Below, one piece after another: positions 1-64,000 of a stretch of DNA of 64,000 nucleotides (positions within the stretch are counted from its first letter, which is position 1; every line of letters begins with the position of its first letter). Both the position numbers and the translations under genes were made by a program. The stretch covers positions 6,204,001 to 6,268,000 of the forward strand of contig NC_018025.1 of the NCBI RefSeq assembly GCF_000266945.1, given 5' to 3'. A model generated the notes under the pieces. That model did not search any database, was not told where the DNA came from, and saw only the letters and a list, made by a program, of their open reading frames with translations. The DNA is from Desulfomonile tiedjei DSM 6799. GTDB lineage: Bacteria; Desulfobacterota; Desulfomonilia; Desulfomonilales; Desulfomonilaceae.

Positions 1-280
1 ACGGTCTGCTGAAACCGGGCACTCCGAAAATATAGCCCACTGCTCCGATTATGAACGAGCCACCTGAAATGCCTACGCCAAGGAAGTAGAGTCCGATCCA
101 CAACCCCCAGGGAACGTACGATCCGTAGCCTGCTGCGAGGTGGCCTGACCCGAAGCGCTGGAACACGCCGATTAGGCCGGTGACCATGAGGATCAGCCAG
201 ATTACCCACAGAACTGCTTTCCACGGAGAGGCGGAAGCACCGTGTCCCGAATCTCGGGTGGATAGTGTCATATTAGCCAT
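1..280 (-). CDS. NrfD/PsrC-family membrane subunit (partial, cut by window edge)
   Basis: Only the first 93 residues are present; the gene runs off the left edge. It starts MANMTLSTRD, followed by a first membrane helix (about residues 20-38) and then YVPWGLWIGLYFLGVGISGG, typical of NrfD/PsrC quinone-interacting membrane subunits. The ATG is preceded by GGAGAG, and the stop codon of the upstream ferredoxin gene overlaps that ribosome binding site, so the two are co-transcribed and probably coupled. In such complexes this subunit passes electrons between the quinone pool and the iron-sulfur subunit. The catalytic molybdopterin subunit is not visible and may lie beyond the edge. The family call is firm; the substrate is unknown. 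Confidence 0.85.
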   Translation of the reverse strand, partial: MANMTLSTRDSGHGASASPWKAVLWVIWLILMVTGLIGVFQRFGSGHLAAGYGSYVPWGLWIGLYFLGVGISGGSFIIGAVGYIFGVPGFSRP

Positions 281-297
281 GGCGCTTTACTCTCCTT

Positions 298-1227
298 TCA
301 CACGAGGTAGTAACATTGCGGTTTGTTACCGAGATGGGCAAGAAGCGCTTGGGAGTTATTCTTGATGATGAGAGTGGAAACCAGACTGTCGGGATCGTTC
401 GAATCCCCGAAATATGTTGCTCTACCGATACATGTGGTCACACACATCGGTAATTGGCCGACCTCAAGCCGGTGAAGACAAAAGTGGCATTTTCGGGCGT
501 TGCCAACGGGGGAACTGTGGTCTTTGCGGTTCCAGCTTTTGGCATATTCGTTATTCGGTTCATGTTCCCACTGCGCAGCAGCAGAGCCGTCAATTGGACG
601 ATCCTTCCCTGAAGGTGCCCCAACAGCGGCTTCCGCAGAATAGTACCTTCCAAAATCCGAAGTCCTCGCTCCATAGGGGCAGGCATTCAGACAGTATCTG
701 CATCCGATACACTTGTCGTAATCTATTGCGACCACTCCGTCCGGCCTTTTCCAGGTGGCTTTGACCGGGCACACAGGGACACATGAGGGATTGTCACACT
801 GCATACAAGGACGCGGGAGGAAACGGATCTGCACGTTCGGATATTCTCCGGTTTCGCTGATGACCACAGGCCGATACACAACGCCGGGTGGCAATTTGTT
901 CTCAGCCACGCAGCCGATGGTGCAAGCATGACAGCCGACGCATTTACGGGTATCGATAACCATTACCCAATGGCGTTTTTCCACTGGTTTTGCCATGGCT
1001 TTCACCAATTCCCGCTGCATGCGTACATGCTCGTCTTCGTACTGCTGTTGCTTCAGGTTCTTGAGCACGTTCAGGTCACGAACGGTTTTCTCTCCGGTGG
1101 GGTCCTGCGGAGCGGAAGGCAATCTGTCTTTCACGACAGCAATCGCCCCAATAGCGGTTCCCGCTCCGACCAACCCTCCCGCAAGGAGAAATTCCCTGCG
1201 TTCCATCTTGCTTTTGGGTTCGCTCAT
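298..1227 (-). CDS. Tat-exported four-cluster ferredoxin subunit (TtrB/PsrB/ArrB-like)
   Basis: 309 residues. A twin-arginine signal ([11 protein letters not shown], residues 8-18) indicates export of a folded protein. Four cysteine clusters follow: [11 protein letters not shown] near 96-106, [13 protein letters not shown] near 141-153, [11 protein letters not shown] near 173-183, and CHFC...CVTTC near 243-262. This is the usual four [4Fe-4S] pattern of the electron-transfer subunit of DMSO-reductase-family enzymes. A GTG two codons upstream of the chosen ATG lies too close to AGGAG, so the ATG at 1227 is preferred. It sits 17 bp before the NrfD gene. Possible enzymes include tetrathionate, polysulfide or arsenate reductase; neighbouring arsenic genes make arsenate attractive, but that is inference. 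Confidence 0.85.
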
Positions 1228-1304
1228 CGGCACATCTCCTCAGTTATTGAGTGAATACATCTGCGAACAATGATTTCTTGAAATCATACAAAGTGAGCCA
1301 GCGG

Positions 1305-1691
1305 TCAGATCTTGTTTCGTTTGCAACCGGCAAGATCACGAAAGATGCTTTGCACGAGATACATGATTTCCTCCAAGTCAACAGGTTTGGAAACACAGGC
1401 GTAAAGATATGACTGCATAGATTCTTTCAGTTCGGGATGAAAAGACCGATCAGAAATTCCGATCATCTGGATGAAAGGGTGCTTCGTCTTGAGATCCTTA
1501 AGCACACGGTTGGATATCATTGCGTTGTCCAAGTCCAGCACGACTGCGCAACGATCGTTTTCCTGACAGAGAGCATGCAATTCCGCCAAAGAGCGGCACC
1601 GAAGGATCTTGACGTGGCCTGCTGAGAAGGCCTCAGTAAGCTCGGTCATATCTTCTTTGCCGGACTGAAACAAAATGACTGCCGGGTTCAA
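1305..1691 (-). CDS. Atypical receiver-domain protein
   Basis: About 128 residues, one response-regulator receiver fold and no output domain. The phosphoacceptor region VVLDLDNAM and the conserved lysine in VSKPVD are recognisable. The acidic pair normally found after beta-1 is replaced by QSGKED, so Mg2+ binding and phosphorylation may be weakened. The TTG start at 1691 follows a good AAAGGGAG site and gives a domain of normal size; an in-frame TTG at 1742 would add 17 residues without a clear ribosome site. It lies between the sigma-54 activator and the ferredoxin/NrfD genes on the same strand. Its partner is unknown. Confidence 0.6.
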   Translation of the reverse strand: MNPAVILFQSGKEDMTELTEAFSAGHVKILRCRSLAELHALCQENDRCAVVLDLDNAMISNRVLKDLKTKHPFIQMIGISDRSFHPELKESMQSYLYACVSKPVDLEEIMYLVQSIFRDLAGCKRNKI

Positions 1692-1851
1692 GATGAAGCT
1701 CCCTTTCGGTGAGATTCCTTTGCGAAAGAAATGCCAATGCAATAGTGTCGGTTGGATTCCTGTGCAGGTCTCTATCTTAATGGTATTGTTGGGAAAGCCG
1801 ACCAGCCTGGTATGAATTTTCTCTCAGGATAAAATGAGAGTCTTGCAGAGC

Positions 1852-1870
1852 GTGTTCCGAATCGGAACAC
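1852..1870. promoter_or_regulatory. 19-bp perfect palindrome, candidate activator-binding site
   Basis: GTGTTCCGAATCGGAACAC has 9-bp arms around one central base. It lies in the 265-bp gap between the sigma-54 activator gene and the receiver-protein gene, about 160 bp upstream of the latter. This is where an upstream activating sequence for an enhancer-binding protein would sit. I looked for a GG-N10-GC (-24/-12) promoter on the minus strand downstream of it and did not find a convincing one. Confidence 0.5.
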
Positions 1871-1956
1871 AATTGGACTATGTGGAAATAATGAAGTGAT
1901 ATCAGTTCAGTAAGGCGTTCCGTAGTTGGGCACAAATATCAGCCGAACAGTCGGAT

Positions 1957-4152
1957 TTATTGCAGAGTAGGTTTAGCAATACGGTATTTTCTCAACTTGG
2001 AGTAAAGCGTGGTTCGTCCAATGCCAAGAGTGCGGGCGGCTTTTTTCTTGTCCCAGTTACTCTCTGCCAGCGCTTGCTCAATCACTGCGCGTTCGCTTTC
2101 CATGATAAGGGGCAGATCCTTTGGAGATGTCGATCTTTGTCGATTGCGAAGCACTATGGGAAGATCTGAAGTCTCTATTCGGGATCCTTTGCAAAGGACA
2201 ACTGCGTGTTCCACCGAGTTCTCGAGTTCTCGGACGTTTCCAGGCCATTCATAGCTCAGAAGCATTCGCATGGATTCGGGGCTGAAGTCCGGAATCATCT
2301 TTTGCTGTTCTGCAGCAAATCTCTTCAGAAAGGCTTTAGCAAGAAGGGGAATATCATTGGGGCGTTGAGAAAGGGGAGGCAGAACAATTGGGATGACATT
2401 CAACCGATAATAAAGGTCTTCGCGGAAATTTCCCTTTCGGACTTCCTGGATGAGATCTTTATTGGTGGCGGCAATAACTCTCACATCGACTTTGATGGTT
2501 CGTTCACCGCCCAACCGCTCGAAACTCTGTGTCTGGAGAACTCTTAATAGCTTTATTTGGCTGGAAGGCGGAATCTCGCCAATTTCGTCCAAGAAAACGG
2601 TGCCTCCATCCGCTTGCTCGAAACGCCCGGCTCTCTGTCGAATGGCTCCGGTAAAAGCGCCTTTCTCATGTCCGAACAACTCGCTTTCCAGAAGAGTTTC
2701 AGGATATGCGGAGCAGTTGATCACAACGAAGCTGTTGTGCCTTCTTTCACTTTGCTGGTGTATCGCTCGAGCCACCAGTTCTTTTCCTGTGCCGCTTTCA
2801 CCTTGAACAAGAACTGTGGCATCAGTTGGGGCTATATCCTGAATCAGCCGGTAAACCACTTGCATTTTCGGGTCCTTCCCGATAATGCCGCAGAATTCAG
2901 CGGTTGTCTCGATCCGTGCACGAAATTCGCTCTCAGAAAGTGTGTGGACTATTGCCCGATTTAGTACCCCAGCAGACTGAGCGAGGATCAAAGCCGCTAA
3001 ATCTATGTCTTTCAGATCGCACGTGCAATTTTCCGGGCACGCAACAACGAGCCCCCCTATGACTGGGGAATCTCCGAGGAGAGGGACGAGGGCTTGCTGA
3101 GGGAACAACTGGAAAGATTCCGGCACAACAGGAGTATGAAAAAGAGAGTGAGCACATAGGATCCGGCCATCGGTGCCCTGGATAGTCTCTATAGCACTCT
3201 GGATTATTTTAGGGTCATTGATAGTCTTAAAATCATTTTCTGAAACCAGGAAGAGGGTAGTCTTGTCTTCGTCTAACATGAGTAAGACCATGTGCCTGCA
3301 AATGAGTATCCTCTGAAATCTCTTTATGAGAGCCGGACCGATTTCATTAAGTGTTGGTAAGGCGCCAATTTCGCGAACGATTTCACAGAAAGTCCGCGTC
3401 TGATTGTGGCTCCGTTCTAATTCCTTTGCTTTCTGCTCGAGACGCAGCGTGTAGTCTTTCAGACGTGTGACCATCTGGTTGAAAGAAGAAGCCAACCTCC
3501 CAACTTCATCAGCGCCTTTTATATCGACTGCAATATCAAGCTCCCCTTCATCCAATCTCTGTGTAGCTCGGGCGAGTTCCGAAAGAGGCAAAGTAATCCT
3601 ACGCACGAAGATCAGACTGCCCATTACTGCAAGCAACAGTATCCCGAGGGTGACCAGGCTGATTTGTATCCAGAGTTTCTTTACCTGTTCTTCAAAAGGT
3701 TTCTCGGAAAAACCCAGACGAAGCACGCCGGCGCCGCCCGAAAAGATCGGCCAAGCAATATCCAGATAGTGTTCGCCTTCCGAGGAGGCTATTCGCTGCA
3801 GATGTCCTTCGTCCTGGGAAAGCAATCGGTTTGCGTCAATCAGTTGAGCTGGAACACCTTTGGAAAAAGTGTGCGCAAGGATTCGGCCGTCTCTATAGAC
3901 GAAAAGATAGGCAAGAGACGGGTTGCTCCGCATTTGGTGCTCTAACATCTTTTGCAATGCAATCAAGTCATTGATCAGGATCTTGTCTGTTGCCTCAAGG
4001 GCGACGGCATGGGCGAGGTTTTCGGCTTGTGCAGTAATCGCCGTCCGGAGACTTTCACTGTAGCGTTGCGTTACCAGCAGCGAGATGATCAGACCGCTTC
4101 CCACTACGAGGGCAAAGACAGCTACGAGCAGTTTGCTTCTAAGGCTTTTCAT
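1957..4152 (-). CDS. Membrane-anchored HAMP-GAF sigma-54-dependent activator
   Basis: 731 residues from ATG (MKSLRSKLLV). Order: membrane helix about 7-30, periplasmic domain about 31-160, second helix about 163-186 followed by a HAMP linker, coiled segment, GAF-like domain about 265-410, AAA+ domain with Walker A GESGTGKE and the sigma-54 contact loop GAFTGA, then a Fis-type HTH at the C-terminus. No histidine-kinase or receiver domain is present, so one polypeptide senses outside the membrane and activates sigma-54 RNA polymerase. The start overlaps the end of the PhnD-like gene by 14 bp, and GGAGG lies upstream of both this ATG and a GTG at 4158. Likely targets are the downstream receiver/ferredoxin/NrfD genes. 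Confidence 0.85.
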   Translation of the reverse strand: MKSLRSKLLVAVFALVVGSGLIISLLVTQRYSESLRTAITAQAENLAHAVALEATDKILINDLIALQKMLEHQMRSNPSLAYLFVYRDGRILAHTFSKGVPAQLIDANRLLSQDEGHLQRIASSEGEHYLDIAWPIFSGGAGVLRLGFSEKPFEEQVKKLWIQISLVTLGILLLAVMGSLIFVRRITLPLSELARATQRLDEGELDIAVDIKGADEVGRLASSFNQMVTRLKDYTLRLEQKAKELERSHNQTRTFCEIVREIGALPTLNEIGPALIKRFQRILICRHMVLLMLDEDKTTLFLVSENDFKTINDPKIIQSAIETIQGTDGRILCAHSLFHTPVVPESFQLFPQQALVPLLGDSPVIGGLVVACPENCTCDLKDIDLAALILAQSAGVLNRAIVHTLSESEFRARIETTAEFCGIIGKDPKMQVVYRLIQDIAPTDATVLVQGESGTGKELVARAIHQQSERRHNSFVVINCSAYPETLLESELFGHEKGAFTGAIRQRAGRFEQADGGTVFLDEIGEIPPSSQIKLLRVLQTQSFERLGGERTIKVDVRVIAATNKDLIQEVRKGNFREDLYYRLNVIPIVLPPLSQRPNDIPLLAKAFLKRFAAEQQKMIPDFSPESMRMLLSYEWPGNVRELENSVEHAVVLCKGSRIETSDLPIVLRNRQRSTSPKDLPLIMESERAVIEQALAESNWDKKKAARTLGIGRTTLYSKLRKYRIAKPTLQ

Positions 4153-5131
4153 GCTCACGGATGCCTCCAATACCGCGGACAGCTTTTCGCGACATATTCC
4201 TGATGCTGTCGTACCACTCGTCCTGAGGATCTATGAAACGGTCGATCATAAGCTGATCGAGGATCTTCCTGCCTTTGGCATCCTGATGCATCGAGAAGAG
4301 CAGTTCGCTGATTGATGCTTTAGCCGCCGTTCCTAATGTCTTGGATGCTACCAGAGGTGGGATGCCGTAAGGGTCGGATTTCCGTATCACTCTGGTCGAG
4401 TTCGTGATCGATGGATTGCGCTGAGCATAAAAGTCCCATATCAAACCATCCACTGACGCTCCGTCTACCATGCCTTTTGCCACTGCCACAATGGAATTGT
4501 CGTGACTGTATGTATAGATCGATTGCTTAAAGAAATTCTCCGGACGCTCTCCAATTTGCATTAGCCAATCGGTAGGGACCAATTTGCCAGTATTGGAATC
4601 CGGGTCAGTAAAGGCAAAAACCCTCCCTCGCAAATCCTCCAAATTGTTGAACCGACTTTTCTCGTTGACTATCAAGTAAGCCTGGTAAAAGTGGCTTCCA
4701 TTAATTTCTGGGGTTGCTAATAGCTCGAAACCATACTTGTCCCTTTCGGTCGCATAAGGGCCTGAGCAAAGGAAGGCGAGGTCGATCTCACCTTTCCCAA
4801 GGAGTTCATTAATCTCGCCGTATGTCTTCCGCTGGACGAGTTCGACTTCTTGATTCAGCTTCTCTCCCAAATATTCGAGTAATTCTCTGTAATGAACGAA
4901 CGTCTCTTTCGGCGATACCATGGCTGCTATGGCGATTCTCAGCCCTTTGTGGTCAGGCGAATGCGGTTCGGGTCGGGAAACCTGTATGGTTTTTCCGAAA
5001 TCGACCTGGCGGTAATCATCATCGCTTTTACAGCCATAAATGGCAAGGATTGTCAGGATGACGATCGTGTACAGCATCTGCCATCTGCAAAACCGAACAG
5101 AGAAGTCAGAGTCAATGTCTGGAATGACCAT
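4139..5131 (-). CDS. PhnD-like phosphate/phosphonate-type binding lipoprotein
   Basis: 330 residues. The N-terminus has a hydrophobic segment ending in ILAIYGC, a plausible lipobox, so the mature protein is probably anchored outside the cytoplasmic membrane. The remainder has the PhnD fold signature: GLRIAIAAMVSPKETF near 63-78 and EIDLAFLCSGPYATE near 115-129, with Cys122 in the ligand-binding region. No ABC permease or ATPase is nearby; the gene is translationally coupled to the membrane sigma-54 activator instead. Family precedent: PhnD-like proteins act as sensor partners in the AioX/ArxX arsenite systems, and TtrS carries such a domain. An oxyanion sensing role is therefore likely. The exact start is uncertain. 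Confidence 0.75.
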   Translation of the reverse strand: MVIPDIDSDFSVRFCRWQMLYTIVILTILAIYGCKSDDDYRQVDFGKTIQVSRPEPHSPDHKGLRIAIAAMVSPKETFVHYRELLEYLGEKLNQEVELVQRKTYGEINELLGKGEIDLAFLCSGPYATERDKYGFELLATPEINGSHFYQAYLIVNEKSRFNNLEDLRGRVFAFTDPDSNTGKLVPTDWLMQIGERPENFFKQSIYTYSHDNSIVAVAKGMVDGASVDGLIWDFYAQRNPSITNSTRVIRKSDPYGIPPLVASKTLGTAAKASISELLFSMHQDAKGRKILDQLMIDRFIDPQDEWYDSIRNMSRKAVRGIGGIREHEKP

Positions 5132-5247
5132 CTCTTTGGCCTTAGTTGATCATGTCGATAACACCGGTGAAACTAATATATTGGCCGAATCCATAACCGA
5201 GAGTGCAAATATTTACAAGCTGTCGTATGACTCCGGCTATTTCACTG

Positions 5248-5682
5248 TTAGTCTTCCCTCGGCTGAACCTCCTTGAGCCACGACCGGATCTTCAGATCTA
5301 TTTTATCCCTAATTTCCCTGAATTTGGCCAATTTATCTTCGTTGAGACCTTCAAAGGCACTCGGATCTTCGAAAGGCCAATGAAGCCTGATGCTCGCACC
5401 TGGGAAAATCGGACATGTTGCCTCGGCCCTTGCACATACTGTTATTAAATACCCGAAATGGCTTCTTCCAAGAAACTGGTTCAGATCTTTGGACTGATGG
5501 CTACTCATGTCAAAGCCTAATTCTTCCATGACTGCCTTAGCCAAGGGATGCAGTCCGGTAGGCTCCAGACCCGCGCTGTAAACCTCAAACCGATCACCTG
5601 CGTATTTTCTCAGAAAAGCTTCTGCGATCTGGCTCCTGGCGGAATTATGTGTACAGAGGAACATGACTTTGATTTTTTCCAT
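5248..5682 (-). CDS. arsC: Arsenate reductase, thioredoxin-coupled LMW-phosphatase type
   Basis: 144 residues from the ATG that follows GGAG; an upstream TTG would add five. The P-loop CTHNSARS begins at Cys10, and the second and third redox cysteines are Cys83 and Cys90 in TVCARAEATCP, matching the Cys10/Cys82/Cys89 relay of the pI258 ArsC family. It reduces arsenate to arsenite in the cytoplasm and is regenerated by thioredoxin. It follows acr3 by 37 bp in the same operon, giving the usual reduce-then-extrude pair. Confidence 0.93.
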   Translation of the reverse strand: MEKIKVMFLCTHNSARSQIAEAFLRKYAGDRFEVYSAGLEPTGLHPLAKAVMEELGFDMSSHQSKDLNQFLGRSHFGYLITVCARAEATCPIFPGASIRLHWPFEDPSAFEGLNEDKLAKFREIRDKIDLKIRSWLKEVQPRED

Positions 5683-5719
5683 ACTATTACTCCACAATTT
5701 CCTAACGCTGCGGACAATC

Positions 5720-6805
5720 CTATCGTGTCATTTGAGTCCGTTCGTCGGAGACTTGCATTTCCGCGAGGGGCACAAAGTATTTTTCTCGGAATTTGAAAGC
5801 CACATTCACGAGACTGATAAGTACCGGCACCTCGACAAGAGGACCGATCACCGTGGCAAATGCTTCTCCCGAATTGATACCGAAAACGGCTATTGCGACC
5901 GCAATGGCCAGCTCGAAATTATTGCTTGCAGCAGTAAACGACAAGGTGACGGTTTTGCGATAATCACCACTGATCTTGAATCCCATCCAAAAGCTTATGA
6001 GAAACATGACCACGAAATAAATGCATAGCGGGACTGCAATCCTCACCACGTCCAGAGGAATCGTGACGATCAAATTGCCCTTCAGACTGAACATGACAAC
6101 GATTGTGAATAACAAAGCTATGAGCGTGATCGGACTTATCGTTGGAATGAAAGATTTTTCATACCAGACCTTTCCTTTGAGCTTCAACATGACGAAGCGT
6201 GTAATCAAGCCGCCGATAAACGGAATGCCAAGGTAGATGAATACGCTCTGGGCGATTTCCTTCATGGTGACTTGTACTACACTTCCACTGAGACCGAACA
6301 GCGGCGGGAGTACAGTAATGAAGAACCATGCGTACACACTGAAAAAGACAACTTGAAAGATGCTGTTGAATGCTACCAAACCGGCACAGTATTCGGTGTC
6401 ACCTTCCGCCAGCTCGTTCCATACGATCACCATAGCTATGCAACGAGCCAAACCTATCAGGATTAGCCCGATCATATATTCCGGACGATCCGGTAATAAC
6501 ACTATCGCCAGAAAAAACATCAGGATTGGACCGACGACCCAGTTCTGAACCGAAGAAAGGGTAAGGACTTTCCAGTCACGAAATACGCTGCCCATCTCCT
6601 CGTATTTAACTTTTGCCAACGGCGGATACATCATCAGGATCAACCCCACGGCAATGGGGATGGATGTAGTACCTATTTGCATGCCGGCGATGAATTTCGT
6701 TACCGATGGGGCGGCATAGCCGATTCCTACGCCAAGTGCCATCGCGACGAATATGATGAGAGTTAAGTACCTATCCAATAAAGAAAGCCGCTTCTGAGTA
6801 TGCAT
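5720..6805 (-). CDS. acr3: Arsenite efflux permease ACR3
   Basis: 361 residues, about ten membrane helices, typical of the ACR3/bile-acid-sodium symporter superfamily. The motif [20 protein letters not shown] contains the conserved cysteine of ACR3 helix 4. The chosen ATG ([10 protein letters not shown]) has GGAAGG upstream; an earlier TTG would add six residues. It lies 51 bp after arsR and 37 bp before arsC, so expression should be relieved by arsenite through ArsR. It exports As(III) across the cytoplasmic membrane. Confidence 0.93.
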
Positions 6806-6856
6806 TTCTGATTTCCTTCCCAAGTTCGAGCCCCATGATCCGATCCGGGGCCAAGA

Positions 6857-7249
6857 CTATCGACCACCGTTCCGGAGATTTCGTCTACGTCCTTGCTGTG
6901 TACAAAGCTCGTGGGGGAGCTCTTGGAGAACCGTACGAAGTCGTTCGACATCCTGCAAAACGCTTGGGCTCTCTGAGACTGATCCGAAAACGAAAGAAAC
7001 AGCGTTTGCAACGAGTCGCGAAGCTTCTGCCTCATTGGGGAGCCTGTAATAGATCCATCGACCTCTCTTGGTCGCTTCAACGAGCCTTGCCTGCTTCAGG
7101 ACTGACATATGCTTTGAAACGGTAGAAGGAGCCAGGTTGAGCAATTCGATGATCTGACAGACACAGAGTTCGCCCTCTCGGAGCGACAAAAGGGCTCGAA
7201 CTCTGTTCTCGTCTGCAAGTGCCTTCACGATGTCCATGAACTCTCGCAT
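6857..7249 (-). CDS. arsR: ArsR-family arsenite-responsive repressor
   Basis: 130 residues: a winged helix with the metal-site motif ELCVCQ (Cys29, Cys31) at the start of the recognition region and APSTVSKHMSVLKQARLV as the recognition helix. The CVC signature marks the As(III)-binding ArsR subgroup. It is the first gene of the arsR-acr3-arsC run and is preceded by an inverted repeat fitting an autoregulatory operator. The ATG at 7249 has AGGA upstream. Confidence 0.9.
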   Translation of the reverse strand: MREFMDIVKALADENRVRALLSLREGELCVCQIIELLNLAPSTVSKHMSVLKQARLVEATKRGRWIYYRLPNEAEASRLVANAVSFVFGSVSESPSVLQDVERLRTVLQELPHELCTQQGRRRNLRNGGR

Positions 7250-7259
7250 GAATTTTCCT

Positions 7260-7283
7260 ATATTTCGTCACATGTCGAAATAT
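7260..7283. promoter_or_regulatory. Probable ArsR operator (inverted repeat)
   Basis: ATATTTCG and CGAAATAT form 8-bp arms separated by 8 bases that themselves contain ACATGT. The repeat ends 10 bp upstream of the arsR start codon, the expected place for autorepression. No experimental evidence; the call rests on symmetry and position. Confidence 0.6.
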
Positions 7284-7633
7284 AACCAAAATAGCATCCT
7301 GGTAGCCTTTGTCAAGGACGATTCGGATCATTCGGCCCGAGACAGACTCAACACTGTCCGCTTCACATTCACCTGATGGTCAGACCGCATCATGGATGTC
7401 ATACGAAAGTCACGTGCAGACTATTGCACGATCTCAGAAAATGGAACAATACAACTCGCTGTTATCGGGATCAGGTTAAGCCTGACCTTCTTGTAACCAT
7501 TGCCTTTCTGCCCAGCTTCACTGATCTGGCGACCGACCTCTCTCCGTTCGAGCTCTCTAAGGTAGGCCGTCTTACAACAGGTGTCTTTTTTTGTCTCTCT
7601 TGGACGGTTTTTCATTCCTGTCGATAGAGGTTC
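7284..7633. other. Intergenic stretch, no gene seen
   Basis: About 350 bp between the arsR operator and the end of the cytochrome gene. Open frames of 60-85 codons occur on both strands, but none has a ribosome site or recognisable sequence. Presumably it holds the arsR promoter and the 3' end of the cytochrome transcript. Confidence 0.4.
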
Positions 7634-8848
7634 TTATTTTGTTCTGTCTAAATTAACCTTTCTCAGCACGTTGTGAATGGGGAACACGTTGCCAGGCCGT
7701 GGACGGTAGCTGAGGTTTATTTCTATTACTGCATCTCTAATTTCCGCTGGTAACGGTATCTCGACAGTCTCTTCTTTTGGAGCAAATGGTTGGATACTGG
7801 TATCGCGTATCAAGCCAAGTTTTTTGTCGGGTCCCAAAGCGGTTTGGGTAGAGCGTGAATCCGTCGCCTGGGCAGCGTAAATTCTGGACGTCTGAAAAAT
7901 CTTCTTGCCGTCGGGGTCTTTTGCGGTCACATCCAGGACCACTTGAGTCTTCGAGGGTCAGCCATCGGGAATGCGGTGACCTGCTTTGCTCGTAATTTTG
8001 GTTTTCACAATCACCATTGGGAACAACTTGTCTTCCACAGGCTGAAAAGTGTAGGCCAGAGTCTGAACCTCCAAGGGCAAAGACTCCCGCAAACGAGCGG
8101 ACAATTCATCTCTTCTGTTGAAATCGGGAGGCATGTAATGATCGGCATTTTTCATATGGCATCCCTGACATGTTTGCGTTCCGCCACAGGGAATGTAAGC
8201 ATGAAGATAGCTGCCATAGAGCGTGGCGCATTGTACGGGGGTTTCGAATTCCAGGTTTGGACCTAATCCGTGGCATTGACCGCACATCAGAGAATCCTTC
8301 ATCAAAGGGCTCTTCTTGACCACGTGTCCCTGATGATCGGGAATATCTTTGTTCCCGTAGATTACATCTTTCTCAGCTCGTCCGTGAACAATGGCCTTTG
8401 CATTGTGACACACCAGACAACCGATATTCAGCTTTCGGATGGTGGATTTGTCATCTTTCAGAATGGCTTCGGCTATCTCGGCAGCCACTTCATCCGTAGC
8501 ATAATTAACCTGAGGGAGATGACACTTGAAACATGGAAAATTTGCCTTTGTTGCCTTCTCTCCGGCCTTAACGGCCAGAGGTCCTCTCTTCAAGTAAGGA
8601 GCCATAAATATCCAGTTTTCCATTCCCATCAGGGGCCTGGCGTGGTGAGACTTCTCCCACTGCTCGTAAATCTTCTCATGACATTCCCTACATCCGGATG
8701 AATCGAACATGGCCACGAGTTCCGCCAGGGAGGAAGCCTGTTTAGGAGATTCTCCCCGCGCAAACGCGGCCACAAACAGGAAAATACCGACCGTCAGCAT
8801 GCAAATTGTGGGTCCGGCTCGTCTCTGAAGACTGCGACTCACCGTCAT
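7634..8848 (-). CDS. Pentaheme cytochrome c with an in-frame TGA (possible selenoprotein)
   Basis: Read through one TGA, the frame gives 404 residues. A signal peptide (about 1-33) leads into five CXXCH haem sites: CRECH 53-57, CFKCH 106-110, CLVCH 144-148, CGQCH 189-193 and CQGCH 227-231, resembling c554-type multiheme cytochromes. At codon 297 (7958-7960), after GHRIPDG, the frame meets TGA and then continues for 107 codons with PSKTQVVLDVTAKD, which looks like normal protein. A 6-bp hairpin lies 15 nt after the TGA, as in bacterial SECIS elements. A nonsense mutation is the alternative. ATG at 8848 has AGAGG upstream. Neighbours are thiol-redox genes. Confidence 0.6.
7923..7942 (-). promoter_or_regulatory. 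SECIS-like hairpin downstream of the in-frame TGA
   Basis: On the minus strand, 15 nt after the TGA at 7958-7960, GTGGTC (7942-7937) can pair with GACCGC (7928-7923) around the loop CTGGATGT. The stem has five Watson-Crick pairs and one G-U pair. Distance and G-containing loop are compatible with bacterial selenocysteine insertion elements. Short hairpins arise by chance, so this supports but does not prove recoding. Confidence 0.4.
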
Positions 8849-8913
8849 AATTTTGCCTCTTCTGACCATTATGGGGTCTGGCGACTCGCGATCCAATGGA
8901 AATATGATGCGGA

Positions 8914-9411
8914 TTAGGTCCTTTTTGATTGCGTGAGCCATTCTCTGATTTTCTTAACTGGAGGAACGGAGCCCATTGCAACTACCTTTTCATTGATAAC
9001 AAGCGCAGGCGTTCGCACGAGGCCGTACTTTGCCATTTCTTTCATGTCTGCAATGTGCTCCAACGATGCAGGCAATGCCATCTCGTCCAACACTTGCTTT
9101 ACGATTTGTTCCAGACGATTACACTGGGAGCATCCTGGACCGAGAACCTCAATGCGCAATGATGTTCTCGAAGTCTCCGTACATGGTTGACCCAGGAATC
9201 TCTTGAACTCCCTGAGGAATGCCTCGCCATATTCTTTTATTGCGCAACTCGCCATATAATTCTTCTCTGACAGTCTTTCCAGAAGAGCATCCTGGATTTC
9301 CCGGTCAGTGCTCCCCGAGTGAGTCCGGGCAATTTCCTCAATTGCCTTATCCAGTCCCCTGATATGGATCTTGTCTTCGCCGATCCAAATCTGCCTACCA
9401 TCATCAGCCAT
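8914..9411 (-). CDS. Two-domain protein ending in a small redox-active disulfide (thioredoxin-like) domain
   Basis: 165 residues. The N-terminal half (about 1-75) is a helical domain of a type often joined to thioredoxin-like domains in deltaproteobacteria. The C-terminal half, from LRIEVLGPGCSQC (Cys94, Cys97), is a redox-active disulfide protein of the MTH895 type with the cis-proline segment VRTPALVINEKVV. No signal peptide is visible, so it is cytoplasmic. It lies 66 bp upstream of the cytochrome gene and 27 bp downstream of the CcdA-like gene, suggesting a thiol electron relay. Confidence 0.75.
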   Translation of the reverse strand: MADDGRQIWIGEDKIHIRGLDKAIEEIARTHSGSTDREIQDALLERLSEKNYMASCAIKEYGEAFLREFKRFLGQPCTETSRTSLRIEVLGPGCSQCNRLEQIVKQVLDEMALPASLEHIADMKEMAKYGLVRTPALVINEKVVAMGSVPPVKKIREWLTQSKRT

Positions 9412-9437
9412 TCTGCCAAATCCTTTTCTACCAAAAT

Positions 9438-10148
9438 CTAGAATGCGAATCCGATCCCGGGAAAAAGAGCTCCTATTGCGATGTAAATGCCCACACCTGC
9501 TAGAAGTGCTCCTGCCGCCTTCTTGAGTACCAGATTGGCGGCATGCATTTTCGCTGAACTGATGAGATGCTTTGCTGCTCCTGCAGATGTTCCGACTGCA
9601 AGGATCAGCAGACAGTGGCCGATACCATAGAAGAGCATCATCACGCCGCCAAAGAATGCTCCCTTAACAGGGATGACACTAACGATCAGGAGGAGAGCCG
9701 GACCTGTGCATGGAAGGGACACGAGACCGAACATAAAGCCAAACAAGGCCGCTCCCAGGTAACCTGTGTACTTGGGCAACTTATCCTGGGAAATGGGAAG
9801 TTGTATGTGAAAGATATCCATGAAATGTAGCCCCAGCAGAACACAGATCGCTGCCACTACATAAACCATGTACTCGGATTGCAGAAACGGCGCGGCAGCC
9901 AACCCCACGCTGAACAGTACGGCCAACTCCACGCTAAAGCCTAAGATAAACACCAGTGTAAACAAGAATGATTTCCTGGCAGTCATATCCTCGCCCATTC
10001 CCCCGATGAAACCGATCAGCAAGGGTACCATCACTAGTACACAGGGATTCATCGCAGTGAGCGCTCCACCAATAAACGATCCACCGGCGGCCAACCAAAT
10101 GCTTCCAGAAGAAACCCACTGCTGAACGACCGCGAACAATGACTCCAT
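9438..10148 (-). CDS. CcdA/DsbD-like transmembrane thiol-electron carrier
   Basis: 236 residues with about six membrane helices. The two conserved membrane cysteines are in MNPCVLV (Cys36) and LPCTGPA (Cys147), the pair that carries electrons across the membrane in CcdA/DsbD-beta proteins. The ATG follows GGAGACAAATT; an upstream in-frame start lacks a ribosome site. With thioredoxin-like proteins on either side, one exported and one cytoplasmic, it likely moves reducing equivalents outward for cytochrome c maturation or extracytoplasmic thiol reduction. Confidence 0.85.
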   Translation of the reverse strand: MESLFAVVQQWVSSGSIWLAAGGSFIGGALTAMNPCVLVMVPLLIGFIGGMGEDMTARKSFLFTLVFILGFSVELAVLFSVGLAAAPFLQSEYMVYVVAAICVLLGLHFMDIFHIQLPISQDKLPKYTGYLGAALFGFMFGLVSLPCTGPALLLIVSVIPVKGAFFGGVMMLFYGIGHCLLILAVGTSAGAAKHLISSAKMHAANLVLKKAAGALLAGVGIYIAIGALFPGIGFAF

Positions 10149-10290
10149 AATTTGTCTCCTAGGATAATTGTTCATCTTGCTCACTTTTGTGATGCAAGAT
10201 TGGAGTATGTTAATAGTTGATCTTTTGTAGAGATCCTAGATCCGGGCTGCATAGTCGTAATCAGGAATTTCTCTCTATGCCCGTTAACTT

Positions 10291-10752
10291 CTATCTGGAC
10301 CCTTGGCCTTGTGGCGCCATGGATTGAGGAATCGGAGGAGGTAGAACTCCCTGCTGTCCAGGAACTCCAACGCCCATGTCTTGAAAGACTTTCGCTATTT
10401 GTTCACGTTCAAAAGTTCCCTCATTCCTGAAAAATTCTCTTCCGTCCGGCATGAGGAAGACCTGAGTCGGCATCATACGGATGTTGAAACTTCTTACCAA
10501 ATCTTTGTTCACGTCCATATCCACGGTTGTGACAATTGCTTTTCCTGCATATGCCTTTGCCATCTCCTCGAGTATGGGTTTCATGTATTTACAGGGAATG
10601 CACCAACCACGCCCGAACTCCAACAGAATGGGCACACGTTTTGCGGTCAATGCTTTCAGATCGATTTTAGGATCGGCAGCATGGCCGGTCGAAAACATTG
10701 ACGCCAGAGCCATCATTATGCCCAAGACTACAACAACACAAGACTTCTTCAT
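10291..10752 (-). CDS. Exported thioredoxin-fold protein
   Basis: 153 residues: signal peptide (about 1-25, cleavage near GHAAD), then a thioredoxin fold with active site GWCIPC (Cys51, Cys54) and the cis-proline segment MMPTQVFLMPDG. The tail is proline/glutamine rich. An AGAGG ribosome site precedes the ATG. It sits upstream of the CcdA-like gene and would be its natural extracytoplasmic partner. Confidence 0.85.
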   Translation of the reverse strand: MKKSCVVVVLGIMMALASMFSTGHAADPKIDLKALTAKRVPILLEFGRGWCIPCKYMKPILEEMAKAYAGKAIVTTVDMDVNKDLVRSFNIRMMPTQVFLMPDGREFFRNEGTFEREQIAKVFQDMGVGVPGQQGVLPPPIPQSMAPQGQGSR

Positions 10753-10854
10753 TACTTAAACCTCTTTCCATATTACAGTATTGTATAGGGTCCATAGCAT
10801 GACCATTTCTGTTGGGTGGACTCGAAAGGTTCCACGGTCGCTCTGAGGAGTTGC

Positions 10855-11088
10855 TCAAGCGGAAAGCCATTTCAATATTTCTGAATCCTTGGGCACTTTA
10901 CCGGCTACTTTTACTTGTCCGTCCACGACAAGAGCAGGTGTCATGAACACCCCGTACTGGCCGAATACCTTCAAGTCCTCAACCTTGACCACTTCGGCAT
11001 CAATACTATTCTTCTTCACCAGTTCGGTGACTGCCTCGTACAGCTTGGTACATTTAGCACATCCTACGCCTAAGATTTCTACTTTCAT
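10855..11088 (-). CDS. Small redox-active disulfide protein (MTH895-like)
   Basis: 77 residues from the ATG after AAGGAG: MKVEILGVGCAKC puts the active cysteines at 10 and 13, and MTPALVVDGQVKVAG supplies the cis-proline region. A GTG start 32 codons upstream, beginning right after the permease stop, is possible but has no ribosome site. Proteins of this type frequently follow the permease family seen next to it and are thought to serve as its thiol partner. Confidence 0.8.
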   Translation of the reverse strand: MKVEILGVGCAKCTKLYEAVTELVKKNSIDAEVVKVEDLKVFGQYGVFMTPALVVDGQVKVAGKVPKDSEILKWLSA

Positions 11089-11187
11089 CACATTCTCCTT
11101 TTTATCCGAGTCGCCATTGACAGGCGATTTACTTTTGTTTTCCTCAGCTTTGTCACTCAAGGAATCAACCTGAAGTTTCTCCACGAA

Positions 11188-12588
11188 TCAATCGACAATA
11201 GCTCCGAAGATCATGCCCGCGGCAGTAGATAGCGTGCACACAAGGACAACAAACACCACTGTCTTTCTGAAACCCATCACGCTATTTATAACCAGCATAC
11301 TTGGTAGTGAAAGTGCAGGACCGGCGAGCAGAAGAGCCAAGGCGGGGCCTTTGCCCATTCCACTGCCGATGAGACCTTGCACGATTGGAACCTCGGTTAG
11401 AGTGGCAAAGTACATGAACGCACCCGCCACGGACGCCAGGGCGTTAGACCAGATCGAGTTTCCACCGAGAGCCCATGCAATCCACGCATTCGGAATGAGG
11501 CCTTCCTTATCCGGGCGCCCCAACAACAGACCTGCCACGAGCACTCCCAAAAGCAACAATGGCATTATCTGTTTTGCAAAACCCCAGGACTCATTGAACC
11601 AGTCCTGAGTCTCGCCTTCTGAAGTGGTGGTCATAACCGAAAGCGCTATAACACCGGCGGTAAATGGAACAAGTGGGTCATGTGAGAAGATCGTTGCCAA
11701 AATTGATACTATCACACCGGAAATCGCCATTTTCCAGGCAGGTAACCCGAACCATACGACTAAGGCAATAGCAAAACCCAGTCCGAGTAGGCCGGAAATG
11801 ATCCATTTAGATGAGTAAATCGTGTACCAGAGGCCACTTTCCACATCGGGCTTCCCCCAGTTGGCGAATACGAGAACTCCGACCATGAGAGCGAAATAAA
11901 TGGTGGTCTGCCATAGAGGTCGAACTTCATGTTTTATCCCGGCCATGGCTGCCAACGTGGCTTCGGTTCGAGCCTCTTCTTCTTTGCGGAAGATCAGATG
12001 CATCAAGAGTCCAATTACTACGCTAAAAGTAACAGCTCCCACAGCACGAGCTATGCCGATTTCCAACCCGAGGATTCGAGCAGAAAGGATAATCGCCAGC
12101 ACGTTTATAGCGGGGCCCGAATAAAGAAACGCAGACGCGGGCCCCAGCCCCGCTCCCCGCGTCCAGATTCCAGCGAAAAGGGGAAGAATTGTGCAAGAAC
12201 AGACGGCAAGTACTGTGCCGGAAACAGAAGCAACAGGATAAGCGACCCATTTGGAAGCCGTGGGCCCCAAGTATTTCATCACTCCTTCCTGGCTCACAAA
12301 AACGCCTATTGCCCCGGCTATGAAAAAAGCGGGGACAAGACAAAGCAACACGTGTTCCTGTGCATACCATTTGACGAGGTGGAACGCTTCCATAACGGCA
12401 TTATCGAAACGCGCATTTCCTACCGGTATGTAGTAGCAGGCCAAGAATACCCCAATAATGAGGGCCAGAGGCTTCCACTCATCTTGCCAATAGGACAACA
12501 AATGGCTTTCTCTCACAATTTCCACTAACGAGCGAGAGGGGCTAGCTACCTGTGCATCTACTGTCTGGAACTTCTTTTCCGGCGCCAT
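11188..12588 (-). CDS. Permease of the UPF0718/ArsP-like family
   Basis: 466 residues with many membrane helices in two similar halves. The motif LAVCSCTILPLFAGI (Cys130, Cys132) is the hallmark of this family, whose ArsP members export trivalent organoarsenicals. The ATG follows AGAGG. An ArsR-type repressor lies upstream and a small disulfide protein downstream, an arrangement common in metalloid-related loci. Substrate is unproven; arsenic or another thiol-reactive metalloid is the best guess. Confidence 0.8.
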   Translation of the reverse strand: MAPEKKFQTVDAQVASPSRSLVEIVRESHLLSYWQDEWKPLALIIGVFLACYYIPVGNARFDNAVMEAFHLVKWYAQEHVLLCLVPAFFIAGAIGVFVSQEGVMKYLGPTASKWVAYPVASVSGTVLAVCSCTILPLFAGIWTRGAGLGPASAFLYSGPAINVLAIILSARILGLEIGIARAVGAVTFSVVIGLLMHLIFRKEEEARTEATLAAMAGIKHEVRPLWQTTIYFALMVGVLVFANWGKPDVESGLWYTIYSSKWIISGLLGLGFAIALVVWFGLPAWKMAISGVIVSILATIFSHDPLVPFTAGVIALSVMTTTSEGETQDWFNESWGFAKQIMPLLLLGVLVAGLLLGRPDKEGLIPNAWIAWALGGNSIWSNALASVAGAFMYFATLTEVPIVQGLIGSGMGKGPALALLLAGPALSLPSMLVINSVMGFRKTVVFVVLVCTLSTAAGMIFGAIVD

Positions 12589-12799
12589 GTTTACCTCTGT
12601 TAGAATATCCGTGTTCGGCTCCTCTTTTGGAGCACGATCTTGGTGAACGAATGCTTTGAATTACCTTCCACTTTCAGGATTAAGGGAACTGGCCCTGTCT
12701 GACGGTTGACTATTTGACAAAACACTCAAATAATAGAGCCAAATCCTTTCACGCACCCCATTAACCTCTAGGATCACGAGATTCCTGATGTTCTGGAAA

Positions 12800-13123
12800 T
12801 CAAGCCACCATGACAGCTCGCTGCTCTTCAAGCCTTTTGATAACTACCCCCTCAACACAGCGGGCGAAATCCAGAGCACACGGCATGGTCAATCTGTACA
12901 TTATCTTGAGCCCGTCTCGGCGATCCGCAACCAGGCCGGTTTTTTTCAGAAGAGAGAGGTGCTTGGAGACATTGGAAATCTCTGTGCCCACATGAGCCAC
13001 TATGTCACAGACGCACATCTCGCCCTGTTGGAGGAACTCAATGATTCCCAAGCGGATGGGGTGCCCCATGGCCTTGAATACCTCGGCCTTTAATCGCAGC
13101 CTTTCTTTTTCGTTCAGGTTCAT
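12800..13123 (-). CDS. Second ArsR-family repressor
   Basis: 107 residues from the ATG after GGAG (MNLNEKE). Winged-helix fold with GEMCVCDIVAHVG (Cys37, Cys39) and recognition helix EISNVSKHLSLLKKTGLV. The CVC pair again suggests As(III) or similar metalloid sensing. It precedes the permease gene by about 210 bp on the same strand and likely controls the permease/disulfide-protein genes. It differs clearly from the ArsR at 6.9 kb, so it is not a recent duplicate. Confidence 0.88.
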   Translation of the reverse strand: MNLNEKERLRLKAEVFKAMGHPIRLGIIEFLQQGEMCVCDIVAHVGTEISNVSKHLSLLKKTGLVADRRDGLKIMYRLTMPCALDFARCVEGVVIKRLEEQRAVMVA

Positions 13124-13222
13124 TTGTTTCTCCATTTTGCCAATTGGTTAAATACTAGAATATGAACGCCTTCCTGTCAAGTGGTTTTTACGGGTTGTTC
13201 GCTGTTTTGTTGGGAAGTTAAG

Positions 13223-13363
13223 TCAGGAGTAGTCCCACGGGGGTCGCTGAACTTTTGTGCCTACGATCAGAAGAGCAAAATGCCTAAGACTTGGAGCAGT
13301 GAAACAACTCCGAAAATTTATATCCTCAATGCCGAACGGTTGTGGTAAATTGCGCTTGGTCAT
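13223..13363 (-). pseudogene. N-terminal remnant of a DDE-type transposase
   Basis: A short frame beginning MTKRNLPQPFGIEDINFRSC, reminiscent of DDE transposase N-termini, stops after about 46 codons with no continuation. Upstream lies a hairpin of GGCGTTAC (13365-13372) and GTAACGCC (13397-13404). Truncation and a neighbouring second transposase fragment indicate insertion-sequence debris. The family is not certain. Confidence 0.35.
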
Positions 13364-13458
13364 AGGCGTTACCCCTTTTTGGTTTATTGTGCTGGAGTAA
13401 CGCCTTATTTTTATAATCCTTTCTTGTCCAGTTCTTTTTCGTAACATCGAAATGGCAA

Positions 13459-13719
13459 AACTATAGTCTATTGGAGATTATCCGGTTCCAGCAGGAGCAG
13501 ATTCAGGAACTGAGAGACGAGATAGCCCGGTTGAGGGCTCAGAAGCCAAAGCCCAAGATCAAGCCTTCCGCACTTGAGAAGGACAGTGGGGTCAAGGGCA
13601 AGCAGGCCGGCACCATCGATCAAGCATCACACCTAGCCTGTCGGTTCCAGGGATACCCCTGCCTGAAAGACCCCGTGACGACCTTGCCTTATTACCAAAG
13701 AAGTACCCGGACTTATTGA
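13459..13719 (+). pseudogene. IS66-type transposase N-terminal remnant
   Basis: The frame around EIIRFQQEQIQELRDEIARL followed by QKPKPKIKPSALEKD matches the coiled-coil N-terminus typical of IS66 transposases. After about 50 codons the sequence stops resembling a transposase and ends. No start codon with a ribosome site, zinc-finger or DDE core is present. It is a decayed fragment between the ArsR gene and the MarR promoter. Confidence 0.6.
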
Positions 13720-13768
13720 GAAGTTGCGTTTGCGACGGGCTAAGAAGTTTTTTCTTGACAGGCTTTTC

Positions 13769-13800
13769 TTGACAGGCTTGCAATTAATGTGCATATACAC
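13769..13800 (+). promoter_or_regulatory. MarR-type promoter/operator, copy a
   Basis: TTGACA (13769-13774) is followed at promoter distance by the palindrome-like GTGCATATACAC (13789-13800), which overlaps the probable -10. The 13-base unit TTCTTGACAGGCT occurs twice in tandem just here. It lies 27 bp upstream of the first marR gene and matches four other copies in the window (b-e). Confidence 0.7.
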
Positions 13801-13826
13801 CTATAGAGAATATGAGGGCATGAACA

Positions 13827-14327
13827 ATGGATAAGGAAAAACGAGGACACGTGAAGGACATAGTCAGACGGTGCGCGAGTTTCAATCTGAGACGAGCGTC
13901 CCGCCTCATTACCAGGAAATTCGACGAAGCCCTTCGCGATTTTGGAGTGAAGGCTACTCAGTTGTCCGTGCTGATGGCCATCTATTCTGAGCCCAACCAA
14001 CCGCTTTCGAAATTGGCGTGGACCCTGGGAATGGACCGAACTTCCCTCACCCGCAATCTCAAGATCCTTCATGACAGGGGCCTGGTGCTGATAGAAGAGA
14101 GCGGCGACAAGAGAGAACACAGGATTGGCATTTCCCTGGAAGGAGAGCGTTTGCTCAAGGACGCATTCCCTGTCTGGCGTAAGGTTCAGGGTGATGTCGA
14201 AGAGGCCCTGGGTGGGGAGCACTGGAGAAATCTTCTCTCCGGTCTTCACGAGGTGGCGCATTTTTTTTGCAGCAAAAGGTGCGTACGCACTCATGGCTCA
14301 GAAAATGGAGAAAGCCATGGCCGGTAA
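13827..14327 (+). CDS. MarR-family regulator
   Basis: 166 residues. Winged-helix region with LSKLAWTLGMDRTSLTRNLKILHDRGLV (recognition part MDRTSLTRNL) and wing SGDKREHRIGIS. Similar throughout to the MarR protein at 26.1 kb, especially around FNLRRASR / FNLRKATR and MDRTSLTRN / MDRTTLSRN, so the two are paralogues. The C-terminal dozen residues run into a ferredoxin-gene remnant in another frame and may be an altered tail. Its promoter carries the shared palindrome, suggesting autoregulation and control of the RND pump downstream. Confidence 0.85.
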   Translation: MDKEKRGHVKDIVRRCASFNLRRASRLITRKFDEALRDFGVKATQLSVLMAIYSEPNQPLSKLAWTLGMDRTSLTRNLKILHDRGLVLIEESGDKREHRIGISLEGERLLKDAFPVWRKVQGDVEEALGGEHWRNLLSGLHEVAHFFCSKRCVRTHGSENGESHGR

Positions 14328-14466
14328 AGTCTATTTCGACCTTCGGGAGCAGTTGGACCAGTATTCGGTAGGATTTCCTGCAACCAAGTCCGGGATCGAA
14401 ATCAAGATCCATAGACGAGGCTATTTGTTTCCGTTGCGGATCGTAAAATCAATTGAGGAATCCAGC
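14317..14466 (+). pseudogene. Truncated ferredoxin-type gene remnant
   Basis: After GGAG, an ATG at 14317 opens MAGKVYFDLREQLDQYSVGF followed by PATKSGIEIKI, which resembles the N-terminus of a deltaproteobacterial 4Fe-4S ferredoxin family that continues with LFTEEEA. Here the resemblance ends after about 30 codons, and the frame then runs into the membrane-fusion-protein gene. It overlaps the last codons of marR. Probably the scar of a deletion that brought the pump genes next to marR. Confidence 0.4.
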
Positions 14467-15618
14467 ATGTATATGACAAAAATACTATTGAAGAAGTTTG
14501 CCGGCTTGTCGCACAGGTATCGCATATTGCTCCTCATAGGAGCATTGGGCTTCATTGTCTGCGGTGCTGTACTAGGAAATGGAAGAGAAAAACAAATGCC
14601 TGTCGAGTCGGCATCTCCCCGCCTGGTTCGTTCCTTTACCGTTATTTCCGCACAAGGTGGCGTCGCGGAATATACCGGTGTGATTCACGCTCGAACGGAA
14701 AGCGATCTAGGTTTTCGCGTTTCGGGCAAAATCATAGAGAAACTCGTCAAGGCCGGAGATCATGTCAAACGGGGACAGACTTTGATGCGGCTTGATCCGA
14801 CAGACCTGCAACTTGCCGTCAATGCAGCCCGTGCAAATGAGGAAGCGGCCCGTGCCCAGAATAACCGCGCTGTCTCCGATGAACGTCGCCAACGTGCTCT
14901 GGTCACCATAGAAGCCGTATCCGTACAGCAATACGACCATGCCAAATCAGCAGCAGACGCAACAACCGCACAACTGAATTCCGCCATTGCATACTCCAGG
15001 CAAATGGAAAACCAGGTGGGCTATGCCGTTCTCAGGGCTGATGCGGACGGCGTCATCATGGAAAGACCAGCTGACGTCGGACAAGTGGTAAGTGCGGGTA
15101 ACGTGGTGATTCGCCTGGCCCATGATGGTGCACGCGAAGCGGTAGTCAACCTTCCTGAAGGGAATACAAAGATTGCAAAGACCGTGGCCATCGCCCGTCT
15201 TTATGCTGATTCAGGTCAGACTTTCCCTGCAAAACTGCGTGAATTATCCGCAATGGCGGACCCTCTCACACGAACCTATCAGGCGCGCTACAGTCTGGGT
15301 GGTGGGGAAAACGCTCCTCTTGGTGCAACAGTGACGGTTCATTTGTATGGTGACAACGGGAACGGCGCGGCGCAGCCGTACGAAATTCCCGTCGGCGCGT
15401 TGTATGATGATGGCACTGGCACAAGCGTGTGGGTCATAGATCCTGATACATTATCCTTATCACGCCGATTTGTCCAAGTTGCGAAGCTTGGCAGCGAGAC
15501 AGCGCTTGTCAGCAAAGGACTCAAGCCGGGCGAACGAATTCTGGCACTGGGTACTCACCTGGTTAAAGAAGGAGAAAGAGTAAATATTCTCCCCGGCCCG
15601 GAGAAGGAGCACAGATGA
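14467..15618 (+). CDS. RND efflux periplasmic adaptor (HlyD/AcrA family)
   Basis: 383 residues. A single N-terminal membrane/signal segment (about 16-37) is followed by YTGVIHARTESDLGFRVSGK, the lipoyl half-motif of membrane-fusion proteins, a coiled-coil hairpin (about 115-180) and beta-barrel domains. The ATG at 14467 follows GAGGAA. The frame is open further upstream, but that part is the ferredoxin remnant. The stop overlaps the start of the RND gene by four bases, so the two are coupled. It links the inner-membrane pump to an outer-membrane channel that is not encoded here. Confidence 0.88.
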   Translation: MYMTKILLKKFAGLSHRYRILLLIGALGFIVCGAVLGNGREKQMPVESASPRLVRSFTVISAQGGVAEYTGVIHARTESDLGFRVSGKIIEKLVKAGDHVKRGQTLMRLDPTDLQLAVNAARANEEAARAQNNRAVSDERRQRALVTIEAVSVQQYDHAKSAADATTAQLNSAIAYSRQMENQVGYAVLRADADGVIMERPADVGQVVSAGNVVIRLAHDGAREAVVNLPEGNTKIAKTVAIARLYADSGQTFPAKLRELSAMADPLTRTYQARYSLGGGENAPLGATVTVHLYGDNGNGAAQPYEIPVGALYDDGTGTSVWVIDPDTLSLSRRFVQVAKLGSETALVSKGLKPGERILALGTHLVKEGERVNILPGPEKEHR

Positions 15619-18600
15619 TGACCCGCTTCAATCTGTCCGCTTTTGCTGTCCGCGAACGCGCTATCACCCTGTTTATGATTATTGCGATTATGGTGGCCGG
15701 GGGATTTGCCTTCCTGCATCTGGGACGGGCAGAAGACCCTAAATTCACCGTTAAGACCATGACGGTAACAGCCATATGGCCGGGAGCCACCGCAAAGGAA
15801 ATGCAGGAACAGGTGGGTGACCGGCTGGAAAAACGTCTTCAAGAACTTGAATTTTACGACCGGGTAGAAACCTCCGCATACCCCGGAATGCTCTTGATGA
15901 AGCTCCAACTTAAAGACTCCACGCCTCCCAAAGATGTGCCGGATGAATTCTACCAGACGCGAAAAAAGCTGGGGGATGAAAAAATTTACCTACCCCAAGG
16001 TGTGATTGGTCCGATTCTGAATGACGAATTTTCCGATGTGTATTTTGCCATGTATTCACTGGAAGCAAAAGGCCTTCCACACCGCCAGCTTGTGCTGGAG
16101 GCGGAAGCGCTTCGTCAGCGCCTTTCTCGGGTAGACGGCGTAGAGAAGGTCACCATTCTCGGCGAGCAGGATCCCAAAATCTATGTCGAGATTTCCTACA
16201 AACGCCTTGCAACTCTTGGGGTAAAGGCGACCGATCTGTTTCATGCACTAAGAACCCAAAATGATGTTACCCCTTCGGGGTTTGTGGATACGGCCGGACC
16301 GCGTGTCTATCTGCGCCTTGAAGGAGCCATTGACGGAGTCGAAGCAGTCAAGGCGATTCCCGTGGCAAGCGGGGGAAAATTACTGAAAATCGGTGATGTG
16401 GCCGAGGTCACCCGCGGCTACGAAGATCCGGCAACAAAACAGATACGTCACCAGGGAGAGCCTTCGATCATCCTGGCTCTGGTGATGAAAAAAGGCTTCA
16501 ACGGCCTGACATTGGGCAAGCTGCTGAAAGCCGAAGAGACGGCGATTCACAAAGAATTACCAGTCGGTCTTGTTCTGTCCAAGGTATCGGATCAGTCTCA
16601 GGTCATTTCCGAGGCCATTGACGAATTCATGATCAAATTCGCGGTTGCGCTTGCCGTTGTCATGGTGGTGAGTCTCGTAACGCTGGGGTTCCGCGTCGGG
16701 ATCGTTGTTGCTGCCGCAGTACCTCTTACCCTTGCCGCCGTGTTTGTCATCATGTTGCTTACCGGAAGGGATTTCGACCGGGTCACGCTGGGAGCGCTGA
16801 TTATTTCCCTGGGGCTGCTGGTGGATGATGCGATCATCGCCATCGAGATGATGGTGGTCAAAATGGAAGAGGGATTGGATCGGATCCAGGCTGCCACATT
16901 TGCCTGGACATCCACGGCCAGCCCCATGCTTTTCGGTACCCTGGTTACCATCGCCGGCTTCCTGCCGGTTGGTTTCGCCAAATCAACCGCAGGTGAATAT
17001 ACGGGAAATATATTCTGGGTAGTGGCATTCTCATTGATCACCTCGTGGTTTGTCGCAGTCCTCTTCACCCCCTACTTGGGCGTCAAGCTCCTACCTGACA
17101 TCAAACCTGTCATAGGAGGGCATGATGCTATTTATGCAACTCCGAACTATCAGCGGTTTCGTAGCATCGTGCGGCGGGTAGTTGATCATAAATGGATTGC
17201 AGGCGGACTAACGATTGTTCTTTTTATGTTGTCTGTGGTCGGAATGGGATCTGTGGAGAAACAGTTTTTTCCCAACTCAGACCGCCCCGAATTGATTGTT
17301 GACGTCAACCTTCCGCCTGGCAGTGCTTTTGCCGCGACCGATAGATCGGTAAAAAACATCGAAAAAAGAATTATGGCCGAGCCAGAGGCCAAAATAGTCA
17401 CCAGTTATATCGGCCACGGCATGCCACGCTTCATACTGCCGTTGAATCCCGAATTACCCAACCCGGCCTTTGCCCAAATTGTAGTCCTGACCGAAGGCCA
17501 TGCGGCGCGCGATGCGCTCAAGAAAAAACTTCGCCAAGTTATTGAACAAGGAGCGTTCCCGGAAGCACGCGTGTGGGTGAAGCAATTCGTTTTCGGTCCC
17601 CCTGTCACGTTTCCCGTGCTATTCCGTGTCATGGGACCGGACGTGGATGAGCTTCGCAGGATTGCGCGTGATGTTCAAGCCATCATGGCTGAAAATCCGA
17701 ACATGCGTGATGTGCATCTGGATTGGGGGGAACGAACTCCGAGCCAGCGCTTGGTCCTTGATCAGGATCGCCTGCGCCTCCTTGGCCTCACCCCGCAAGA
17801 ATCCGCGCTGCAATTACAGACGATTCTGAATGGCGCTCCCACCACGCAGATGCGCGAGGGCATCCGTTCGGTCGACGTGGTGGTTCGCTCTCCCGGTTCC
17901 GAGCGCCATAGCCTGGAGAACCTAGGCAATGTGACTTTGACCACCAGGGACGGGCGCTCGATCCCGCTATCACAGATGGCTCACCTCGAATCCCGGATGG
18001 AAGATCCCCTGCTGAAACGCTACAACCGCGAGCCGTATATCGCTGTTCAGGGGGATGTCGTGGACGGGGTCCAGCCTCCGGATGTAACGGCCCAAATTCT
18101 CCCCAAACTGGATAAACTGAAGGCAGCCCTTCCCGTAGGATATCGCATAGAAACGGGTGGTTCCGTGGACGAGAGCAAGAAGGCCGATGCGGCGCTGGGA
18201 CTTCTTTTCCCGCCGATGATACTTCTGATGCTGATATTCATCATGATTCAGGTCCGGTCATTTGCCACCATGTTCATGGTGTTTGCCACTGCTCCTCTTG
18301 GCTTGGTCGGGGCAGTGCCAACCCTGCTCGTTTTCCATCAGCCATTTGGATTTAACGCAATTCTCGGTTTGATTGGGTTGGCGGGGATCATCATGCGCAA
18401 TACGCTGATTCTGGTGGACCAGATCCACTACGATAAGGCAGCAGGATTAAGTGATTACGATGCCATACTCGAATCCACCGTACGCCGTGCGCGCCCGGTA
18501 GTCCTGACCGCTGTGGCTGCAATGCTTGCCTTTATCCCCCTGACTTTTTCGAGCTTCTGGGGATCAATGGCCTATGTCCTGATTGGCGGAGTTGGCGTTG

Positions 18601-18719
18601 GGACGATTCTGACGCTGCTCTTTTTGCCGGCCCTCTACGCAATCTGGTTCAAAGTTAAACATCCCCATGTCGCCCTGAAGGAGGATTCACGGACACGTTC
18701 CGAAGAATTGCAGTCCTGA
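15615..18719 (+). CDS. RND-family efflux transporter (AcrB/HAE type)
   Basis: 1034 residues, the normal length. Twelve expected helices; TM4 carries LGLLVDDAIIAIEMM with the paired aspartates needed for proton relay, and two large periplasmic loops contain porter-type sequences. It resembles the shorter HAE branch found in many deltaproteobacteria. No outer-membrane factor gene follows. Just after the stop, the same frame reads LSIAGACLAGCNRI, which could be the lipobox scar of a lost NodT-like channel gene. Expression is probably controlled by the MarR protein upstream; substrates unknown. Confidence 0.93.
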   Translation: MMTRFNLSAFAVRERAITLFMIIAIMVAGGFAFLHLGRAEDPKFTVKTMTVTAIWPGATAKEMQEQVGDRLEKRLQELEFYDRVETSAYPGMLLMKLQLKDSTPPKDVPDEFYQTRKKLGDEKIYLPQGVIGPILNDEFSDVYFAMYSLEAKGLPHRQLVLEAEALRQRLSRVDGVEKVTILGEQDPKIYVEISYKRLATLGVKATDLFHALRTQNDVTPSGFVDTAGPRVYLRLEGAIDGVEAVKAIPVASGGKLLKIGDVAEVTRGYEDPATKQIRHQGEPSIILALVMKKGFNGLTLGKLLKAEETAIHKELPVGLVLSKVSDQSQVISEAIDEFMIKFAVALAVVMVVSLVTLGFRVGIVVAAAVPLTLAAVFVIMLLTGRDFDRVTLGALIISLGLLVDDAIIAIEMMVVKMEEGLDRIQAATFAWTSTASPMLFGTLVTIAGFLPVGFAKSTAGEYTGNIFWVVAFSLITSWFVAVLFTPYLGVKLLPDIKPVIGGHDAIYATPNYQRFRSIVRRVVDHKWIAGGLTIVLFMLSVVGMGSVEKQFFPNSDRPELIVDVNLPPGSAFAATDRSVKNIEKRIMAEPEAKIVTSYIGHGMPRFILPLNPELPNPAFAQIVVLTEGHAARDALKKKLRQVIEQGAFPEARVWVKQFVFGPPVTFPVLFRVMGPDVDELRRIARDVQAIMAENPNMRDVHLDWGERTPSQRLVLDQDRLRLLGLTPQESALQLQTILNGAPTTQMREGIRSVDVVVRSPGSERHSLENLGNVTLTTRDGRSIPLSQMAHLESRMEDPLLKRYNREPYIAVQGDVVDGVQPPDVTAQILPKLDKLKAALPVGYRIETGGSVDESKKADAALGLLFPPMILLMLIFIMIQVRSFATMFMVFATAPLGLVGAVPTLLVFHQPFGFNAILGLIGLAGIIMRNTLILVDQIHYDKAAGLSDYDAILESTVRRARPVVLTAVAAMLAFIPLTFSSFWGSMAYVLIGGVGVGTILTLLFLPALYAIWFKVKHPHVALKEDSRTRSEELQS

Positions 18720-18832
18720 CTGAGCATCGCCGGCGCTTGCCTGGCCGGCTGCAACAGAATTAGAACGACCGGTCCAATTTGTAAATCATGGAACGAAATT
18801 ACAGAAAAGATTGCACTACATAGGAGTGCGCT

Positions 18833-18910
18833 ATGAATACCATATCAAAATTCACGGACGCGGATCGGCTCGGTAATATTCTCTCGCGAACAGGGTGTAC
18901 TTTTCCACCT
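18833..18910 (+). CDS. Very short open frame with ribosome site, 26 codons
   Basis: ATAGGAGTGCGCT precedes an ATG opening MNTISKFTDADRLGNILSRT, which ends six residues later. The ribosome site is good but the product has no recognisable family. It may be the truncated head of a lost gene, since the stop lies inside an inverted repeat (18895-18948) that could be a mobile-element scar. Confidence 0.2.
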
Positions 18911-18948
18911 TAAAAAAGTCTCTTTTTGGTCTTGATAAAAAGGTACAC
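18895..18948. repeat. 54-bp inverted repeat, possible mobile-element scar
   Basis: GTGTACTTTT at the left edge and AAAAAGGTACAC at the right edge are near-complementary, with GTGTAC/GTACAC as perfect outer hexamers. The A/T-rich interior has no gene. It could be a collapsed element with terminal repeats or a structured transcript end; no target-site duplication was identified. Confidence 0.3.
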
Positions 18949-18999
18949 CTCACCCATCTTTCTGTAGTGTCTGAATTGCAGAAAGTATTTAAGAAGTGC

Positions 19000-19030
19000 T
19001 TGACTCCAATCCTAATAGGTGTATATACTC
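19000..19030 (+). promoter_or_regulatory. MarR-type promoter/operator, copy b
   Basis: TTGACT (19000-19005) and GTGTATATACTC (19019-19030) repeat the architecture of copies a, c, d and e, with TATACT as the -10. The bases after it (CGTTGTTAAAGGATAATGAG) weakly resemble the leader after copy d. It faces the high-GC molybdenum-hydroxylase genes, whose first gene starts about 290 bp downstream, with no gene in between. Confidence 0.55.
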
Positions 19031-19321
19031 GTTGTTAAAGGATAATGAGAAACCTTGTTAGGACTTACACAAGAACCATTTTGACCGATGGATTTCTGAG
19101 TTGCTCAATATGGAAAAGCAGTCAAACAGACCTATCAAAACCTTCGCCCGCGACTGCATCGCCGTGCGCCTGCTGAACCGGGTTGTCACGAAGTGTTACA
19201 ACGAGCCCTGATCCTCGGAGCCGGACCTGCCGAGTCCGGTCGTGAGAAGGGCTACATCGCTCGAACCCGTGATCCTTGGACACCTGTCGCCGGGTGGTGA
19301 CAAACCTCTGAGGAGAAGCCC

Positions 19322-19816
19322 ATGTCAACCGATAAGACTTTCAGCGTCACGCGGCACACCCTGACCACGCCGAAGCCGTTCGACGAGTTCATCGGCGAAC
19401 TCGAGAAGCGCTCGCCCGTGGTCCCGCCGGAGGTATTCGGGGAGCTCGCCGACTTGAACCTTCCACAGGACGAGCTCAAGGCGCGGGTCGAGGGTCTCAT
19501 CGGGTCGAGCGGCTTCGTCTTCTTCTTGAAGGTCAGACACGATCAACTGTTCTCCCACTTCGGCCGAACTCACGCCAGCGTCCAGTACGCCATCGGCAAT
19601 CCGCTCATAGCGAAAGACGTGTCCGACAAAGCCCCGGCCATCTGCCTGTACACGCCGTTTCGGCTGGCCGTGTACGAGTCGCCCGAGACCCACGAGACGA
19701 TCGTGAGTTACGACAGCCCCGCGTCGCTCTTCGGCTCCTTCGGTGTTCCCGAGGCGGCCGAGATCGGCGCAAAGCTCGAGGGAAAGCTGCAGGACCTCCT
19801 GACCCGGTGCCTGTGA
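19322..19816 (+). CDS. DUF302-family protein
   Basis: 164 residues resembling DUF302 (TTHA1751-like) proteins: SVTRHTLTTPKPFDEFIGEL at the start and a later segment with the conserved pattern IGNPLIAK...APAICLYTPFRLAVYE. The family is small, soluble and of unknown biochemical function. GAGG lies upstream of the ATG. It leads the high-GC block, 27 bp before the molybdenum-hydroxylase large subunit, and shares its codon usage, so the two probably arrived together. Confidence 0.7.
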   Translation: MSTDKTFSVTRHTLTTPKPFDEFIGELEKRSPVVPPEVFGELADLNLPQDELKARVEGLIGSSGFVFFLKVRHDQLFSHFGRTHASVQYAIGNPLIAKDVSDKAPAICLYTPFRLAVYESPETHETIVSYDSPASLFGSFGVPEAAEIGAKLEGKLQDLLTRCL

Positions 19817-19843
19817 GCGGTTGCTTTCAAGGGGGGGAGTTTG

Positions 19844-22369
19844 ATGGACAACCAGACCCAGAACCCGGACTTGCATCCTCCGGCGGCTGAGGGTCCCAGC
19901 GTGGGCCGTCCCGTCCGTCGTCTCGAAGACGAACGCTTGCTGCGAGGCGGGAGCCGCTACGTCTCGGACCTGATCGCGACGTCCGACGCCCTGCGCCTCA
20001 AGATACTGCGTTCACCCCACGCCCACGCCCGGATCCTCGCGGTCAGCGCCACCGCCGCCCGCGCGATGCCGGGGGTCGTGGCCGTCCTCACGGCCGACGA
20101 CCTGGCGGGCGTCGGCGACCTCCCCTGCGATTGGCAGGCCCCCGGCATGATCGCGATCCCGCTGCATCCGGTCCTGGCCCGCGACCGTGCCCGGTACGTC
20201 GGCGAGCCGATCGCGGCAGTCGCGGCCGAGAGCGCTCACGCGGCGGAGGACGCGCTGGCGGCAATCGCGGTCTCCTACGAGGTGCTCCTTGCGGTTGCCG
20301 ACCAGGAGGCGGCCATCGAGCCGGGTGCTGCCCTACTTCACGACGCCTTGCCCAACAACATCGGCTACCAGTACCGCCGCGAGGGGGGCGACGTCGAGCG
20401 CGCATTCGCCGAGGCCGAGGTCGTCGTGCGACGGCGTCTGACCAACAACCGGGTCGCACCCGCACCGATCGAGGGCCGCGTGGTGCTTTCCGAGTTCGAC
20501 CCCGCGTCCGGCCGGCTGGTCCACCACACAGCGAGCCAGCTCCCTCACATCCACGCGCGGTCCCTCGGCGCATGCCTTGGCCTGCCGCTCCATATGCTGC
20601 GGCTTATCGTCCCCGACATCGGCGGAGGGTTCGGAGCCAAGCTCTGCTTTTACGCCGAGGACGTGATCTGCGCCTTTCTGTCGATGCGCACGGGCCGCCC
20701 CTGCGCCTGGTCGGAGGAGCGCGGCGAAACCTTTCTCGCCACCACGCACGGGCGCGACCAGATCCAGTACGCCGAGATCGCGGCCAGGCGCGACGGGCGC
20801 ATCACGGGCTTCCGCTCTCGGCTCCTCGCCGACATCGGCGCCTATGCGATCGGCATGGGGCCTGGCGTGCCCGCGATCAACACAGGGTTCGGGGTCTCCG
20901 GCCCTTACAACATCCCGAACGTCGCGACTGAGGTAGTGGGTATCTTCACCAACCGCACCCCGACCGGTCCCTACCGCGGCGCGGGACACCCCGAGGCCAC
21001 CTTCCTCCTCGAGCGGATGGTGGACGAGCTGGCACGCGAGCTCGCGATGGATCCCGCCGAGGTCCGGAGGGTGAATTTCGTGTCCCCGTCCGCCATGCCG
21101 CACCGGATGCCGACGGGGTGGACGCTCGATTCGGGCGACTACGCCGCCAACCTGGACGCGGCGCTCAAGCTCGCGGGCTACCGCGAGTTGCGCGAGCGTC
21201 AGGCGACCTTGCGGGCGGAGGGTCGTTTCCTTGGCATCGGGCTCGCGACCTTCACCGAGAGTTCGGGCGTTGGGCCCTCGATCGGGATGGAGTCGGTCGG
21301 TTTTCGTCGGGCCGGCCACGAGAGCGCCCGCGTAGTCGTCCACGCCGACGGTCGCGCGACCGTCTTCTCCGGGGCGATGAGCACCGGGCAGGGCCACGCG
21401 ACGAGCCTCGCCCAGGTCGCGGCCGACGTGCTGGGGCTGGCGCCCGACGAGGTCGAGGTAGTGGAGGGCGACACCGAGGCCGTGCCGTTCGGGACCGGCA
21501 CCTTCAACTCGCGCTCCATGGCGATCGGCGGCACGGCCGTCTACGAGGCGGCTCGCAAGCTCCTGGACAAGGCCCGGAAGATCGCCGCCCACAAGCTCCA
21601 GAGGCGTCCCGAGGACCTCACCTTCGAGGACGGCGTTTTCCGCCCCTCGGACGGATTGGGGATAATAGCGGCGGCCGCACACGCCGGCAAGAAGGTCGAG
21701 GACAAGGTGGTCCACGCCGTCTTCCGGCGGCGGATGGGCATGGATCTCCCCCCGTCGGACCGCGAAGCCGGGACCGTGACCTTCGCCGACGTGGCGCGCG
21801 AGGCGCATCTCGGCCACGGCCTGCCGAGGGGCATGGCGCCGGGCCTCGACGAAACCCACTTCTTCGACCCCGTGGACATGCCCTTCGCCTACGGCACCCA
21901 CGTCGCCGTGGTCGAGGTCGACCCCGAGACCGGGCAGGTCGCCTTGCTGCGTCACGTCGTGGTCGACGACTGCGGCCGGATCATCAACCCCCTGCTCGTC
22001 GAGGGGCAGGTGCACGGCGGCGCGGCGCAGGGCGTCGGCCAGGCGCTCATGGAGGCGATGGTCCACGGGGTAGGCGGAGAGCCGATGGTCGACGATTTCG
22101 GCGAGTACGCGATGCCGCGCGCGGCCGACCTACCCGCGTTCGAGACGGGCCATACCGAGGTCCCAACCAAGCTGAACCCGCTCGGCGCCAAGGGCGTCGG
22201 CGAGGGCGCCACGATCGGGGCGACGCCGGCCGTCGTCAACTCCGTTCTGGACGCGCTGGCGCCGCTCGGCGTGAGCGAGGTGTCCATGCCGATGACCCCG
22301 ATGCGGGTGTGGCAGGCAATCGAACGGGCACGAGAGGGGAGGGGCACGAAAGGAGAGAACAATGCCTGA
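19844..22369 (+). CDS. Molybdenum hydroxylase large subunit (CoxL-like, form II / aldehyde oxidase type)
   Basis: 841 residues of the xanthine dehydrogenase family. N-terminal hammerhead domain, then DIGGGFGAK near 258-266 for cofactor binding. The active-site loop reads [10 protein letters not shown] (about 376-385), which matches the form II YRGAGR type rather than the CSFR loop of true CO dehydrogenase. The catalytic glutamate is in AKGVGEG near the C-terminus. GGGAG precedes the ATG. Order here is large, small, medium subunit, with an 8-bp overlap to the next gene. An aldehyde or N-heterocycle substrate is more likely than CO. Confidence 0.92.
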
Positions 22370-22841
22370 AGTCTCGATGACGGTGAACGGCCTCGCGGTC
22401 CGCGGCACGGTCGAGGGGCGCACGCTCCTCGTCGAGTATCTGCGGGAGCATCTTCACCTGACGGGCACTCACGTCGGCTGCGACACGACCCAGTGCGGAG
22501 CCTGCGTTGTCCACGTCGACGGCCTCGCGGTGAAGTCGTGCACCATGCTCGCGCTGGAATGCGAGGGCGCGGCGGTCACGACCATCGAGGGCCTGGCCCC
22601 GCACGGCGCCCCGCTCCACCCCATGCAAGCGGCCTTCCGCGAGCACCATGCTCTGCAGTGCGGCTACTGCACGTCCGGCATGGTGATGATGGCGGTCGAC
22701 ATCGCGCGCCGCCTGGGTGAGCCGGACGAGGCGACGATCCGGGAGGAGCTCAAGGGCAACATCTGCCGGTGCACGGGCTACCACAACATCGTCAAGGCGA
22801 TCGCGGCAGGCGCCAAGGCGATGGCCGCCGAGCGCGAGTGA
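22362..22841 (+). CDS. Molybdenum hydroxylase [2Fe-2S] subunit (CoxS-like)
   Basis: 159 residues with all eight cluster cysteines: Cys40, Cys45, Cys48 and Cys60 ([10 protein letters not shown]...C) for the plant-type cluster, and Cys100, Cys103, Cys135 and Cys137 (CGYC...CRC) for the second. It carries electrons from the molybdenum site to FAD. It overlaps the large-subunit gene by 8 bp and precedes the FAD subunit by 11 bp. Confidence 0.94.
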
Positions 22842-22852
22842 GGACTCTCTCC

Positions 22853-23701
22853 ATGCACGACTTCGTTTACCATCGGCCCCCCACGCTCGACGAGGCTTGC
22901 CGGCTCGGCGCCGAGGAGGGGGCTGCCTTTCTCGCCGGGGGCCAGACGCTGCTTCGGGATCTGAAGCATCGCCGGCGTGCACCCGTGAGCCTCGTGAAGA
23001 TCTCCGGGGTGCTTTCCCGGGAGATCGACTTCCGGGATGGCGAGATCATGATCGGAGCGGGCGTGACGCACGCCGAGGTCGCTATCTCGGAGGTCGTGCG
23101 GGAGCGGCTTCCAGCGCTGGCGGGCCTGGCAGGACATATCGGTGACCCGGCGGTGCGGCACCGCGCCACCCTGGGCGGCGCCGTCGCCGCCAACGAGGCC
23201 GCAGGCGACTACCCCCCCGCCTGCCTCGCGCTTGGCGCGACGGTGCACACGACGGAGCGGGACCTCGCCGCCGCCGAGTTCTTCTCCGGCCCCGGCCGGA
23301 CGGTGCTCGAACCGGGCGAAATCATCACCGCGGTGACGTTTCCCGTGCCCGTGAAGGCGGCCTACGTCAAGTTCCTGAATCCGGCAGCGCGATATCCGAT
23401 GGCCGGGGTGTTCGCGGCGCTCGCGGCGGACGGGAGGCCCCGCCTGGCCGTCACGGCGGCACGTGCCGACGGCGCATTCCGCTGGCGGGAGGCGGAAGCG
23501 GCGCTGGCCGCGGCGTTCGTCGCCGACGTGCTTCGAGACGTGCGCCTCCCGCCCGAGGGCCTCGCGGAGGACTTGTTCGCAGACGCGGCGTATCGAGGAC
23601 ACCTCGTGGGGGTGCTCGCCCGCAGGGCGGTGGCCCTTTCCAACGCGCCCGGGCCCGGCGTCGCGGTATTCTCACATGGATCTCCCCTGCAGAGTGGCTA
23701 A
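22853..23701 (+). CDS. Molybdenum hydroxylase FAD-binding subunit (CoxM-like)
   Basis: 282 residues from the ATG at 22853 (MHDFVYHRPPTLDEA); the frame is open further upstream but overlaps the small subunit. FAD motifs AFLAGGQTLLRDLK near 24-37 and ATLGGAVAANEAAGDYPPA near 104-122 are present. The C-terminus after ARRAVALSN looks unusual and ends at the point where base composition drops, so the last residues may come from host DNA read through the island junction. Confidence 0.9.
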   Translation: MHDFVYHRPPTLDEACRLGAEEGAAFLAGGQTLLRDLKHRRRAPVSLVKISGVLSREIDFRDGEIMIGAGVTHAEVAISEVVRERLPALAGLAGHIGDPAVRHRATLGGAVAANEAAGDYPPACLALGATVHTTERDLAAAEFFSGPGRTVLEPGEIITAVTFPVPVKAAYVKFLNPAARYPMAGVFAALAADGRPRLAVTAARADGAFRWREAEAALAAAFVADVLRDVRLPPEGLAEDLFADAAYRGHLVGVLARRAVALSNAPGPGVAVFSHGSPLQSG

Positions 23702-23810
23702 GAGCGTGCGGAGAAAGTACCTCATCCCGTTTGATAAATTGCCGTCAAGGGTTTCGATCAGCAAACCATAGAATTACTTGCTAGGCCGCGCCGTAAGCAG
23801 AGGAATCGAT

Positions 23811-23957
23811 ATGGATCTCATTGCTGTCCTGTTCATCTTGTTCGCGTCGCTTGTCGTTGTCTGGCTCGTATCGTTCGTAGTTGAAGCGCTCAGGCCGGCA
23901 CGTACTCACGAAGCTTCCTGTCCGAATGCACACGGAAATAGACGAGAAGGGGGCTGA
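23811..23957 (+). CDS. Small single-helix membrane protein, 48 residues
   Basis: ATG after GAGGAATCGAT opens MDLIAVLFILFASLVVVWLV, a clear membrane helix, then a basic, cysteine-containing tail ending in RREGG. No family recognised. It lies alone between the high-GC island and MarR promoter copy c. The good ribosome site and hydrophobic design make it believable, but it is short. Confidence 0.4.
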   Translation: MDLIAVLFILFASLVVVWLVSFVVEALRPARTHEASCPNAHGNRREGG

Positions 23958-24029
23958 GATGCGATCTGAGCTATTTCAGCTTGATACGGGTAGAAATGTC
24001 TAGAAAGAGGGAGTTACTCCATTTTTCTA

Positions 24030-24060
24030 TTGACAAGGAAGAGTGAGTGTATATACACTC
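24030..24060 (+). promoter_or_regulatory. MarR-type promoter/operator, copy c
   Basis: TTGACA (24030-24035) and the perfect 16-bp palindrome GAGTGTATATACACTC (24045-24060). The upstream bases (GTTACTCCATTTTTCT) are shared with copy d, so a whole marR promoter region was duplicated. It faces a marR fragment and, beyond it, the flavin-fold gene at 24320. Confidence 0.75.
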
Positions 24061-24109
24061 AGTGTGCTTCGCTGGATGGCGAGTCCTTCGGATAATTCGA
24101 AGACGAGAG

Positions 24110-24232
24110 ATGGCTCCAGAAAAGAAACGAGATGTATCGGCAATTCAGCAGAATCCAACCGGTCCTAGCGCGTGTTTGGCAACCGTTCGAATGCGCCCTA
24201 TGCCGACAGAAAACCAAGACTCCGCATCTTGA
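24110..24232 (+). pseudogene. N-terminal fragment of a third MarR gene
   Basis: The frame opens MAPEKKRDVSAIQQNPTG, clearly related to MAPQKKRDISTNLE of the intact MarR at 26146; even the leader before the ATG is alignable. After about 18 codons the resemblance ends and the frame stops at codon 41 without any winged-helix sequence. It is the remnant of a duplicated regulator whose promoter has survived. Confidence 0.65.
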
Positions 24233-24319
24233 GCGGATCAAACTAACCATTTTTAGCCCACATTGATGACTCCCCGAGAGGGCAGTCATCATGAGCCCAT
24301 GAAAGGACGAGGGAAGGCC

Positions 24320-24739
24320 ATGAGCACACAATTGATGGATTTTTTCAACAAGCAGCCCAGACTGGGCATCCTGGCAACCGCGGACAAGAATGGCAAAGTT
24401 GATGCGGCCTATTTTGGTTCGCCTCGCATGATCGATGAGAAGACTATTTTTATGGGATTGGGTAAGAATCGCTCGTTTGAAAACCTTCAACAGAATCCCA
24501 ATGCCGTCTTCATGATTATGGAACCCGGGCAATCACTTCCTGAATGGAAAGGCGTCCGGGTCTACATGAAAATGACCGATTGCCAGACGTCAGGAGAAAA
24601 ACTCGATGCGATTCGGACCCGCATCGCCGAAGCGTCCGGTGAGAAGGCATCCCAGATGGTACATGCCGCAGTCACGTTCAGTATTGAAGAGGTACGCCCC
24701 CTGGCCGACTTTGGACAGGGTTGGGAAAAATCCATCTGA
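24320..24739 (+). CDS. Pyridoxamine 5'-phosphate oxidase-like flavin-fold protein
   Basis: 139 residues: MSTQLMDFFNKQPRLGILAT, then GKVDAAYFGSPRMIDEKTIF, the split-barrel pattern of PPOX-like FMN-binding proteins. The ATG follows GAGGGAAGG; an upstream in-frame ATG (24263) would add 19 residues without a good site. These proteins bind FMN or related cofactors; activity cannot be inferred. It lies downstream of MarR promoter copy c, so it may belong to the same regulon. Confidence 0.75.
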   Translation: MSTQLMDFFNKQPRLGILATADKNGKVDAAYFGSPRMIDEKTIFMGLGKNRSFENLQQNPNAVFMIMEPGQSLPEWKGVRVYMKMTDCQTSGEKLDAIRTRIAEASGEKASQMVHAAVTFSIEEVRPLADFGQGWEKSI

Positions 24740-24936
24740 CAGCCTGAAGACGTGACTCCGCGCAAGGCTCGCAAGGGTAGGCAGCCCCAATACTAACCAG
24801 CGCTGATCACCATGGTCCGTGAGGTACACGGGCATGCCGTAAGGCCGTGCCGCCGGGTATCGATGCGCTACTATAGACGGTTCTCAAAAGTTTTCGCGTC
24901 TTGTGCCGACATTCAGCAAGAGGCCAAGGTTGTGTC

Positions 24937-25030
24937 TCGGGTGCCACTGACCTGGTAGCGCCAGGTCAGTGCCCTTGCCACTTGACGCGCCCAACACTGA
25001 CCTGAGCGTGCTCAGGTCAGTGGCACCCGA
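24937..25030. repeat. REP-like composite palindrome
   Basis: Outer arms TCGGGTGCCACTGACCTG (24937-24954) and its exact complement (25013-25030) enclose two smaller hairpins: CACTGACCTG/CAGGTCAGTG (24945-24971) and CACTGACCTGAGC/GCTCAGGTCAGTG (24995-25022). The CACTGACCTG unit therefore appears four times in alternating orientation. It is non-coding and typical of a REP/BIME-type or small MITE element. Confidence 0.75.
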
Positions 25031-25307
25031 CTGACAGAACTGCGCAACGAACAACCGAGAAAAGATAGCCTCACGTGAAGTCAATCCGTGATTACTTTCG
25101 AGAACTGCATAAATGAATGAGCTGATCACGGTATAGATCCTCAAAGGTCAGCCTGTTTCGAAAACTAAGCCCCATTTTCTGACCAAATCGGACCAAGGCT
25201 CTTGCGATTGCTCAGGTTTGGAACGATTCACCCCTGCGCCGCATGTTCTCTTGTTAAATCGCTTTCCGCAAGCACAACAGAGGTGTCTAAGCCAGGGAGG
25301 AGCTTTC

Positions 25308-25949
25308 GTGAAAGGTGGCTATGATTCAATCTATCTTGACTTAATCACCAAGCTTTCTGAATGTGGTTTCCAGGAAAGTGCTGACCGCCTTGGTCTTGAA
25401 TATGTTGATGGTGGTGTTCAAGTATGTTTCTTGAAGAGAGAATATCGTATTACCGTAGATGGCGTTGAGCCTCTGGACGGCCAACCTGTCAATGTAAATA
25501 ATCGCAGTGTTCTTCTCTATTACCTTCTATCCAAAGGTCAGGGAGACCCCGAAAACTCTTACGTTCCGTTTGAGAGTATTCCAAGAATGATTAGTGGGCT
25601 ACATGTACAAACCCGGTTGATGAATACTCCGCTGGAACGATACTTGGGTAACGACTACGTCAAATTTAGCCAAGCAGCGGTAAAACTTGGTGGAATCGAA
25701 GAAGAGTCTCAAGTGAGCAAACATCTGTGGAGATTTGACGTTCTTCCAAAAATCCCGTTGAAGATTGTCTTTTATGAAGCTGATGATGAGTTCCCGGTCA
25801 ACATCCAAATCATGTTGGATAAGACAGCTCTTCAATTCTTGGAATTTGAATGTCTTGCTTTTATGGTGAGATGTTTTGTTCGTGCTCTAATCAAGACGGC
25901 GCAATACGGTGATGTTGTTGGTTGGGACAGTAATATGAATCCCATCTAA
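25308..25949 (+). CDS. DUF3786-family protein
   Basis: 213 residues from a GTG preceded by GGGAGGAG. The C-terminal segment LPKIPLKIVFYEADDEFPVN followed by IQIMLDKTALQFLEFE matches DUF3786, found in anaerobic bacteria and sometimes next to corrinoid/iron-sulfur proteins. No cysteine cluster or signal peptide here. Codon usage is AT-richer than neighbours. Function unknown. It is flanked by the REP-like element and MarR promoter copy d. Confidence 0.65.
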   Translation: MKGGYDSIYLDLITKLSECGFQESADRLGLEYVDGGVQVCFLKREYRITVDGVEPLDGQPVNVNNRSVLLYYLLSKGQGDPENSYVPFESIPRMISGLHVQTRLMNTPLERYLGNDYVKFSQAAVKLGGIEEESQVSKHLWRFDVLPKIPLKIVFYEADDEFPVNIQIMLDKTALQFLEFECLAFMVRCFVRALIKTAQYGDVVGWDSNMNPI

Positions 25950-26064
25950 GTCAGGTGTAGGGCTGCAACGGTTTTCCCATCAGCGTTTGCTCCAACTTCA
26001 AGCTTGTCGCCTATTCGTGAATGCTGAGCGCGTGTCCAAAATGGGGCGTTACTCCATTTTTCTC

Positions 26065-26094
26065 TTGACAAGGAGCACAAGGGTGCATATACAC
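26065..26094 (+). promoter_or_regulatory. MarR-type promoter/operator, copy d
   Basis: TTGACA (26065-26070), a 17-base spacer and a -10 inside GTGCATATACAC (26083-26094). It is 52 bp upstream of the intact marR gene and shares upstream bases with copy c. The operator overlaps the -10, which suits autorepression. Confidence 0.75.
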
Positions 26095-26145
26095 TTGTTA
26101 TGGTCGCTGATAGGAGAACCCTTCGCGACAGTTCGGAGATGAAAG

Positions 26146-26625
26146 ATGGCTCCTCAAAAGAAACGAGATATATCGACAAATCTGGAAACTTTTCCGCTTG
26201 ATACGGCCCTTGAAATGGGAAAAAGCTGTACGTGTTTCAATCTTCGAAAAGCCACCAGACGTGTGACGAGCTTTTATGATGCCGCTCTGAAGCCTTCCGG
26301 TTTGAAAGTAACCCAGATGACTCTTCTCACGGCCATCAGGGTCCTTGAACCGGTAACCATTAAACGGCTCGCCAAAGCCATTGTCATGGATCGAACAACT
26401 CTGAGCCGCAATGTCTCCTTATTGCACAAGAAAGGCATGATTGACATAGAGCCGGGCGACGACCTTCGCACCCGAAAACTTACTCTTACCGAAAGGGGAC
26501 ATACCGCACTGGTTGCAGCGTTCCCGCTTTGGCAAAAGGCGCAGGTCGAGATAATCAATGAATTGGGAGAAGACCGTTGGGCTTCTCTGTTAGAAGGGAT
26601 CTCTGATCTGGTGGCTATCACATAA
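26146..26625 (+). CDS. MarR-family regulator (paralogue of the one at 13.8 kb)
   Basis: 159 residues. The winged helix includes TIKRLAKAIVMDRTTLSRNV and the wing PGDDLRTRKLTLTERG. Strong resemblance to the MarR at 13.8 kb through FNLRKATRRVTSFYDAALK and beyond. It contains CTCF near residue 29, a possible redox-sensitive cysteine pair; the paralogue keeps one cysteine at the same place. The gene starts the unit containing the thioesterase, ferredoxin-SCP2 and DUF1638 genes, with operators before (copy d) and after it (copy e). The ligand is unknown. Confidence 0.9.
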   Translation: MAPQKKRDISTNLETFPLDTALEMGKSCTCFNLRKATRRVTSFYDAALKPSGLKVTQMTLLTAIRVLEPVTIKRLAKAIVMDRTTLSRNVSLLHKKGMIDIEPGDDLRTRKLTLTERGHTALVAAFPLWQKAQVEIINELGEDRWASLLEGISDLVAIT

Positions 26626-26641
26626 TTTTTTTGTCTGGATG

Positions 26642-26655
26642 TGTGTATATACACA
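26642..26655. promoter_or_regulatory. MarR-type operator, copy e
   Basis: TGTGTATATACACA is a perfect 14-bp palindrome between marR and the thioesterase gene, 20 bp before the latter's ATG. No clear -35 accompanies it, so it may be a roadblock or secondary operator for an internal start. Confidence 0.65.
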
Positions 26656-26675
26656 TTGCCTAAGAGGAGTAAAAC

Positions 26676-27125
26676 ATGGACGCACAAGCAAAGGCAGAAA
26701 CAATGCTGGACCGAAGCATGATCTCGGGGGAATTGCCTGACCCGCCCATAGCACAGTTGTTAGGTGTCAGAGTCATCGCCGTACTACAGGGCGAGTCCCA
26801 GCTTGAACTCGAAGCGGGTCCCCAGCACTCCAATCCAATGGGAACATTACACGGCGGAGTTTTGTGCGACCTGGCCGACCTGGCCATGGGTGCAGCATAC
26901 GCCAGCACTTTGGACCGTGGGGAGACCTTCACGACGCTGGAACTAAAAATCAACTTCCTCAGACCCGTTTGGAAAGAAAAGTTATTTGCAGTGGGCAAGA
27001 TTGTGAATCGGGGTCGCACAGTAGGCATGGTCGAGTGCGACATCACAGATTCTCAAGGCCGTCTTGTCGCCAAAGCCACGAGCACCTGTCTGACTCTCCA
27101 AAAGGAAAGGCATCGAAATCGTTAG
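26676..27125 (+). CDS. PaaI-type hotdog thioesterase
   Basis: 149 residues with the hotdog signature SNPMGTLHGGVLCDLADLAM (asparagine, HGG and acidic residue in helix) and a C-terminal strand GRTVGMVECDITDSQGRLVA. Such proteins hydrolyse acyl-CoA or aryl-CoA thioesters. AGAGGAG precedes the ATG. It is 8 bp upstream of the ferredoxin-SCP2 gene and presumably under MarR control. Confidence 0.85.
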   Translation: MDAQAKAETMLDRSMISGELPDPPIAQLLGVRVIAVLQGESQLELEAGPQHSNPMGTLHGGVLCDLADLAMGAAYASTLDRGETFTTLELKINFLRPVWKEKLFAVGKIVNRGRTVGMVECDITDSQGRLVAKATSTCLTLQKERHRNR

Positions 27126-27133
27126 GAGGCACG

Positions 27134-28468
27134 ATGTATTCCCAAGATCATCCCACGATCAAATGGTACGAAGGGAAGTCGGCTCAAGAAGAACCGTCTC
27201 CAGAGAAACTGGAATCCACTGTGCTGCAAAAGATTTGTCTCGACCTGGGAGCCGATGACATGGGATTCATAGAAATAGATAGACCGGCTCTTTCTTCCCA
27301 AAAGGCCGATCTCCTGGAACTCATGCCGGAAGTCAAAACAATTGTAAGCCTGGCGTTCCGATTGAATCGGCAGAATCTAAGGACTACCGTTCACTCAGTA
27401 GCAAACCTGGAATTTCGGCACATTTGGACGAAAGCCAACAGTACCGCCCACAGGATAACCGCCAAACTGGAAGGCATGGGGATACGGGCACTCAATGTTC
27501 CAGCCGGATTCCCTTTCGAGACGGAACGATGGCCGGGAAAGATGTGGTTCACTTCAGACAAGTTACTGGCGATCGAAGCCGGGCTGGGACAGATGGGATG
27601 GAACCGGCTCGTGCTTCATCCCAGGTTCGGCGCTTTCACTGTACTCGGGACCCTTCTCCTGGATGCCGAGCTGACGTCTTACAGCGCTCCACTCGATTAC
27701 AATCCCTGTATTGAATGCAAGTTGTGCGTTGCTGTGTGCCCCACCGGCGCAGTGGGCTCCGACGGCTATTTTGCGTTTCCCTCTTGTTACACTCACAACT
27801 ATAGAGAACGATTGGGAGGCTTTATAAACTGGGTTGAGACCGTTGCGCAGGCACAAAGCGCAATTGACTATCGGAAGAAGGTGACGGATTCGGAAACCAT
27901 ATCCATGTGGCAGAACCTCTCTATCGGAGCCCAGACAAAATGTGACCGATGTGTGGCAGTATGTCCTGCTGGTAAAGAAGTCATCGGAGAATTTCTCCAG
28001 GATCGTCCAGGCTACACGAAAGGAACTGTGAAGAAATTCCGGGAAAAGCCAGAGACAATTTATGTCCTGCGGGGTTCGGATGCAGAAGCCCACGTGAAAG
28101 AACATTTTCCCAACAAGACCATGAAATACGTTGGGAACGGGACCAGGCCGTCATCGGTTCAGGCCTTTCTGTTCGTCCTTCCAAGAGTATTTGAGAGGAA
28201 CCGTTCCGAAGGTCTCAACGCCACGTTTCACTTTACCTTCACCGGTAGTGAATCGGTTCAAGCAACGGTAGTCATTCGTGACAAAACCATCGAAGTCCGT
28301 CCGAGTCATGTTGGGGAAGCGGATTTCAAGCTTAACGCCGACTCCAAAACTTGGCTTGAGTTTCTCAGAGGAGAAAAGAATCTCATGTGGGCGCTATTAA
28401 CTCGAAAAATCAAAGTGAAGGGTCCGATTGGTCTGATGAAAGCCTTTGCAACCTGCTTTCCTTCATGA
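27134..28468 (+). CDS. Epoxyqueuosine-reductase-like 4Fe-4S protein fused to an SCP2-type lipid-binding domain
   Basis: 444 residues from the ATG after AGGAGG. The N-terminal 320 or so residues resemble QueG/reductive-dehalogenase-type iron-sulfur proteins, with CIECKLCVAVCPTGA near 196-210 and CDRCVAVCP near 275-283, sufficient for two [4Fe-4S] clusters. The C-terminal 110 residues (FHFTFTGSESVQATVVIRDK onward) look like an SCP2 sterol/lipid-carrier domain. No Tat signal, so it is cytoplasmic. The domain pairing suggests reduction of a hydrophobic substrate; the reaction is unknown. Confidence 0.75.
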   Translation: MYSQDHPTIKWYEGKSAQEEPSPEKLESTVLQKICLDLGADDMGFIEIDRPALSSQKADLLELMPEVKTIVSLAFRLNRQNLRTTVHSVANLEFRHIWTKANSTAHRITAKLEGMGIRALNVPAGFPFETERWPGKMWFTSDKLLAIEAGLGQMGWNRLVLHPRFGAFTVLGTLLLDAELTSYSAPLDYNPCIECKLCVAVCPTGAVGSDGYFAFPSCYTHNYRERLGGFINWVETVAQAQSAIDYRKKVTDSETISMWQNLSIGAQTKCDRCVAVCPAGKEVIGEFLQDRPGYTKGTVKKFREKPETIYVLRGSDAEAHVKEHFPNKTMKYVGNGTRPSSVQAFLFVLPRVFERNRSEGLNATFHFTFTGSESVQATVVIRDKTIEVRPSHVGEADFKLNADSKTWLEFLRGEKNLMWALLTRKIKVKGPIGLMKAFATCFPS

Positions 28469-28561
28469 CACGAGGTGAATCTTGAGGAATATAACCTGAT
28501 TTCAGAAGCCAAGTTGTCCTCAGTTGCAAGGCCGAAGAGGACGAGCGGAAGGATGGTTGAA

Positions 28562-29341
28562 ATGGCTACATTGGGTATCATTACCTGTCAAATTCTGGAG
28601 TTGGAATTCGCCCATCTTCTGGTGAATGACCCGGAGGTCTCGGCAGTCAACATTCTGGACGATGAGTTCTCGAAGGAATTGAGCGAAACTCTATCGCGAA
28701 GGACCAAGGTCAGATCAAAACCAATAGCCTCCATTGCCGAATACACATCCACGGCTTCAGACGGACTGGAAATAGTCATTCGTGTCATGAAAGTGGGGCT
28801 TCATAGCGTGATAAAGGATCTGCGAAGTGGAGTCAGACAGGCGGCAATAGAGATGGAACCGTACGTGGATGCTATCTTGCTTGGGTACGGTTTGTGCGGA
28901 AACGCATTGAAAGACTATGACGAACTGTTGCCTCCTTCTGTGGTTCCGGTACTCCTTCCAATGGACGGTGACCATCCAGTCGATGATTGTGTCGGCCTCT
29001 TAATCGGGGGACGAGAGAATTACTATGAGGAACAATGTAGAGTCGCCGGGACAATGTTTATCAACTCGGGATTTTCGCGACACTGGGCAACCATCCTGCA
29101 TAAAGGACGTGGCGCGGAAAAACTGGACCTTGCAATGATGAAGAGGCTGATGGCAAGTTACGAAAGAAGCTTGCTTTTGCCGACCCCTGTGGCATCGGAA
29201 CAAGACCTGGCATCGGGCATTCATGAATTTAATAGGATTTACGGTCTCCGCACGGAGGTCCGGCCCGGCACTTTGGACATCCTTGAGAAGGCTTGGAGTT
29301 CTGCCAAGCAATTGGTGCGACATGGGCATACCTTTCCCTGA
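28562..29341 (+). CDS. DUF1638-family protein
   Basis: About 259 residues if started at MATLGIITCQILELEFAHLL, which has GGAAGG nine bases upstream; in-frame starts at 28553 (ATG) and 28475 (GTG) are possible. AILLGYGLCGNAL and VPVLLPMDGDHPVDDCVGLL with conserved cysteines are typical of DUF1638, often encoded with corrinoid methyltransferases. It ends the MarR-controlled unit begun at 26146. Function is not established. Confidence 0.65.
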   Translation: MATLGIITCQILELEFAHLLVNDPEVSAVNILDDEFSKELSETLSRRTKVRSKPIASIAEYTSTASDGLEIVIRVMKVGLHSVIKDLRSGVRQAAIEMEPYVDAILLGYGLCGNALKDYDELLPPSVVPVLLPMDGDHPVDDCVGLLIGGRENYYEEQCRVAGTMFINSGFSRHWATILHKGRGAEKLDLAMMKRLMASYERSLLLPTPVASEQDLASGIHEFNRIYGLRTEVRPGTLDILEKAWSSAKQLVRHGHTFP

Positions 29342-29449
29342 TTCGAATTTCCGATCCCGCACGACTGCTGCGTCTCCCGCGGGAGATTACCAGTTTTGAG
29401 TAAGCCCTGTCCGGTGGCTGGGCCGTGACTACTGGCTTCCGAGATTAGG

Positions 29450-29668
29450 CAGGTTATGGAGAATTCTGCGCCTCTTTCTGTCCCGTGGGTGGTGACCTTC
29501 GACTGAACATGGCATCCTCTGGGTGTTTCTTTGAAAGAGTTCGACAAACATCCGCGTCCCAGTACTCTCGGTGCCGATTTTTTAGTGGCCAAGCCCACTC
29601 TTACTTCTGTCTTCCGATGAGAAACCGGTCTGTTTGTCGATGAGTCTACCGATGGTGAAGCGAAAGAA
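29450..29668. repeat. Diverged repeat, copy 1
   Basis: From CAGGTTATGGAGAATTC to CGATGGTGAAGCGAAAGAA this non-coding stretch aligns with 61956-62170. The first 94 bp are the best conserved, including GGCATCC and TTTGAAAGA blocks, and a second conserved patch lies about 100 bp further on in both copies. Read as protein, both begin MENS, but both contain stops, so they are relics or non-coding. The rest of the 29342-29704 gap shows nothing else. Confidence 0.5.
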
Positions 29669-29704
29669 GCCAAGCGGTGTGTTGCCGGATCTCAATCTCG
29701 CAGC

Positions 29705-30883
29705 TCACCCGCTGGAACAGGTGTCGGCGATCGTCACCGCAGCGCATAGGAGTTCCACAAGGCCCTTAACTTCGCCCATTTTGTCAAAGTTCTTCTCGTC
29801 GAAGATGATCCAGCGCAGAGCCATATGAGTAAATGCCCCGAGAAACATGTTTTTGAAGACACGAGTATTAACATCGTGGCGAAACGCGCCACAGGCCTTG
29901 CCTTCTTCCACTATATCCTCAAGAGTCTTTATATATTTTTTGAACTCGTCGAAGGCCTTAGATGCGTAGAATTTTTGGCTTAACAAGTTATCCATTACGA
30001 ATATCTTCAGAAAATTCCGATTCTGCATATAAAGATCAAAGTGGTACCGGATGAACCGTCGAAGCTTTCGAATCGGCGTCTTGATGTGAAACGTCTCGGG
30101 AAGTAGAGCCATATGTCCTTGCAGTCGCATTTCCGTGATTGACAGCAGCAGAACCTCTTTGCTCTCGAAAAAATCGTAGATGGAACTCTCGGCAATACCC
30201 ACCAGACTTGCGATGTCTGCCAGCTTGGCCTTAGCAAACCCAAATTCTGCAAACACCTCCTCAGCAGCCACGAGAATCCGCTCCCTTTTTCCTGGTTCTT
30301 CACATTGCCCTTTTTCTTCGATCATGTTGAGAATGAGCGACATCAAGTCTTGCCAATCAGTGCTGCTTTCGGAGATATCCCTGGTGATCGCACAATCAAC
30401 TGCTTCAAAGTCTTGCGTCCCATATATGATTTCACGGACCAGTCTCATATCGACGTCATTTCTAAAAACTCCCTGATCGACACCCCGGTGCAGGATCTGG
30501 AGGGTCAACTGAGAGTGATTTCGGATGAAAGCGTACGCAGGACTTTTGTAGAAATCCTTGTTGGACCGGTATTCGAACATGAGATTTCGGACGTAGTCCT
30601 GGTGGAGTTCATTGTACCGAAGCCCGAACCATATAACCCTGCCGAGCTCGGATCGAGGGTCGATAATTCCCTGAAGCTGTTCTTGAAGCTCCTTCCAGGT
30701 ATCCTCTAGCCTCTGATAGGCCACAGAAAAAACCAAATCCTCTTTGTCTTTGAAGTACTGGTAGGCCAGGGAATCAGACACGCCCGCCTTCCTTGCAATC
30801 TGGGCTATCGTGGTACGGGCAACCCCCTTTTCCGATATGAGCTCCTCGGCTGCCTGCAATATTTTGGCTTTACTGTCATTCAC
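29705..30883 (-). CDS. Tandem TetR regulator (two TetR units in one chain)
   Basis: 392 residues, about twice the family length. Unit 1 (about 1-195) has TTIAQIARKAGVSDSLAYQY as its HTH; unit 2 (about 196-392) has AKLADIASLVGIAESSIYDF. Each is followed by a helical ligand-binding region. Start is GTG at 30883 with GGAGGAG upstream. It lies at the 3' side of the CoA catabolic cluster on the same strand and is the only regulator there. TetR proteins in such clusters usually sense acyl-CoA. Confidence 0.88.
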   Translation of the reverse strand: MNDSKAKILQAAEELISEKGVARTTIAQIARKAGVSDSLAYQYFKDKEDLVFSVAYQRLEDTWKELQEQLQGIIDPRSELGRVIWFGLRYNELHQDYVRNLMFEYRSNKDFYKSPAYAFIRNHSQLTLQILHRGVDQGVFRNDVDMRLVREIIYGTQDFEAVDCAITRDISESSTDWQDLMSLILNMIEEKGQCEEPGKRERILVAAEEVFAEFGFAKAKLADIASLVGIAESSIYDFFESKEVLLLSITEMRLQGHMALLPETFHIKTPIRKLRRFIRYHFDLYMQNRNFLKIFVMDNLLSQKFYASKAFDEFKKYIKTLEDIVEEGKACGAFRHDVNTRVFKNMFLGAFTHMALRWIIFDEKNFDKMGEVKGLVELLCAAVTIADTCSSG

Positions 30884-31113
30884 GTGAGTGCTGCTCCTCC
30901 CGGTCCAGTGTCATAAGCTTTCGCCATACCGTCTATGTATCACATCGGAGGAGAACGTGAAAACTGCCGCTGCCTCAGCTTGATCTGGAGGTGCGGATTC
31001 CCCACAACAATTGTTTGCTCAGTCTACCCGGTAGCCCACTCTGGCTGAAGCAGTCCCTGCGGCTCTGGGCATCGGGCTAGTCGAGAATCGAAACGATTGT
31101 GCTCCAACACGAG

Positions 31114-33063
31114 CTATCTTTTCAGCTCCGAGAGATTTCTGAAGTAATCAAGGGCATTCGGATTGGCTAATGCGTCTTTGTTCGTCACGGGTTTGCCTTC
31201 GATGATGTTGCGCACCGCGAGTTCCACCTTCTTGCCGTTCAGGGTACACGGAATATCATCTACAGGCAGGATGAGAGCCGGCACGTGTCGCGGGGTCGCG
31301 TTTTCACGGATGGTCTTCTTGATCCTGTTCACCAGCGCGTCGTTGAACTCGACGTTCGGAGCGGTTTTGACAAAAAGGAGCACCCGCACGTCGTTGTCCC
31401 AGTCCTGACCCACCACTATACTGTCTGAAATCTCCTCCATGGCTTCCACCTGTCGATAGATTTCAGCAGTGCCGATGCGCACCCCACCGGGATTCAACGT
31501 GGCATCCGAGCGGCCGAAGATTTTCACGCCGCCGTGAGCAGTGATTTCAATGAAGTCTCCGTGATGCCAACGGTTGGGGAAACGGCCGAAATACGCTGCA
31601 CGGTACTTAGTCCCCTCCGGATCGTGCCAGAAATAGATTGGCTGCGACGGGAAGCTTGCCGAGCAGACCAGCTCACCCTGCTGCCCGACTACGGATTGCC
31701 CCTGAAAATTGTATGCCTCGACTTTCATACCCAGCCCGCGGCATTGCAGCTCTCCCTCGTACACAGGCAGGATCGGGCAACCGAGTGCGAAACAGGATAT
31801 CAGGTCGGTGCCGCCCGATATAGACGCAAGGTCGATGTCCTCTTTCACGTCTCGATACACGAACCGGAAGCTCTCTTCCGAAAGCGGGGAACCGGTGGAG
31901 CATATGGTCCTGAGGGACGACAGATCGTACTGCTCCTTGGGCTTGAGCCCCACCTTCTCCACGGAAGCTATGTACCGGGCGCTGGTCCCCAAAATGGTCA
32001 TCTTCTCATCCTGGGCAAGCTGAAAGATGGCACCCGGATCGGGATAGAACGGGGAGCCGTCGAAGAGGATCAATGTTGCGCCCACGGCAAGCCCGCTGAC
32101 GAGCCAGTTCCACATCATCCATCCACAGGTGGTGAAATAGTAAATCTTGTCTTCGCGCTTGAGATCCACATGGAGCAGGTGTTCTTTAAGATACTGGATA
32201 AGCGTGCCGCCCGCGCCGTGAACCATACACTTGGGCAGGCCCGTGGTGCCCGACGAGTACATGATGTACAGCGGATGGTCGAAAGGAAGCCGCTCGAACG
32301 CAATCTTAAGGCCCTGTTCCTTTGCAATAAAGTCGTTGTAGTGCACCGCGTTGGTAATGGCACCTATGTCCTCCCTGGAGCGAGTGTACGGGATAACGAC
32401 CACTTTCTCGATGTTGGGCAACTGTTGAAGGATTCCGCTGATGCGTTCCAGAGAATCGTGTGACTTGCCGTTGTAGAAATAGCCGTCCGCGGTGAACAGG
32501 ATTTTCGGCGCTATCTGTCCGAAGCGGTCCAATACTCCCTTGATGTCAAAATCCGGCGAACAAGACGACCATACTGCTCCCATGCTCGTTGCTGCAAGCA
32601 TTGCCACGACGGTCTGAATCATGTTCGGGACATATCCGGCCACACGATCTCCCGGGACAACCCCAGCTTCGCGTAGGGCCTTTGCCATACGAGCAACCTC
32701 GTCATAGAGCTGCGCATAGCTCATGCGCACGGTCTCCTGATCCTCTCCTTTGAACACCAGAGCGATCCGATCGTCCCGAAACCGGAGGAGGTTTTCCGCG
32801 AAGTTCAGCCTGGATCCGACAAACCATTTCGCTCCTATCATCGTCGGTGATTCTTCGAGCACCTTTTCATAGGGCTGGGAAGCCAGCACCTGTCCGAATT
32901 CCCACACTGCGGCCCAGAAGTCCTGTCTGTCGTCTATGGACCACTGATACAGGGACTGAAATCCTTCAAGATTCAACGAGTACTTCTTGTTCACGAACTG
33001 GATAAAAGCGGTTATATTTGCGTTTCTGATGCGCTCCTCGGACGGCATCCACAGCGGTTCCAT
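31114..33063 (-). CDS. Acetoacetyl-CoA synthetase
   Basis: 649 residues, the normal length of acetoacetate-CoA ligases and longer than most acyl-CoA ligases. Adenylate motif YIMYSSGTTGLPKCMVHGAG near 270 and the FTTCGWMMWNWLVSGLAVGA segment are characteristic of this branch; the C-terminal GKKVELAVRNIIEG contains the catalytic lysine region. It activates acetoacetate with ATP and CoA. The BKACE gene nearby would release acetoacetate and a thiolase at 45.6 kb would use the product. It is followed by an MaoC gene in the same direction. Confidence 0.9.
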   Translation of the reverse strand: MEPLWMPSEERIRNANITAFIQFVNKKYSLNLEGFQSLYQWSIDDRQDFWAAVWEFGQVLASQPYEKVLEESPTMIGAKWFVGSRLNFAENLLRFRDDRIALVFKGEDQETVRMSYAQLYDEVARMAKALREAGVVPGDRVAGYVPNMIQTVVAMLAATSMGAVWSSCSPDFDIKGVLDRFGQIAPKILFTADGYFYNGKSHDSLERISGILQQLPNIEKVVVIPYTRSREDIGAITNAVHYNDFIAKEQGLKIAFERLPFDHPLYIMYSSGTTGLPKCMVHGAGGTLIQYLKEHLLHVDLKREDKIYYFTTCGWMMWNWLVSGLAVGATLILFDGSPFYPDPGAIFQLAQDEKMTILGTSARYIASVEKVGLKPKEQYDLSSLRTICSTGSPLSEESFRFVYRDVKEDIDLASISGGTDLISCFALGCPILPVYEGELQCRGLGMKVEAYNFQGQSVVGQQGELVCSASFPSQPIYFWHDPEGTKYRAAYFGRFPNRWHHGDFIEITAHGGVKIFGRSDATLNPGGVRIGTAEIYRQVEAMEEISDSIVVGQDWDNDVRVLLFVKTAPNVEFNDALVNRIKKTIRENATPRHVPALILPVDDIPCTLNGKKVELAVRNIIEGKPVTNKDALANPNALDYFRNLSELKR

Positions 33064-33149
33064 ATCTGTGCCTCCCTTACGAAACCTCTAGAACAATTGG
33101 CTAAGCAGTCTCACCAGAGTCCTGCGCACAGCCTCACGTACCATTCGAT

Positions 33150-33587
33150 TTAGCTGGCTGCCTTTCGAGGGGGAGATACCACCGCCGAACCTTCAGCTAC
33201 TGTCTCGCCTCGTTGATTGGTCCAAGCTAGTGCGACTCTGACCCATTTTTTCTTGGAGATCTTCTCTACCACTTCGCCGATGACCGTTATGGTGTCGCCG
33301 AAATAGACCGGGGCCTTGAATCTTGTTGTCAGTTCCACGGCTATGGTTCCCAGTCCCGGCAGCTTCATCCCCAAAACGGGAGCGGCCAAAGACATGGTCA
33401 ATGGACCATGAGCGACGCGAGCCCCAAAAGGAGTGGTTCGCGCATACTCTTCATTGACATGCATGGGGTTAAGATCCCCACTGATTCCAGCAAAGAGATA
33501 TACGTCCGTTTCGGTTATAGTTTTTGAGAAGGATGCTTTCTCTCCGATTTCCAGCTCCTCATACGATTTGCCACAGTCCAAGCTCAT
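33150..33587 (-). CDS. MaoC-like (R)-enoyl-CoA hydratase
   Basis: 145 residues, single hotdog fold. The hydratase-2 motif FAGISGDLNPMHVNEEYA (aspartate and histidine catalytic pair) is intact, followed by VAHGPLTMSL. It adds water to 2-enoyl-CoA giving the (R)-3-hydroxyacyl-CoA, or does the reverse. It sits between the acetoacetyl-CoA synthetase and BKACE genes, all on the minus strand. Confidence 0.88.
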   Translation of the reverse strand: MSLDCGKSYEELEIGEKASFSKTITETDVYLFAGISGDLNPMHVNEEYARTTPFGARVAHGPLTMSLAAPVLGMKLPGLGTIAVELTTRFKAPVYFGDTITVIGEVVEKISKKKWVRVALAWTNQRGETVAEGSAVVSPPRKAAS

Positions 33588-33674
33588 CGAAATCTCCTAG
33601 AGTGCATCCGACGTCTCGCCATAGCCTCTCATGGGCGATCATGGTCGAAAGCTTTGCAGTGCTTTGAGCGCAGC

Positions 33675-34601
33675 CTAGAAAGCCACCTTCTCAATCCCTT
33701 TGAGCTTCAAGATTGTCCTCGCTTCCTCGGAGCTGGCAGGAATTTTCCCCAAATCTTCGCAAATACGCCTCATCTTGTGCACCAACTCAGCATTGCTCTT
33801 AGCGAGCTCGCCTTTGGCAATGAGAAGGTTGTCTTCCAGTCCCACGCGGACATGGCCTCCCAGTGTTAAGGCGATGGCTCCCATACGGAACTCATGAGGC
33901 CATCCGGTTCCTATGACGGACCACGTATATCGATCACCGAACAGACGGTCAGCAGTGGTCTTGAGATGAATCAAGTCATAGCCTGTTGCCTGAGATCCAC
34001 CCATAACCCCAAGCACAAACTGCATATGCAGGGGATACTCGAGATACCCTTCCTGTGCGAGATACTGTGCATTGTACAGATGGCTTGTATCGTAAATTTC
34101 TAGTTCCGGCTTCGTATTATGATGCTTCATGATCGTTGTAATGGTTTCAAGGGAGGCAAATGTATTGGGAAATATGAAATCCCGGCTGCCTTCAACAGCA
34201 GGTTTTTCCCAGTCGAACTTCCATTCCTTGATCCGCTTGAGCAAGGGATGCATGGAGAAATTCATAGAGCCCATATTCAAGGAAGCGAGTTCAGGTTCGA
34301 ACGTAGAAATAGTATCTGTTCTTTGTTCAATGCTCATGCCCGCGCCTGCTCCGGTCGTTATGCCAATAATGACATCGCAGCGGCTTTTGATTGAAGTAAC
34401 AATCTGTCTATACAGATCGATACTCGCCGACGGCCGACCGTCTTGGGGATCACGAGCATGGATATGCACTACCGCCGCACCCGCTCCCCAGGCTTCCACT
34501 GCTTCATCAGCTATGTGTTCCGGCGTTATCGGAATGTACGGGCTCTGGCTGGGAAATGTCGCAGAACCGGTAATAGCTGCAGTCAAAATGATCTTTCCCA
34601 T
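33675..34601 (-). CDS. Beta-keto acid cleavage enzyme (BKACE, DUF849)
   Basis: 308 residues, full length. Zn-site motif VVHIHARDPQDGRPS near 44-58, LEIYDTSHLYNA and later GLEDNLLI are family hallmarks. BKACE enzymes condense a beta-keto acid with acetyl-CoA to give acetoacetate plus a new acyl-CoA. The presence of acetoacetyl-CoA synthetase two genes downstream supports this reaction. The particular keto acid cannot be told from sequence alone. Confidence 0.9.
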   Translation of the reverse strand: MGKIILTAAITGSATFPSQSPYIPITPEHIADEAVEAWGAGAAVVHIHARDPQDGRPSASIDLYRQIVTSIKSRCDVIIGITTGAGAGMSIEQRTDTISTFEPELASLNMGSMNFSMHPLLKRIKEWKFDWEKPAVEGSRDFIFPNTFASLETITTIMKHHNTKPELEIYDTSHLYNAQYLAQEGYLEYPLHMQFVLGVMGGSQATGYDLIHLKTTADRLFGDRYTWSVIGTGWPHEFRMGAIALTLGGHVRVGLEDNLLIAKGELAKSNAELVHKMRRICEDLGKIPASSEEARTILKLKGIEKVAF

Positions 34602-34634
34602 CGTATTCCTCGCTCAAACTTCGTGGCACTATGT

Positions 34635-36041
34635 TTACGTTGATTGTGTCAACGTGCTCAGTATGAGGTCTGCACAAAGCATGGCGCTCTTGGCAGCTCC
34701 GTTGGCAGCGAGTCCTCTCCCCACATAGGTGTCGCCGGCAAAAAAGAGATTGGTGACCCCTGGAGCCCTCAGACCTGGCTTGAAATTCCCAACAAGTCCC
34801 GGTTTTCTTGCCAGGCCGTCGCAGCCGTCCACATAGTAAGGAATGCGCCACTCGAGCTTGTCTTCAATTCCCGGAAACATTTCTTTGATGTCTTCCCACA
34901 TGAGCTTGAGCAGTCGCTCGCGCTTGAACTTGTCCGAGGCTTCCGCATGTTCGCATACGATGTCAGTGTGCCAGAGTTGTTTTCCTTGCGGTGCGACCCC
35001 CGGTGAATAATTGGAAGCGGGAAATGCTTGGAAAGGCAGTTTTGCGTGATTGGTCTGAAGAGCAGTGAAGAAGCACAACTTGTCCGTAGGGACGACAGGT
35101 TCCTTGAGACCGATCATATACCCGACCAGGCCAGTGATCTCGTTCTGGATGTCTTGAATGCGTTTCACCCACCAATGGGGCAGAGGTGAGCGTTTCGTGG
35201 AAAAATCGATCACTTTGCCAAGTTGATAGATCGGCAGAGCGCAGACGACTCGATCCGCATACACTGCCCGAGTTTCAGGCATGCAATATTCAGCCTGATA
35301 CGGATGAGATCCGATAGGAACACGCACCCCTAGTGCCCTACCATTCTTGATCAGTATCTCCTGCACCTCGCAAGCGACTTTTATTTCACTGCCACATTCC
35401 CGTATGACTTCTTCCAGTCCGCTGGTAAGTCCTTGCATCCCCGCCAGAGGATAACTCGCGGCTAGCAGCTGCTTGGCCTTTCTCAGGTTGTCTCTTGCGA
35501 TATAGAGAACTTCTCCTGCCGCCATGTCAATTGCTGCCGGGATGGTAGTCATGATCATGCCGATGTCGGTAATGAGCTCCTTGAGTGGTTTCTGAGAAAC
35601 ATTTTCGGAGAGCCATTCTTCCAGCGATCGGTTGTCCCATGCTTCGATCTGAGTGTCACTCATGGAGGCTATGGTCTGAAGCAACGATTTGAAAGCAGTC
35701 TTGTCTTCCCTATTCATCGGAACCAGATCGGCGAGATTTTGGAATCTATTTCCATTCCAGAATTCAACGGTTTGGCTTAAGGAAGCCCATGAAACTTCTT
35801 TTCCTGCTCGTCTGTTGAGCTCGTGCGAGGAAGAGAGAGGACCCAACTCTATGAAATGCAACCCCGTGTCGACGGTCCACCCGTGACCGGGGTAGTCCGC
35901 GAAACAACTTAACCTCCCGCCTGGTGTCGGGAAACGGTCGAGAACAAGCACATGCTGACGTGCCTCTTTGGCTAGAATCGCTGCCACGCCAAGCCCGGCA
36001 ATTCCTGCGCCTACGACGATCACATCATATTTTTCCTTCAT
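34635..36041 (-). CDS. Phytoene-desaturase-like NAD(P)/FAD-dependent oxidoreductase
   Basis: 468 residues from MKEKYDVIVVGAGIAGLGVA, whose GxGxxG dinucleotide motif begins the protein; GGRLSCF follows as in the amine oxidase/phytoene desaturase superfamily. The C-terminal NLFFAGDTYVGRGLAANGAA is the second FAD motif. Start chosen because GGAGG precedes it; an upstream frame adds 17 residues. It is 33 bp before the BKACE gene. Substrate unknown; a desaturation or saturation step on the catabolised skeleton is possible. Confidence 0.8.
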   Translation of the reverse strand: MKEKYDVIVVGAGIAGLGVAAILAKEARQHVLVLDRFPTPGGRLSCFADYPGHGWTVDTGLHFIELGPLSSSHELNRRAGKEVSWASLSQTVEFWNGNRFQNLADLVPMNREDKTAFKSLLQTIASMSDTQIEAWDNRSLEEWLSENVSQKPLKELITDIGMIMTTIPAAIDMAAGEVLYIARDNLRKAKQLLAASYPLAGMQGLTSGLEEVIRECGSEIKVACEVQEILIKNGRALGVRVPIGSHPYQAEYCMPETRAVYADRVVCALPIYQLGKVIDFSTKRSPLPHWWVKRIQDIQNEITGLVGYMIGLKEPVVPTDKLCFFTALQTNHAKLPFQAFPASNYSPGVAPQGKQLWHTDIVCEHAEASDKFKRERLLKLMWEDIKEMFPGIEDKLEWRIPYYVDGCDGLARKPGLVGNFKPGLRAPGVTNLFFAGDTYVGRGLAANGAAKSAMLCADLILSTLTQST

Positions 36042-36081
36042 GATTTTCTTGCCTCCTTTGCCGGACAACGGCTCATTCGTT

Positions 36082-36945
36082 TCAGAACACATGATCTATC
36101 CGCGATGAAGTTTCGGTGACACAGACGTAGGAGTCCAACGGGTACGTGGATCGACACCGTTCCGCATATGCCTTTTCTTCATAAGCGGTTGTGCCTCCCA
36201 TGATTATCCTGGCATTGACATACTGCAAGCCACGCGTAGCAAGGGCTATTACTGCTGCATCATCTCGGAATCCTTGAGCTGTGCTGTCCGTATGCATGAT
36301 CCTGTCGGGTATGTCTTCCACTTCATTGCACCTGATAATTTCAGTGAGCTCTCTTTTTTGAGCAGGCTCGTCCATGCCCTGAGAGACTCCGTCGGTAGCA
36401 AAGATCAGGATGCTGTCTGGCTTGAGTGTCAGGACAGCGGTTTGAAACAATTTCACCGTCTTGCCTATCATCCAAAAATTGTTCTCCGTCAAAACTCTCG
36501 CGGTCTGCTGCAACCTGTCGTATTGGTACAAGCGGCTGTCACCAGTATGGAAGAGAAGTGCAGTCAATCCATCAGAAGTCTTGAGCAGGTTCATGCCCGT
36601 AAACGTGCAACTTGCCGTGCCTTGCGTTGCCTGCATGATCTTTTCGCACCCCAAGTTTATCTTTTCGGCGACTTTCGCAAATTCTAGAGTGCGCTTCGTG
36701 AGTGCAGATGTTTCCCTTGAAATCTCGGAAACCAGGTTATCGAAATGGAGCAGAAATGCCTTCGATTGGCCCGGATCCCGCTCGGAACTGTCAGAGACGG
36801 CAAATACACCTGTCTCAAAGTTCAGTAGTACGCAATCTCCCGTGCCCGTCGCACCCTGCCCGGGACACGAGCCGGCTCGAACACGAGCGCCGGCCACTCC
36901 AGGCCATTTGAAGGATCTCCGATCGAAGTTCAAGTACATGAGCAC
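36082..36945 (-). CDS. PP2C-like (PPM-type) phosphatase-fold protein
   Basis: 287 residues. Motifs in PPM order: GTGDCVLLNFETGVFAVSDS near 34-53, TASCTFTGMNL, ALLFHTGDSRLYQYD, ILIFATDGVSQGM and RDDAAVIALA. The usual first DGxG metal site reads SDSSE here, so the metal site may be altered and activity reduced. No kinase or other domain is attached. Its position inside a CoA catabolic cluster is unexpected. Start codon uncertain (GTG at 36945 or ATG at 36939). Confidence 0.65.
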   Translation of the reverse strand: MLMYLNFDRRSFKWPGVAGARVRAGSCPGQGATGTGDCVLLNFETGVFAVSDSSERDPGQSKAFLLHFDNLVSEISRETSALTKRTLEFAKVAEKINLGCEKIMQATQGTASCTFTGMNLLKTSDGLTALLFHTGDSRLYQYDRLQQTARVLTENNFWMIGKTVKLFQTAVLTLKPDSILIFATDGVSQGMDEPAQKRELTEIIRCNEVEDIPDRIMHTDSTAQGFRDDAAVIALATRGLQYVNARIIMGGTTAYEEKAYAERCRSTYPLDSYVCVTETSSRIDHVF

Positions 36946-37012
36946 TGGTACCTGTTCCTACTGTTCAGCGCTTTGAACGTGGCCATGCAGTCACACCAGG
37001 ATGACGAACTCG

Positions 37013-38182
37013 TTAGACCGACCCCTTGCGCAAAAGCTCTCTGGCTACGATGAGTTTTCTGATCTCGGTGGTTCCTGCACCGATTTCCATCAGTTTTGCG
37101 TCACGCCAAAGCCTTTGCACCGGAAACTCTAGACAGTAACCATATCCTCCGTGAATTTGTACCGCTTCACTGCATATGGTGCTGTTGGCAATGGTGGCGA
37201 ACATAACTGAAGCCGCGGCCAGCCGAGTCAGCTCAGTGCCTTTGCCTCCTCGCTTGGCTTCTTCTGCCATGAGCGCCGCCCGGTAGGTCAAACCCTGTGC
37301 TGCTTCATAAAGCGTATACATGTCTGCAAGTTTGGATTGAATCATCTGGAACTCAGCTATCTTTTTCCCGAATTGCTCCCGCTCCAGAGCATACTTGATG
37401 GAATAGTCAAGAGCTTGCCGGGCTGAGCCCACGGCCATAGCCGCCCCCATGATTCGTTCTATGTCCAGGCCTCGGGTCATCACCTCAACGCCTCGGTTCA
37501 GTTCTCCCACAAGGTTTTCGGCAGGGACTCTGCAGTTGTCAAAGATGAGTTCACTGGTGGGCGAGCCCCGCATGCCGGCCTTTTTGAGTTTTCGGCCAAC
37601 CGAGAAGCCCTCGAATTCCTTTTCCACTATAAAGGCGCTGATACCGAAGGGGCCCCGTTCCGGTTCGGTCTTGGCGTAGACCAGAATGACATCGGCAATG
37701 GGTCCATTGGTGATGAACATCTTGGTGCCGTTGAGGACGAAGTAATCGCCGTCCTTCTCGGCCCGAGTCCGGATGCTCATGGCGTCACTACCTGCGTTCG
37801 GTTCCGTGAGAGCCAGGGCCCCGACCTTTTCTCCCGTGACCATCGCGGGCAGATATTTCCGTTTGAGGTAGTCGTTTGCATTCCGGTGGATATTGCCTGC
37901 ACACAAATTGAAATGCGCACCGCACGAAAGCGCCAGTGCAGGAGAAATACGAGTGATCTGCTCAATGGCCAGTATCTCAGACAGGACATTGAGACCCGAG
38001 CCGCCGTACTCAGGATCGATCGCCACGCCCAGGATGCCAATGTCGCCAGCCTTGCGGAAGAAGTCCTTTGGCATCCAGTCTTCGTCATCGACCTTTTCGG
38101 CTATGGGGCCGAGCTCATTCAAGGCCCATTTGTAAATAGTATCCTGAAGCAGCTTCTGTTCTTCGCTGAATTGAATGCTCAT
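37013..38182 (-). CDS. Acyl-CoA dehydrogenase, isovaleryl-CoA-dehydrogenase-like
   Basis: 389 residues, standard length. FAD/substrate motif GALALTEPNAGSDAMSIRTR near 125-145 and GGYGYCLEFPVQRLWRDAK at the C-terminus. The segment GLDIERIMGAAMAVG carries a glutamate in the place used as catalytic base by isovaleryl-CoA dehydrogenases, whereas straight-chain enzymes place it elsewhere. A branched-chain acyl-CoA is therefore a plausible substrate. GGGAG precedes the ATG. Confidence 0.9.
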   Translation of the reverse strand: MSIQFSEEQKLLQDTIYKWALNELGPIAEKVDDEDWMPKDFFRKAGDIGILGVAIDPEYGGSGLNVLSEILAIEQITRISPALALSCGAHFNLCAGNIHRNANDYLKRKYLPAMVTGEKVGALALTEPNAGSDAMSIRTRAEKDGDYFVLNGTKMFITNGPIADVILVYAKTEPERGPFGISAFIVEKEFEGFSVGRKLKKAGMRGSPTSELIFDNCRVPAENLVGELNRGVEVMTRGLDIERIMGAAMAVGSARQALDYSIKYALEREQFGKKIAEFQMIQSKLADMYTLYEAAQGLTYRAALMAEEAKRGGKGTELTRLAAASVMFATIANSTICSEAVQIHGGYGYCLEFPVQRLWRDAKLMEIGAGTTEIRKLIVARELLRKGSV

Positions 38183-38313
38183 CACTCATTTCTCCCGTCA
38201 CTTGGACTCGGTATGCAAGAATCCTTGCCCTGGGATCGACGAACCCGTGGCGTTTCGTCGCCTTCGAAATCTTGAAGAGGCTCTCGGGATGTTTCTGCCA
38301 GGGACGCGTAAGA

Positions 38314-40116
38314 TCAGTCCGAAAAAGTTGCCAAAGTTGCCTGAACGGTGAACCCGTCTGCTTCCAACAGACGTCTCGAGAGTCCTTCAGACTTTGGCAA
38401 CTCGTAGTGGAAGAAGAATTGCATAGTCGCATGCTTTCCTGCGTAAAAGGCGGCTTCTTCCTGGGATACCTTTCCAGCCAAGGCTTTCAGCGCCGCTACC
38501 CCTTGCTTCAACCACTGCCACGCTATGGCCACGATTCCGAACAGCTCCAGATAAAGCGTCGCGTCTGCCAGAAACCGCTCTCGGTTTCCCTGCCTTCCCA
38601 GAGTGACGAGCTGCTCAGTCACACGTGTCAAGATTTGCGTTGCCTGCTCTAACCGTTCGGCGTAAGCTCTCAAACTATCGACTCCTGACGCTGCTCGTAT
38701 CGTCTCCGTAACCTCTTTCACGAACAGGGTGAAAGCAGCTCCGTCTTTGATGACTACTTTCCGGCCCAGTAGATCAATACCTTGAATACCGGTGGTACCT
38801 TCGTGAATCGGATGGATGCGCATGTCTCGGTAGAACTGTTCCAAGGGAAATTCATCGCAATATCCGTACCCTCCCAGTATTTGCAGTCCCTGACTCACGC
38901 TTATGATGCCCATCTCGGACGGATAGGATTTGGCTATAGGTGTGAGCAAGTCCAACAGCAGAGAATACCTTCCTTTCTCTTCGCCTTCGGTAACCTCCAC
39001 GAGATCCGAGTACCTGCCGCATTGCAGGAGCAGAGAAACAGCGCCTTCTACGATAGCCCTCTGCAGGAGCAGCATGCGTTTGACGTCAGCATGTTCGATG
39101 ATGGGGACCTGCGGTTGCGACGGCTCCTTGTCCGCGAGCCGGCGCCCTTGAGGTCTTTCCTGAGCATAGGCGAGCGATGCGTAGTACGCAGCAGACGCTA
39201 TGGCCGCAGCGCCTAAGCCTACTTCAATGCGGGCGTTGTTCATCATCTGGAACATGTAGCTCAGTCCCTTGTGTGGCTCGCCCACCAGCCAGGCCCGGCA
39301 GTCCTCGTTTTCGCCAAAAGAGAGATGGGTAATGGGGCAGCCCCGGTAACCGAGCTTGTGGAACACTCCGGCAGTGTTTACGTCGTTGAATGCAAGATCT
39401 TTTCCCTCCGGCCTCATCCTGGGAACCACGAACAGACTGATACCCTTGACCCCGGCTGGAGCCCCTTTGATTTTGGCCAGCATGAGATGCACCACGTTGT
39501 CCACGCCGTCGTGATCGCCAGCAGAAATGAAGATCTTTTGACCTCTAACCTTGAAGTACCCCTCATTCGTGGGTTCGGCCGCAGTGACGATGTCCGCCAG
39601 GGAGCTGCCGGCCTGGGGCTCGGTCAACGCCATGGTGCCCTGCCACTTGCCTGCGTACATACGGGGAAGGTATTGCTCCTGGAGTTCGGCCGAACCGAAG
39701 GATTCGATCAGGTGAGCCGCTCCTGCTGTGAGCATGGGATACACGCTTGCGGAGTAGTTGGCAGCAGCCCACGTGAACACGCAGGCAGCAATGATTGACT
39801 GTGGGAGCTGCTGTCCACCCAGATCGAGCGGTGCAGCAGCACCGATCCAGCCTCCCTCTCCGCACTCGGCCATGAATTCCCGGACTACCGGATTGACTTT
39901 CACGCGACCGTCCACGTACTCGGGGGGTTGCTGATCCATTTCGCGCAGCTTTGGCCGCAAGAGTTCCCGAGCCACACGAAATGCAGTGTCCAAAACCATG
40001 TCGAACGTGTCCCGATCGTGATCCTCAAATCGAGGATATCGAACGAGCGTCTCAACATCATGCACGTTGTACAATAAGAAACGGATATTCCGGAGGCTGA
40101 CAAAGGTGTCGGACAT
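38314..40116 (-). CDS. Large acyl-CoA dehydrogenase with C-terminal extension (FadE5/AcdA type)
   Basis: 600 residues. Core acyl-CoA dehydrogenase motifs: GTMALTEPQAGSSLADIVTA, FISAGDHDG, and GGYGYCDEFPLEQFYRDMRI with HEGTTGIQGIDLLGRKV. About 130 extra residues at the C-terminus match the extension found in this larger subfamily, whose members act on medium/long or alicyclic acyl-CoA. GGAGATATACTC precedes the ATG. It lies 131 bp upstream of the shorter dehydrogenase. Confidence 0.9.
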   Translation of the reverse strand: MSDTFVSLRNIRFLLYNVHDVETLVRYPRFEDHDRDTFDMVLDTAFRVARELLRPKLREMDQQPPEYVDGRVKVNPVVREFMAECGEGGWIGAAAPLDLGGQQLPQSIIAACVFTWAAANYSASVYPMLTAGAAHLIESFGSAELQEQYLPRMYAGKWQGTMALTEPQAGSSLADIVTAAEPTNEGYFKVRGQKIFISAGDHDGVDNVVHLMLAKIKGAPAGVKGISLFVVPRMRPEGKDLAFNDVNTAGVFHKLGYRGCPITHLSFGENEDCRAWLVGEPHKGLSYMFQMMNNARIEVGLGAAAIASAAYYASLAYAQERPQGRRLADKEPSQPQVPIIEHADVKRMLLLQRAIVEGAVSLLLQCGRYSDLVEVTEGEEKGRYSLLLDLLTPIAKSYPSEMGIISVSQGLQILGGYGYCDEFPLEQFYRDMRIHPIHEGTTGIQGIDLLGRKVVIKDGAAFTLFVKEVTETIRAASGVDSLRAYAERLEQATQILTRVTEQLVTLGRQGNRERFLADATLYLELFGIVAIAWQWLKQGVAALKALAGKVSQEEAAFYAGKHATMQFFFHYELPKSEGLSRRLLEADGFTVQATLATFSD

Positions 40117-40298
40117 GAGTATATCTCCGCAGCGAAGATGACGATCCTGGGCTCATTGGCTTCTCAAATGGGCCTAAGCTCTTAGCGTCAGTAACTCGAT
40201 CAACGCTAGGGGGGTGAATCCGGGTCGATCCACAGCGGCCTTGCTTTCAGGCTCGATGCCCCTTTGGCCTGCATGAAGCCATCCAATTCTTTCTTGGT

Positions 40299-41885
40299 TC
40301 AAATGCCGTTCTTTTCAAAATCTTCTTTGAGTTTTGATTTCATCACCTTGCCCGCGGGGGTCAAAGGCAATTCCCTGCAAACAACCACCTGCTTGGGTAC
40401 CTTGTAATCGGCCACATGCTCTTTACAGAAACTCACTATTTCCTCCGGTAATAACTCTTCATTCGGCTTGGGCACGACATAGTATCGACCGATCTCGCCC
40501 ATTACAGCATCCGGCACCCCTATTCCTGCGACCATGCCGACCTTCGGGTGAGAGGAAATCACGTTCTCCACCTCAACGGGGTAGACATTGTATCCTCCCT
40601 GAACGAACATTTCTTTCAGCCGACCTTTGAGATAGATGTATCCACGCTCGTCGAGATAACCCAGGTCACCGGTATGAACCCACCCATCTGCGTCAAAGGT
40701 TGCCCCAGTCTCTTCTGGTTGGCCGAAATAACCCGCAGCAGCCATCCTCCCCTTGAAGAGTAGCTCGCCCACCTCTCCTCCGGGGACATCGGTACCGTTG
40801 ACATCTACTACCTTTACCTGAATCATCCCCATGGGTTTTCCTATGGAGTGTACCGTGGAATCAAAGTCTGAATCCCAAGGGCTCATCACTACTGCCCCCG
40901 ACGTCTCGGAAAGGCCGTAAAGGTTCATCACCGTGGCGTTGCGATAGACTTCGCGCAACTTGGTCAGAAGATTCGGATCAGCATTAGAGCCCCCTGTGAT
41001 TACCACACGAACCTTTTCCACCGGAGCACAACCCATTTCTTCTTTCATTAACAGGAGAGTGTGCATGGTGGGGACCCCAATGATGAGGGTTGGGGGATGA
41101 GCTTCAAACATTTCGATCATTTGGTTCGGATTGAACACGGGAACCAACTCGATAAGCCCTTTGCCCAAGAGCATGGTCAGAATGCAGCAGGTAATTCCCC
41201 CAACGTGGTTCAATGGCATGGCCATTTGAAGAATATCATGCTCGTCCACCTGAAGATGTTCGGCTTCAGCTAGGGCAGCAGCAAGCATGGACTCATGGGT
41301 CAGCACTGCTCCCTTCGGTCTACCCGTGGTGCCCGAGGTGTATATGATCATGGCAGGGTCAGAAGGCTGAACTTGGGCTTTTGCCTTGTTCAGGGCCGGA
41401 AGATCGACTTCCGTCTGCATAAGCGCCTCAAAAGAGTGGCTTCCTTGGAAGCCGCCGCCCCCGACGAAGATGAAGTCGGAAACGCGCGGGACTTTGTTCC
41501 GAAACTCGTCAAGGAAACGGACATAGTCCATCTGATCCCCTAAGGCGGCAATTGTGACCAGTCCCCGCGTGCCGGATTGGTTGAGGATGAATTGCAGCTC
41601 ACTCTCGCGATAACGCACACTCAACCCGACAACGATCACTCCAATCTTTGCGGCGGCAAAATAGGCGTACAGCCACTCAGGTTGGTTGAGACCTATGACG
41701 CCCAAACGATCTCCTTTTCGGAATCCGAGCATCAGTAACCCTGCTGCCACTCGGTCCGAGATCTCGTCCATCTCCCTGAAGCTGATGTCTCGTCCCTCAT
41801 AAACGTAGGCTACCCGATCGGTCATGACTCTGGCGGCTTCCCTGAGCGCCTCTCCTACGACAATCGTTCCAGAAGGTAATGTCAT
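40299..41885 (-). CDS. Acyl-CoA ligase (AMP-forming), first of two
   Basis: 528 residues. P-loop IIYTSGTTGRPKGAVLTH, YGLSETSG, GWVHTGDLGYLDERGYIYL and the C-terminal PLTPAGKVMKSKL with the catalytic lysine are all intact. It activates a free acid to its CoA ester via the adenylate. Medium/long or aromatic acids are possible. GGAGAGATCGAT lies before the ATG. It likely supplies substrate for the dehydrogenases downstream in the same transcript. Confidence 0.92.
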   Translation of the reverse strand: MTLPSGTIVVGEALREAARVMTDRVAYVYEGRDISFREMDEISDRVAAGLLMLGFRKGDRLGVIGLNQPEWLYAYFAAAKIGVIVVGLSVRYRESELQFILNQSGTRGLVTIAALGDQMDYVRFLDEFRNKVPRVSDFIFVGGGGFQGSHSFEALMQTEVDLPALNKAKAQVQPSDPAMIIYTSGTTGRPKGAVLTHESMLAAALAEAEHLQVDEHDILQMAMPLNHVGGITCCILTMLLGKGLIELVPVFNPNQMIEMFEAHPPTLIIGVPTMHTLLLMKEEMGCAPVEKVRVVITGGSNADPNLLTKLREVYRNATVMNLYGLSETSGAVVMSPWDSDFDSTVHSIGKPMGMIQVKVVDVNGTDVPGGEVGELLFKGRMAAAGYFGQPEETGATFDADGWVHTGDLGYLDERGYIYLKGRLKEMFVQGGYNVYPVEVENVISSHPKVGMVAGIGVPDAVMGEIGRYYVVPKPNEELLPEEIVSFCKEHVADYKVPKQVVVCRELPLTPAGKVMKSKLKEDFEKNGI

Positions 41886-41950
41886 ATCGATCTCTCCTTT
41901 CAGCGATCACTCCTAGGCCTTTATCCTATCTAGCCACGGGTTGCGGAAAC

Positions 41951-42151
41951 TGTCTCAAAAGTCAGAGTTTATTCTGGATCGTGGCACGACTTTCTCATCA
42001 TGTCCCGGCCCTATTGTAGGGGCGCCCCTCGTGGGTGCCCGGTAGTGACCGGCCTCCGTGCCGGTCATTGCAGAAGGGCAGGCACGAGACCTGCCCCTAC
42101 AGGAATGATGAATCGTGGCACGATTTTTGCGCATTCGAGAATTTTGAGACA
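41951..42151. repeat. MITE-like composite inverted-repeat element
   Basis: Outer arms TGTCTCAAAA (41951-41960) and TTTTGAGACA (42142-42151) enclose two copies of the palindrome TCGTGGCACGA and a central TGTAGGGGC...GCCCCTACA inverted repeat (42015-42101) of a kind widespread in environmental genomes (variants of GGGCACGAGACCTGCCC). There is no gene in it. It fills the gap between the acyl-CoA ligase and the DUF35 gene. Confidence 0.7.
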
Positions 42152-42242
42152 CTTTCTGCGTCTCGGTTACTACCGGATAAGACATCAGGGCCTCAACTCA
42201 TGAGACTATTCCACTTGATCAGCCGGGGTACGTGCGATCTGT

Positions 42243-42722
42243 TCAGTCCAGGATTCTGAAATGCTTGATATCTTGAATATTCCCCTGCATTTCTTCTTTG
42301 TCCCTGAATACAGCTTCTACCTTCATGCCTACAGCGATCTTTTCCACGTTCGTCTCGTTTATGACGTGGTAAAAGATATTATCGGATCCGTCTATTCTGA
42401 TACATCCATAGGTATAGGGAATAGGACGTTGCACGCCCGTGGCCGGATCTGGAAACGGATAGTTCACTACGGAAAAGGCCATGATGGTCCCCATGTTCGG
42501 TAGAGCAACAAATTCCTCCATTTCGTTCCAACAAGGAGCGCATAGTCTTCGTGGTGGCACGTACACTTTTCCGCATTGCGGGCAACGAATCCCTACAAAA
42601 CGCTGGTGCTCCTTGATTTCGTGAAAAAATACGCTGCCATATTTCCCAATAGACCATTCGTATGGCATGGGAGTACTAAAGGTTTGTGTTAGTAACCGAC
42701 CGTAATCCCGTTCAGTTGTCAT
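42243..42722 (-). CDS. DUF35 Zn-ribbon/OB-fold acyl-CoA-associated protein, first
   Basis: 159 residues: rubredoxin-like zinc ribbon GIRCPQCGKVYVPPRRLCAPC near 44-64 followed by an OB fold. DUF35 proteins bind thiolase-like enzymes and hold the CoA substrate. It lies 21 bp after the thiolase-like gene at 42744, its evident partner. AGGAG precedes the ATG. Confidence 0.88.
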   Translation of the reverse strand: MTTERDYGRLLTQTFSTPMPYEWSIGKYGSVFFHEIKEHQRFVGIRCPQCGKVYVPPRRLCAPCWNEMEEFVALPNMGTIMAFSVVNYPFPDPATGVQRPIPYTYGCIRIDGSDNIFYHVINETNVEKIAVGMKVEAVFRDKEEMQGNIQDIKHFRILD

Positions 42723-42743
42723 GGTCGTTTCTCCTTGATCCTC

Positions 42744-43901
42744 TCACGGGCGTACTGCGCCCAAGATCACCACATCGGACCAAAAACATCCACCGAAACC
42801 CGTAGCCAATGCCACTTTCACATCGGGAACCTGCCTTTGACCGGCCTTTCCCATGACCTGACCAGCAGCCTCCGCTACCCTTAAAAGAGCAGTTGCACCA
42901 ATACAATTGGTACTAATGACTCCCCCGGACGGGTTGATGGGTATTTTACCGCCCATATTGGTGTGCCCGTCCGCAATGAAACCTGGTCCTTCTCCTGGGC
43001 CGCAGAACCCTAAGTCCTCAATCCATTTAAGCCCGGCATAGGAATAAGGAAGGTACAGTTCAGCCACATCGATATCGTCCGCAGGATTTCTGATTCCCGC
43101 TTGCTGATACGCGTCCCTGGAAGCTCCCTGCAGGGAAGCCAGCCCCGCGTTGTAGTCTACATCCCCGAACCAGGTGTACGTGTGGCGCACAGCACAGGCT
43201 TTTATCCAAGCAGGTTTGGGAGCGATCTTCTGGGCGACTCCGTCTGCGGCAAAGACGACAGCGGCCGCCCCGTCTGTTCTTGGGCACACGTCCAGCAACT
43301 TGATTGGATATGCGAGCATAGGTGACGTCATTACATCTTCTATGGTAATAGGTCTTCGAAGATGTGCATGAGGATTGTTCAGAGCATGAGAGCGATCTCT
43401 TACCGTTACTCTCGCGGCATCCTCCTGAGTTGCGCCATACTGTTTCATGTAAGCGCTGGCTTCCGTTGCTAGACTTGGTATTGCGCCGGAATACGAGAAC
43501 CGATCCCAGATCGGATCGCTACATGTGATGATGGCAGCGGTGGTATCACTTTCGGAGTTCTTCTCCCACCCAATTGCGAGCACTTTGTCGAACAGCCCCG
43601 AGGCTACGTGATAATATGCAGCAATGGCTACCGAGGTGCCTGTGGTACCGCCGGTGGTCACCTTCATGATCGGCTTCATGATTCCGCCGGAACCCTCAAC
43701 GCTCCAGGTGTCCACATAATTGATGGACTCGAAATGATCCATGTTCCCGATGACCACCGCATCAATGTCATGAATTGACAACTCACAGTCGTCCAAAGCC
43801 CTTGTTACGGCTTCATATATCATCTCACGACCGTTTACGTCCGGCCTATGGCTTCGGTGATCCGTTTGTCCTGTGCCTACGATTGCAACCCCTTGCGCCA
43901 T
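42744..43901 (-). CDS. SCPx-type thiolase-like enzyme lacking the nucleophilic cysteine, first
   Basis: 385 residues from MAQGVAIVGTGQTDHRSHRP, which has AGAGG upstream. Overall SCPx/Ltp-type thiolase fold. The place of the nucleophilic Cys (usually CASG) reads GTTG within KVTTGGTTGTSVAIA, and the usual GHP motif is replaced in NPSGGVISTNCIGATA. Such Cys-less members with a DUF35 partner act as retro-aldolases (Ltp2-type) rather than thiolases. It is followed by its DUF35 partner and preceded by a second thiolase-like gene by 11 bp. Confidence 0.82.
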   Translation of the reverse strand: MAQGVAIVGTGQTDHRSHRPDVNGREMIYEAVTRALDDCELSIHDIDAVVIGNMDHFESINYVDTWSVEGSGGIMKPIMKVTTGGTTGTSVAIAAYYHVASGLFDKVLAIGWEKNSESDTTAAIITCSDPIWDRFSYSGAIPSLATEASAYMKQYGATQEDAARVTVRDRSHALNNPHAHLRRPITIEDVMTSPMLAYPIKLLDVCPRTDGAAAVVFAADGVAQKIAPKPAWIKACAVRHTYTWFGDVDYNAGLASLQGASRDAYQQAGIRNPADDIDVAELYLPYSYAGLKWIEDLGFCGPGEGPGFIADGHTNMGGKIPINPSGGVISTNCIGATALLRVAEAAGQVMGKAGQRQVPDVKVALATGFGGCFWSDVVILGAVRP

Positions 43902-43912
43902 GTTTTTGCCTC

Positions 43913-45055
43913 TCACTTCTCTGAACTCAAAACCCACACGCAGTGACTCTGGCCACAGGGTCCGTTGATGCCGTGCGCTAACGCAGTCTTTGCGCCTGGT
44001 ACCTGACGACGTTCAGCCTCGCCTCTCAACTGGATCACAGCTTCAATAATCCTCGCTAACCCCGCTACGAGCACTGCATGGGACGAGAGTACGCCTCCAG
44101 AGGGATTTACCGGCAATGTACCCGACATGCTGGTGATGCCTTCATCGATCAGTCTGTATCCTTCACCTGGGTTGCAGACTCCCAGTCCTTCCAGCCACAA
44201 GGGTTCCATGTAGCTGAACGCGTCGTACAGTTCCACCACGTCCAGATCTTTCATGGGGTCGGTAATCCCGGCCATGGCATACGCCCTGCCGGCAGCGTCC
44301 CGAAGGGCCATGGGATCTGCTAGATCTCTGTCCCCAAGGAAATACGCATCGGCACAATGGGCAACACCCTTTATCCAAACAGGTTTAGTCTTGGTCTTTG
44401 AGGCATGGGATTCGTTGGCAATAATGATGGCAGCCGCTCCGTCGCTTATCGGACTGCAGTCTAGCAGCTTAAGAGGATCGGCTATCTTTCGCGAACCCAT
44501 GACTGCTTCGACCGTCAAATTCATAGGCAGGTGAGCGTACGGGTTGTTTTGGGCATTGCCATGGTTCTTCACCGACACCTGTGCAAAGGACTCTTCTCTA
44601 ATCCCATAGCGGTCCATGTATGCATTTGCCTGGAGAGCGGACGCCGTAATGGACTCTAAGCCAAGGGAACGTTGATAGATTGGGTCGAACATGCCGTTGG
44701 TGATGTACGCCATCTCACCTTCGCTTCCTTTGGAATGGGCCACCACCAATGTCGTCTTGAAACCGCCCAGCACTCGCATTGCTCCGTAAAAAGCTCCGAA
44801 TGTTCCGTCCCCTTCCACTGTCGAAATGTTTTTGTTGCATGCACCGGCAGCCTCGCCAACTGCCATTGACGATATGGTCCTTCCGTCGAGGAAGTCGTTT
44901 GAAACGGTGATGACATTGTCTATGTCTTTCAAGGTAAGACCGGCATCGTCCAAGACCTCTTTGGTCATCTCGAAAACGAGATCGTAAAAAGTTTTGTCCT
45001 TCTTTCTTCGTTCATATTTGGTTTGTGCAATACCGACTACCGCTATATTGTCCAT
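43913..45055 (-). CDS. SCPx-type thiolase-like enzyme lacking the nucleophilic cysteine, second
   Basis: 380 residues beginning MDNIAVVGIAQTKYERRKKD. The nucleophile position reads GTFG in VEGDGTFGAFYGAMRVLGG and GHP is replaced by SHA in NPSGGVLSSHAVLVAG. It is only distantly similar to the previous enzyme, so the two are not a recent duplication. A DUF35 gene lies 17 bp upstream, making a second DUF35/thiolase-like pair. Carbon-carbon cleavage or condensation is likely, conventional Cys-based thiolysis is not. Confidence 0.82.
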   Translation of the reverse strand: MDNIAVVGIAQTKYERRKKDKTFYDLVFEMTKEVLDDAGLTLKDIDNVITVSNDFLDGRTISSMAVGEAAGACNKNISTVEGDGTFGAFYGAMRVLGGFKTTLVVAHSKGSEGEMAYITNGMFDPIYQRSLGLESITASALQANAYMDRYGIREESFAQVSVKNHGNAQNNPYAHLPMNLTVEAVMGSRKIADPLKLLDCSPISDGAAAIIIANESHASKTKTKPVWIKGVAHCADAYFLGDRDLADPMALRDAAGRAYAMAGITDPMKDLDVVELYDAFSYMEPLWLEGLGVCNPGEGYRLIDEGITSMSGTLPVNPSGGVLSSHAVLVAGLARIIEAVIQLRGEAERRQVPGAKTALAHGINGPCGQSHCVWVLSSEK

Positions 45056-45072
45056 GTCCTTCTCCGTAAGGG

Positions 45073-45534
45073 TCAGATGATCTGAAAGGAATCGATGTCG
45101 AGGATGTGCCCTGTTCGCTCACTCGGCTCCTTGAACTTGGCTTTGACACGAACTCCATTTTTCAGTCTGCCCAAATCATCCTTGATGATATGGATCAAGC
45201 TCACATCTGCACCATCGAGACGAATCAAGGCGTATGCAAAAGGCGGTTCCACCGGCTGAAGAGGATATTTGAAACGAACGACGCTGTAAGCCGACACAGT
45301 CCCCTGATCGCTCAGTTCCACGAACCCATCGATGTCGACGAAACATCTGCCGCAGTTCTTACGTGGCGGGACATAGACGGTGTTGCATCGGTGGCATCGA
45401 TTGCCTAGTATCTTCGCCTCGTCCCTGAGAGAAATGAGAAACCTGCTACCTACTTCGCCCACCCACCATGTGTATGGTACGGCAATCTGCCCTTTGAGGG
45501 TCAGAGGCTCAACTTGATCGAGATTCACGGTCAT
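45073..45534 (-). CDS. DUF35 Zn-ribbon/OB-fold protein, second
   Basis: 153 residues; zinc ribbon GNRCHRCNTVYVPPRKNCGRC near 44-64 and a C-terminal OB fold. Precedes the second thiolase-like gene by 17 bp, and the pair is probably a heteromeric enzyme. Sequence differs enough from the first DUF35 protein to suggest separate substrates. Confidence 0.88.
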   Translation of the reverse strand: MTVNLDQVEPLTLKGQIAVPYTWWVGEVGSRFLISLRDEAKILGNRCHRCNTVYVPPRKNCGRCFVDIDGFVELSDQGTVSAYSVVRFKYPLQPVEPPFAYALIRLDGADVSLIHIIKDDLGRLKNGVRVKAKFKEPSERTGHILDIDSFQII

Positions 45535-45638
45535 GACCTGTACTCCTGCTTTCGTGCAGCCACTAATGCCGAGAGCCTACTCATATGATTTTTGACGAAT
45601 GCCGCCAGTTAAACGAAACCCGCTCTGCTCACCTCGGT

Positions 45639-46862
45639 TTAGACCTCGACCACGATTGCCTCTCCCTGTGAAAGGCCTCCGCATATGGCCGCCACTCCGG
45701 TTCCGCCACCGCGCCTCATCAGTTCGTACATCAGAGTCATGGTGATGCGGGCACCGCTCGCGCCCACCGGATGCCCAATGGCGATTGCCCCGCCATTTAC
45801 GTTGGTCTTTTCTTTCAAGGCCTGAAACTTTTCCAGGTCGTTTCCTGCCAGCATCTTCAAAGACACCAGCGTTACCGCAGCGAAGGCCTCGTTGATTTCG
45901 ATCAGATCCATTTCACCAACGGTCTTGCCTAGCTTGGTCAACATTTTCTCAATGGCCTGAGCAGGGACACATGCCATGTACTTGGGAGCGCCGGCGGCGC
46001 ATTCGCAGGCATTGATGGAGGCAAGTGGTTGGAGGCCAAGACTCTCCGCCTTGGCTCGGCTCATGATCACAATGGCCGATGCTCCCGAATTTAATCCCGG
46101 AGCATTGCCGGCAGTGACGGTTGGGCTGCCGTAGACGGTACTGAGCTTTGCCATTCTTTCCGGACTCAAGTTGTCCCTTGGAGACTCGTCCCTCTCCATG
46201 CTGAGTGGATCGCCCTTCTTCTGGGGAATCTTGACGGGCATTATCTCTTCGCCGATTCTGAACTTACCTGCCTCGTAAGCCTGATGCCATTTCGCATGGC
46301 TGCGCATGGCCCACTCATCCTGCATCTCCCGGGAAATTCCATATTCGACAGCCACATGTCCGGCATCGGTTGCAACCGGTGCAAAGCCCTTACGACCATA
46401 TCCCAGCTCAAACAGGACATCTTCCAGCTCAATAGGTCCCAACCGGTTGCCCCACCTGGTTTTTGCCGCACTGGCAATGAAGGGAACGTTGCCCATATTC
46501 TCAGCTCCGGATGCAATCACCACTTCCGCATTTCCGGCTTTTATCGCTCTGTACCCCAGCCTCAGTGCTGTCATGGAAGAACAGCACGCTCGATCGATGG
46601 TCAGCGATATCGTATCCTCAGGGAACCCAGCGAGCAGTGTTATTTGTCTGGCCGGGACATTGGTGTAGATTGCGTACTCGGCCGGGATGCAGGTTCCGTA
46701 GTAGACTTCGTCCACGTCCCTAGCATCCAGATCTACACGACGGAGGACCTCTTTCAGGACCATCACGCTGAGATCTATGCTATCAGTGCCCTTCAAAACG
46801 CCGTCAAATCTGCCGAATGGTGTTCTAACGGCACTGACGATGACTACATCGTTCGCGTCCAT
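45639..46862 (-). CDS. Acetyl-CoA C-acetyltransferase / 3-ketoacyl-CoA thiolase
   Basis: 407 residues with all canonical residues: nucleophile in TIDRACCSSMTALRLG, the NEAFAA histidine/asparagine region, GGAIAIGHPVGASGAR and the second cysteine in CGGLSQGEA. It splits 3-ketoacyl-CoA, including acetoacetyl-CoA, into acetyl-CoA. It is the only true thiolase in the cluster and would finish the route from acetoacetyl-CoA synthetase. An acyl-CoA ligase lies 31 bp upstream. Confidence 0.93.
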   Translation of the reverse strand: MDANDVVIVSAVRTPFGRFDGVLKGTDSIDLSVMVLKEVLRRVDLDARDVDEVYYGTCIPAEYAIYTNVPARQITLLAGFPEDTISLTIDRACCSSMTALRLGYRAIKAGNAEVVIASGAENMGNVPFIASAAKTRWGNRLGPIELEDVLFELGYGRKGFAPVATDAGHVAVEYGISREMQDEWAMRSHAKWHQAYEAGKFRIGEEIMPVKIPQKKGDPLSMERDESPRDNLSPERMAKLSTVYGSPTVTAGNAPGLNSGASAIVIMSRAKAESLGLQPLASINACECAAGAPKYMACVPAQAIEKMLTKLGKTVGEMDLIEINEAFAAVTLVSLKMLAGNDLEKFQALKEKTNVNGGAIAIGHPVGASGARITMTLMYELMRRGGGTGVAAICGGLSQGEAIVVEV

Positions 46863-46893
46863 GAGTTGTCACCTCGGTTGGGTAGGATGGAAG

Positions 46894-48435
46894 TTACTCG
46901 TCACTGAGTTGTTGTCTCAGTATCCTCTTCTGAACTTTGCCCGTAGGAGTGAGTGGCAGGGCCTCCATGAATTTCACTGTCTTGGGAATCTTGTACCGTG
47001 CCATTTTGCCTTGGCAAAACTCGAGAACTTGTTGTTCATCTAGGCTGCAGCCAGCCTGCGGGACTACGAGAGCCATCGGAGTCTCACCCCACTTTGGGTC
47101 AGGTTGTCCTATGACTGCCACCTGACTGACCCCGGGAACACCGGCGATAATCTTCTCTATTTCAGCAGGATAAATATTCTCTCCCCCTGAAATGATCATG
47201 TCCTTCAGACGATCTACGATGTATACAAAGCCCTCTTCGTCCATCGTGGCCACGTCACCTGTGTGCAGCCAGCCTCCTCGAAGCGTGTGAGTACTTTCTT
47301 CCGGTAGATTCCAATACTCTCTCATGATGTTCTTACCCTGGATAATCAATTCGCCTGGTGTGCCAGGGGGAACTTCCTTGTCGTCCAAATCGACTACTTT
47401 AACTTCTGTGAAGAGAAAAGGTTTGCCCGCTGATCCGACCTTCCTCGCCACATCGGCGCCCATTAGCTGACATCCAGGGCCGCAAGCTTCCGTGAGGCCA
47501 AATAGCTGTTCGACGTGGAGGCCGATAGCTGTACTCGAATCCAGAAGCGAAACAGGTATGGGTGCCCCGGCCAGAGCTATCCAACGAAACGCTGAAAAAT
47601 CGGAGAATCCCTTTTCGGGAACCTGAAGCATCAGATGTAGTATGGTCGGAACCATAAGCGAATTGGTAATCCGCTCGGATTCGATGACCTTCCAATACAA
47701 TGACGGGTCAAAGGCCTTGGTCGTCACCGTCGCTATGCCGCAATAAACGGACATAACCGCGGGCATGAGAGCACCGACATGGAAAAGAGGCAGGGCAACC
47801 AGGAATCGATCGCTCTGGCGCATTTCCCATGTGGCCGCCATAGTGAGCGCGGCCCAGAGTACGGTATTGTGTGTTTGAACAGCGCCCTTGGGCAGCCCGG
47901 TCGTCCCTGAGGTGTACATGATAAATAGAGGATCGTCCTCGAAACCGGAACGTTCCGGCTCCGTTTCGACGGCTTTGGTTTTCAATTCTTCAAAATTGTG
48001 CCCAAACGTGTCAGTTTCGGAACCGTTTCCGGCGTGAACCCAATTCACTACGTCGGTAGCAGTCGCACCCTTTGCCCGGATTTCAGCTACCACCTTCTGA
48101 AAGTCGTTTCCGTACACCAGTGTCTGAGTTCCAGAATCCTTAATAATGTACGTGAGCTCATCAGCTACCAGTCTAATGTTGAGTGGCACACATACAGCTC
48201 CGATCTTTGCGATGGCGAAAAAGAGCTCCATGTACTCCGCACTGTTCATTAACAGGATGCCCACTCTGTCGCCTTTCTTGACACCGATACTCGCAAGCGC
48301 GTTGGCAGTTCGATTCGCGTTCTCGTTGAACTGCGAATAAGTGAGTCTCTTGTTCTGATGGACGTCAATAAAGGCCTCCTTGTCCGGATGCAAGAAAGCT
48401 CGCTTTGACAACAGATTTCCGACGTTGTTTCTCAT
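46894..48435 (-). CDS. Acyl-CoA ligase (AMP-forming), second
   Basis: 513 residues. LFIMYTSGTTGLPKGAVQTH, GWLHTGDVATMDEEGFVYI and PLTPTGKVQKRIL show complete adenylation machinery. It is the first gene of the minus-strand catabolic cluster, with 470 bp of divergent upstream region. It resembles long-chain/aromatic acid ligases and differs from the one at 40.3 kb, so two acids or two stages may be activated. Confidence 0.92.
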   Translation of the reverse strand: MRNNVGNLLSKRAFLHPDKEAFIDVHQNKRLTYSQFNENANRTANALASIGVKKGDRVGILLMNSAEYMELFFAIAKIGAVCVPLNIRLVADELTYIIKDSGTQTLVYGNDFQKVVAEIRAKGATATDVVNWVHAGNGSETDTFGHNFEELKTKAVETEPERSGFEDDPLFIMYTSGTTGLPKGAVQTHNTVLWAALTMAATWEMRQSDRFLVALPLFHVGALMPAVMSVYCGIATVTTKAFDPSLYWKVIESERITNSLMVPTILHLMLQVPEKGFSDFSAFRWIALAGAPIPVSLLDSSTAIGLHVEQLFGLTEACGPGCQLMGADVARKVGSAGKPFLFTEVKVVDLDDKEVPPGTPGELIIQGKNIMREYWNLPEESTHTLRGGWLHTGDVATMDEEGFVYIVDRLKDMIISGGENIYPAEIEKIIAGVPGVSQVAVIGQPDPKWGETPMALVVPQAGCSLDEQQVLEFCQGKMARYKIPKTVKFMEALPLTPTGKVQKRILRQQLSDE

Positions 48436-48907
48436 TCTCCGCCATCCTTTCTGTCCCTGCTTTATAGGAAGGAACGCGAGACAGGATCAGGTAGCCCCGA
48501 TGCGTTCCAGCTTTTCCTCGATCCGTAAAAGAAAAATGGCCAATTGATTACCACTCGTTATCATACAGATAGTGAAGAGGATTCAACCAGAGTTGTCAAG
48601 ATCTTTTTTCAAAAGGCGGAGAAAAATCGCGGACGTCGCTCCAGGTTGTCCAGCTATATGCCTTTTGTGAGCGCTTTTCATGGCGCTCACTGCTCGCTTA
48701 GCAGCGTATGAGCGAAGATGCGGGGCAGCTAGAATTGTGTTGACACGCTCGCCACTGACTGATATCCTTCTGAATATGCCTCGCCTACAAAACTTCTCCG
48801 AGCGATCATAATGCGAGGCAATGGGTAAGGGGCGTTGAAAACGAACGTCGATCCAGATGGGAGAAAGCTCCTCGTAGATTTCTTCCGATTCGGATGGGAG
48901 GATACTC
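48436..48907. promoter_or_regulatory. Divergent upstream region between the catabolic cluster and the hydroxyacyl-CoA dehydrogenase
   Basis: 472 bp with no convincing gene. It contains the inverted repeat GTGAGCGC (48667-48674) / GCGCTCAC (48683-48690) with an 8-base loop, a candidate regulator site near the centre. Promoters for both directions must lie here; no clear -35/-10 pair stood out. Confidence 0.45.
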
Positions 48908-49801
48908 ATGGAAATCGAGAAATTGACCGTCCTAGGGGCCGGAACGATGGGGCGTGGAATTGCTCAGACAGCAGCGGTTTCCGGCCTTGAGGTCTCGTTG
49001 TATGACATTGATCAGCAAATGCTCGACCAAGCGGCTTCATCAGTGAAAGCCAACATCGAGAAGCATTTCGTGGCGAAAGGGAAGATGTCCCGTGAGGAGG
49101 GGGATGCCGTCGTTTCGCGCATATGCACACATACAGATCTCAGCAAGGCTGCGGAGCAGGCCGATTTCGTCATCGAGGCAGTACCTGAGAAGATGGAGTT
49201 GAAAAAGAGTCTCTTCGCTCAACTAGACCAGATCTGTCCTCCCCACACTATCCTAGCCACAAACACTTCCGTCATGTCTGTCACGGCGATCGGCGGCGCA
49301 ACCAAGCGCGGAGAGAAATGCATTGGGACTCATTTCTTCAATCCGGCTGCAGTCATGAAGCTCGTTGAGGTGGTTACCCCGCTTGGGGTGTCGGAAGAAA
49401 CGATTGAGACTACACTAGCCCTGTGCAGAAAAATGGGGAAGACTCCGATTAAGGTTAAGGACATCCCCGGTTTCATTGTGAACCGCTTGCTTATGGGACT
49501 CTATATGGAAGCGGCTCAAATGGTTCTGGAAGGAACGGCAACGGCTGACGAGATCGACATTGCCATGAGGCTGGGAGCAGGCCACCCCATGGGTCCTTGT
49601 GAGTTGGCCGACTTCGGTGGATTTGATGTCATTCAGATGGCGAGCGATGAAGTGTTTTCCTACACCCATCGAGAGAACGATCGCCTCAACATCTTGTACA
49701 GGAAAATGCTGGAGGCAGGCCGCCTCGGCAGGAAGAACGGCAAGGGATTCTACGACTACATAGAGGACGGCACCAAAAAGCCGTTCAAGTTATTCTCGTG
49801 A
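48908..49801 (+). CDS. 3-hydroxyacyl-CoA (3-hydroxybutyryl-CoA) dehydrogenase
   Basis: 297 residues, single NAD-binding and C-terminal helical domain. KLTVLGAGTMGRGIAQTAA is the dinucleotide motif; GTHFFNPAAVMKLVEVV contains the catalytic histidine; IPGFIVNRLLMGLYMEA follows. GGGAGG precedes the ATG. It oxidises (S)-3-hydroxyacyl-CoA with NAD+. Divergent from the large cluster and 10 bp before an enoyl-CoA hydratase. Confidence 0.94.
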   Translation: MEIEKLTVLGAGTMGRGIAQTAAVSGLEVSLYDIDQQMLDQAASSVKANIEKHFVAKGKMSREEGDAVVSRICTHTDLSKAAEQADFVIEAVPEKMELKKSLFAQLDQICPPHTILATNTSVMSVTAIGGATKRGEKCIGTHFFNPAAVMKLVEVVTPLGVSEETIETTLALCRKMGKTPIKVKDIPGFIVNRLLMGLYMEAAQMVLEGTATADEIDIAMRLGAGHPMGPCELADFGGFDVIQMASDEVFSYTHRENDRLNILYRKMLEAGRLGRKNGKGFYDYIEDGTKKPFKLFS

Positions 49802-49811
49802 GGATTACACA

Positions 49812-50603
49812 ATGACAAACGCTTATGAGGATATCAAGCTCACGACGGACGGGATGATTGCAACCATCACTGTCGATCGTCCCCACTTGCTGAATGCCAT
49901 TCGCTATCATACCATGTTGGAAATTGACGACGCACTCGATGCAATCGAGTCGGATGAGTCCGTTCGTGTCGCTGTCCTCACCGGTGCAGGTACGAAGGCT
50001 TTTGTGTCTGGGGGCGACATTTCCATCATGGCCAAAGGTCTTGAATATGTTCAAACCCTTTCAGAAGTTCCAAAGGGTCAGGAGGTATGCTCACGGATTG
50101 AAAATTTTCCGAAGCCCGTAATAGCCAGAATCAACGGGTACGCTCTTGGCGGTGGAACCGAGTTGGCACTGTGTTGCGACATCCGGATAGCTGTCGAAAG
50201 CGCCAAAATGGGACTGCCAGAGATCAAGTTGGGAATCATCCCCGGATACGGTGGGACGCAGCGTCTTCCACGCCTCATTGGGGTGGGGCGCGCCAAGGAG
50301 CTTATCCTGACAGGTGATCGCATCACAGCCCAACAGGCCCTTGAATATGGATTGGTGAACCGAGTGGTCCCGATGGCGGAGCTTAACAAAACCGTTTACG
50401 AGTTCGCACAGAAAATGGCCTCTTACGGCCCCGTGGCACTCCAGATGGCTAAGGCGGCAATCAACAATGGCTTGCAGGCCGATATGAGAACGGCTTTGCA
50501 GCTCGAAGCACGCTGTTATTCGATTTGTTTCGCAACGGAAGACCGAGTCGAAGGCATGAATGCCTTTCTCGAAAAGAGGAAACCGAACTTTCAGGGCCGT
50601 TGA
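49812..50603 (+). CDS. Enoyl-CoA hydratase (crotonase)
   Basis: 263 residues. Oxyanion-hole and catalytic region GYALGGGTELALCCDIRIAV and PEIKLGIIPGYGGTQRLPRL contain the two glutamates of active crotonases (GTELAL and PEIKLG). It hydrates 2-enoyl-CoA to the (S)-3-hydroxy ester used by the preceding dehydrogenase. The hydratase-dehydrogenase pair completes beta-oxidation for the cluster opposite. Confidence 0.94.
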   Translation: MTNAYEDIKLTTDGMIATITVDRPHLLNAIRYHTMLEIDDALDAIESDESVRVAVLTGAGTKAFVSGGDISIMAKGLEYVQTLSEVPKGQEVCSRIENFPKPVIARINGYALGGGTELALCCDIRIAVESAKMGLPEIKLGIIPGYGGTQRLPRLIGVGRAKELILTGDRITAQQALEYGLVNRVVPMAELNKTVYEFAQKMASYGPVALQMAKAAINNGLQADMRTALQLEARCYSICFATEDRVEGMNAFLEKRKPNFQGR

Positions 50604-50889
50604 GAAGCAACTGCCAGTTTTCCGGCAAACCAGTCACTGTGGAAGGCAGCAAGAAGCTTGGCGCACAGCGAAGGCCCGGCCAAAATCAAATCCGGTCATC
50701 CGGACATCTAAGGATAGGATTCTGTTCTTGTAACTATTCGATTATACAGAGGCACGCCAATCAGGACCGCCATTGCGATCCCGATTTCTTGGGCATTGTA
50801 CAGCGATATGCAGGAGAACGCGTGCACCGAAACGGGGAAAAGAAAGCCGCAAATATAATAGGTGCGGCGAAACGAGTACAGGCGGGCAA
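50604..50889. other. Gap after the enoyl-CoA hydratase
   Basis: No convincing gene. On the minus strand a 61-codon hydrophobic frame (50708-50893) starts with a GTG that overlaps the stop of the next small frame; it may be a small membrane protein, but evidence is weak. Confidence 0.3.
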
Positions 50890-51099
50890 TCACAGGGAAC
50901 GTAGGTAGTGGAGGAAATTCCGCAGAGTGAGACAGTCAAGCTGTTCCAGCGTGGCAACTCCTTCCTCTTTCAGTATTCGTTGCAAATGCTCAGGTGGAAA
51001 TGCTTTGATAAGCATAAGAACTTCGAACTCGGCAAGTTCGATGCCCGAGATTCCTCTATCAGGCATTTCGTGGCGATCCAGTATGCGCTGCCCCCTCAT
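50890..51099 (-). CDS. Hypothetical 69-residue protein
   Basis: ATG opens MRGQRILDRHEMPDRGISGI, then a helical, leucine-rich C-terminal half. No family recognised and no clear ribosome site. It sits among decayed nuclease-type fragments, so it may be real but small, or part of a broken gene. Confidence 0.28.
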   Translation of the reverse strand: MRGQRILDRHEMPDRGISGIELAEFEVLMLIKAFPPEHLQRILKEEGVATLEQLDCLTLRNFLHYLRSL

Positions 51100-51186
51100 T
51101 CTGCTGATGGTTCAGAAGCTTTTAATCCAGGTGCAGCTTAATCGCGTCCTCTTCAGCCCTCACGGCGATTTCGCAGTCATCGAACT

Positions 51187-51375
51187 CTACCTCTCCGCTT
51201 CAAAGGTGAGACTCAATGGGGATTGACGTTGCAGCCGAACATTCTTGCCGCTGATGGAAAAGATCAGGCCATCCCGTGAAACGGAAACGCTGCCACGATC
51301 CAGTTCCACGGCGACCTTATGCTGCACAGGCTCCACGCGGGGTTCAATCTGTACAGGTTTGGCTCTGGTAGCCAT
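51187..51375 (-). CDS. Hypothetical 62-residue protein, possibly frameshifted at its end
   Basis: AGGAGG lies five bases before the ATG; product MATRAKPVQIEPRVEPVQHK... ends at TFEAER. In the next frame, sequence coding for VEFDDCEIAVRAEEDAIKLH continues for about 20 codons, so a single-base shift may have shortened an 85-residue protein. It starts 9 bp after the nuclease fragment. Function unknown. Confidence 0.4.
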   Translation of the reverse strand: MATRAKPVQIEPRVEPVQHKVAVELDRGSVSVSRDGLIFSISGKNVRLQRQSPLSLTFEAER

Positions 51376-51384
51376 TTCGACCTC

Positions 51385-51853
51385 CTACCATTCCTTGCAA
51401 GGACCGACAAACGGGCATTGCCCGTACTGCCAATCCTCTTTAGGAAAGAAGACTTCCTTCTTGATACCGTGCCACACGCTCTTAACCAGTTTCAGGAAGC
51501 GGTCTCGATCAGCGTTGGTGCGGGTTGTCTCGTACCGTATCAGCTCGGGATTCTGGGGCTTCAGGAGCACGTCCAGTCGAAAGCGTGTGTCTCCATTGAA
51601 ACCGAGTGTCTGTGCTCCTAACGAATAACAGGTGAGCTGCACACTACCGTGCATAGATCATGAATGGATGATCAAGATGCTCGAGGAACGCATCGATGAT
51701 AAACCGTTTCTTCGCCTCATTCGCAAATGGCTTCGAGCTGGGATATTGGAGACAGACGGCACCGTCCCGCGGGCGATGGATTTGGAGTCTTAGCTCTACG
51801 AGAATGTCCACTGTTCGTTTTCGAGTGAGACAATCACGTAGATGGAGCTGCAC
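51385..51853 (-). pseudogene. Decayed PD-(D/E)XK-type nuclease, two frames
   Basis: The downstream frame (51385-51654) reads SVQLTCYSLGAQTLGFNGD... and ends with FFPKEDWQYGQCPFVGPC, like the C-terminus of Cas4/RecB-type nucleases with a cysteine cluster. The upstream frame (51644-51853) with SSKPFANEAKKRFIIDAFLE would precede it but is in a different frame and stops at the junction near 51645. No N-terminal portion is found. The family call is tentative. Confidence 0.4.
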
Positions 51854-51977
51854 TCCCAGGGGGCCTCGAACCGTGACGGTCGCTTCGAAGTAGCGTGATG
51901 CAATTCGTCAATCGGTTCGTGTGTTCTTTGGAAAACTTGTAGCCAAGTGACAGAAAAGGAAACGCCCGTGCGATCCG

Positions 51978-52517
51978 CTAGAACCAGAATTCAGGGTAAC
52001 GCCTGTGGTTCCCAATATTGTTAAATGCAAGTGCGATGAGCAGGAGGAACAACGCCCCTGCTCCGACTGGCGCAAGCACATAGAAAAACCCGAGATCGTG
52101 AATTTTTTCAGGGCCAATGACTGCAAAAAGTGCTGTGGCTCCCCCCGGTGGATGGAGCGTTCTCGTCACCTGCATCAGCGCGATAGCAGTGGCAGTTCCA
52201 ATTGAAGCCGCAAGCAATGGATGCCCGTGGAGGATCTTGAAGGACAAAACTCCGACAAGCGCTGAGATCACGTGCCCTCCAACAAGACTTCGCGGCTGGG
52301 CGAAGAAGTGCCGTCTGTTGCCAAACACGAGAACCGCCGAGGCACCAAAGGCACTTATGAGCGCAAATGCAGCCTCACCGTCCGGAATATTGAAGTGGGC
52401 AAAACCCAGACCAGTGATTCCGAGAAATGCGCCCAACCACAAACGCCAGATGTCACGAAGAGCGGTTTTTTCGGTATACCCGGATTGGTCTTGTCGTTCT
52501 TTCGAAGAGTGCTCCAT
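51978..52517 (-). CDS. HPP-family membrane protein, first copy
   Basis: About 179 residues from the ATG after GGAGCAGATACT; four membrane helices with the family motif RTLHPPGGATALFAVIGPE. HPP proteins have been linked to nitrite or other anion transport in some organisms, but function is not settled. It is a clear paralogue of the protein at 63.4 kb, with identical stretches such as QPRSLVGGHV and ASAVLVFGNR. No operon partner apart from the nearby FmdB-like gene. Confidence 0.85.
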   Translation of the reverse strand: MEHSSKERQDQSGYTEKTALRDIWRLWLGAFLGITGLGFAHFNIPDGEAAFALISAFGASAVLVFGNRRHFFAQPRSLVGGHVISALVGVLSFKILHGHPLLAASIGTATAIALMQVTRTLHPPGGATALFAVIGPEKIHDLGFFYVLAPVGAGALFLLLIALAFNNIGNHRRYPEFWF

Positions 52518-52650
52518 AGTATCTGCTCCAGATAGCACGCCCAGAGCATTCGCTACCACGGAAAGCAGCATGCACTACAAAACTGAACGGCTACCACGCA
52601 TTCTGTTTTTTCTGGGCAATGACTCGAGTGAAGCGATCAGCACATCCGAT

Positions 52651-52953
52651 TCATTCTGGCTCAGTCTTTCCAAGGGCAGCATCGACCTGTGCTTGGAACG
52701 GGTTGGGCCTTGTCAGTTTGACTGCGCAACGGCAGGCATGCGTATGCCCGCAAGACTTGGCTCCTTGGGGACGGATGCGCTTTCCGTTCGCTGCTCTGGA
52801 GGATGAGACGACACTAAACATAGAAACTTCCGACGCCTTCATCACACCACCGCACTGAACACAGAGGAGTTCCAGTTCATTCTTCGTCCTTTGATCGACG
52901 AGCACGTCGCGACTTGCGGAACATTCGGCACAAAAGAACTCATAGATCGGCAT
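52651..52953 (-). CDS. FmdB-type zinc-ribbon protein
   Basis: 100 residues from the ATG after GGAGAGACAGC: MPIYEFFCAECSASRDVLVD then LLCVQCGGVMK, the two CxxC pairs of FmdB/putative regulatory zinc ribbons. A second cysteine/histidine group (SCGHTHACRC) occurs in the tail, which is unusual. Function uncertain. Confidence 0.75.
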   Translation of the reverse strand: MPIYEFFCAECSASRDVLVDQRTKNELELLCVQCGGVMKASEVSMFSVVSSSRAANGKRIRPQGAKSCGHTHACRCAVKLTRPNPFQAQVDAALGKTEPE

Positions 52954-53070
52954 GCTGTCTCTCCTTCCTCGAATCAAACTTGCTGACGCCGGTTTTTTTG
53001 AGGCGACTCTCCGGTGGTAAGCCCTTCATTTTGGAGTGACGCTGTAAGCATTGGCTATGGGACTTCGCCG

Positions 53071-53092
53071 AGGAGGGTGTACACACCCTCCT
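53071..53092. repeat. Hairpin AGGAGGGTGT / ACACCCTCCT
   Basis: Perfect 10-bp arms separated by two bases in the gap downstream of the UroD-corrinoid gene. No U-run follows on either strand, so it is not a standard intrinsic terminator, though it could stabilise the transcript end. Confidence 0.45.
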
Positions 53093-53222
53093 GTTCTTCG
53101 AGAAGGCCCAGCATCTAGTGTTTGCGTCCTGTAGGTAAGAGAGCTAATCACTCGCTACGAACGCCCATCTTGAAAAGCCTATTTGACCTCGCGAATGGCA
53201 CTCCTATTTCGAGATCGTAACA

Positions 53223-55085
53223 CTAGACTGACGATTCTTGTGCAAGTGCCGAGACATGGTCCTTCACCAAAGCCACCGCTGCGTTGGCGTCGGAGCCGTA
53301 CTTCACGCCCATCTTTGCGGCAATCTGATCATTCATGGCGGCTCCTCCGACTATCACGAGGTACTTTCCAGGCTGCTCTTGCGCCTTGAGCGCATCAACG
53401 GTTTCTTGCGCGTAAACTACCGACGAGTTGGTCATCACCGACATGCCAATAGCGACTGTGTTGTGAACCTGAGCAGCTTTAACAAACTGTTCGGCTTTCA
53501 CGTTCTTACCCAAATCAATCACGTTGAATCCGCTGGCTTTTAACATGAGGACTACGAGGTTCTTTCCTATATCCTGTGCGTTACCTCGAACCAGCCCCAC
53601 AATCACTGTCTCCTTTTTTCTCTCTCCCGCGGCGCCAGCTTCAAGTAGCGGAGTCAGGATGACCATCGCCTTTTCCATGGTCTTGGCCGACTTTAACATG
53701 TCGGTAACGAAACGTTCGTTGCGCTCGTACAGGTCTCCAGCCATCTTCATCCCCAAGGACAGGCCGTCGAAGATGATCTGCTGAGGGGACAGGCCCCGCT
53801 CAAGGCCCTTGCTGGTCCATTCGACCACCTTTTCTCCGTCATATTCCAGAATCGCGTCTGCCAGATTGAAGAATACCTCTTCTTCCGGAGATCTCTCAGC
53901 TACCCGGGCCTTTTGAATCCCCATCCTGACTAAGGGGTCGCTCTCCGTGGAGATCTTGCGCATGCCCGGATGTTGCGGGTGGCCAGGCAGGTAGACTTTG
54001 CTGAGGTCACCCAGGGCCTCTACATCCATCGGGTATTTGATTGACGCGCACGTATCGATCAACGCTCGCAAGTTTTCGTCAGGCACCGTCCAGTCGATAT
54101 CGCACCCCGGCATGACGATGAATCCGCCATTGTATCCAACCTCGGCTGCCAGTTTCTTCACCTCGTTGGCCACGTCCTGGGGGGTGCCGTGAGTAAGCGT
54201 CGAGTAAGGACTGAGAGTGCCCATCAGCGACATCTGACCGCCTATGGCTCGCTTCGCGACATCCGCTCCAGGGTAAAGGTCGCCGTTGAAATTGACGCAT
54301 CCGCTAGTGACGACGTCGGACCAAATCGGTTCGGTATATGTGCAACAGTGGGAGAAGGGGAATCCTCCGATTTCCTTGATATAAGCGAACAGATCTTTCT
54401 GGTAAGGCAGTCCGAACTCGCGGAACATGTCGGGCGGAAGAATATCGCAGGAACAGAAGGGATCGGGGACATTTACCACATCGACTCCCGCTTCGACCAT
54501 CATTGCCGCAATGCTCTTCGCGTTGTCGAGGCAGAGTTCGATAATTTCCTTGGCAAACTCCGGATCTTCTGCCAGGAAGGTGAAAAACTCGTCTGTGCCT
54601 GTCACCATTTGGGCTGTGGTGATAGGACCGCAGACCGGCGTGGCCAGCACATGGGTATCTTTCAGTCCTGCTTTGATATACGTACGGATTTCCTGTTGAA
54701 TGGCTCTCATGCGCCCTTTTTCGGGATTGAACCCTTTCGAGAAATAAGCTTCCTTCAGGCGATAAAAGTCCTCTTTGGTTGGCGCAGGGTGTTGGACCAG
54801 GGAGGGCTGCGCATATGGGAGGTACTCCAACACCGCTCCCAGATTTTCCACCGGTACCAATATGTCGGTGCCGGCCACTATTACGTCGCCTCCAAACTTC
54901 TCAAGAGCCTTGATTTTGGCTCTGGCTTGTGCCTCGCCATCAAAGAGTACCTGGTCGACCCTGACACCTCCCTCGCGAATGCCGCGTGACAAGAACAGGG
55001 GATTTACAGGTACTTGGTCGGGCAGCGATTCCATAGTTACTGCCACAATAGCTCTTTCTCGGCTGGTCATTTTCGGTATGCTCAT
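53223..55085 (-). CDS. UroD-type methyltransferase fused to a corrinoid-binding domain with altered ligand motif
   Basis: 620 residues. The N-terminal 390 or so are a uroporphyrinogen-decarboxylase/MtaA-type methyltransferase with zinc ligands in SHCC (His246, Cys248) and MPGCD (Cys328). Next come a helical cap (about 400-490) and a Rossmann cobalamin domain. The usual DxHxxG motif reads GNAQDIGKN: the lower-ligand histidine is glutamine (about residue 504) and the aspartate asparagine. Remaining motifs GMSVMT and VIVGGAAMND are intact. The start is placed at MSIPKMTSRE, after GGAG. The MtrH-like gene upstream would exchange methyl groups with it. Confidence 0.85.
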   Translation of the reverse strand: MSIPKMTSRERAIVAVTMESLPDQVPVNPLFLSRGIREGGVRVDQVLFDGEAQARAKIKALEKFGGDVIVAGTDILVPVENLGAVLEYLPYAQPSLVQHPAPTKEDFYRLKEAYFSKGFNPEKGRMRAIQQEIRTYIKAGLKDTHVLATPVCGPITTAQMVTGTDEFFTFLAEDPEFAKEIIELCLDNAKSIAAMMVEAGVDVVNVPDPFCSCDILPPDMFREFGLPYQKDLFAYIKEIGGFPFSHCCTYTEPIWSDVVTSGCVNFNGDLYPGADVAKRAIGGQMSLMGTLSPYSTLTHGTPQDVANEVKKLAAEVGYNGGFIVMPGCDIDWTVPDENLRALIDTCASIKYPMDVEALGDLSKVYLPGHPQHPGMRKISTESDPLVRMGIQKARVAERSPEEEVFFNLADAILEYDGEKVVEWTSKGLERGLSPQQIIFDGLSLGMKMAGDLYERNERFVTDMLKSAKTMEKAMVILTPLLEAGAAGERKKETVIVGLVRGNAQDIGKNLVVLMLKASGFNVIDLGKNVKAEQFVKAAQVHNTVAIGMSVMTNSSVVYAQETVDALKAQEQPGKYLVIVGGAAMNDQIAAKMGVKYGSDANAAVALVKDHVSALAQESSV

Positions 55086-55256
55086 TCCGATCCACTCCAT
55101 TGGCAAGATTATGTTGTTTCCGAATCAAGAAAAGGATTTCTTAACATCTAATCGCATGGATTAGTTTCTATGACCTCACCTCCTTTTCCCCACCAGCCGA
55201 AGTGCCTCAAGCCGGGTGCTCCTATCGACTGCAGGAAGGAAACCATTCAAACGGCC

Positions 55257-56168
55257 TTAAGTGTTCTCTGACGACAATTTGAACATTTTCCATAGGGCAT
55301 GTTCTCTTGGCAGAGTCACTCCGTCCAATTCCTGGGCTGCAAAGCCGTAGAACACTTCCGCGGTTCCGGCAACATGAGCCGCCACTGCGGCCTTCTCGAT
55401 AATGCCGTAATGCAAGAAATCCCCTCCAGCGGCTCGGCAAGCTACAAGGGCGGCAGCCAATGACAAATCGACCCATTCTCGACCAAGGTTACTTAGACCT
55501 GTCCATTGGGAAAAGCAGTTAGAGAAGGCACATCCCGCCGGATAGCCGAACCGCTCCCGAACAGCGCTTATCTGACGAAGATTCAGTCCCACAGAGGGAG
55601 GATCCATGGTTCCAACGTCGACGATCGGCACAGTGACGTCGATCTCCTTCAACATGGGACTGAAAAACGATTCAATCATTTCACAGGTTCCTTCGGGTGT
55701 TGGGTTGCCCACATCGGCGGCGAGGAGCATGACAGCGGCTGGGCGTTGGCGGCCCAAGGCCTGCAGTTCAGAGCTTTCCGTGTCCTCATTAAGCGACGCA
55801 TAGATGCATTGCCCCAGAATTTGAAGCTTGGCGGCGGCTTCGAGTCCCGCAAGACGCACCTCTGCCTCGGTAGAGTTGATAAGCAATGGCAGGCTGGTAC
55901 GCTTGCCGACAAATTCTAGAAACCTCTCCATTGCTTCTGCGGTCGCGGCGATGACGTCAAACCCCATCTGGACTCCGTAACGTCCACTAAGCGTGTTTAC
56001 TCGGTCTACCAAAGCGGCTGCGCGGCGTGCATCAAATTCCCCCGAGAAGGAATCAGCAACAATCGAGTGCTTGTCATAGAAAATGCTGCCCACCACCAAA
56101 CCGGTCGTAGATCCGTGCGGTCCTCCTATGGTTGCGTTCCCAATCCTAATGGGATGATAATCTACCAA
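55257..56168 (-). CDS. MtrH-family methyltransferase (methyltetrahydrofolate/pterin:corrinoid)
   Basis: 303 residues, resembling tetrahydromethanopterin S-methyltransferase subunit H and its bacterial relatives: GGPHGSTTGLVVGSIFYDKH near 15-34, PLLINSTEAEVR, VPIVDVGTMDPPSVG. Start is TTG at 56168 with AGGGAGGA upstream. It likely moves methyl groups between the corrinoid protein encoded downstream and a tetrahydropterin, feeding the acetyl-CoA pathway. Separated from that gene by about 170 bp. Confidence 0.82.
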   Translation of the reverse strand: MVDYHPIRIGNATIGGPHGSTTGLVVGSIFYDKHSIVADSFSGEFDARRAAALVDRVNTLSGRYGVQMGFDVIAATAEAMERFLEFVGKRTSLPLLINSTEAEVRLAGLEAAAKLQILGQCIYASLNEDTESSELQALGRQRPAAVMLLAADVGNPTPEGTCEMIESFFSPMLKEIDVTVPIVDVGTMDPPSVGLNLRQISAVRERFGYPAGCAFSNCFSQWTGLSNLGREWVDLSLAAALVACRAAGGDFLHYGIIEKAAVAAHVAGTAEVFYGFAAQELDGVTLPREHALWKMFKLSSENT

Positions 56169-56361
56169 GTCGGGTTCCTCCCTTGGAAATGGCGATCGCC
56201 ACTGAGTCAGTGCCTGGATGAGACCAACTCGTCACATCCCCTCTAATCGTGTTTCACAAAAGAGAGCGATCTCAGGAAAAAAAGGTTCGGTTCAGATGAT
56301 TTTTTTCGGGGGGCCGCGGGACGGAATGTCAGAGACTTACACCCCATTTCCGGACGTCGAG

Positions 56362-57753
56362 CTAGATGAAGTCAGACCGAACAAATCTGTCCAAATCGCA
56401 AGGTCGGTCTAAAACACCGGTATTAAGCGCCAGGCTCATCAAAGATTCAATTCGGCTTCGATCGGGCTCTATTTCATTGAAGGAGATGTCGGTTCCCGTA
56501 AGCACCTCTAGGATGATCTTGGCAGAGACACCCGTATATTGCTCCTGTATCTTGGAGCAATGTTCGGGCGCTTTCCTGATATACGCATTTGCCGCGCGAA
56601 GCAGTCTAAGATAATCCACAAAAATTTCGCATTCTTTATCAACAAACTCTTCCCTCACAACCAGAATGCAGCAAATGTGTCCAGGCAGTATATCTTTTGA
56701 CCTCGCGTAGATTTGGCCCATGCCCTCGCAGGCAGCTTTGGTGTTCCAGGGTTCCGCGCATAAGAAAGCGTCGATGTCGGACGAGGCCAGAGAGCTGAGA
56801 AGATACGAAGGCCCCAGATACTTGGCTTGCATTCCGGACAAAGGTCTTTTCGGGGAGACTTCTATCAGGCTGGAAAGCATCAAACCATGTGTCGAGACAA
56901 TGTGCGGCATGCCTACGCGGCGCCAGGACGAAGTCCGACGGCTCATCTCATTATTTCTCACAGTTATGGCACTCCCCTCATGGTGGGCGTCCATGACATA
57001 AAGGATTGGAAGTCCTTCATTGCGGAGGGCCATGGCCAAAGGAGCCATGATAAAGGCAGCGTCCAGCAATCCGCCTCGAAGAGAGGATGCCAGGCTCGAC
57101 CAGGACAGATATTTTTTGAGATGGATTTCAAAGTTCTGGTGATCGTGAATTGAATGCGACACCATAGCCATGAGATGATCTGATACCGGCAGGTATCCAA
57201 CTCGAATAACAGGCCGATGCTGATCTTTGACTTTCTGAACGATCTTGTCTCTTGCATCATTTAGGCGCCTTTTTATGGTTCCTTGGGGTACACCAAGCAT
57301 GTCTGCGATTTCCTTGTAGGAACGGCCAAAGACATAACGTTGAACGCACGCCTCACGGCTCACACCTTCCAAAGACGCCAAAACGTCTGCCACCATGGAT
57401 CGGGTCTGGAGACTAACCATGGCCTCCAGAGGGCTGGGCTGGCAATCGACAACCTCGCCTAGGAAATCCAGGTCGACTGGGGAGAACATCTGCCATTGTC
57501 TTTCGAGACGATTACAACAAGAAGAAAGAATCCTTCTGAACCAGGCAGGGAACGCACTCAAATCCCTGAGATCCGAAAGCTGCGCATAGACCATTAGAAA
57601 AGCCTCCTGCACAGCATCCTCCGCCAGTCCTGTGTCTCTCAGCCGTCGTTTTGCCAAGGCAACTGCCATTTCCTGAAATCGGATGACCAATTCTGAAAAC
57701 GCTCCCTTGTCACCCGCTGCCGCAGACTGAACGATTTGCTGAAGATTCTTCAT
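56362..57753 (-). CDS. ECF sigma factor fused to an NrtA/SsuA-like ligand-binding domain
   Basis: 463 residues. Residues about 10-80 are sigma region 2 (AEDAVQEAFLMVYAQLSDLR and AWFRRI) and about 118-175 are region 4 (YKEIADMLGVPQGTIKRRLN). From about 182 the chain becomes a periplasmic-binding-protein fold: VIRVGYLPVSDHLMAMVSHS, SLASSLRGGLLDAAFIMAPL, and IDAFLCAEPWNT, as in nitrate/cyanate/sulfonate binding proteins. No signal peptide is possible, so this sensor domain is cytosolic, like NasS. No anti-sigma gene is nearby. Inference: ligand binding directly controls the sigma factor for the nitrilase and methyltransferase genes around it. Confidence 0.85.
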   Translation of the reverse strand: MKNLQQIVQSAAAGDKGAFSELVIRFQEMAVALAKRRLRDTGLAEDAVQEAFLMVYAQLSDLRDLSAFPAWFRRILSSCCNRLERQWQMFSPVDLDFLGEVVDCQPSPLEAMVSLQTRSMVADVLASLEGVSREACVQRYVFGRSYKEIADMLGVPQGTIKRRLNDARDKIVQKVKDQHRPVIRVGYLPVSDHLMAMVSHSIHDHQNFEIHLKKYLSWSSLASSLRGGLLDAAFIMAPLAMALRNEGLPILYVMDAHHEGSAITVRNNEMSRRTSSWRRVGMPHIVSTHGLMLSSLIEVSPKRPLSGMQAKYLGPSYLLSSLASSDIDAFLCAEPWNTKAACEGMGQIYARSKDILPGHICCILVVREEFVDKECEIFVDYLRLLRAANAYIRKAPEHCSKIQEQYTGVSAKIILEVLTGTDISFNEIEPDRSRIESLMSLALNTGVLDRPCDLDRFVRSDFI

Positions 57754-57833
57754 ACTGGGCCTATTTCATTGTTAATATGGCCAAATCCATATGCCAAGCC
57801 TGACCCAGACATAGCCGTTGAGTTTGTGAAGTA

Positions 57834-58604
57834 TCAGAAGCCATATGATTCACCATCCTCAGGCACTAATACGCGCTGCGTCATCCCATTTTCCTTGAGG
57901 AAGTCACGCAGTTCTTTTCTCGATAGAGTTGCGTGGTTCACAGACTCCATATGGCTGGCAATAATGGTTGCCCCTGCTGCTGCCTGATACACATCATAAA
58001 CATCCTGTTTGCCCATGATGATGGAGCCAAGGCCAATGACCTGAGCGTCGCCGCTGTTCAGGACAATGACATCGGGTGCATATTTGTTTAGATTATCTTC
58101 GACGTACTGATTCCAGACAGTATCCCCTGCGAGATAAAGGGTTCTTTCGTCAGGATGCTTAAAGACAACACCGCATACTTCCCCCAGTACATCCCCCATT
58201 CTTCCTAGGGCCTCATCAGTGCCATGCTGGCCAGGGGTTTTGATGAGAGTTATGTCATAAAAAACAGTATGCTCGGTCAGAATCCGAGTGTTGATGAATC
58301 CTGTCGCCTGAATGTCTGCTGCATCTTTCTCGTTCTGCGCAAAGATAAGCATCTCTTTAGGCGCCAGATTTTTGGCGGCTTCGTCCCAGTGGTCCGGGTG
58401 AACATGGGTAACAATTATCGCATCGACATCAAGAACCTCGTTTACGGAAAGAGGCAAATCGACTAGCGGATTGAACTTATGGCTATTGACAGTGCCCTCG
58501 AATCCAGGATATGCCCCCTTTTCTGCCAGCATGGGGTCAACTAGAATTTTTTTGCCTGCATATTCGATTTTGATGGTCGCGTTTCGCACTTGTAAGATCT
58601 TCAT
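57834..58604 (-). CDS. Metallo-beta-lactamase-fold hydrolase (UlaG-like)
   Basis: 256 residues. Metal-binding motif THVHPDHWD (His67, His69, Asp71, His72), GDTVWNQY with the bridging aspartate and SHMESVNH near the C-terminus. Start ATG overlaps the nitrilase stop (ATGA), so they form one translational unit. UlaG-type members hydrolyse lactones or related esters; the substrate here is unknown but is likely a nitrilase-related metabolite. Confidence 0.85.
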   Translation of the reverse strand: MKILQVRNATIKIEYAGKKILVDPMLAEKGAYPGFEGTVNSHKFNPLVDLPLSVNEVLDVDAIIVTHVHPDHWDEAAKNLAPKEMLIFAQNEKDAADIQATGFINTRILTEHTVFYDITLIKTPGQHGTDEALGRMGDVLGEVCGVVFKHPDERTLYLAGDTVWNQYVEDNLNKYAPDVIVLNSGDAQVIGLGSIIMGKQDVYDVYQAAAGATIIASHMESVNHATLSRKELRDFLKENGMTQRVLVPEDGESYGF

Positions 58605-59629
58605 GAGATATCGTTGCCTCCCTTTCTTTCGTCGGAGGGATCATGTTCCAATGTATTCGACACCACTTTATGTTCCCCGCTAAAGGGCATAACTACAGGA
58701 TTGGGACTGGAGTTGAACATCAAACGAACGACATCGGGGCGTGAATAATGCCCCACCGGGTCGGCGACTGATTTGGCATAGGCGATCATACCTAGATCGA
58801 TTTCCGCAACAAGCAACCCTTCAGCGTTTTCCGGCAATGGTTCTGCCAAGGGCGAGCCATCCGGACCGAAAATGCGCGCATGGCCACCGCCGGGTTTCAG
58901 GAACTCGGCCTTGTCCGGAGTGTCGCAAAGAAGATCGACCATCTCTTGCGAAATCGTCGCGCAGGCGGCCACCACAAAACACTGGCCTTCGGCGGCGTAC
59001 ATTTGACTGGCGGCGCTGTTCAGTTCAGGCCCCAAGGCGTAGGCAATGCCGCTGTAGAGGCTGAAGCTGGGCCAGGAGGCTATGTGAATTTGCTCATTTT
59101 GTGAATACATGGCGTACTTGGTGAGCGGCTGCAAATGCTCCCAACAACACAGGGCTCCAACCCGGCCGATTTCGGTGTCGTGAACAACCAGGTGACTGCC
59201 GTCGCTCTCGCCGAACACCGTGCGTTCAACGTGGGTTGGCTTCAATTTTCGACGACGGGAAATGACTTCACCGTCAGGCCCGTAGTGCCATTGCCCCATG
59301 TAGAGACTCCCGCCGTCCTTCTCGGAAACGCCGACAATTGCGTGCAGTCTGTTGCGACGTGCAGCCTCGCACAACGCCTCATCATGCTCGCCGCCAACAA
59401 TCACGGAATTCTGGTGATAGCGTCCGACAAATTGCATTCCCCAGGCTGGCGCGCCGAGCCAGATCCACCATGGATAGCCGGGAATCCAAGTCTCGGGGAA
59501 GGCAATGAGCTTCACACCCTGGGAACCGGCGTCGTCCATAAAGGCGATCGCTTTCTCAACCGACTTGTCGAGATCCAGAAATACCGGTGCTGCCTGTACA
59601 GCAGCCACTTTCAATGGTGATTGCGCCAT
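58601..59629 (-). CDS. Nitrilase
   Basis: 342 residues, with the Glu-Lys-Cys triad intact: FPETWIPGYP (Glu46), RRKLKPTHVER (Lys130) and GALCCWEHLQP (Cys162). The loops and length match true nitrilases that convert organic nitriles to carboxylic acid and ammonia, rather than amidases. It leads a minus-strand transcript including the MBL hydrolase. The AraC-family gene is divergent from it, an arrangement used for nitrile-inducible nitrilases. Confidence 0.93.
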   Translation of the reverse strand: MAQSPLKVAAVQAAPVFLDLDKSVEKAIAFMDDAGSQGVKLIAFPETWIPGYPWWIWLGAPAWGMQFVGRYHQNSVIVGGEHDEALCEAARRNRLHAIVGVSEKDGGSLYMGQWHYGPDGEVISRRRKLKPTHVERTVFGESDGSHLVVHDTEIGRVGALCCWEHLQPLTKYAMYSQNEQIHIASWPSFSLYSGIAYALGPELNSAASQMYAAEGQCFVVAACATISQEMVDLLCDTPDKAEFLKPGGGHARIFGPDGSPLAEPLPENAEGLLVAEIDLGMIAYAKSVADPVGHYSRPDVVRLMFNSSPNPVVMPFSGEHKVVSNTLEHDPSDERKGGNDIS

Positions 59630-60019
59630 TGGGTCTCCCTCCCTGTTGTGTAGTGTCCTGGAAAGCGTTTCTTAATGCACGCGCACTTTACGGAACTTAT
59701 TACCAGGTTGTCTTGCCCAATGCTTTGCTGTGAAGGAAAAAAAAGTTGTCTCTGCGGGCATAAAACGGCATTCTATGATGGACTCCCCAAACATGGACAG
59801 GAGCTAGCTCTAGTTGGATGAGCCGCCCTGTTGAACTAGAAACCGGGTTGAGATTGCAGGGGGTTTTGGGAATCCTGTGAACGAGATATACGGGAGCTTC
59901 AGGGCTCGGGGTGGCTCTTCAGGCGACCAAAGGGTGGTGACTATTGGTCTTGACAGAGTGGCCGAGATCGTTCTATCCATTATTTGGCGTAAAAGCGCTT
60001 TGAAGAAGACGAGTACAAT
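59630..60019. promoter_or_regulatory. Divergent region between nitrilase and AraC genes
   Basis: 390 bp without a gene. A short inverted repeat CTAGTT (59810-59815) / AACTAG (59834-59839) is the only symmetric site noticed and could bind the AraC protein. Promoters for both genes must lie here; none was assigned with confidence. Confidence 0.35.
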
Positions 60020-60982
60020 ATGCCCGTGAGGTTTAGTACAAAAGGGGTGAAAGAAAAAGATCGCTTTTCTTATTGGCGGGAAGTTGTGTGTGACGTTTAT
60101 GTCCTGCTCGGTTGCGAATCGGAAATGGCTGACGAATTTCACGGCGGCCTTGTGTTAGAGCGGTTACCGGGCATTTCGGTTTCCTCGGTTTTTTCCGACC
60201 CGTTAACTGTCAATCGCCGCAAGAAAGATATTGCCCGCTCAAACGATGATTGCTTTTTGCTGGGTGTGCAGTTGAAGAACAAAGTATATGTTATTCAACA
60301 TGATCGCATAGCCGAATTGGACCCAGGGGACTTTGCGATATATAGCAGTACCGAACCCTATCAACTACTCTGTCCTCGTTCGTACAAGCAGTTGGTCTTT
60401 CAATTTCCGAAATCCGACCTCTTGGCGCGACTTCCAAATTGTGAACTTCTGATGGCCAGAAAGGTCAGCAGAGGCAACGAGATCGGGAGGCTTGTGAGTG
60501 GAAGTCTTGTCGATTTCTCTCGAATAATCGGCAATACCGATGAAGTAGTGCAGCATTATATGAAGGATACCGTACTTGATCTCATCGCAACCGGACTGGC
60601 ATCACTTGAAAACAGCACATTCGAGTTAAGCCGGCCGGAACAGCATCTGATGTTGCGAGCCAAGTCTTATATTCACGCAAATCTCGGCAATTCCGACTTG
60701 TCGAGGGAAATGGTCGCAAAAGCCATGGGTATGTCGGTTCGACGGTTGAGTGGTATTTTTTCCAAGGAAGGTACTACCATCACAGCCTACATTCGCTTCA
60801 TGAGACTGGAGCGAATCGCACGGGATTTATTGAATGATCTTTTTCACCGACAATCGATCAGCGAAATCGCTTTTCGCTGGGGCTTCAACAACCTACAACA
60901 TTTCTCCAAAGTTTTCCGCATTCAATACGGGATGTCTCCCCGTGACTATCGGCAGCATGCAAGACCGTTGTGGGCAGTATAG
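60020..60982 (+). CDS. AraC-family regulator (NitR-like)
   Basis: 320 residues. The N-terminal 200 residues resemble the AraC-binding-like domain of regulators such as NitR/XylS (DRFSYWREVVCDVYVLL near the start, GDFAIYSSTEPYQLLCPRSY). The C-terminal double HTH ends SEIAFRWGFNNLQHFSKVFR and GMSPRDYRQHA, typical of AraC/XylS. Divergent from the nitrilase, it is the probable inducer-responsive activator of that gene. Confidence 0.9.
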   Translation: MPVRFSTKGVKEKDRFSYWREVVCDVYVLLGCESEMADEFHGGLVLERLPGISVSSVFSDPLTVNRRKKDIARSNDDCFLLGVQLKNKVYVIQHDRIAELDPGDFAIYSSTEPYQLLCPRSYKQLVFQFPKSDLLARLPNCELLMARKVSRGNEIGRLVSGSLVDFSRIIGNTDEVVQHYMKDTVLDLIATGLASLENSTFELSRPEQHLMLRAKSYIHANLGNSDLSREMVAKAMGMSVRRLSGIFSKEGTTITAYIRFMRLERIARDLLNDLFHRQSISEIAFRWGFNNLQHFSKVFRIQYGMSPRDYRQHARPLWAV

Positions 60983-61496
60983 CACTTTCATTGTCGTGGT
61001 ACAGAGGGTGGAACCGGGGCGGGTTCTGAGAATCGCGATCCGGTCGGTTCTTTTTGTCATTGTCAATTCTACGCAAGGGCTGCTCAGTTCTCTCTTTTTT
61101 GGAATTAACAGTCCTATCAAAACGCCTAATTTCATCATTTCTACTAATAGCGGTAATGAAGAAAACACACCATAACTGGCTGGGTTGCTCTGTGGGGCAT
61201 AGTCACACCACTTAAGGGTGAAAGCTTTTGGGGGAGCTGGGGCGACTGGATTTGGTCTATCCTTGCCAGCTCATCGCCCTCGACTCACTATAGGAATAAC
61301 CGTTTCAGATTTGGCGGCTATGAGCATAGTCACGTTTGATGACCTGTTTTGCGGGAAACTGGTGAGTTCCCGGCCTCCAATAGCTGTATCCTCTGATCGG
61401 ACCTGTTGGTCAACTTCAGGCATGGAACTCTCCCTCTTTTGTCGAACACAGTGGCTGAGTCTACCACGACTAGGCATCGCTGGGCCAAGAAATGCG
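60983..61496. other. Intergenic stretch and non-homologous lead-in to the polymerase remnant
   Basis: No gene supported. An open frame begins at 61218 and continues into the polymerase remnant, but its first 93 codons resemble no polymerase and have no ribosome site. Confidence 0.35.
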
Positions 61497-61949
61497 AACT
61501 CTCGTGCTCAGGCCAAGACTGTCAACTTCTCCATTTGCTACGGTGGAACCGAATGGTCGCTCAAGGACAATTTGGGGCTCGGGTTCAGAGGGTTCGAGCA
61601 AGCTCAGCAGATCTTGGCCGAAATGAAACACATCTATCCCGGCCTGTTTGCTTACCTTGAAGGCGTGAAGGAGACTTTGGAGAACTCCCCGGATGGTGAA
61701 CAGTACGTACGCTCTATTCGTGGCCGCAGGAGGGGATTCGCGCACTCCGGAGAATTGACTGAGCGAGAAAGACGACAGGCGGCTAATGCCGTCGTACAAA
61801 TGTTAGAAGCCGATGTATTTAAGAAAACAGTCCTGGAACTTGATAAGGCTTTTAAGCGGGAGGGTCTTCCTGTAGAGATAGCGCTGCAGCTGCATAACGG
61901 CATATGGTTCGCATGCCCTCAAGATCTTCAGGAGAGTGCTAAGACATAA
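61497..61949 (+). pseudogene. Family A DNA polymerase fragment
   Basis: From about 61497 the frame reads NSRAQAKTVNFSICYGGTEW, the motif B (R...K...F..YG) of DNA polymerase I, and continues through GRRRGFAHSGELTERERRQA to the C-terminus. Everything N-terminal, including motif A and the exonuclease, is missing. Motif C, normally HDE, reads HNG in LQLHNGIWF, so the catalytic aspartate is lost. A decayed polymerase remnant, possibly from a mobile element. Confidence 0.75.
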
Positions 61950-61955
61950 ACAAAA

Positions 61956-62170
61956 CAGGTGATGGAGAATTCCGTGCCTCTGTCTGTGTCTTTGGTGCCG
62001 ACTCTTGACTGAGTAAGGCATCCCTCAGGTGCCCTTTTGAAAGAATTCGTTCGATTTGAACTTCGCCGACTCCTGCCATTGATCTTTCAGTGACAGAGCC
62101 AATTTTCAATTTTTCTCACCGATTGTCGCACTGGTCTACCGGTGCCTATACCGATGGAAACCGAAAGAAA
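61956..62170. repeat. Diverged repeat, copy 2
   Basis: Aligns with 29450-29668 from CAGGTGATGGAGAATTC to ACCGATGGAAACCGAAAGAA with similar internal spacing. It begins 7 bp after the polymerase remnant, so the element may be linked to mobile DNA. Not coding in any intact frame. Confidence 0.5.
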
Positions 62171-62249
62171 TCGGTCCGTTCACGATGTCACATGCGGTCT
62201 AAGGCAATCAGAAGGTTAAATCAGTTCCCTAATAAGGAAGGAGACAGGA

Positions 62250-62987
62250 TCAAATAATCTTTGCCGAAACGTCCATTTCTTCTGCGCGGAACAGAACCTG
62301 CCCGTGAAAATTCATCAGTCGGACCAAAGCATTCCAGTCCCCGGATGCCTTCCCCCCCAAGTGGTAGGCGCAAACTCCTTTAACCGGGAGCCCATCCAGA
62401 AAGCCGTCCAAGGCTTCCTCGAAGGTGAATAGTTCCCCACGGGAACAGCAACCTTCCAACGTAGGGGATCCGGAACCTATCATTCCTTTATAGCCTCGTT
62501 CGATGGCTCTGTGAGCCGCTGACCGCCAGGCATCGGCTGCGGCCATAGGGCCAGATCTTTCGCAGATGCTCGCCAGATCTGCAATTACCATCTCTCCCGC
62601 CGCCTCAAATTTGGCTACGGGAAACCCTCTCTCTGTCAAAACCTTTCGGACTTCTTCCGGCTTTTGCCACCAGCAGGCTTTGAAGAGGAGATATCCCTTT
62701 CGAGCATTTTCTCTGAAAAAACTAGCCTCAAAGTCCCAAACATCATTTTGTTCAGCCATCAGTGCCAGCGTGTGGCCAGGAACAAATTCGACTGACGCGG
62801 AACGACGGTGCAGTAGAGGAGAGGCCCCTGCTGTTTTCTGCATGAACTCGGCAAGCTTTTCTCTGTCGATGCGCCACTCCTTGCCAAATTTCGCGGCGGG
62901 CAGTTGGCCCAGACGGCACATTTTGTACACCGTGTTGGTGTGCGCTCTCAGAATTGATGCGACTTCTTCAACTGTCAAAAGGTCCAT
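62250..62987 (-). CDS. Excisionase-type HTH fused to a MEDS/DcmR-like sensory domain
   Basis: 245 residues. Residues 1-52 are a MerR/excisionase-type HTH (VEEVASILRAHTNTVYKMCR and KEWRIDREKLAEFM). The C-terminal 170 residues, with HTLALMAEQNDVWDFEASFF, GYLLFKACWWQKPEEVRKVL and MIADLASICERSG-like features, resemble the MEDS domain of DcmR, a repressor of dichloromethane dehalogenase also found with methanogen/methylotroph corrinoid systems. The corrinoid methyltransferase genes at 53-56 kb are a possible target. The domain call is moderate. Confidence 0.65.
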   Translation of the reverse strand: MDLLTVEEVASILRAHTNTVYKMCRLGQLPAAKFGKEWRIDREKLAEFMQKTAGASPLLHRRSASVEFVPGHTLALMAEQNDVWDFEASFFRENARKGYLLFKACWWQKPEEVRKVLTERGFPVAKFEAAGEMVIADLASICERSGPMAAADAWRSAAHRAIERGYKGMIGSGSPTLEGCCSRGELFTFEEALDGFLDGLPVKGVCAYHLGGKASGDWNALVRLMNFHGQVLFRAEEMDVSAKII

Positions 62988-62991
62988 AACG

Positions 62992-63234
62992 TTACTTCCG
63001 GTCCTTATATACTCTGAGCACTAACTCTTCATTCTTAGATCTCTGCCCCTGACTGCCTGAATGGATATTGCTTAGGCGGTCAACACGGATCACGGGGGAT
63101 TCGACGATCACGGGCTTCTCTCGAACACCCGCCACAAACCGCATGAGAGCGGCTCGATAAAAAATATACGTCTCCAATTCCATTTCGTCAACGCATCTTA
63201 ACTTCTCGTCCAATGATCTAACATGTAATAACAA
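62992..63234 (-). CDS. Hypothetical small protein upstream of the MEDS regulator
   Basis: Up to 80 residues from a TTG; an internal ATG gives about 63 residues (MELETYIFYRAALMRFVAGV...). It ends 4 bp before the MEDS regulator gene, which would fit an operon. No family recognised and no strong ribosome site. Confidence 0.33.
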   Translation of the reverse strand: MLLHVRSLDEKLRCVDEMELETYIFYRAALMRFVAGVREKPVIVESPVIRVDRLSNIHSGSQGQRSKNEELVLRVYKDRK

Positions 63235-63413
63235 TTACTATTGACACTGAGAGCCTCAAGCAACGACCAGGAAAGACGGCACCCAGTGATGATCTGGAAC
63301 AAGCCAATGGACTCTAGCCGAATACGATCAGGCAAAACCAGATGACAAACTGAGGTCCTGTGAACCGTAGCGGCCATCAGCTCGGCCTCTCCTTGAAGCG
63401 CTTAGACTTGCCT

Positions 63414-63968
63414 TCAATCGGGTTTTCGATGAATCCAGAACTCAGGGTAACGCCTCTCGCTGGCTATGTTATTTACCAAAAGTGCGGTGAACAAGAGAAA
63501 CAAAGCTCCTGCTCCTGCAGGCGCAATAACGTAAGAGAACCCCATGTTATGAATGCTGTCAGGGCCAATTACCGCGAAAAGTGCCGTACCTCCGCCCGGT
63601 GGATGCAGGGTTTTGGTCAGTTGCATAGCCGCAATAGCAGCGGCAGTTCCGATGCCCGCAGCAAGCCATGGATGTCCTGGTAAGAGCTTGAATGATAAGA
63701 CGCCCGCAAGAGCTGATAGCACATGTCCTCCAACGAGGCTCCGGGGCTGTGCGAAGAAATGTTGTCTGTTGCCAAACACCAGAACCGCCGATGCGCCAAA
63801 AGCGCTTGTGAGAAGCAATGAATCTTGGCCGGAAGGGACAGTAAAATCCACAAGCCCCAGTCCTGCGATTCCGAGAAACGCCCCCAAGCACCATCGGCAA
63901 GCATCCCGAAGGGTGACTTTCTCGGCAGGTTTCGTCTCGTCCAGTAATATTTTCGAATTCTGTACCAT
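63414..63968 (-). CDS. HPP-family membrane protein, second copy
   Basis: 184 residues, four helices, family motif KTLHPPGGGTALFAVIGPD. Shares long identical stretches with the protein at 52.0 kb, including the YPEFWI end, so the two are close paralogues 11 kb apart on the same strand. GAGG precedes the ATG. Function uncertain (membrane transport suggested for some members). Confidence 0.85.
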   Translation of the reverse strand: MVQNSKILLDETKPAEKVTLRDACRWCLGAFLGIAGLGLVDFTVPSGQDSLLLTSAFGASAVLVFGNRQHFFAQPRSLVGGHVLSALAGVLSFKLLPGHPWLAAGIGTAAAIAAMQLTKTLHPPGGGTALFAVIGPDSIHNMGFSYVIAPAGAGALFLLFTALLVNNIASERRYPEFWIHRKPD

Positions 63969-64000
63969 ACGGTCTGCCTCGCGTGCGGCACGTTCTGAGC

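Follow-up and report, generated by a model that had tools for sequence, protein, structure and literature searches.

Gene content of the locus

The window, a stretch of 64,000 nucleotides of the Desulfomonile tiedjei DSM 6799 genome, contains a gene that joins an ECF sigma factor to a binding-protein fold (hereafter the fusion; Table 1). As the earlier note had described, the fusion sits among nitrilase, hydrolase and methyltransferase genes. Directly downstream is a cmuB-cmuA-fmdB operon with an HPP gene as its end, and the presence of both cmuA and cmuB marks this operon as a cmu (chloromethane utilisation) cluster. D. tiedjei has two neighbouring cmuA copies that are 78% identical, and the strain was reported to carry a single cmuBCA cluster and, 6 kb away, a single partial cmuBA cluster (PMC4197683). 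The cluster downstream of the fusion is the partial one, in which no gene separates cmuB from cmuA, and its cmuBA-fmdB genes are the proposed target of the sigma factor. The complete cluster, where a gene for 436 aa stands between these two, lies just beyond the right edge of the window. It also ends in an HPP gene (window 63414–63968; L213 2925–7001), which suggests a place for HPP in the cmu metabolism of D. tiedjei. Between the cmu clusters lies part of a gene for a family A DNA polymerase (window 61218–61949), consistent with past rearrangement, and a gene combining an excisionase-type HTH with a MEDS sensory domain (window 62250–62987) adjoins them. An excisionase beside cmu genes is mentioned in PMC4197683; a search of the text of that paper found no mention of a sigma fusion or of HPP.

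Table 1 Features at the fusion locus, in window coordinates.
Feature	Position	Strand	Basis
ECF sigma factor/binding-protein fusion gene, 463 aa, ATG start	56362..57753	-	ORF, Pfam, full-length homologues
Fusion sigma region 2, residues 23–87	57493..57687	-	Pfam PF04542 Sigma70_r2, 2.8e-8
Fusion sigma region 4, residues 121–170	57244..57393	-	Pfam PF08281 Sigma70_r4_2, 5e-10
Fusion NrtA/SsuA/CmpC-regulatory-domain-like fold, residues 180–463	56365..57216	-	Pfam PF13379, structure matches, invariant residues
Predicted ECF-type promoter: -35 GAACCTTTT, -10 GCTCTC	56261..56290	-	Matrix rank 1, exact core match
cmuB-like methyl-corrinoid:H4folate methyltransferase (MtrH family), first gene of proposed target operon	55257..56168	-	
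cmuA-like two-domain methyltransferase/corrinoid protein	53223..55106	-	
FmdB-like zinc-ribbon protein	52651..52977	-	Zn_ribbon_8 1e-6, under gathering score; FmdB listed with the cluster in PMC4197683
HPP-family membrane protein, putative small-anion channel	51978..52571	-	TM_HPP 4.8e-52
Metallo-beta-lactamase-fold hydrolase, upstream of fusion, possibly co-transcribed with the fusion gene	57834..58604	-	
Nitrilase (CN_hydrolase), upstream neighbour of fusion, without sigma motif upstream	58601..59629	-	

An ECF sigma factor with a complete binding-protein fold

The fusion had been described as one 463-residue chain in which ECF regions 2 and 4 are followed by a complete binding fold, with no signal peptide, and Pfam, an AlphaFold2 model and hydrophobicity agree with this description. 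The matches to Sigma70_r2, Sigma70_r4_2 and NMT1_2 (residues 182–397, 1.1e-23) are all above the Pfam gathering scores; the NCBIfam family SsuA_fam covers residues 183–462 (1.2e-20), a match under the family cut-off. Regions 2 and 4 are separated by a linker of ~33 residues with no region 3, as is characteristic of ECF factors, and the sigma part can be aligned with RpoE, AlgU and SigW. In the AlphaFold2 model, made with 23 related fusions as input (pLDDT 82.6, pTM 0.63), the folded extension after region 4 (residues ~180–463) is a complete binding-protein fold. Structure prediction, suggested in the earlier note as a check, thus bears out the proposed architecture, with Z scores of 33–37 to known binding proteins (37.4 for 3un6, 34.3 for NrtA 2g29 and 33.3 for the CmpC regulatory domain 9uai). 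The sigma part is assigned by sequence, since the binding domain fills the list of structure matches. The fusion is therefore confirmed as a real single chain of an ECF sigma factor and a complete NrtA/SsuA-type binding fold. A sequence scan for hydrophobic segments detected none of the length that a signal peptide or membrane helix requires, supporting a predicted cytosolic location of the binding domain, with no export signal. Sensor residues invariant in the 28 fusions compared (see below) include D192, H193, W218, D255, H257, H258, H289, C332, P335, W336, H359, C361 and C362.

For anti-sigma factors of the zinc type, the absence likewise claimed from the sequence holds across the comparison: at 28 loci, no ORF with a zinc-type anti-sigma motif and a membrane helix lies within 4 kb of the fusion. 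ECF factors with C-terminal extensions are already known, and those covered in the available part of a review (PMC8999054), such as ECF238 (CorE), ECF42 with TPR and ECF52 (SCO4117), likewise carry a sensory or regulatory domain after regions 2 and 4; they share with the fusion the lack of an anti-sigma factor and a proposed conformational control. Their extensions, named in that part of the review as SnoaL, Cys-rich, TPR, WD40, membrane/zinc and carbohydrate-binding, include no binding-protein fold, in contrast to the ~280-residue extension of the fusion, and the primary classification (10.1093/nar/gkaa1229) may describe an SBP-bearing group. Our literature search found no paper describing an ECF factor with a binding-protein-fold extension. 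The SnoaL-like domain that marks ECF41 and ECF56 is absent from the fusion among the 19 Pfam families listed. With the NrtA, SsuA and NitT/TauT binding proteins the fusion has the fold and core motifs in common, but unlike them it has no export signal, carries a fused sigma factor and has no adjacent ABC transporter genes, either in the window or as conserved neighbours of the other fusions. The C-terminal regulatory domains of the cyanobacterial ABC transporters CmpC/NrtC are also NrtA-like domains on the C-terminus of a cytosolic effector, which is an ATPase in CmpC/NrtC and a sigma factor in the fusion.

Recurrence and evolution of the fusion

The earlier note had proposed a domain search over genomes, and this shows that the fusion recurs with conserved neighbours. 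No fusion was found in 99 near relatives besides D. tiedjei itself, and 395 genomes of the phylum contain three. Scans of named contigs added further copies from Nitratidesulfovibrio, Desulfovibrio sp. A2 and MAGs, and one fusion is on an IMG/VR contig (L113). A family-wide census of the Desulfovibrionaceae identified full-length fusions in 25 of 288 genomes (26 loci, 11 genera), making, with D. tiedjei, 27 full-length loci in 26 genomes. Its occurrence in many genomes means that the fusion is neither due to chance nor a lone assembly artefact, the latter being ruled out by recurrence. Spread by plasmids was also considered and rejected, as a plasmid collection gave no match. The IMG/VR copy, a near duplicate of L172, was added to the 27 loci to give the comparison set of 28. 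On L113, which IMG/VR classed as viral, a phage-baseplate-like gene adjoins the fusion locus (3528–4652).

A tree of the binding domains places all 28 fusions in a single clade (100/100 support), separate from 13 free binding proteins. Identities of the sigma and sensor parts correlate (r=0.93), indicating that the two parts diverge together. dN/dS is 0.11–0.33 for the sigma part and 0.04–0.41 for the sensor, where it is below 0.25 in six of seven pairs and the maximum comes from the near-identical pair L113/L172. Elsewhere in the phylum (L012, L021 and L053), the same binding-domain subfamily is joined to receiver domains of response regulators, and two of these proteins continue into an apparent CheW domain; these look like a further use of the subfamily as a cytosolic sensor.

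A predicted promoter motif beside the 28 fusion genes

At all 28 loci, the motif GGKAACYTTTT-N11-SGCTCTT (in shorter form KAACYTTTT-N12-GCTCT) lies in the gap that separates the fusion stop from the following gene, and this ECF-type motif beside the fusion is new here. The predicted -35 element is of the GGAAC type at each locus (consensus GGKAACYTTTT; CCGAACCTTTT at the window site). Scores are between 16 and 35 bits, the window site, 73 nt past the fusion stop and ~93 nt ahead of the cmuB start, being the weakest (16–17 bits). With a matrix trained on 20 sites and the window site left out, it ranks first of 127,942 positions, with 17.2 bits vs. 13.6 for the second (16.2 vs. 15.1 before one training site was re-registered). 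The second-best score, at window 15961–15990 on the minus strand, belongs to a sequence without the AAC core. We sought the regulon by pattern search, and the core of the window site is the sole exact match in the 6.5-Mb D. tiedjei genome (6,527,027 bases; the larger of its two contigs has 6,500,104). Of 11 exact matches across 15 other genomes, 9 belong to fusion loci; a reversed control pattern gave a total of two matches. The two extra exact matches, in G630 and G656, probably arose by chance, since one is within or antisense to a kinase gene and the other in a mobile-element-like region.

The earlier note had proposed a search for a promoter motif shared by the nitrilase and MtrH genes: the motif precedes cmuB, as it does the gene after the fusion at the other loci, and is missing upstream of the nitrilase (4.8 bits, no site). 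The nitrilase operon was on this ground rejected as the target of the fusion. The complete cmuBCA cluster, unlike the partial one, is also without the motif (5.6 bits upstream of the second cmuB, no site). Upstream of the fusion gene itself the motif is absent at the 28 loci, so transcription of this gene does not seem to depend on the factor itself; matches to sigma-70-like sites in this region came from two loci only. Overall, the wiring of fusion, adjacent promoter and operon is well supported by sequence comparison.

A molybdoenzyme operon follows the fusion in Desulfovibrionaceae

In the Desulfovibrionaceae, the fusion is followed by genes for a cytosolic PsrA/PhsA-type molybdoenzyme (~711 aa) and a polyferredoxin (~185 aa), and the same operon carries an HPP or an FNT membrane protein, which interchange between loci. 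The molybdoenzyme (E<1e-150) is encoded in 26 of the 288 genomes, and 25 of these are fusion genomes; it is thus present in 25/25 genomes with the fusion vs. 1/263 others (p 4e-35, uncorrected for phylogeny). D. tiedjei lacks it, the best match having 30% identity, but its cmu operon ends in HPP, making HPP the only gene family common to both kinds of target. Apart from the target operon, no neighbour is conserved among the fusion loci. The earlier suggestion of a nitrile- or cyanate-like ligand, which had been based on the nitrilase, is not upheld: in addition to the missing motif, the neighbours elsewhere are the molybdoenzyme and HPP/FNT, and no nitrilase was seen beside fusions in other genomes.

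Formate dehydrogenases have a Sec/Cys-His pair. The molybdoenzyme instead has the aligned metal-ligand cysteine in the sequence HCDSAK and its best matches are PhsA/PsrA, and its assignment as a formate dehydrogenase was rejected. Four molybdoenzyme operons (L174, L175, L211 and L212) have neither an adjacent fusion nor the motif, and the region ahead of their first gene scores at most 3.5, -0.1, 4.7 and -1.6 bits; the L175 operon has a transposase upstream and an FmdE-like gene downstream.

Proposed mechanism and candidate ligands

Direct ligand control of sigma by the fused sensor is the most economical reading of these data, and we consider it probable that the whole system is a one-protein, ligand-gated sigma factor with an adjacent promoter and a small anion as ligand. 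The N-terminal ECF sigma would recognise KAACYTTTT-N12-GCTCT just downstream of its own gene and start transcription of the adjacent operon, i.e. cmuBA-fmdB-HPP in D. tiedjei and the PsrA-like molybdoenzyme, polyferredoxin and HPP/FNT genes in Desulfovibrionaceae. The C-terminal NrtA/CmpC-type domain would be a receptor kept in the cytosol that masks sigma when ligand-free, and domain closure on a small anion would free sigma, as nitrate frees CmpC from its own regulatory domain. For the gating and its direction we infer relief of inhibition from two precedents: the C-terminal NrtA-like domain of CmpC senses nitrate and then releases the ATPase from inhibition (PMC13249358), and ECF extensions have been reported to keep the factor inactive without ligand (PMC8103513).

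The ligand is probably a small monovalent anion that passes through the target operon's HPP or FNT channel, since HPP transports nitrite (Maeda 2014, as cited in PMC7438415) and FNT channels carry formate and nitrite (PMC5572259, PMC4390861). Formate would also fit because chloromethane oxidation through tetrahydrofolate passes via formate (PMC3621897). Formate and nitrite are the best candidates, and the suggestion of one ligand for both target operons comes from a single gene family, HPP being all that they share. A nitrate-like small anion, as originally proposed, is possible. The lysine in the GHPGKVLGV sequence of the CmpC regulatory domain, which corresponds to the nitrate-contacting lysine of NrtA, aligns with Cys362 of the fusion, and this makes nitrate itself doubtful as the ligand. 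The nearest free binding proteins (L178, L181 and L182) have ABC transporter genes as neighbours, with a permease and an ATPase in L178 and L181, and some also adjoin a gene for a CooS-like CO dehydrogenase; these neighbours do not fix the ligand, as their names are read from sequence.

We regard it as unlikely that the binding domain is instead an activator or assembly scaffold, with the ligand-bound form making sigma competent in the manner of the C-terminal part of CorE. CorE-like factors need their C-terminal domain for activity (PMC8999054), and the sensor is more conserved than the sigma part of the fusion; however, the CmpC regulatory domain, which is the closest structural precedent, works by ligand-relieved inhibition. 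Sensing of a metal or a thiol-reactive species via D255, H257, H258, H289, H359, C361 and C362, with the operon as a stress response, would be in keeping with the invariance of this His/Cys set in the 28 fusions and with the nearest solved relative, 3un6, which is titled as having zinc bound and matches the fusion at HH, STH and CC; CorE is a metal-responsive precedent. Many free binding proteins of this group have the CC pair too, and several of these adjoin ABC permease/ATPase genes; the products of the target operons are anion channels and catabolic enzymes rather than metal efflux systems, so that we think metal or thiol sensing quite unlikely. A domain that has lost ligand binding and is only an interaction platform for another regulator could act like the TPR extension of ECF42, which works by protein contact (PMC8999054), but the many invariant residues of the sensor, the purifying selection on it and the lack of a conserved partner protein beyond the target operon make this improbable. 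Finally, the motif, as a promoter predicted from sequence, is very improbable as an upstream element of another regulator, given that it follows the fusion (28/28 loci with, 0/4 without) and has ECF-like sequence and spacing.

Implications

The adjacent operon genes are most likely what the fusion turns on in sulfate-reducing bacteria. In the broader picture, we put it at slightly better than even that receptor sigma factors of this kind are a widespread family whose transporter-type domain reads a cytosolic formate- or nitrite-like anion to control promoter recognition directly, with links to HPP or FNT as interchangeable anion channels and to either a chloromethane-type methyltransferase or the uncharacterised cytosolic molybdoenzyme. 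If the ligand-gated model is true, receptor, sigma factor and target promoter would form a self-contained chemical-to-transcription switch within about 1.6 kb, which could be portable as a biosensor and for which an in vitro test is direct. The fusion extends the range of sensor types among ECF extensions, for most of which no signal is known. It is the first candidate cmu regulator in an anaerobe, none having been found earlier in the literature searched, and it provides a handle on the substrate of the uncharacterised molybdoenzyme in sulfate reducers.
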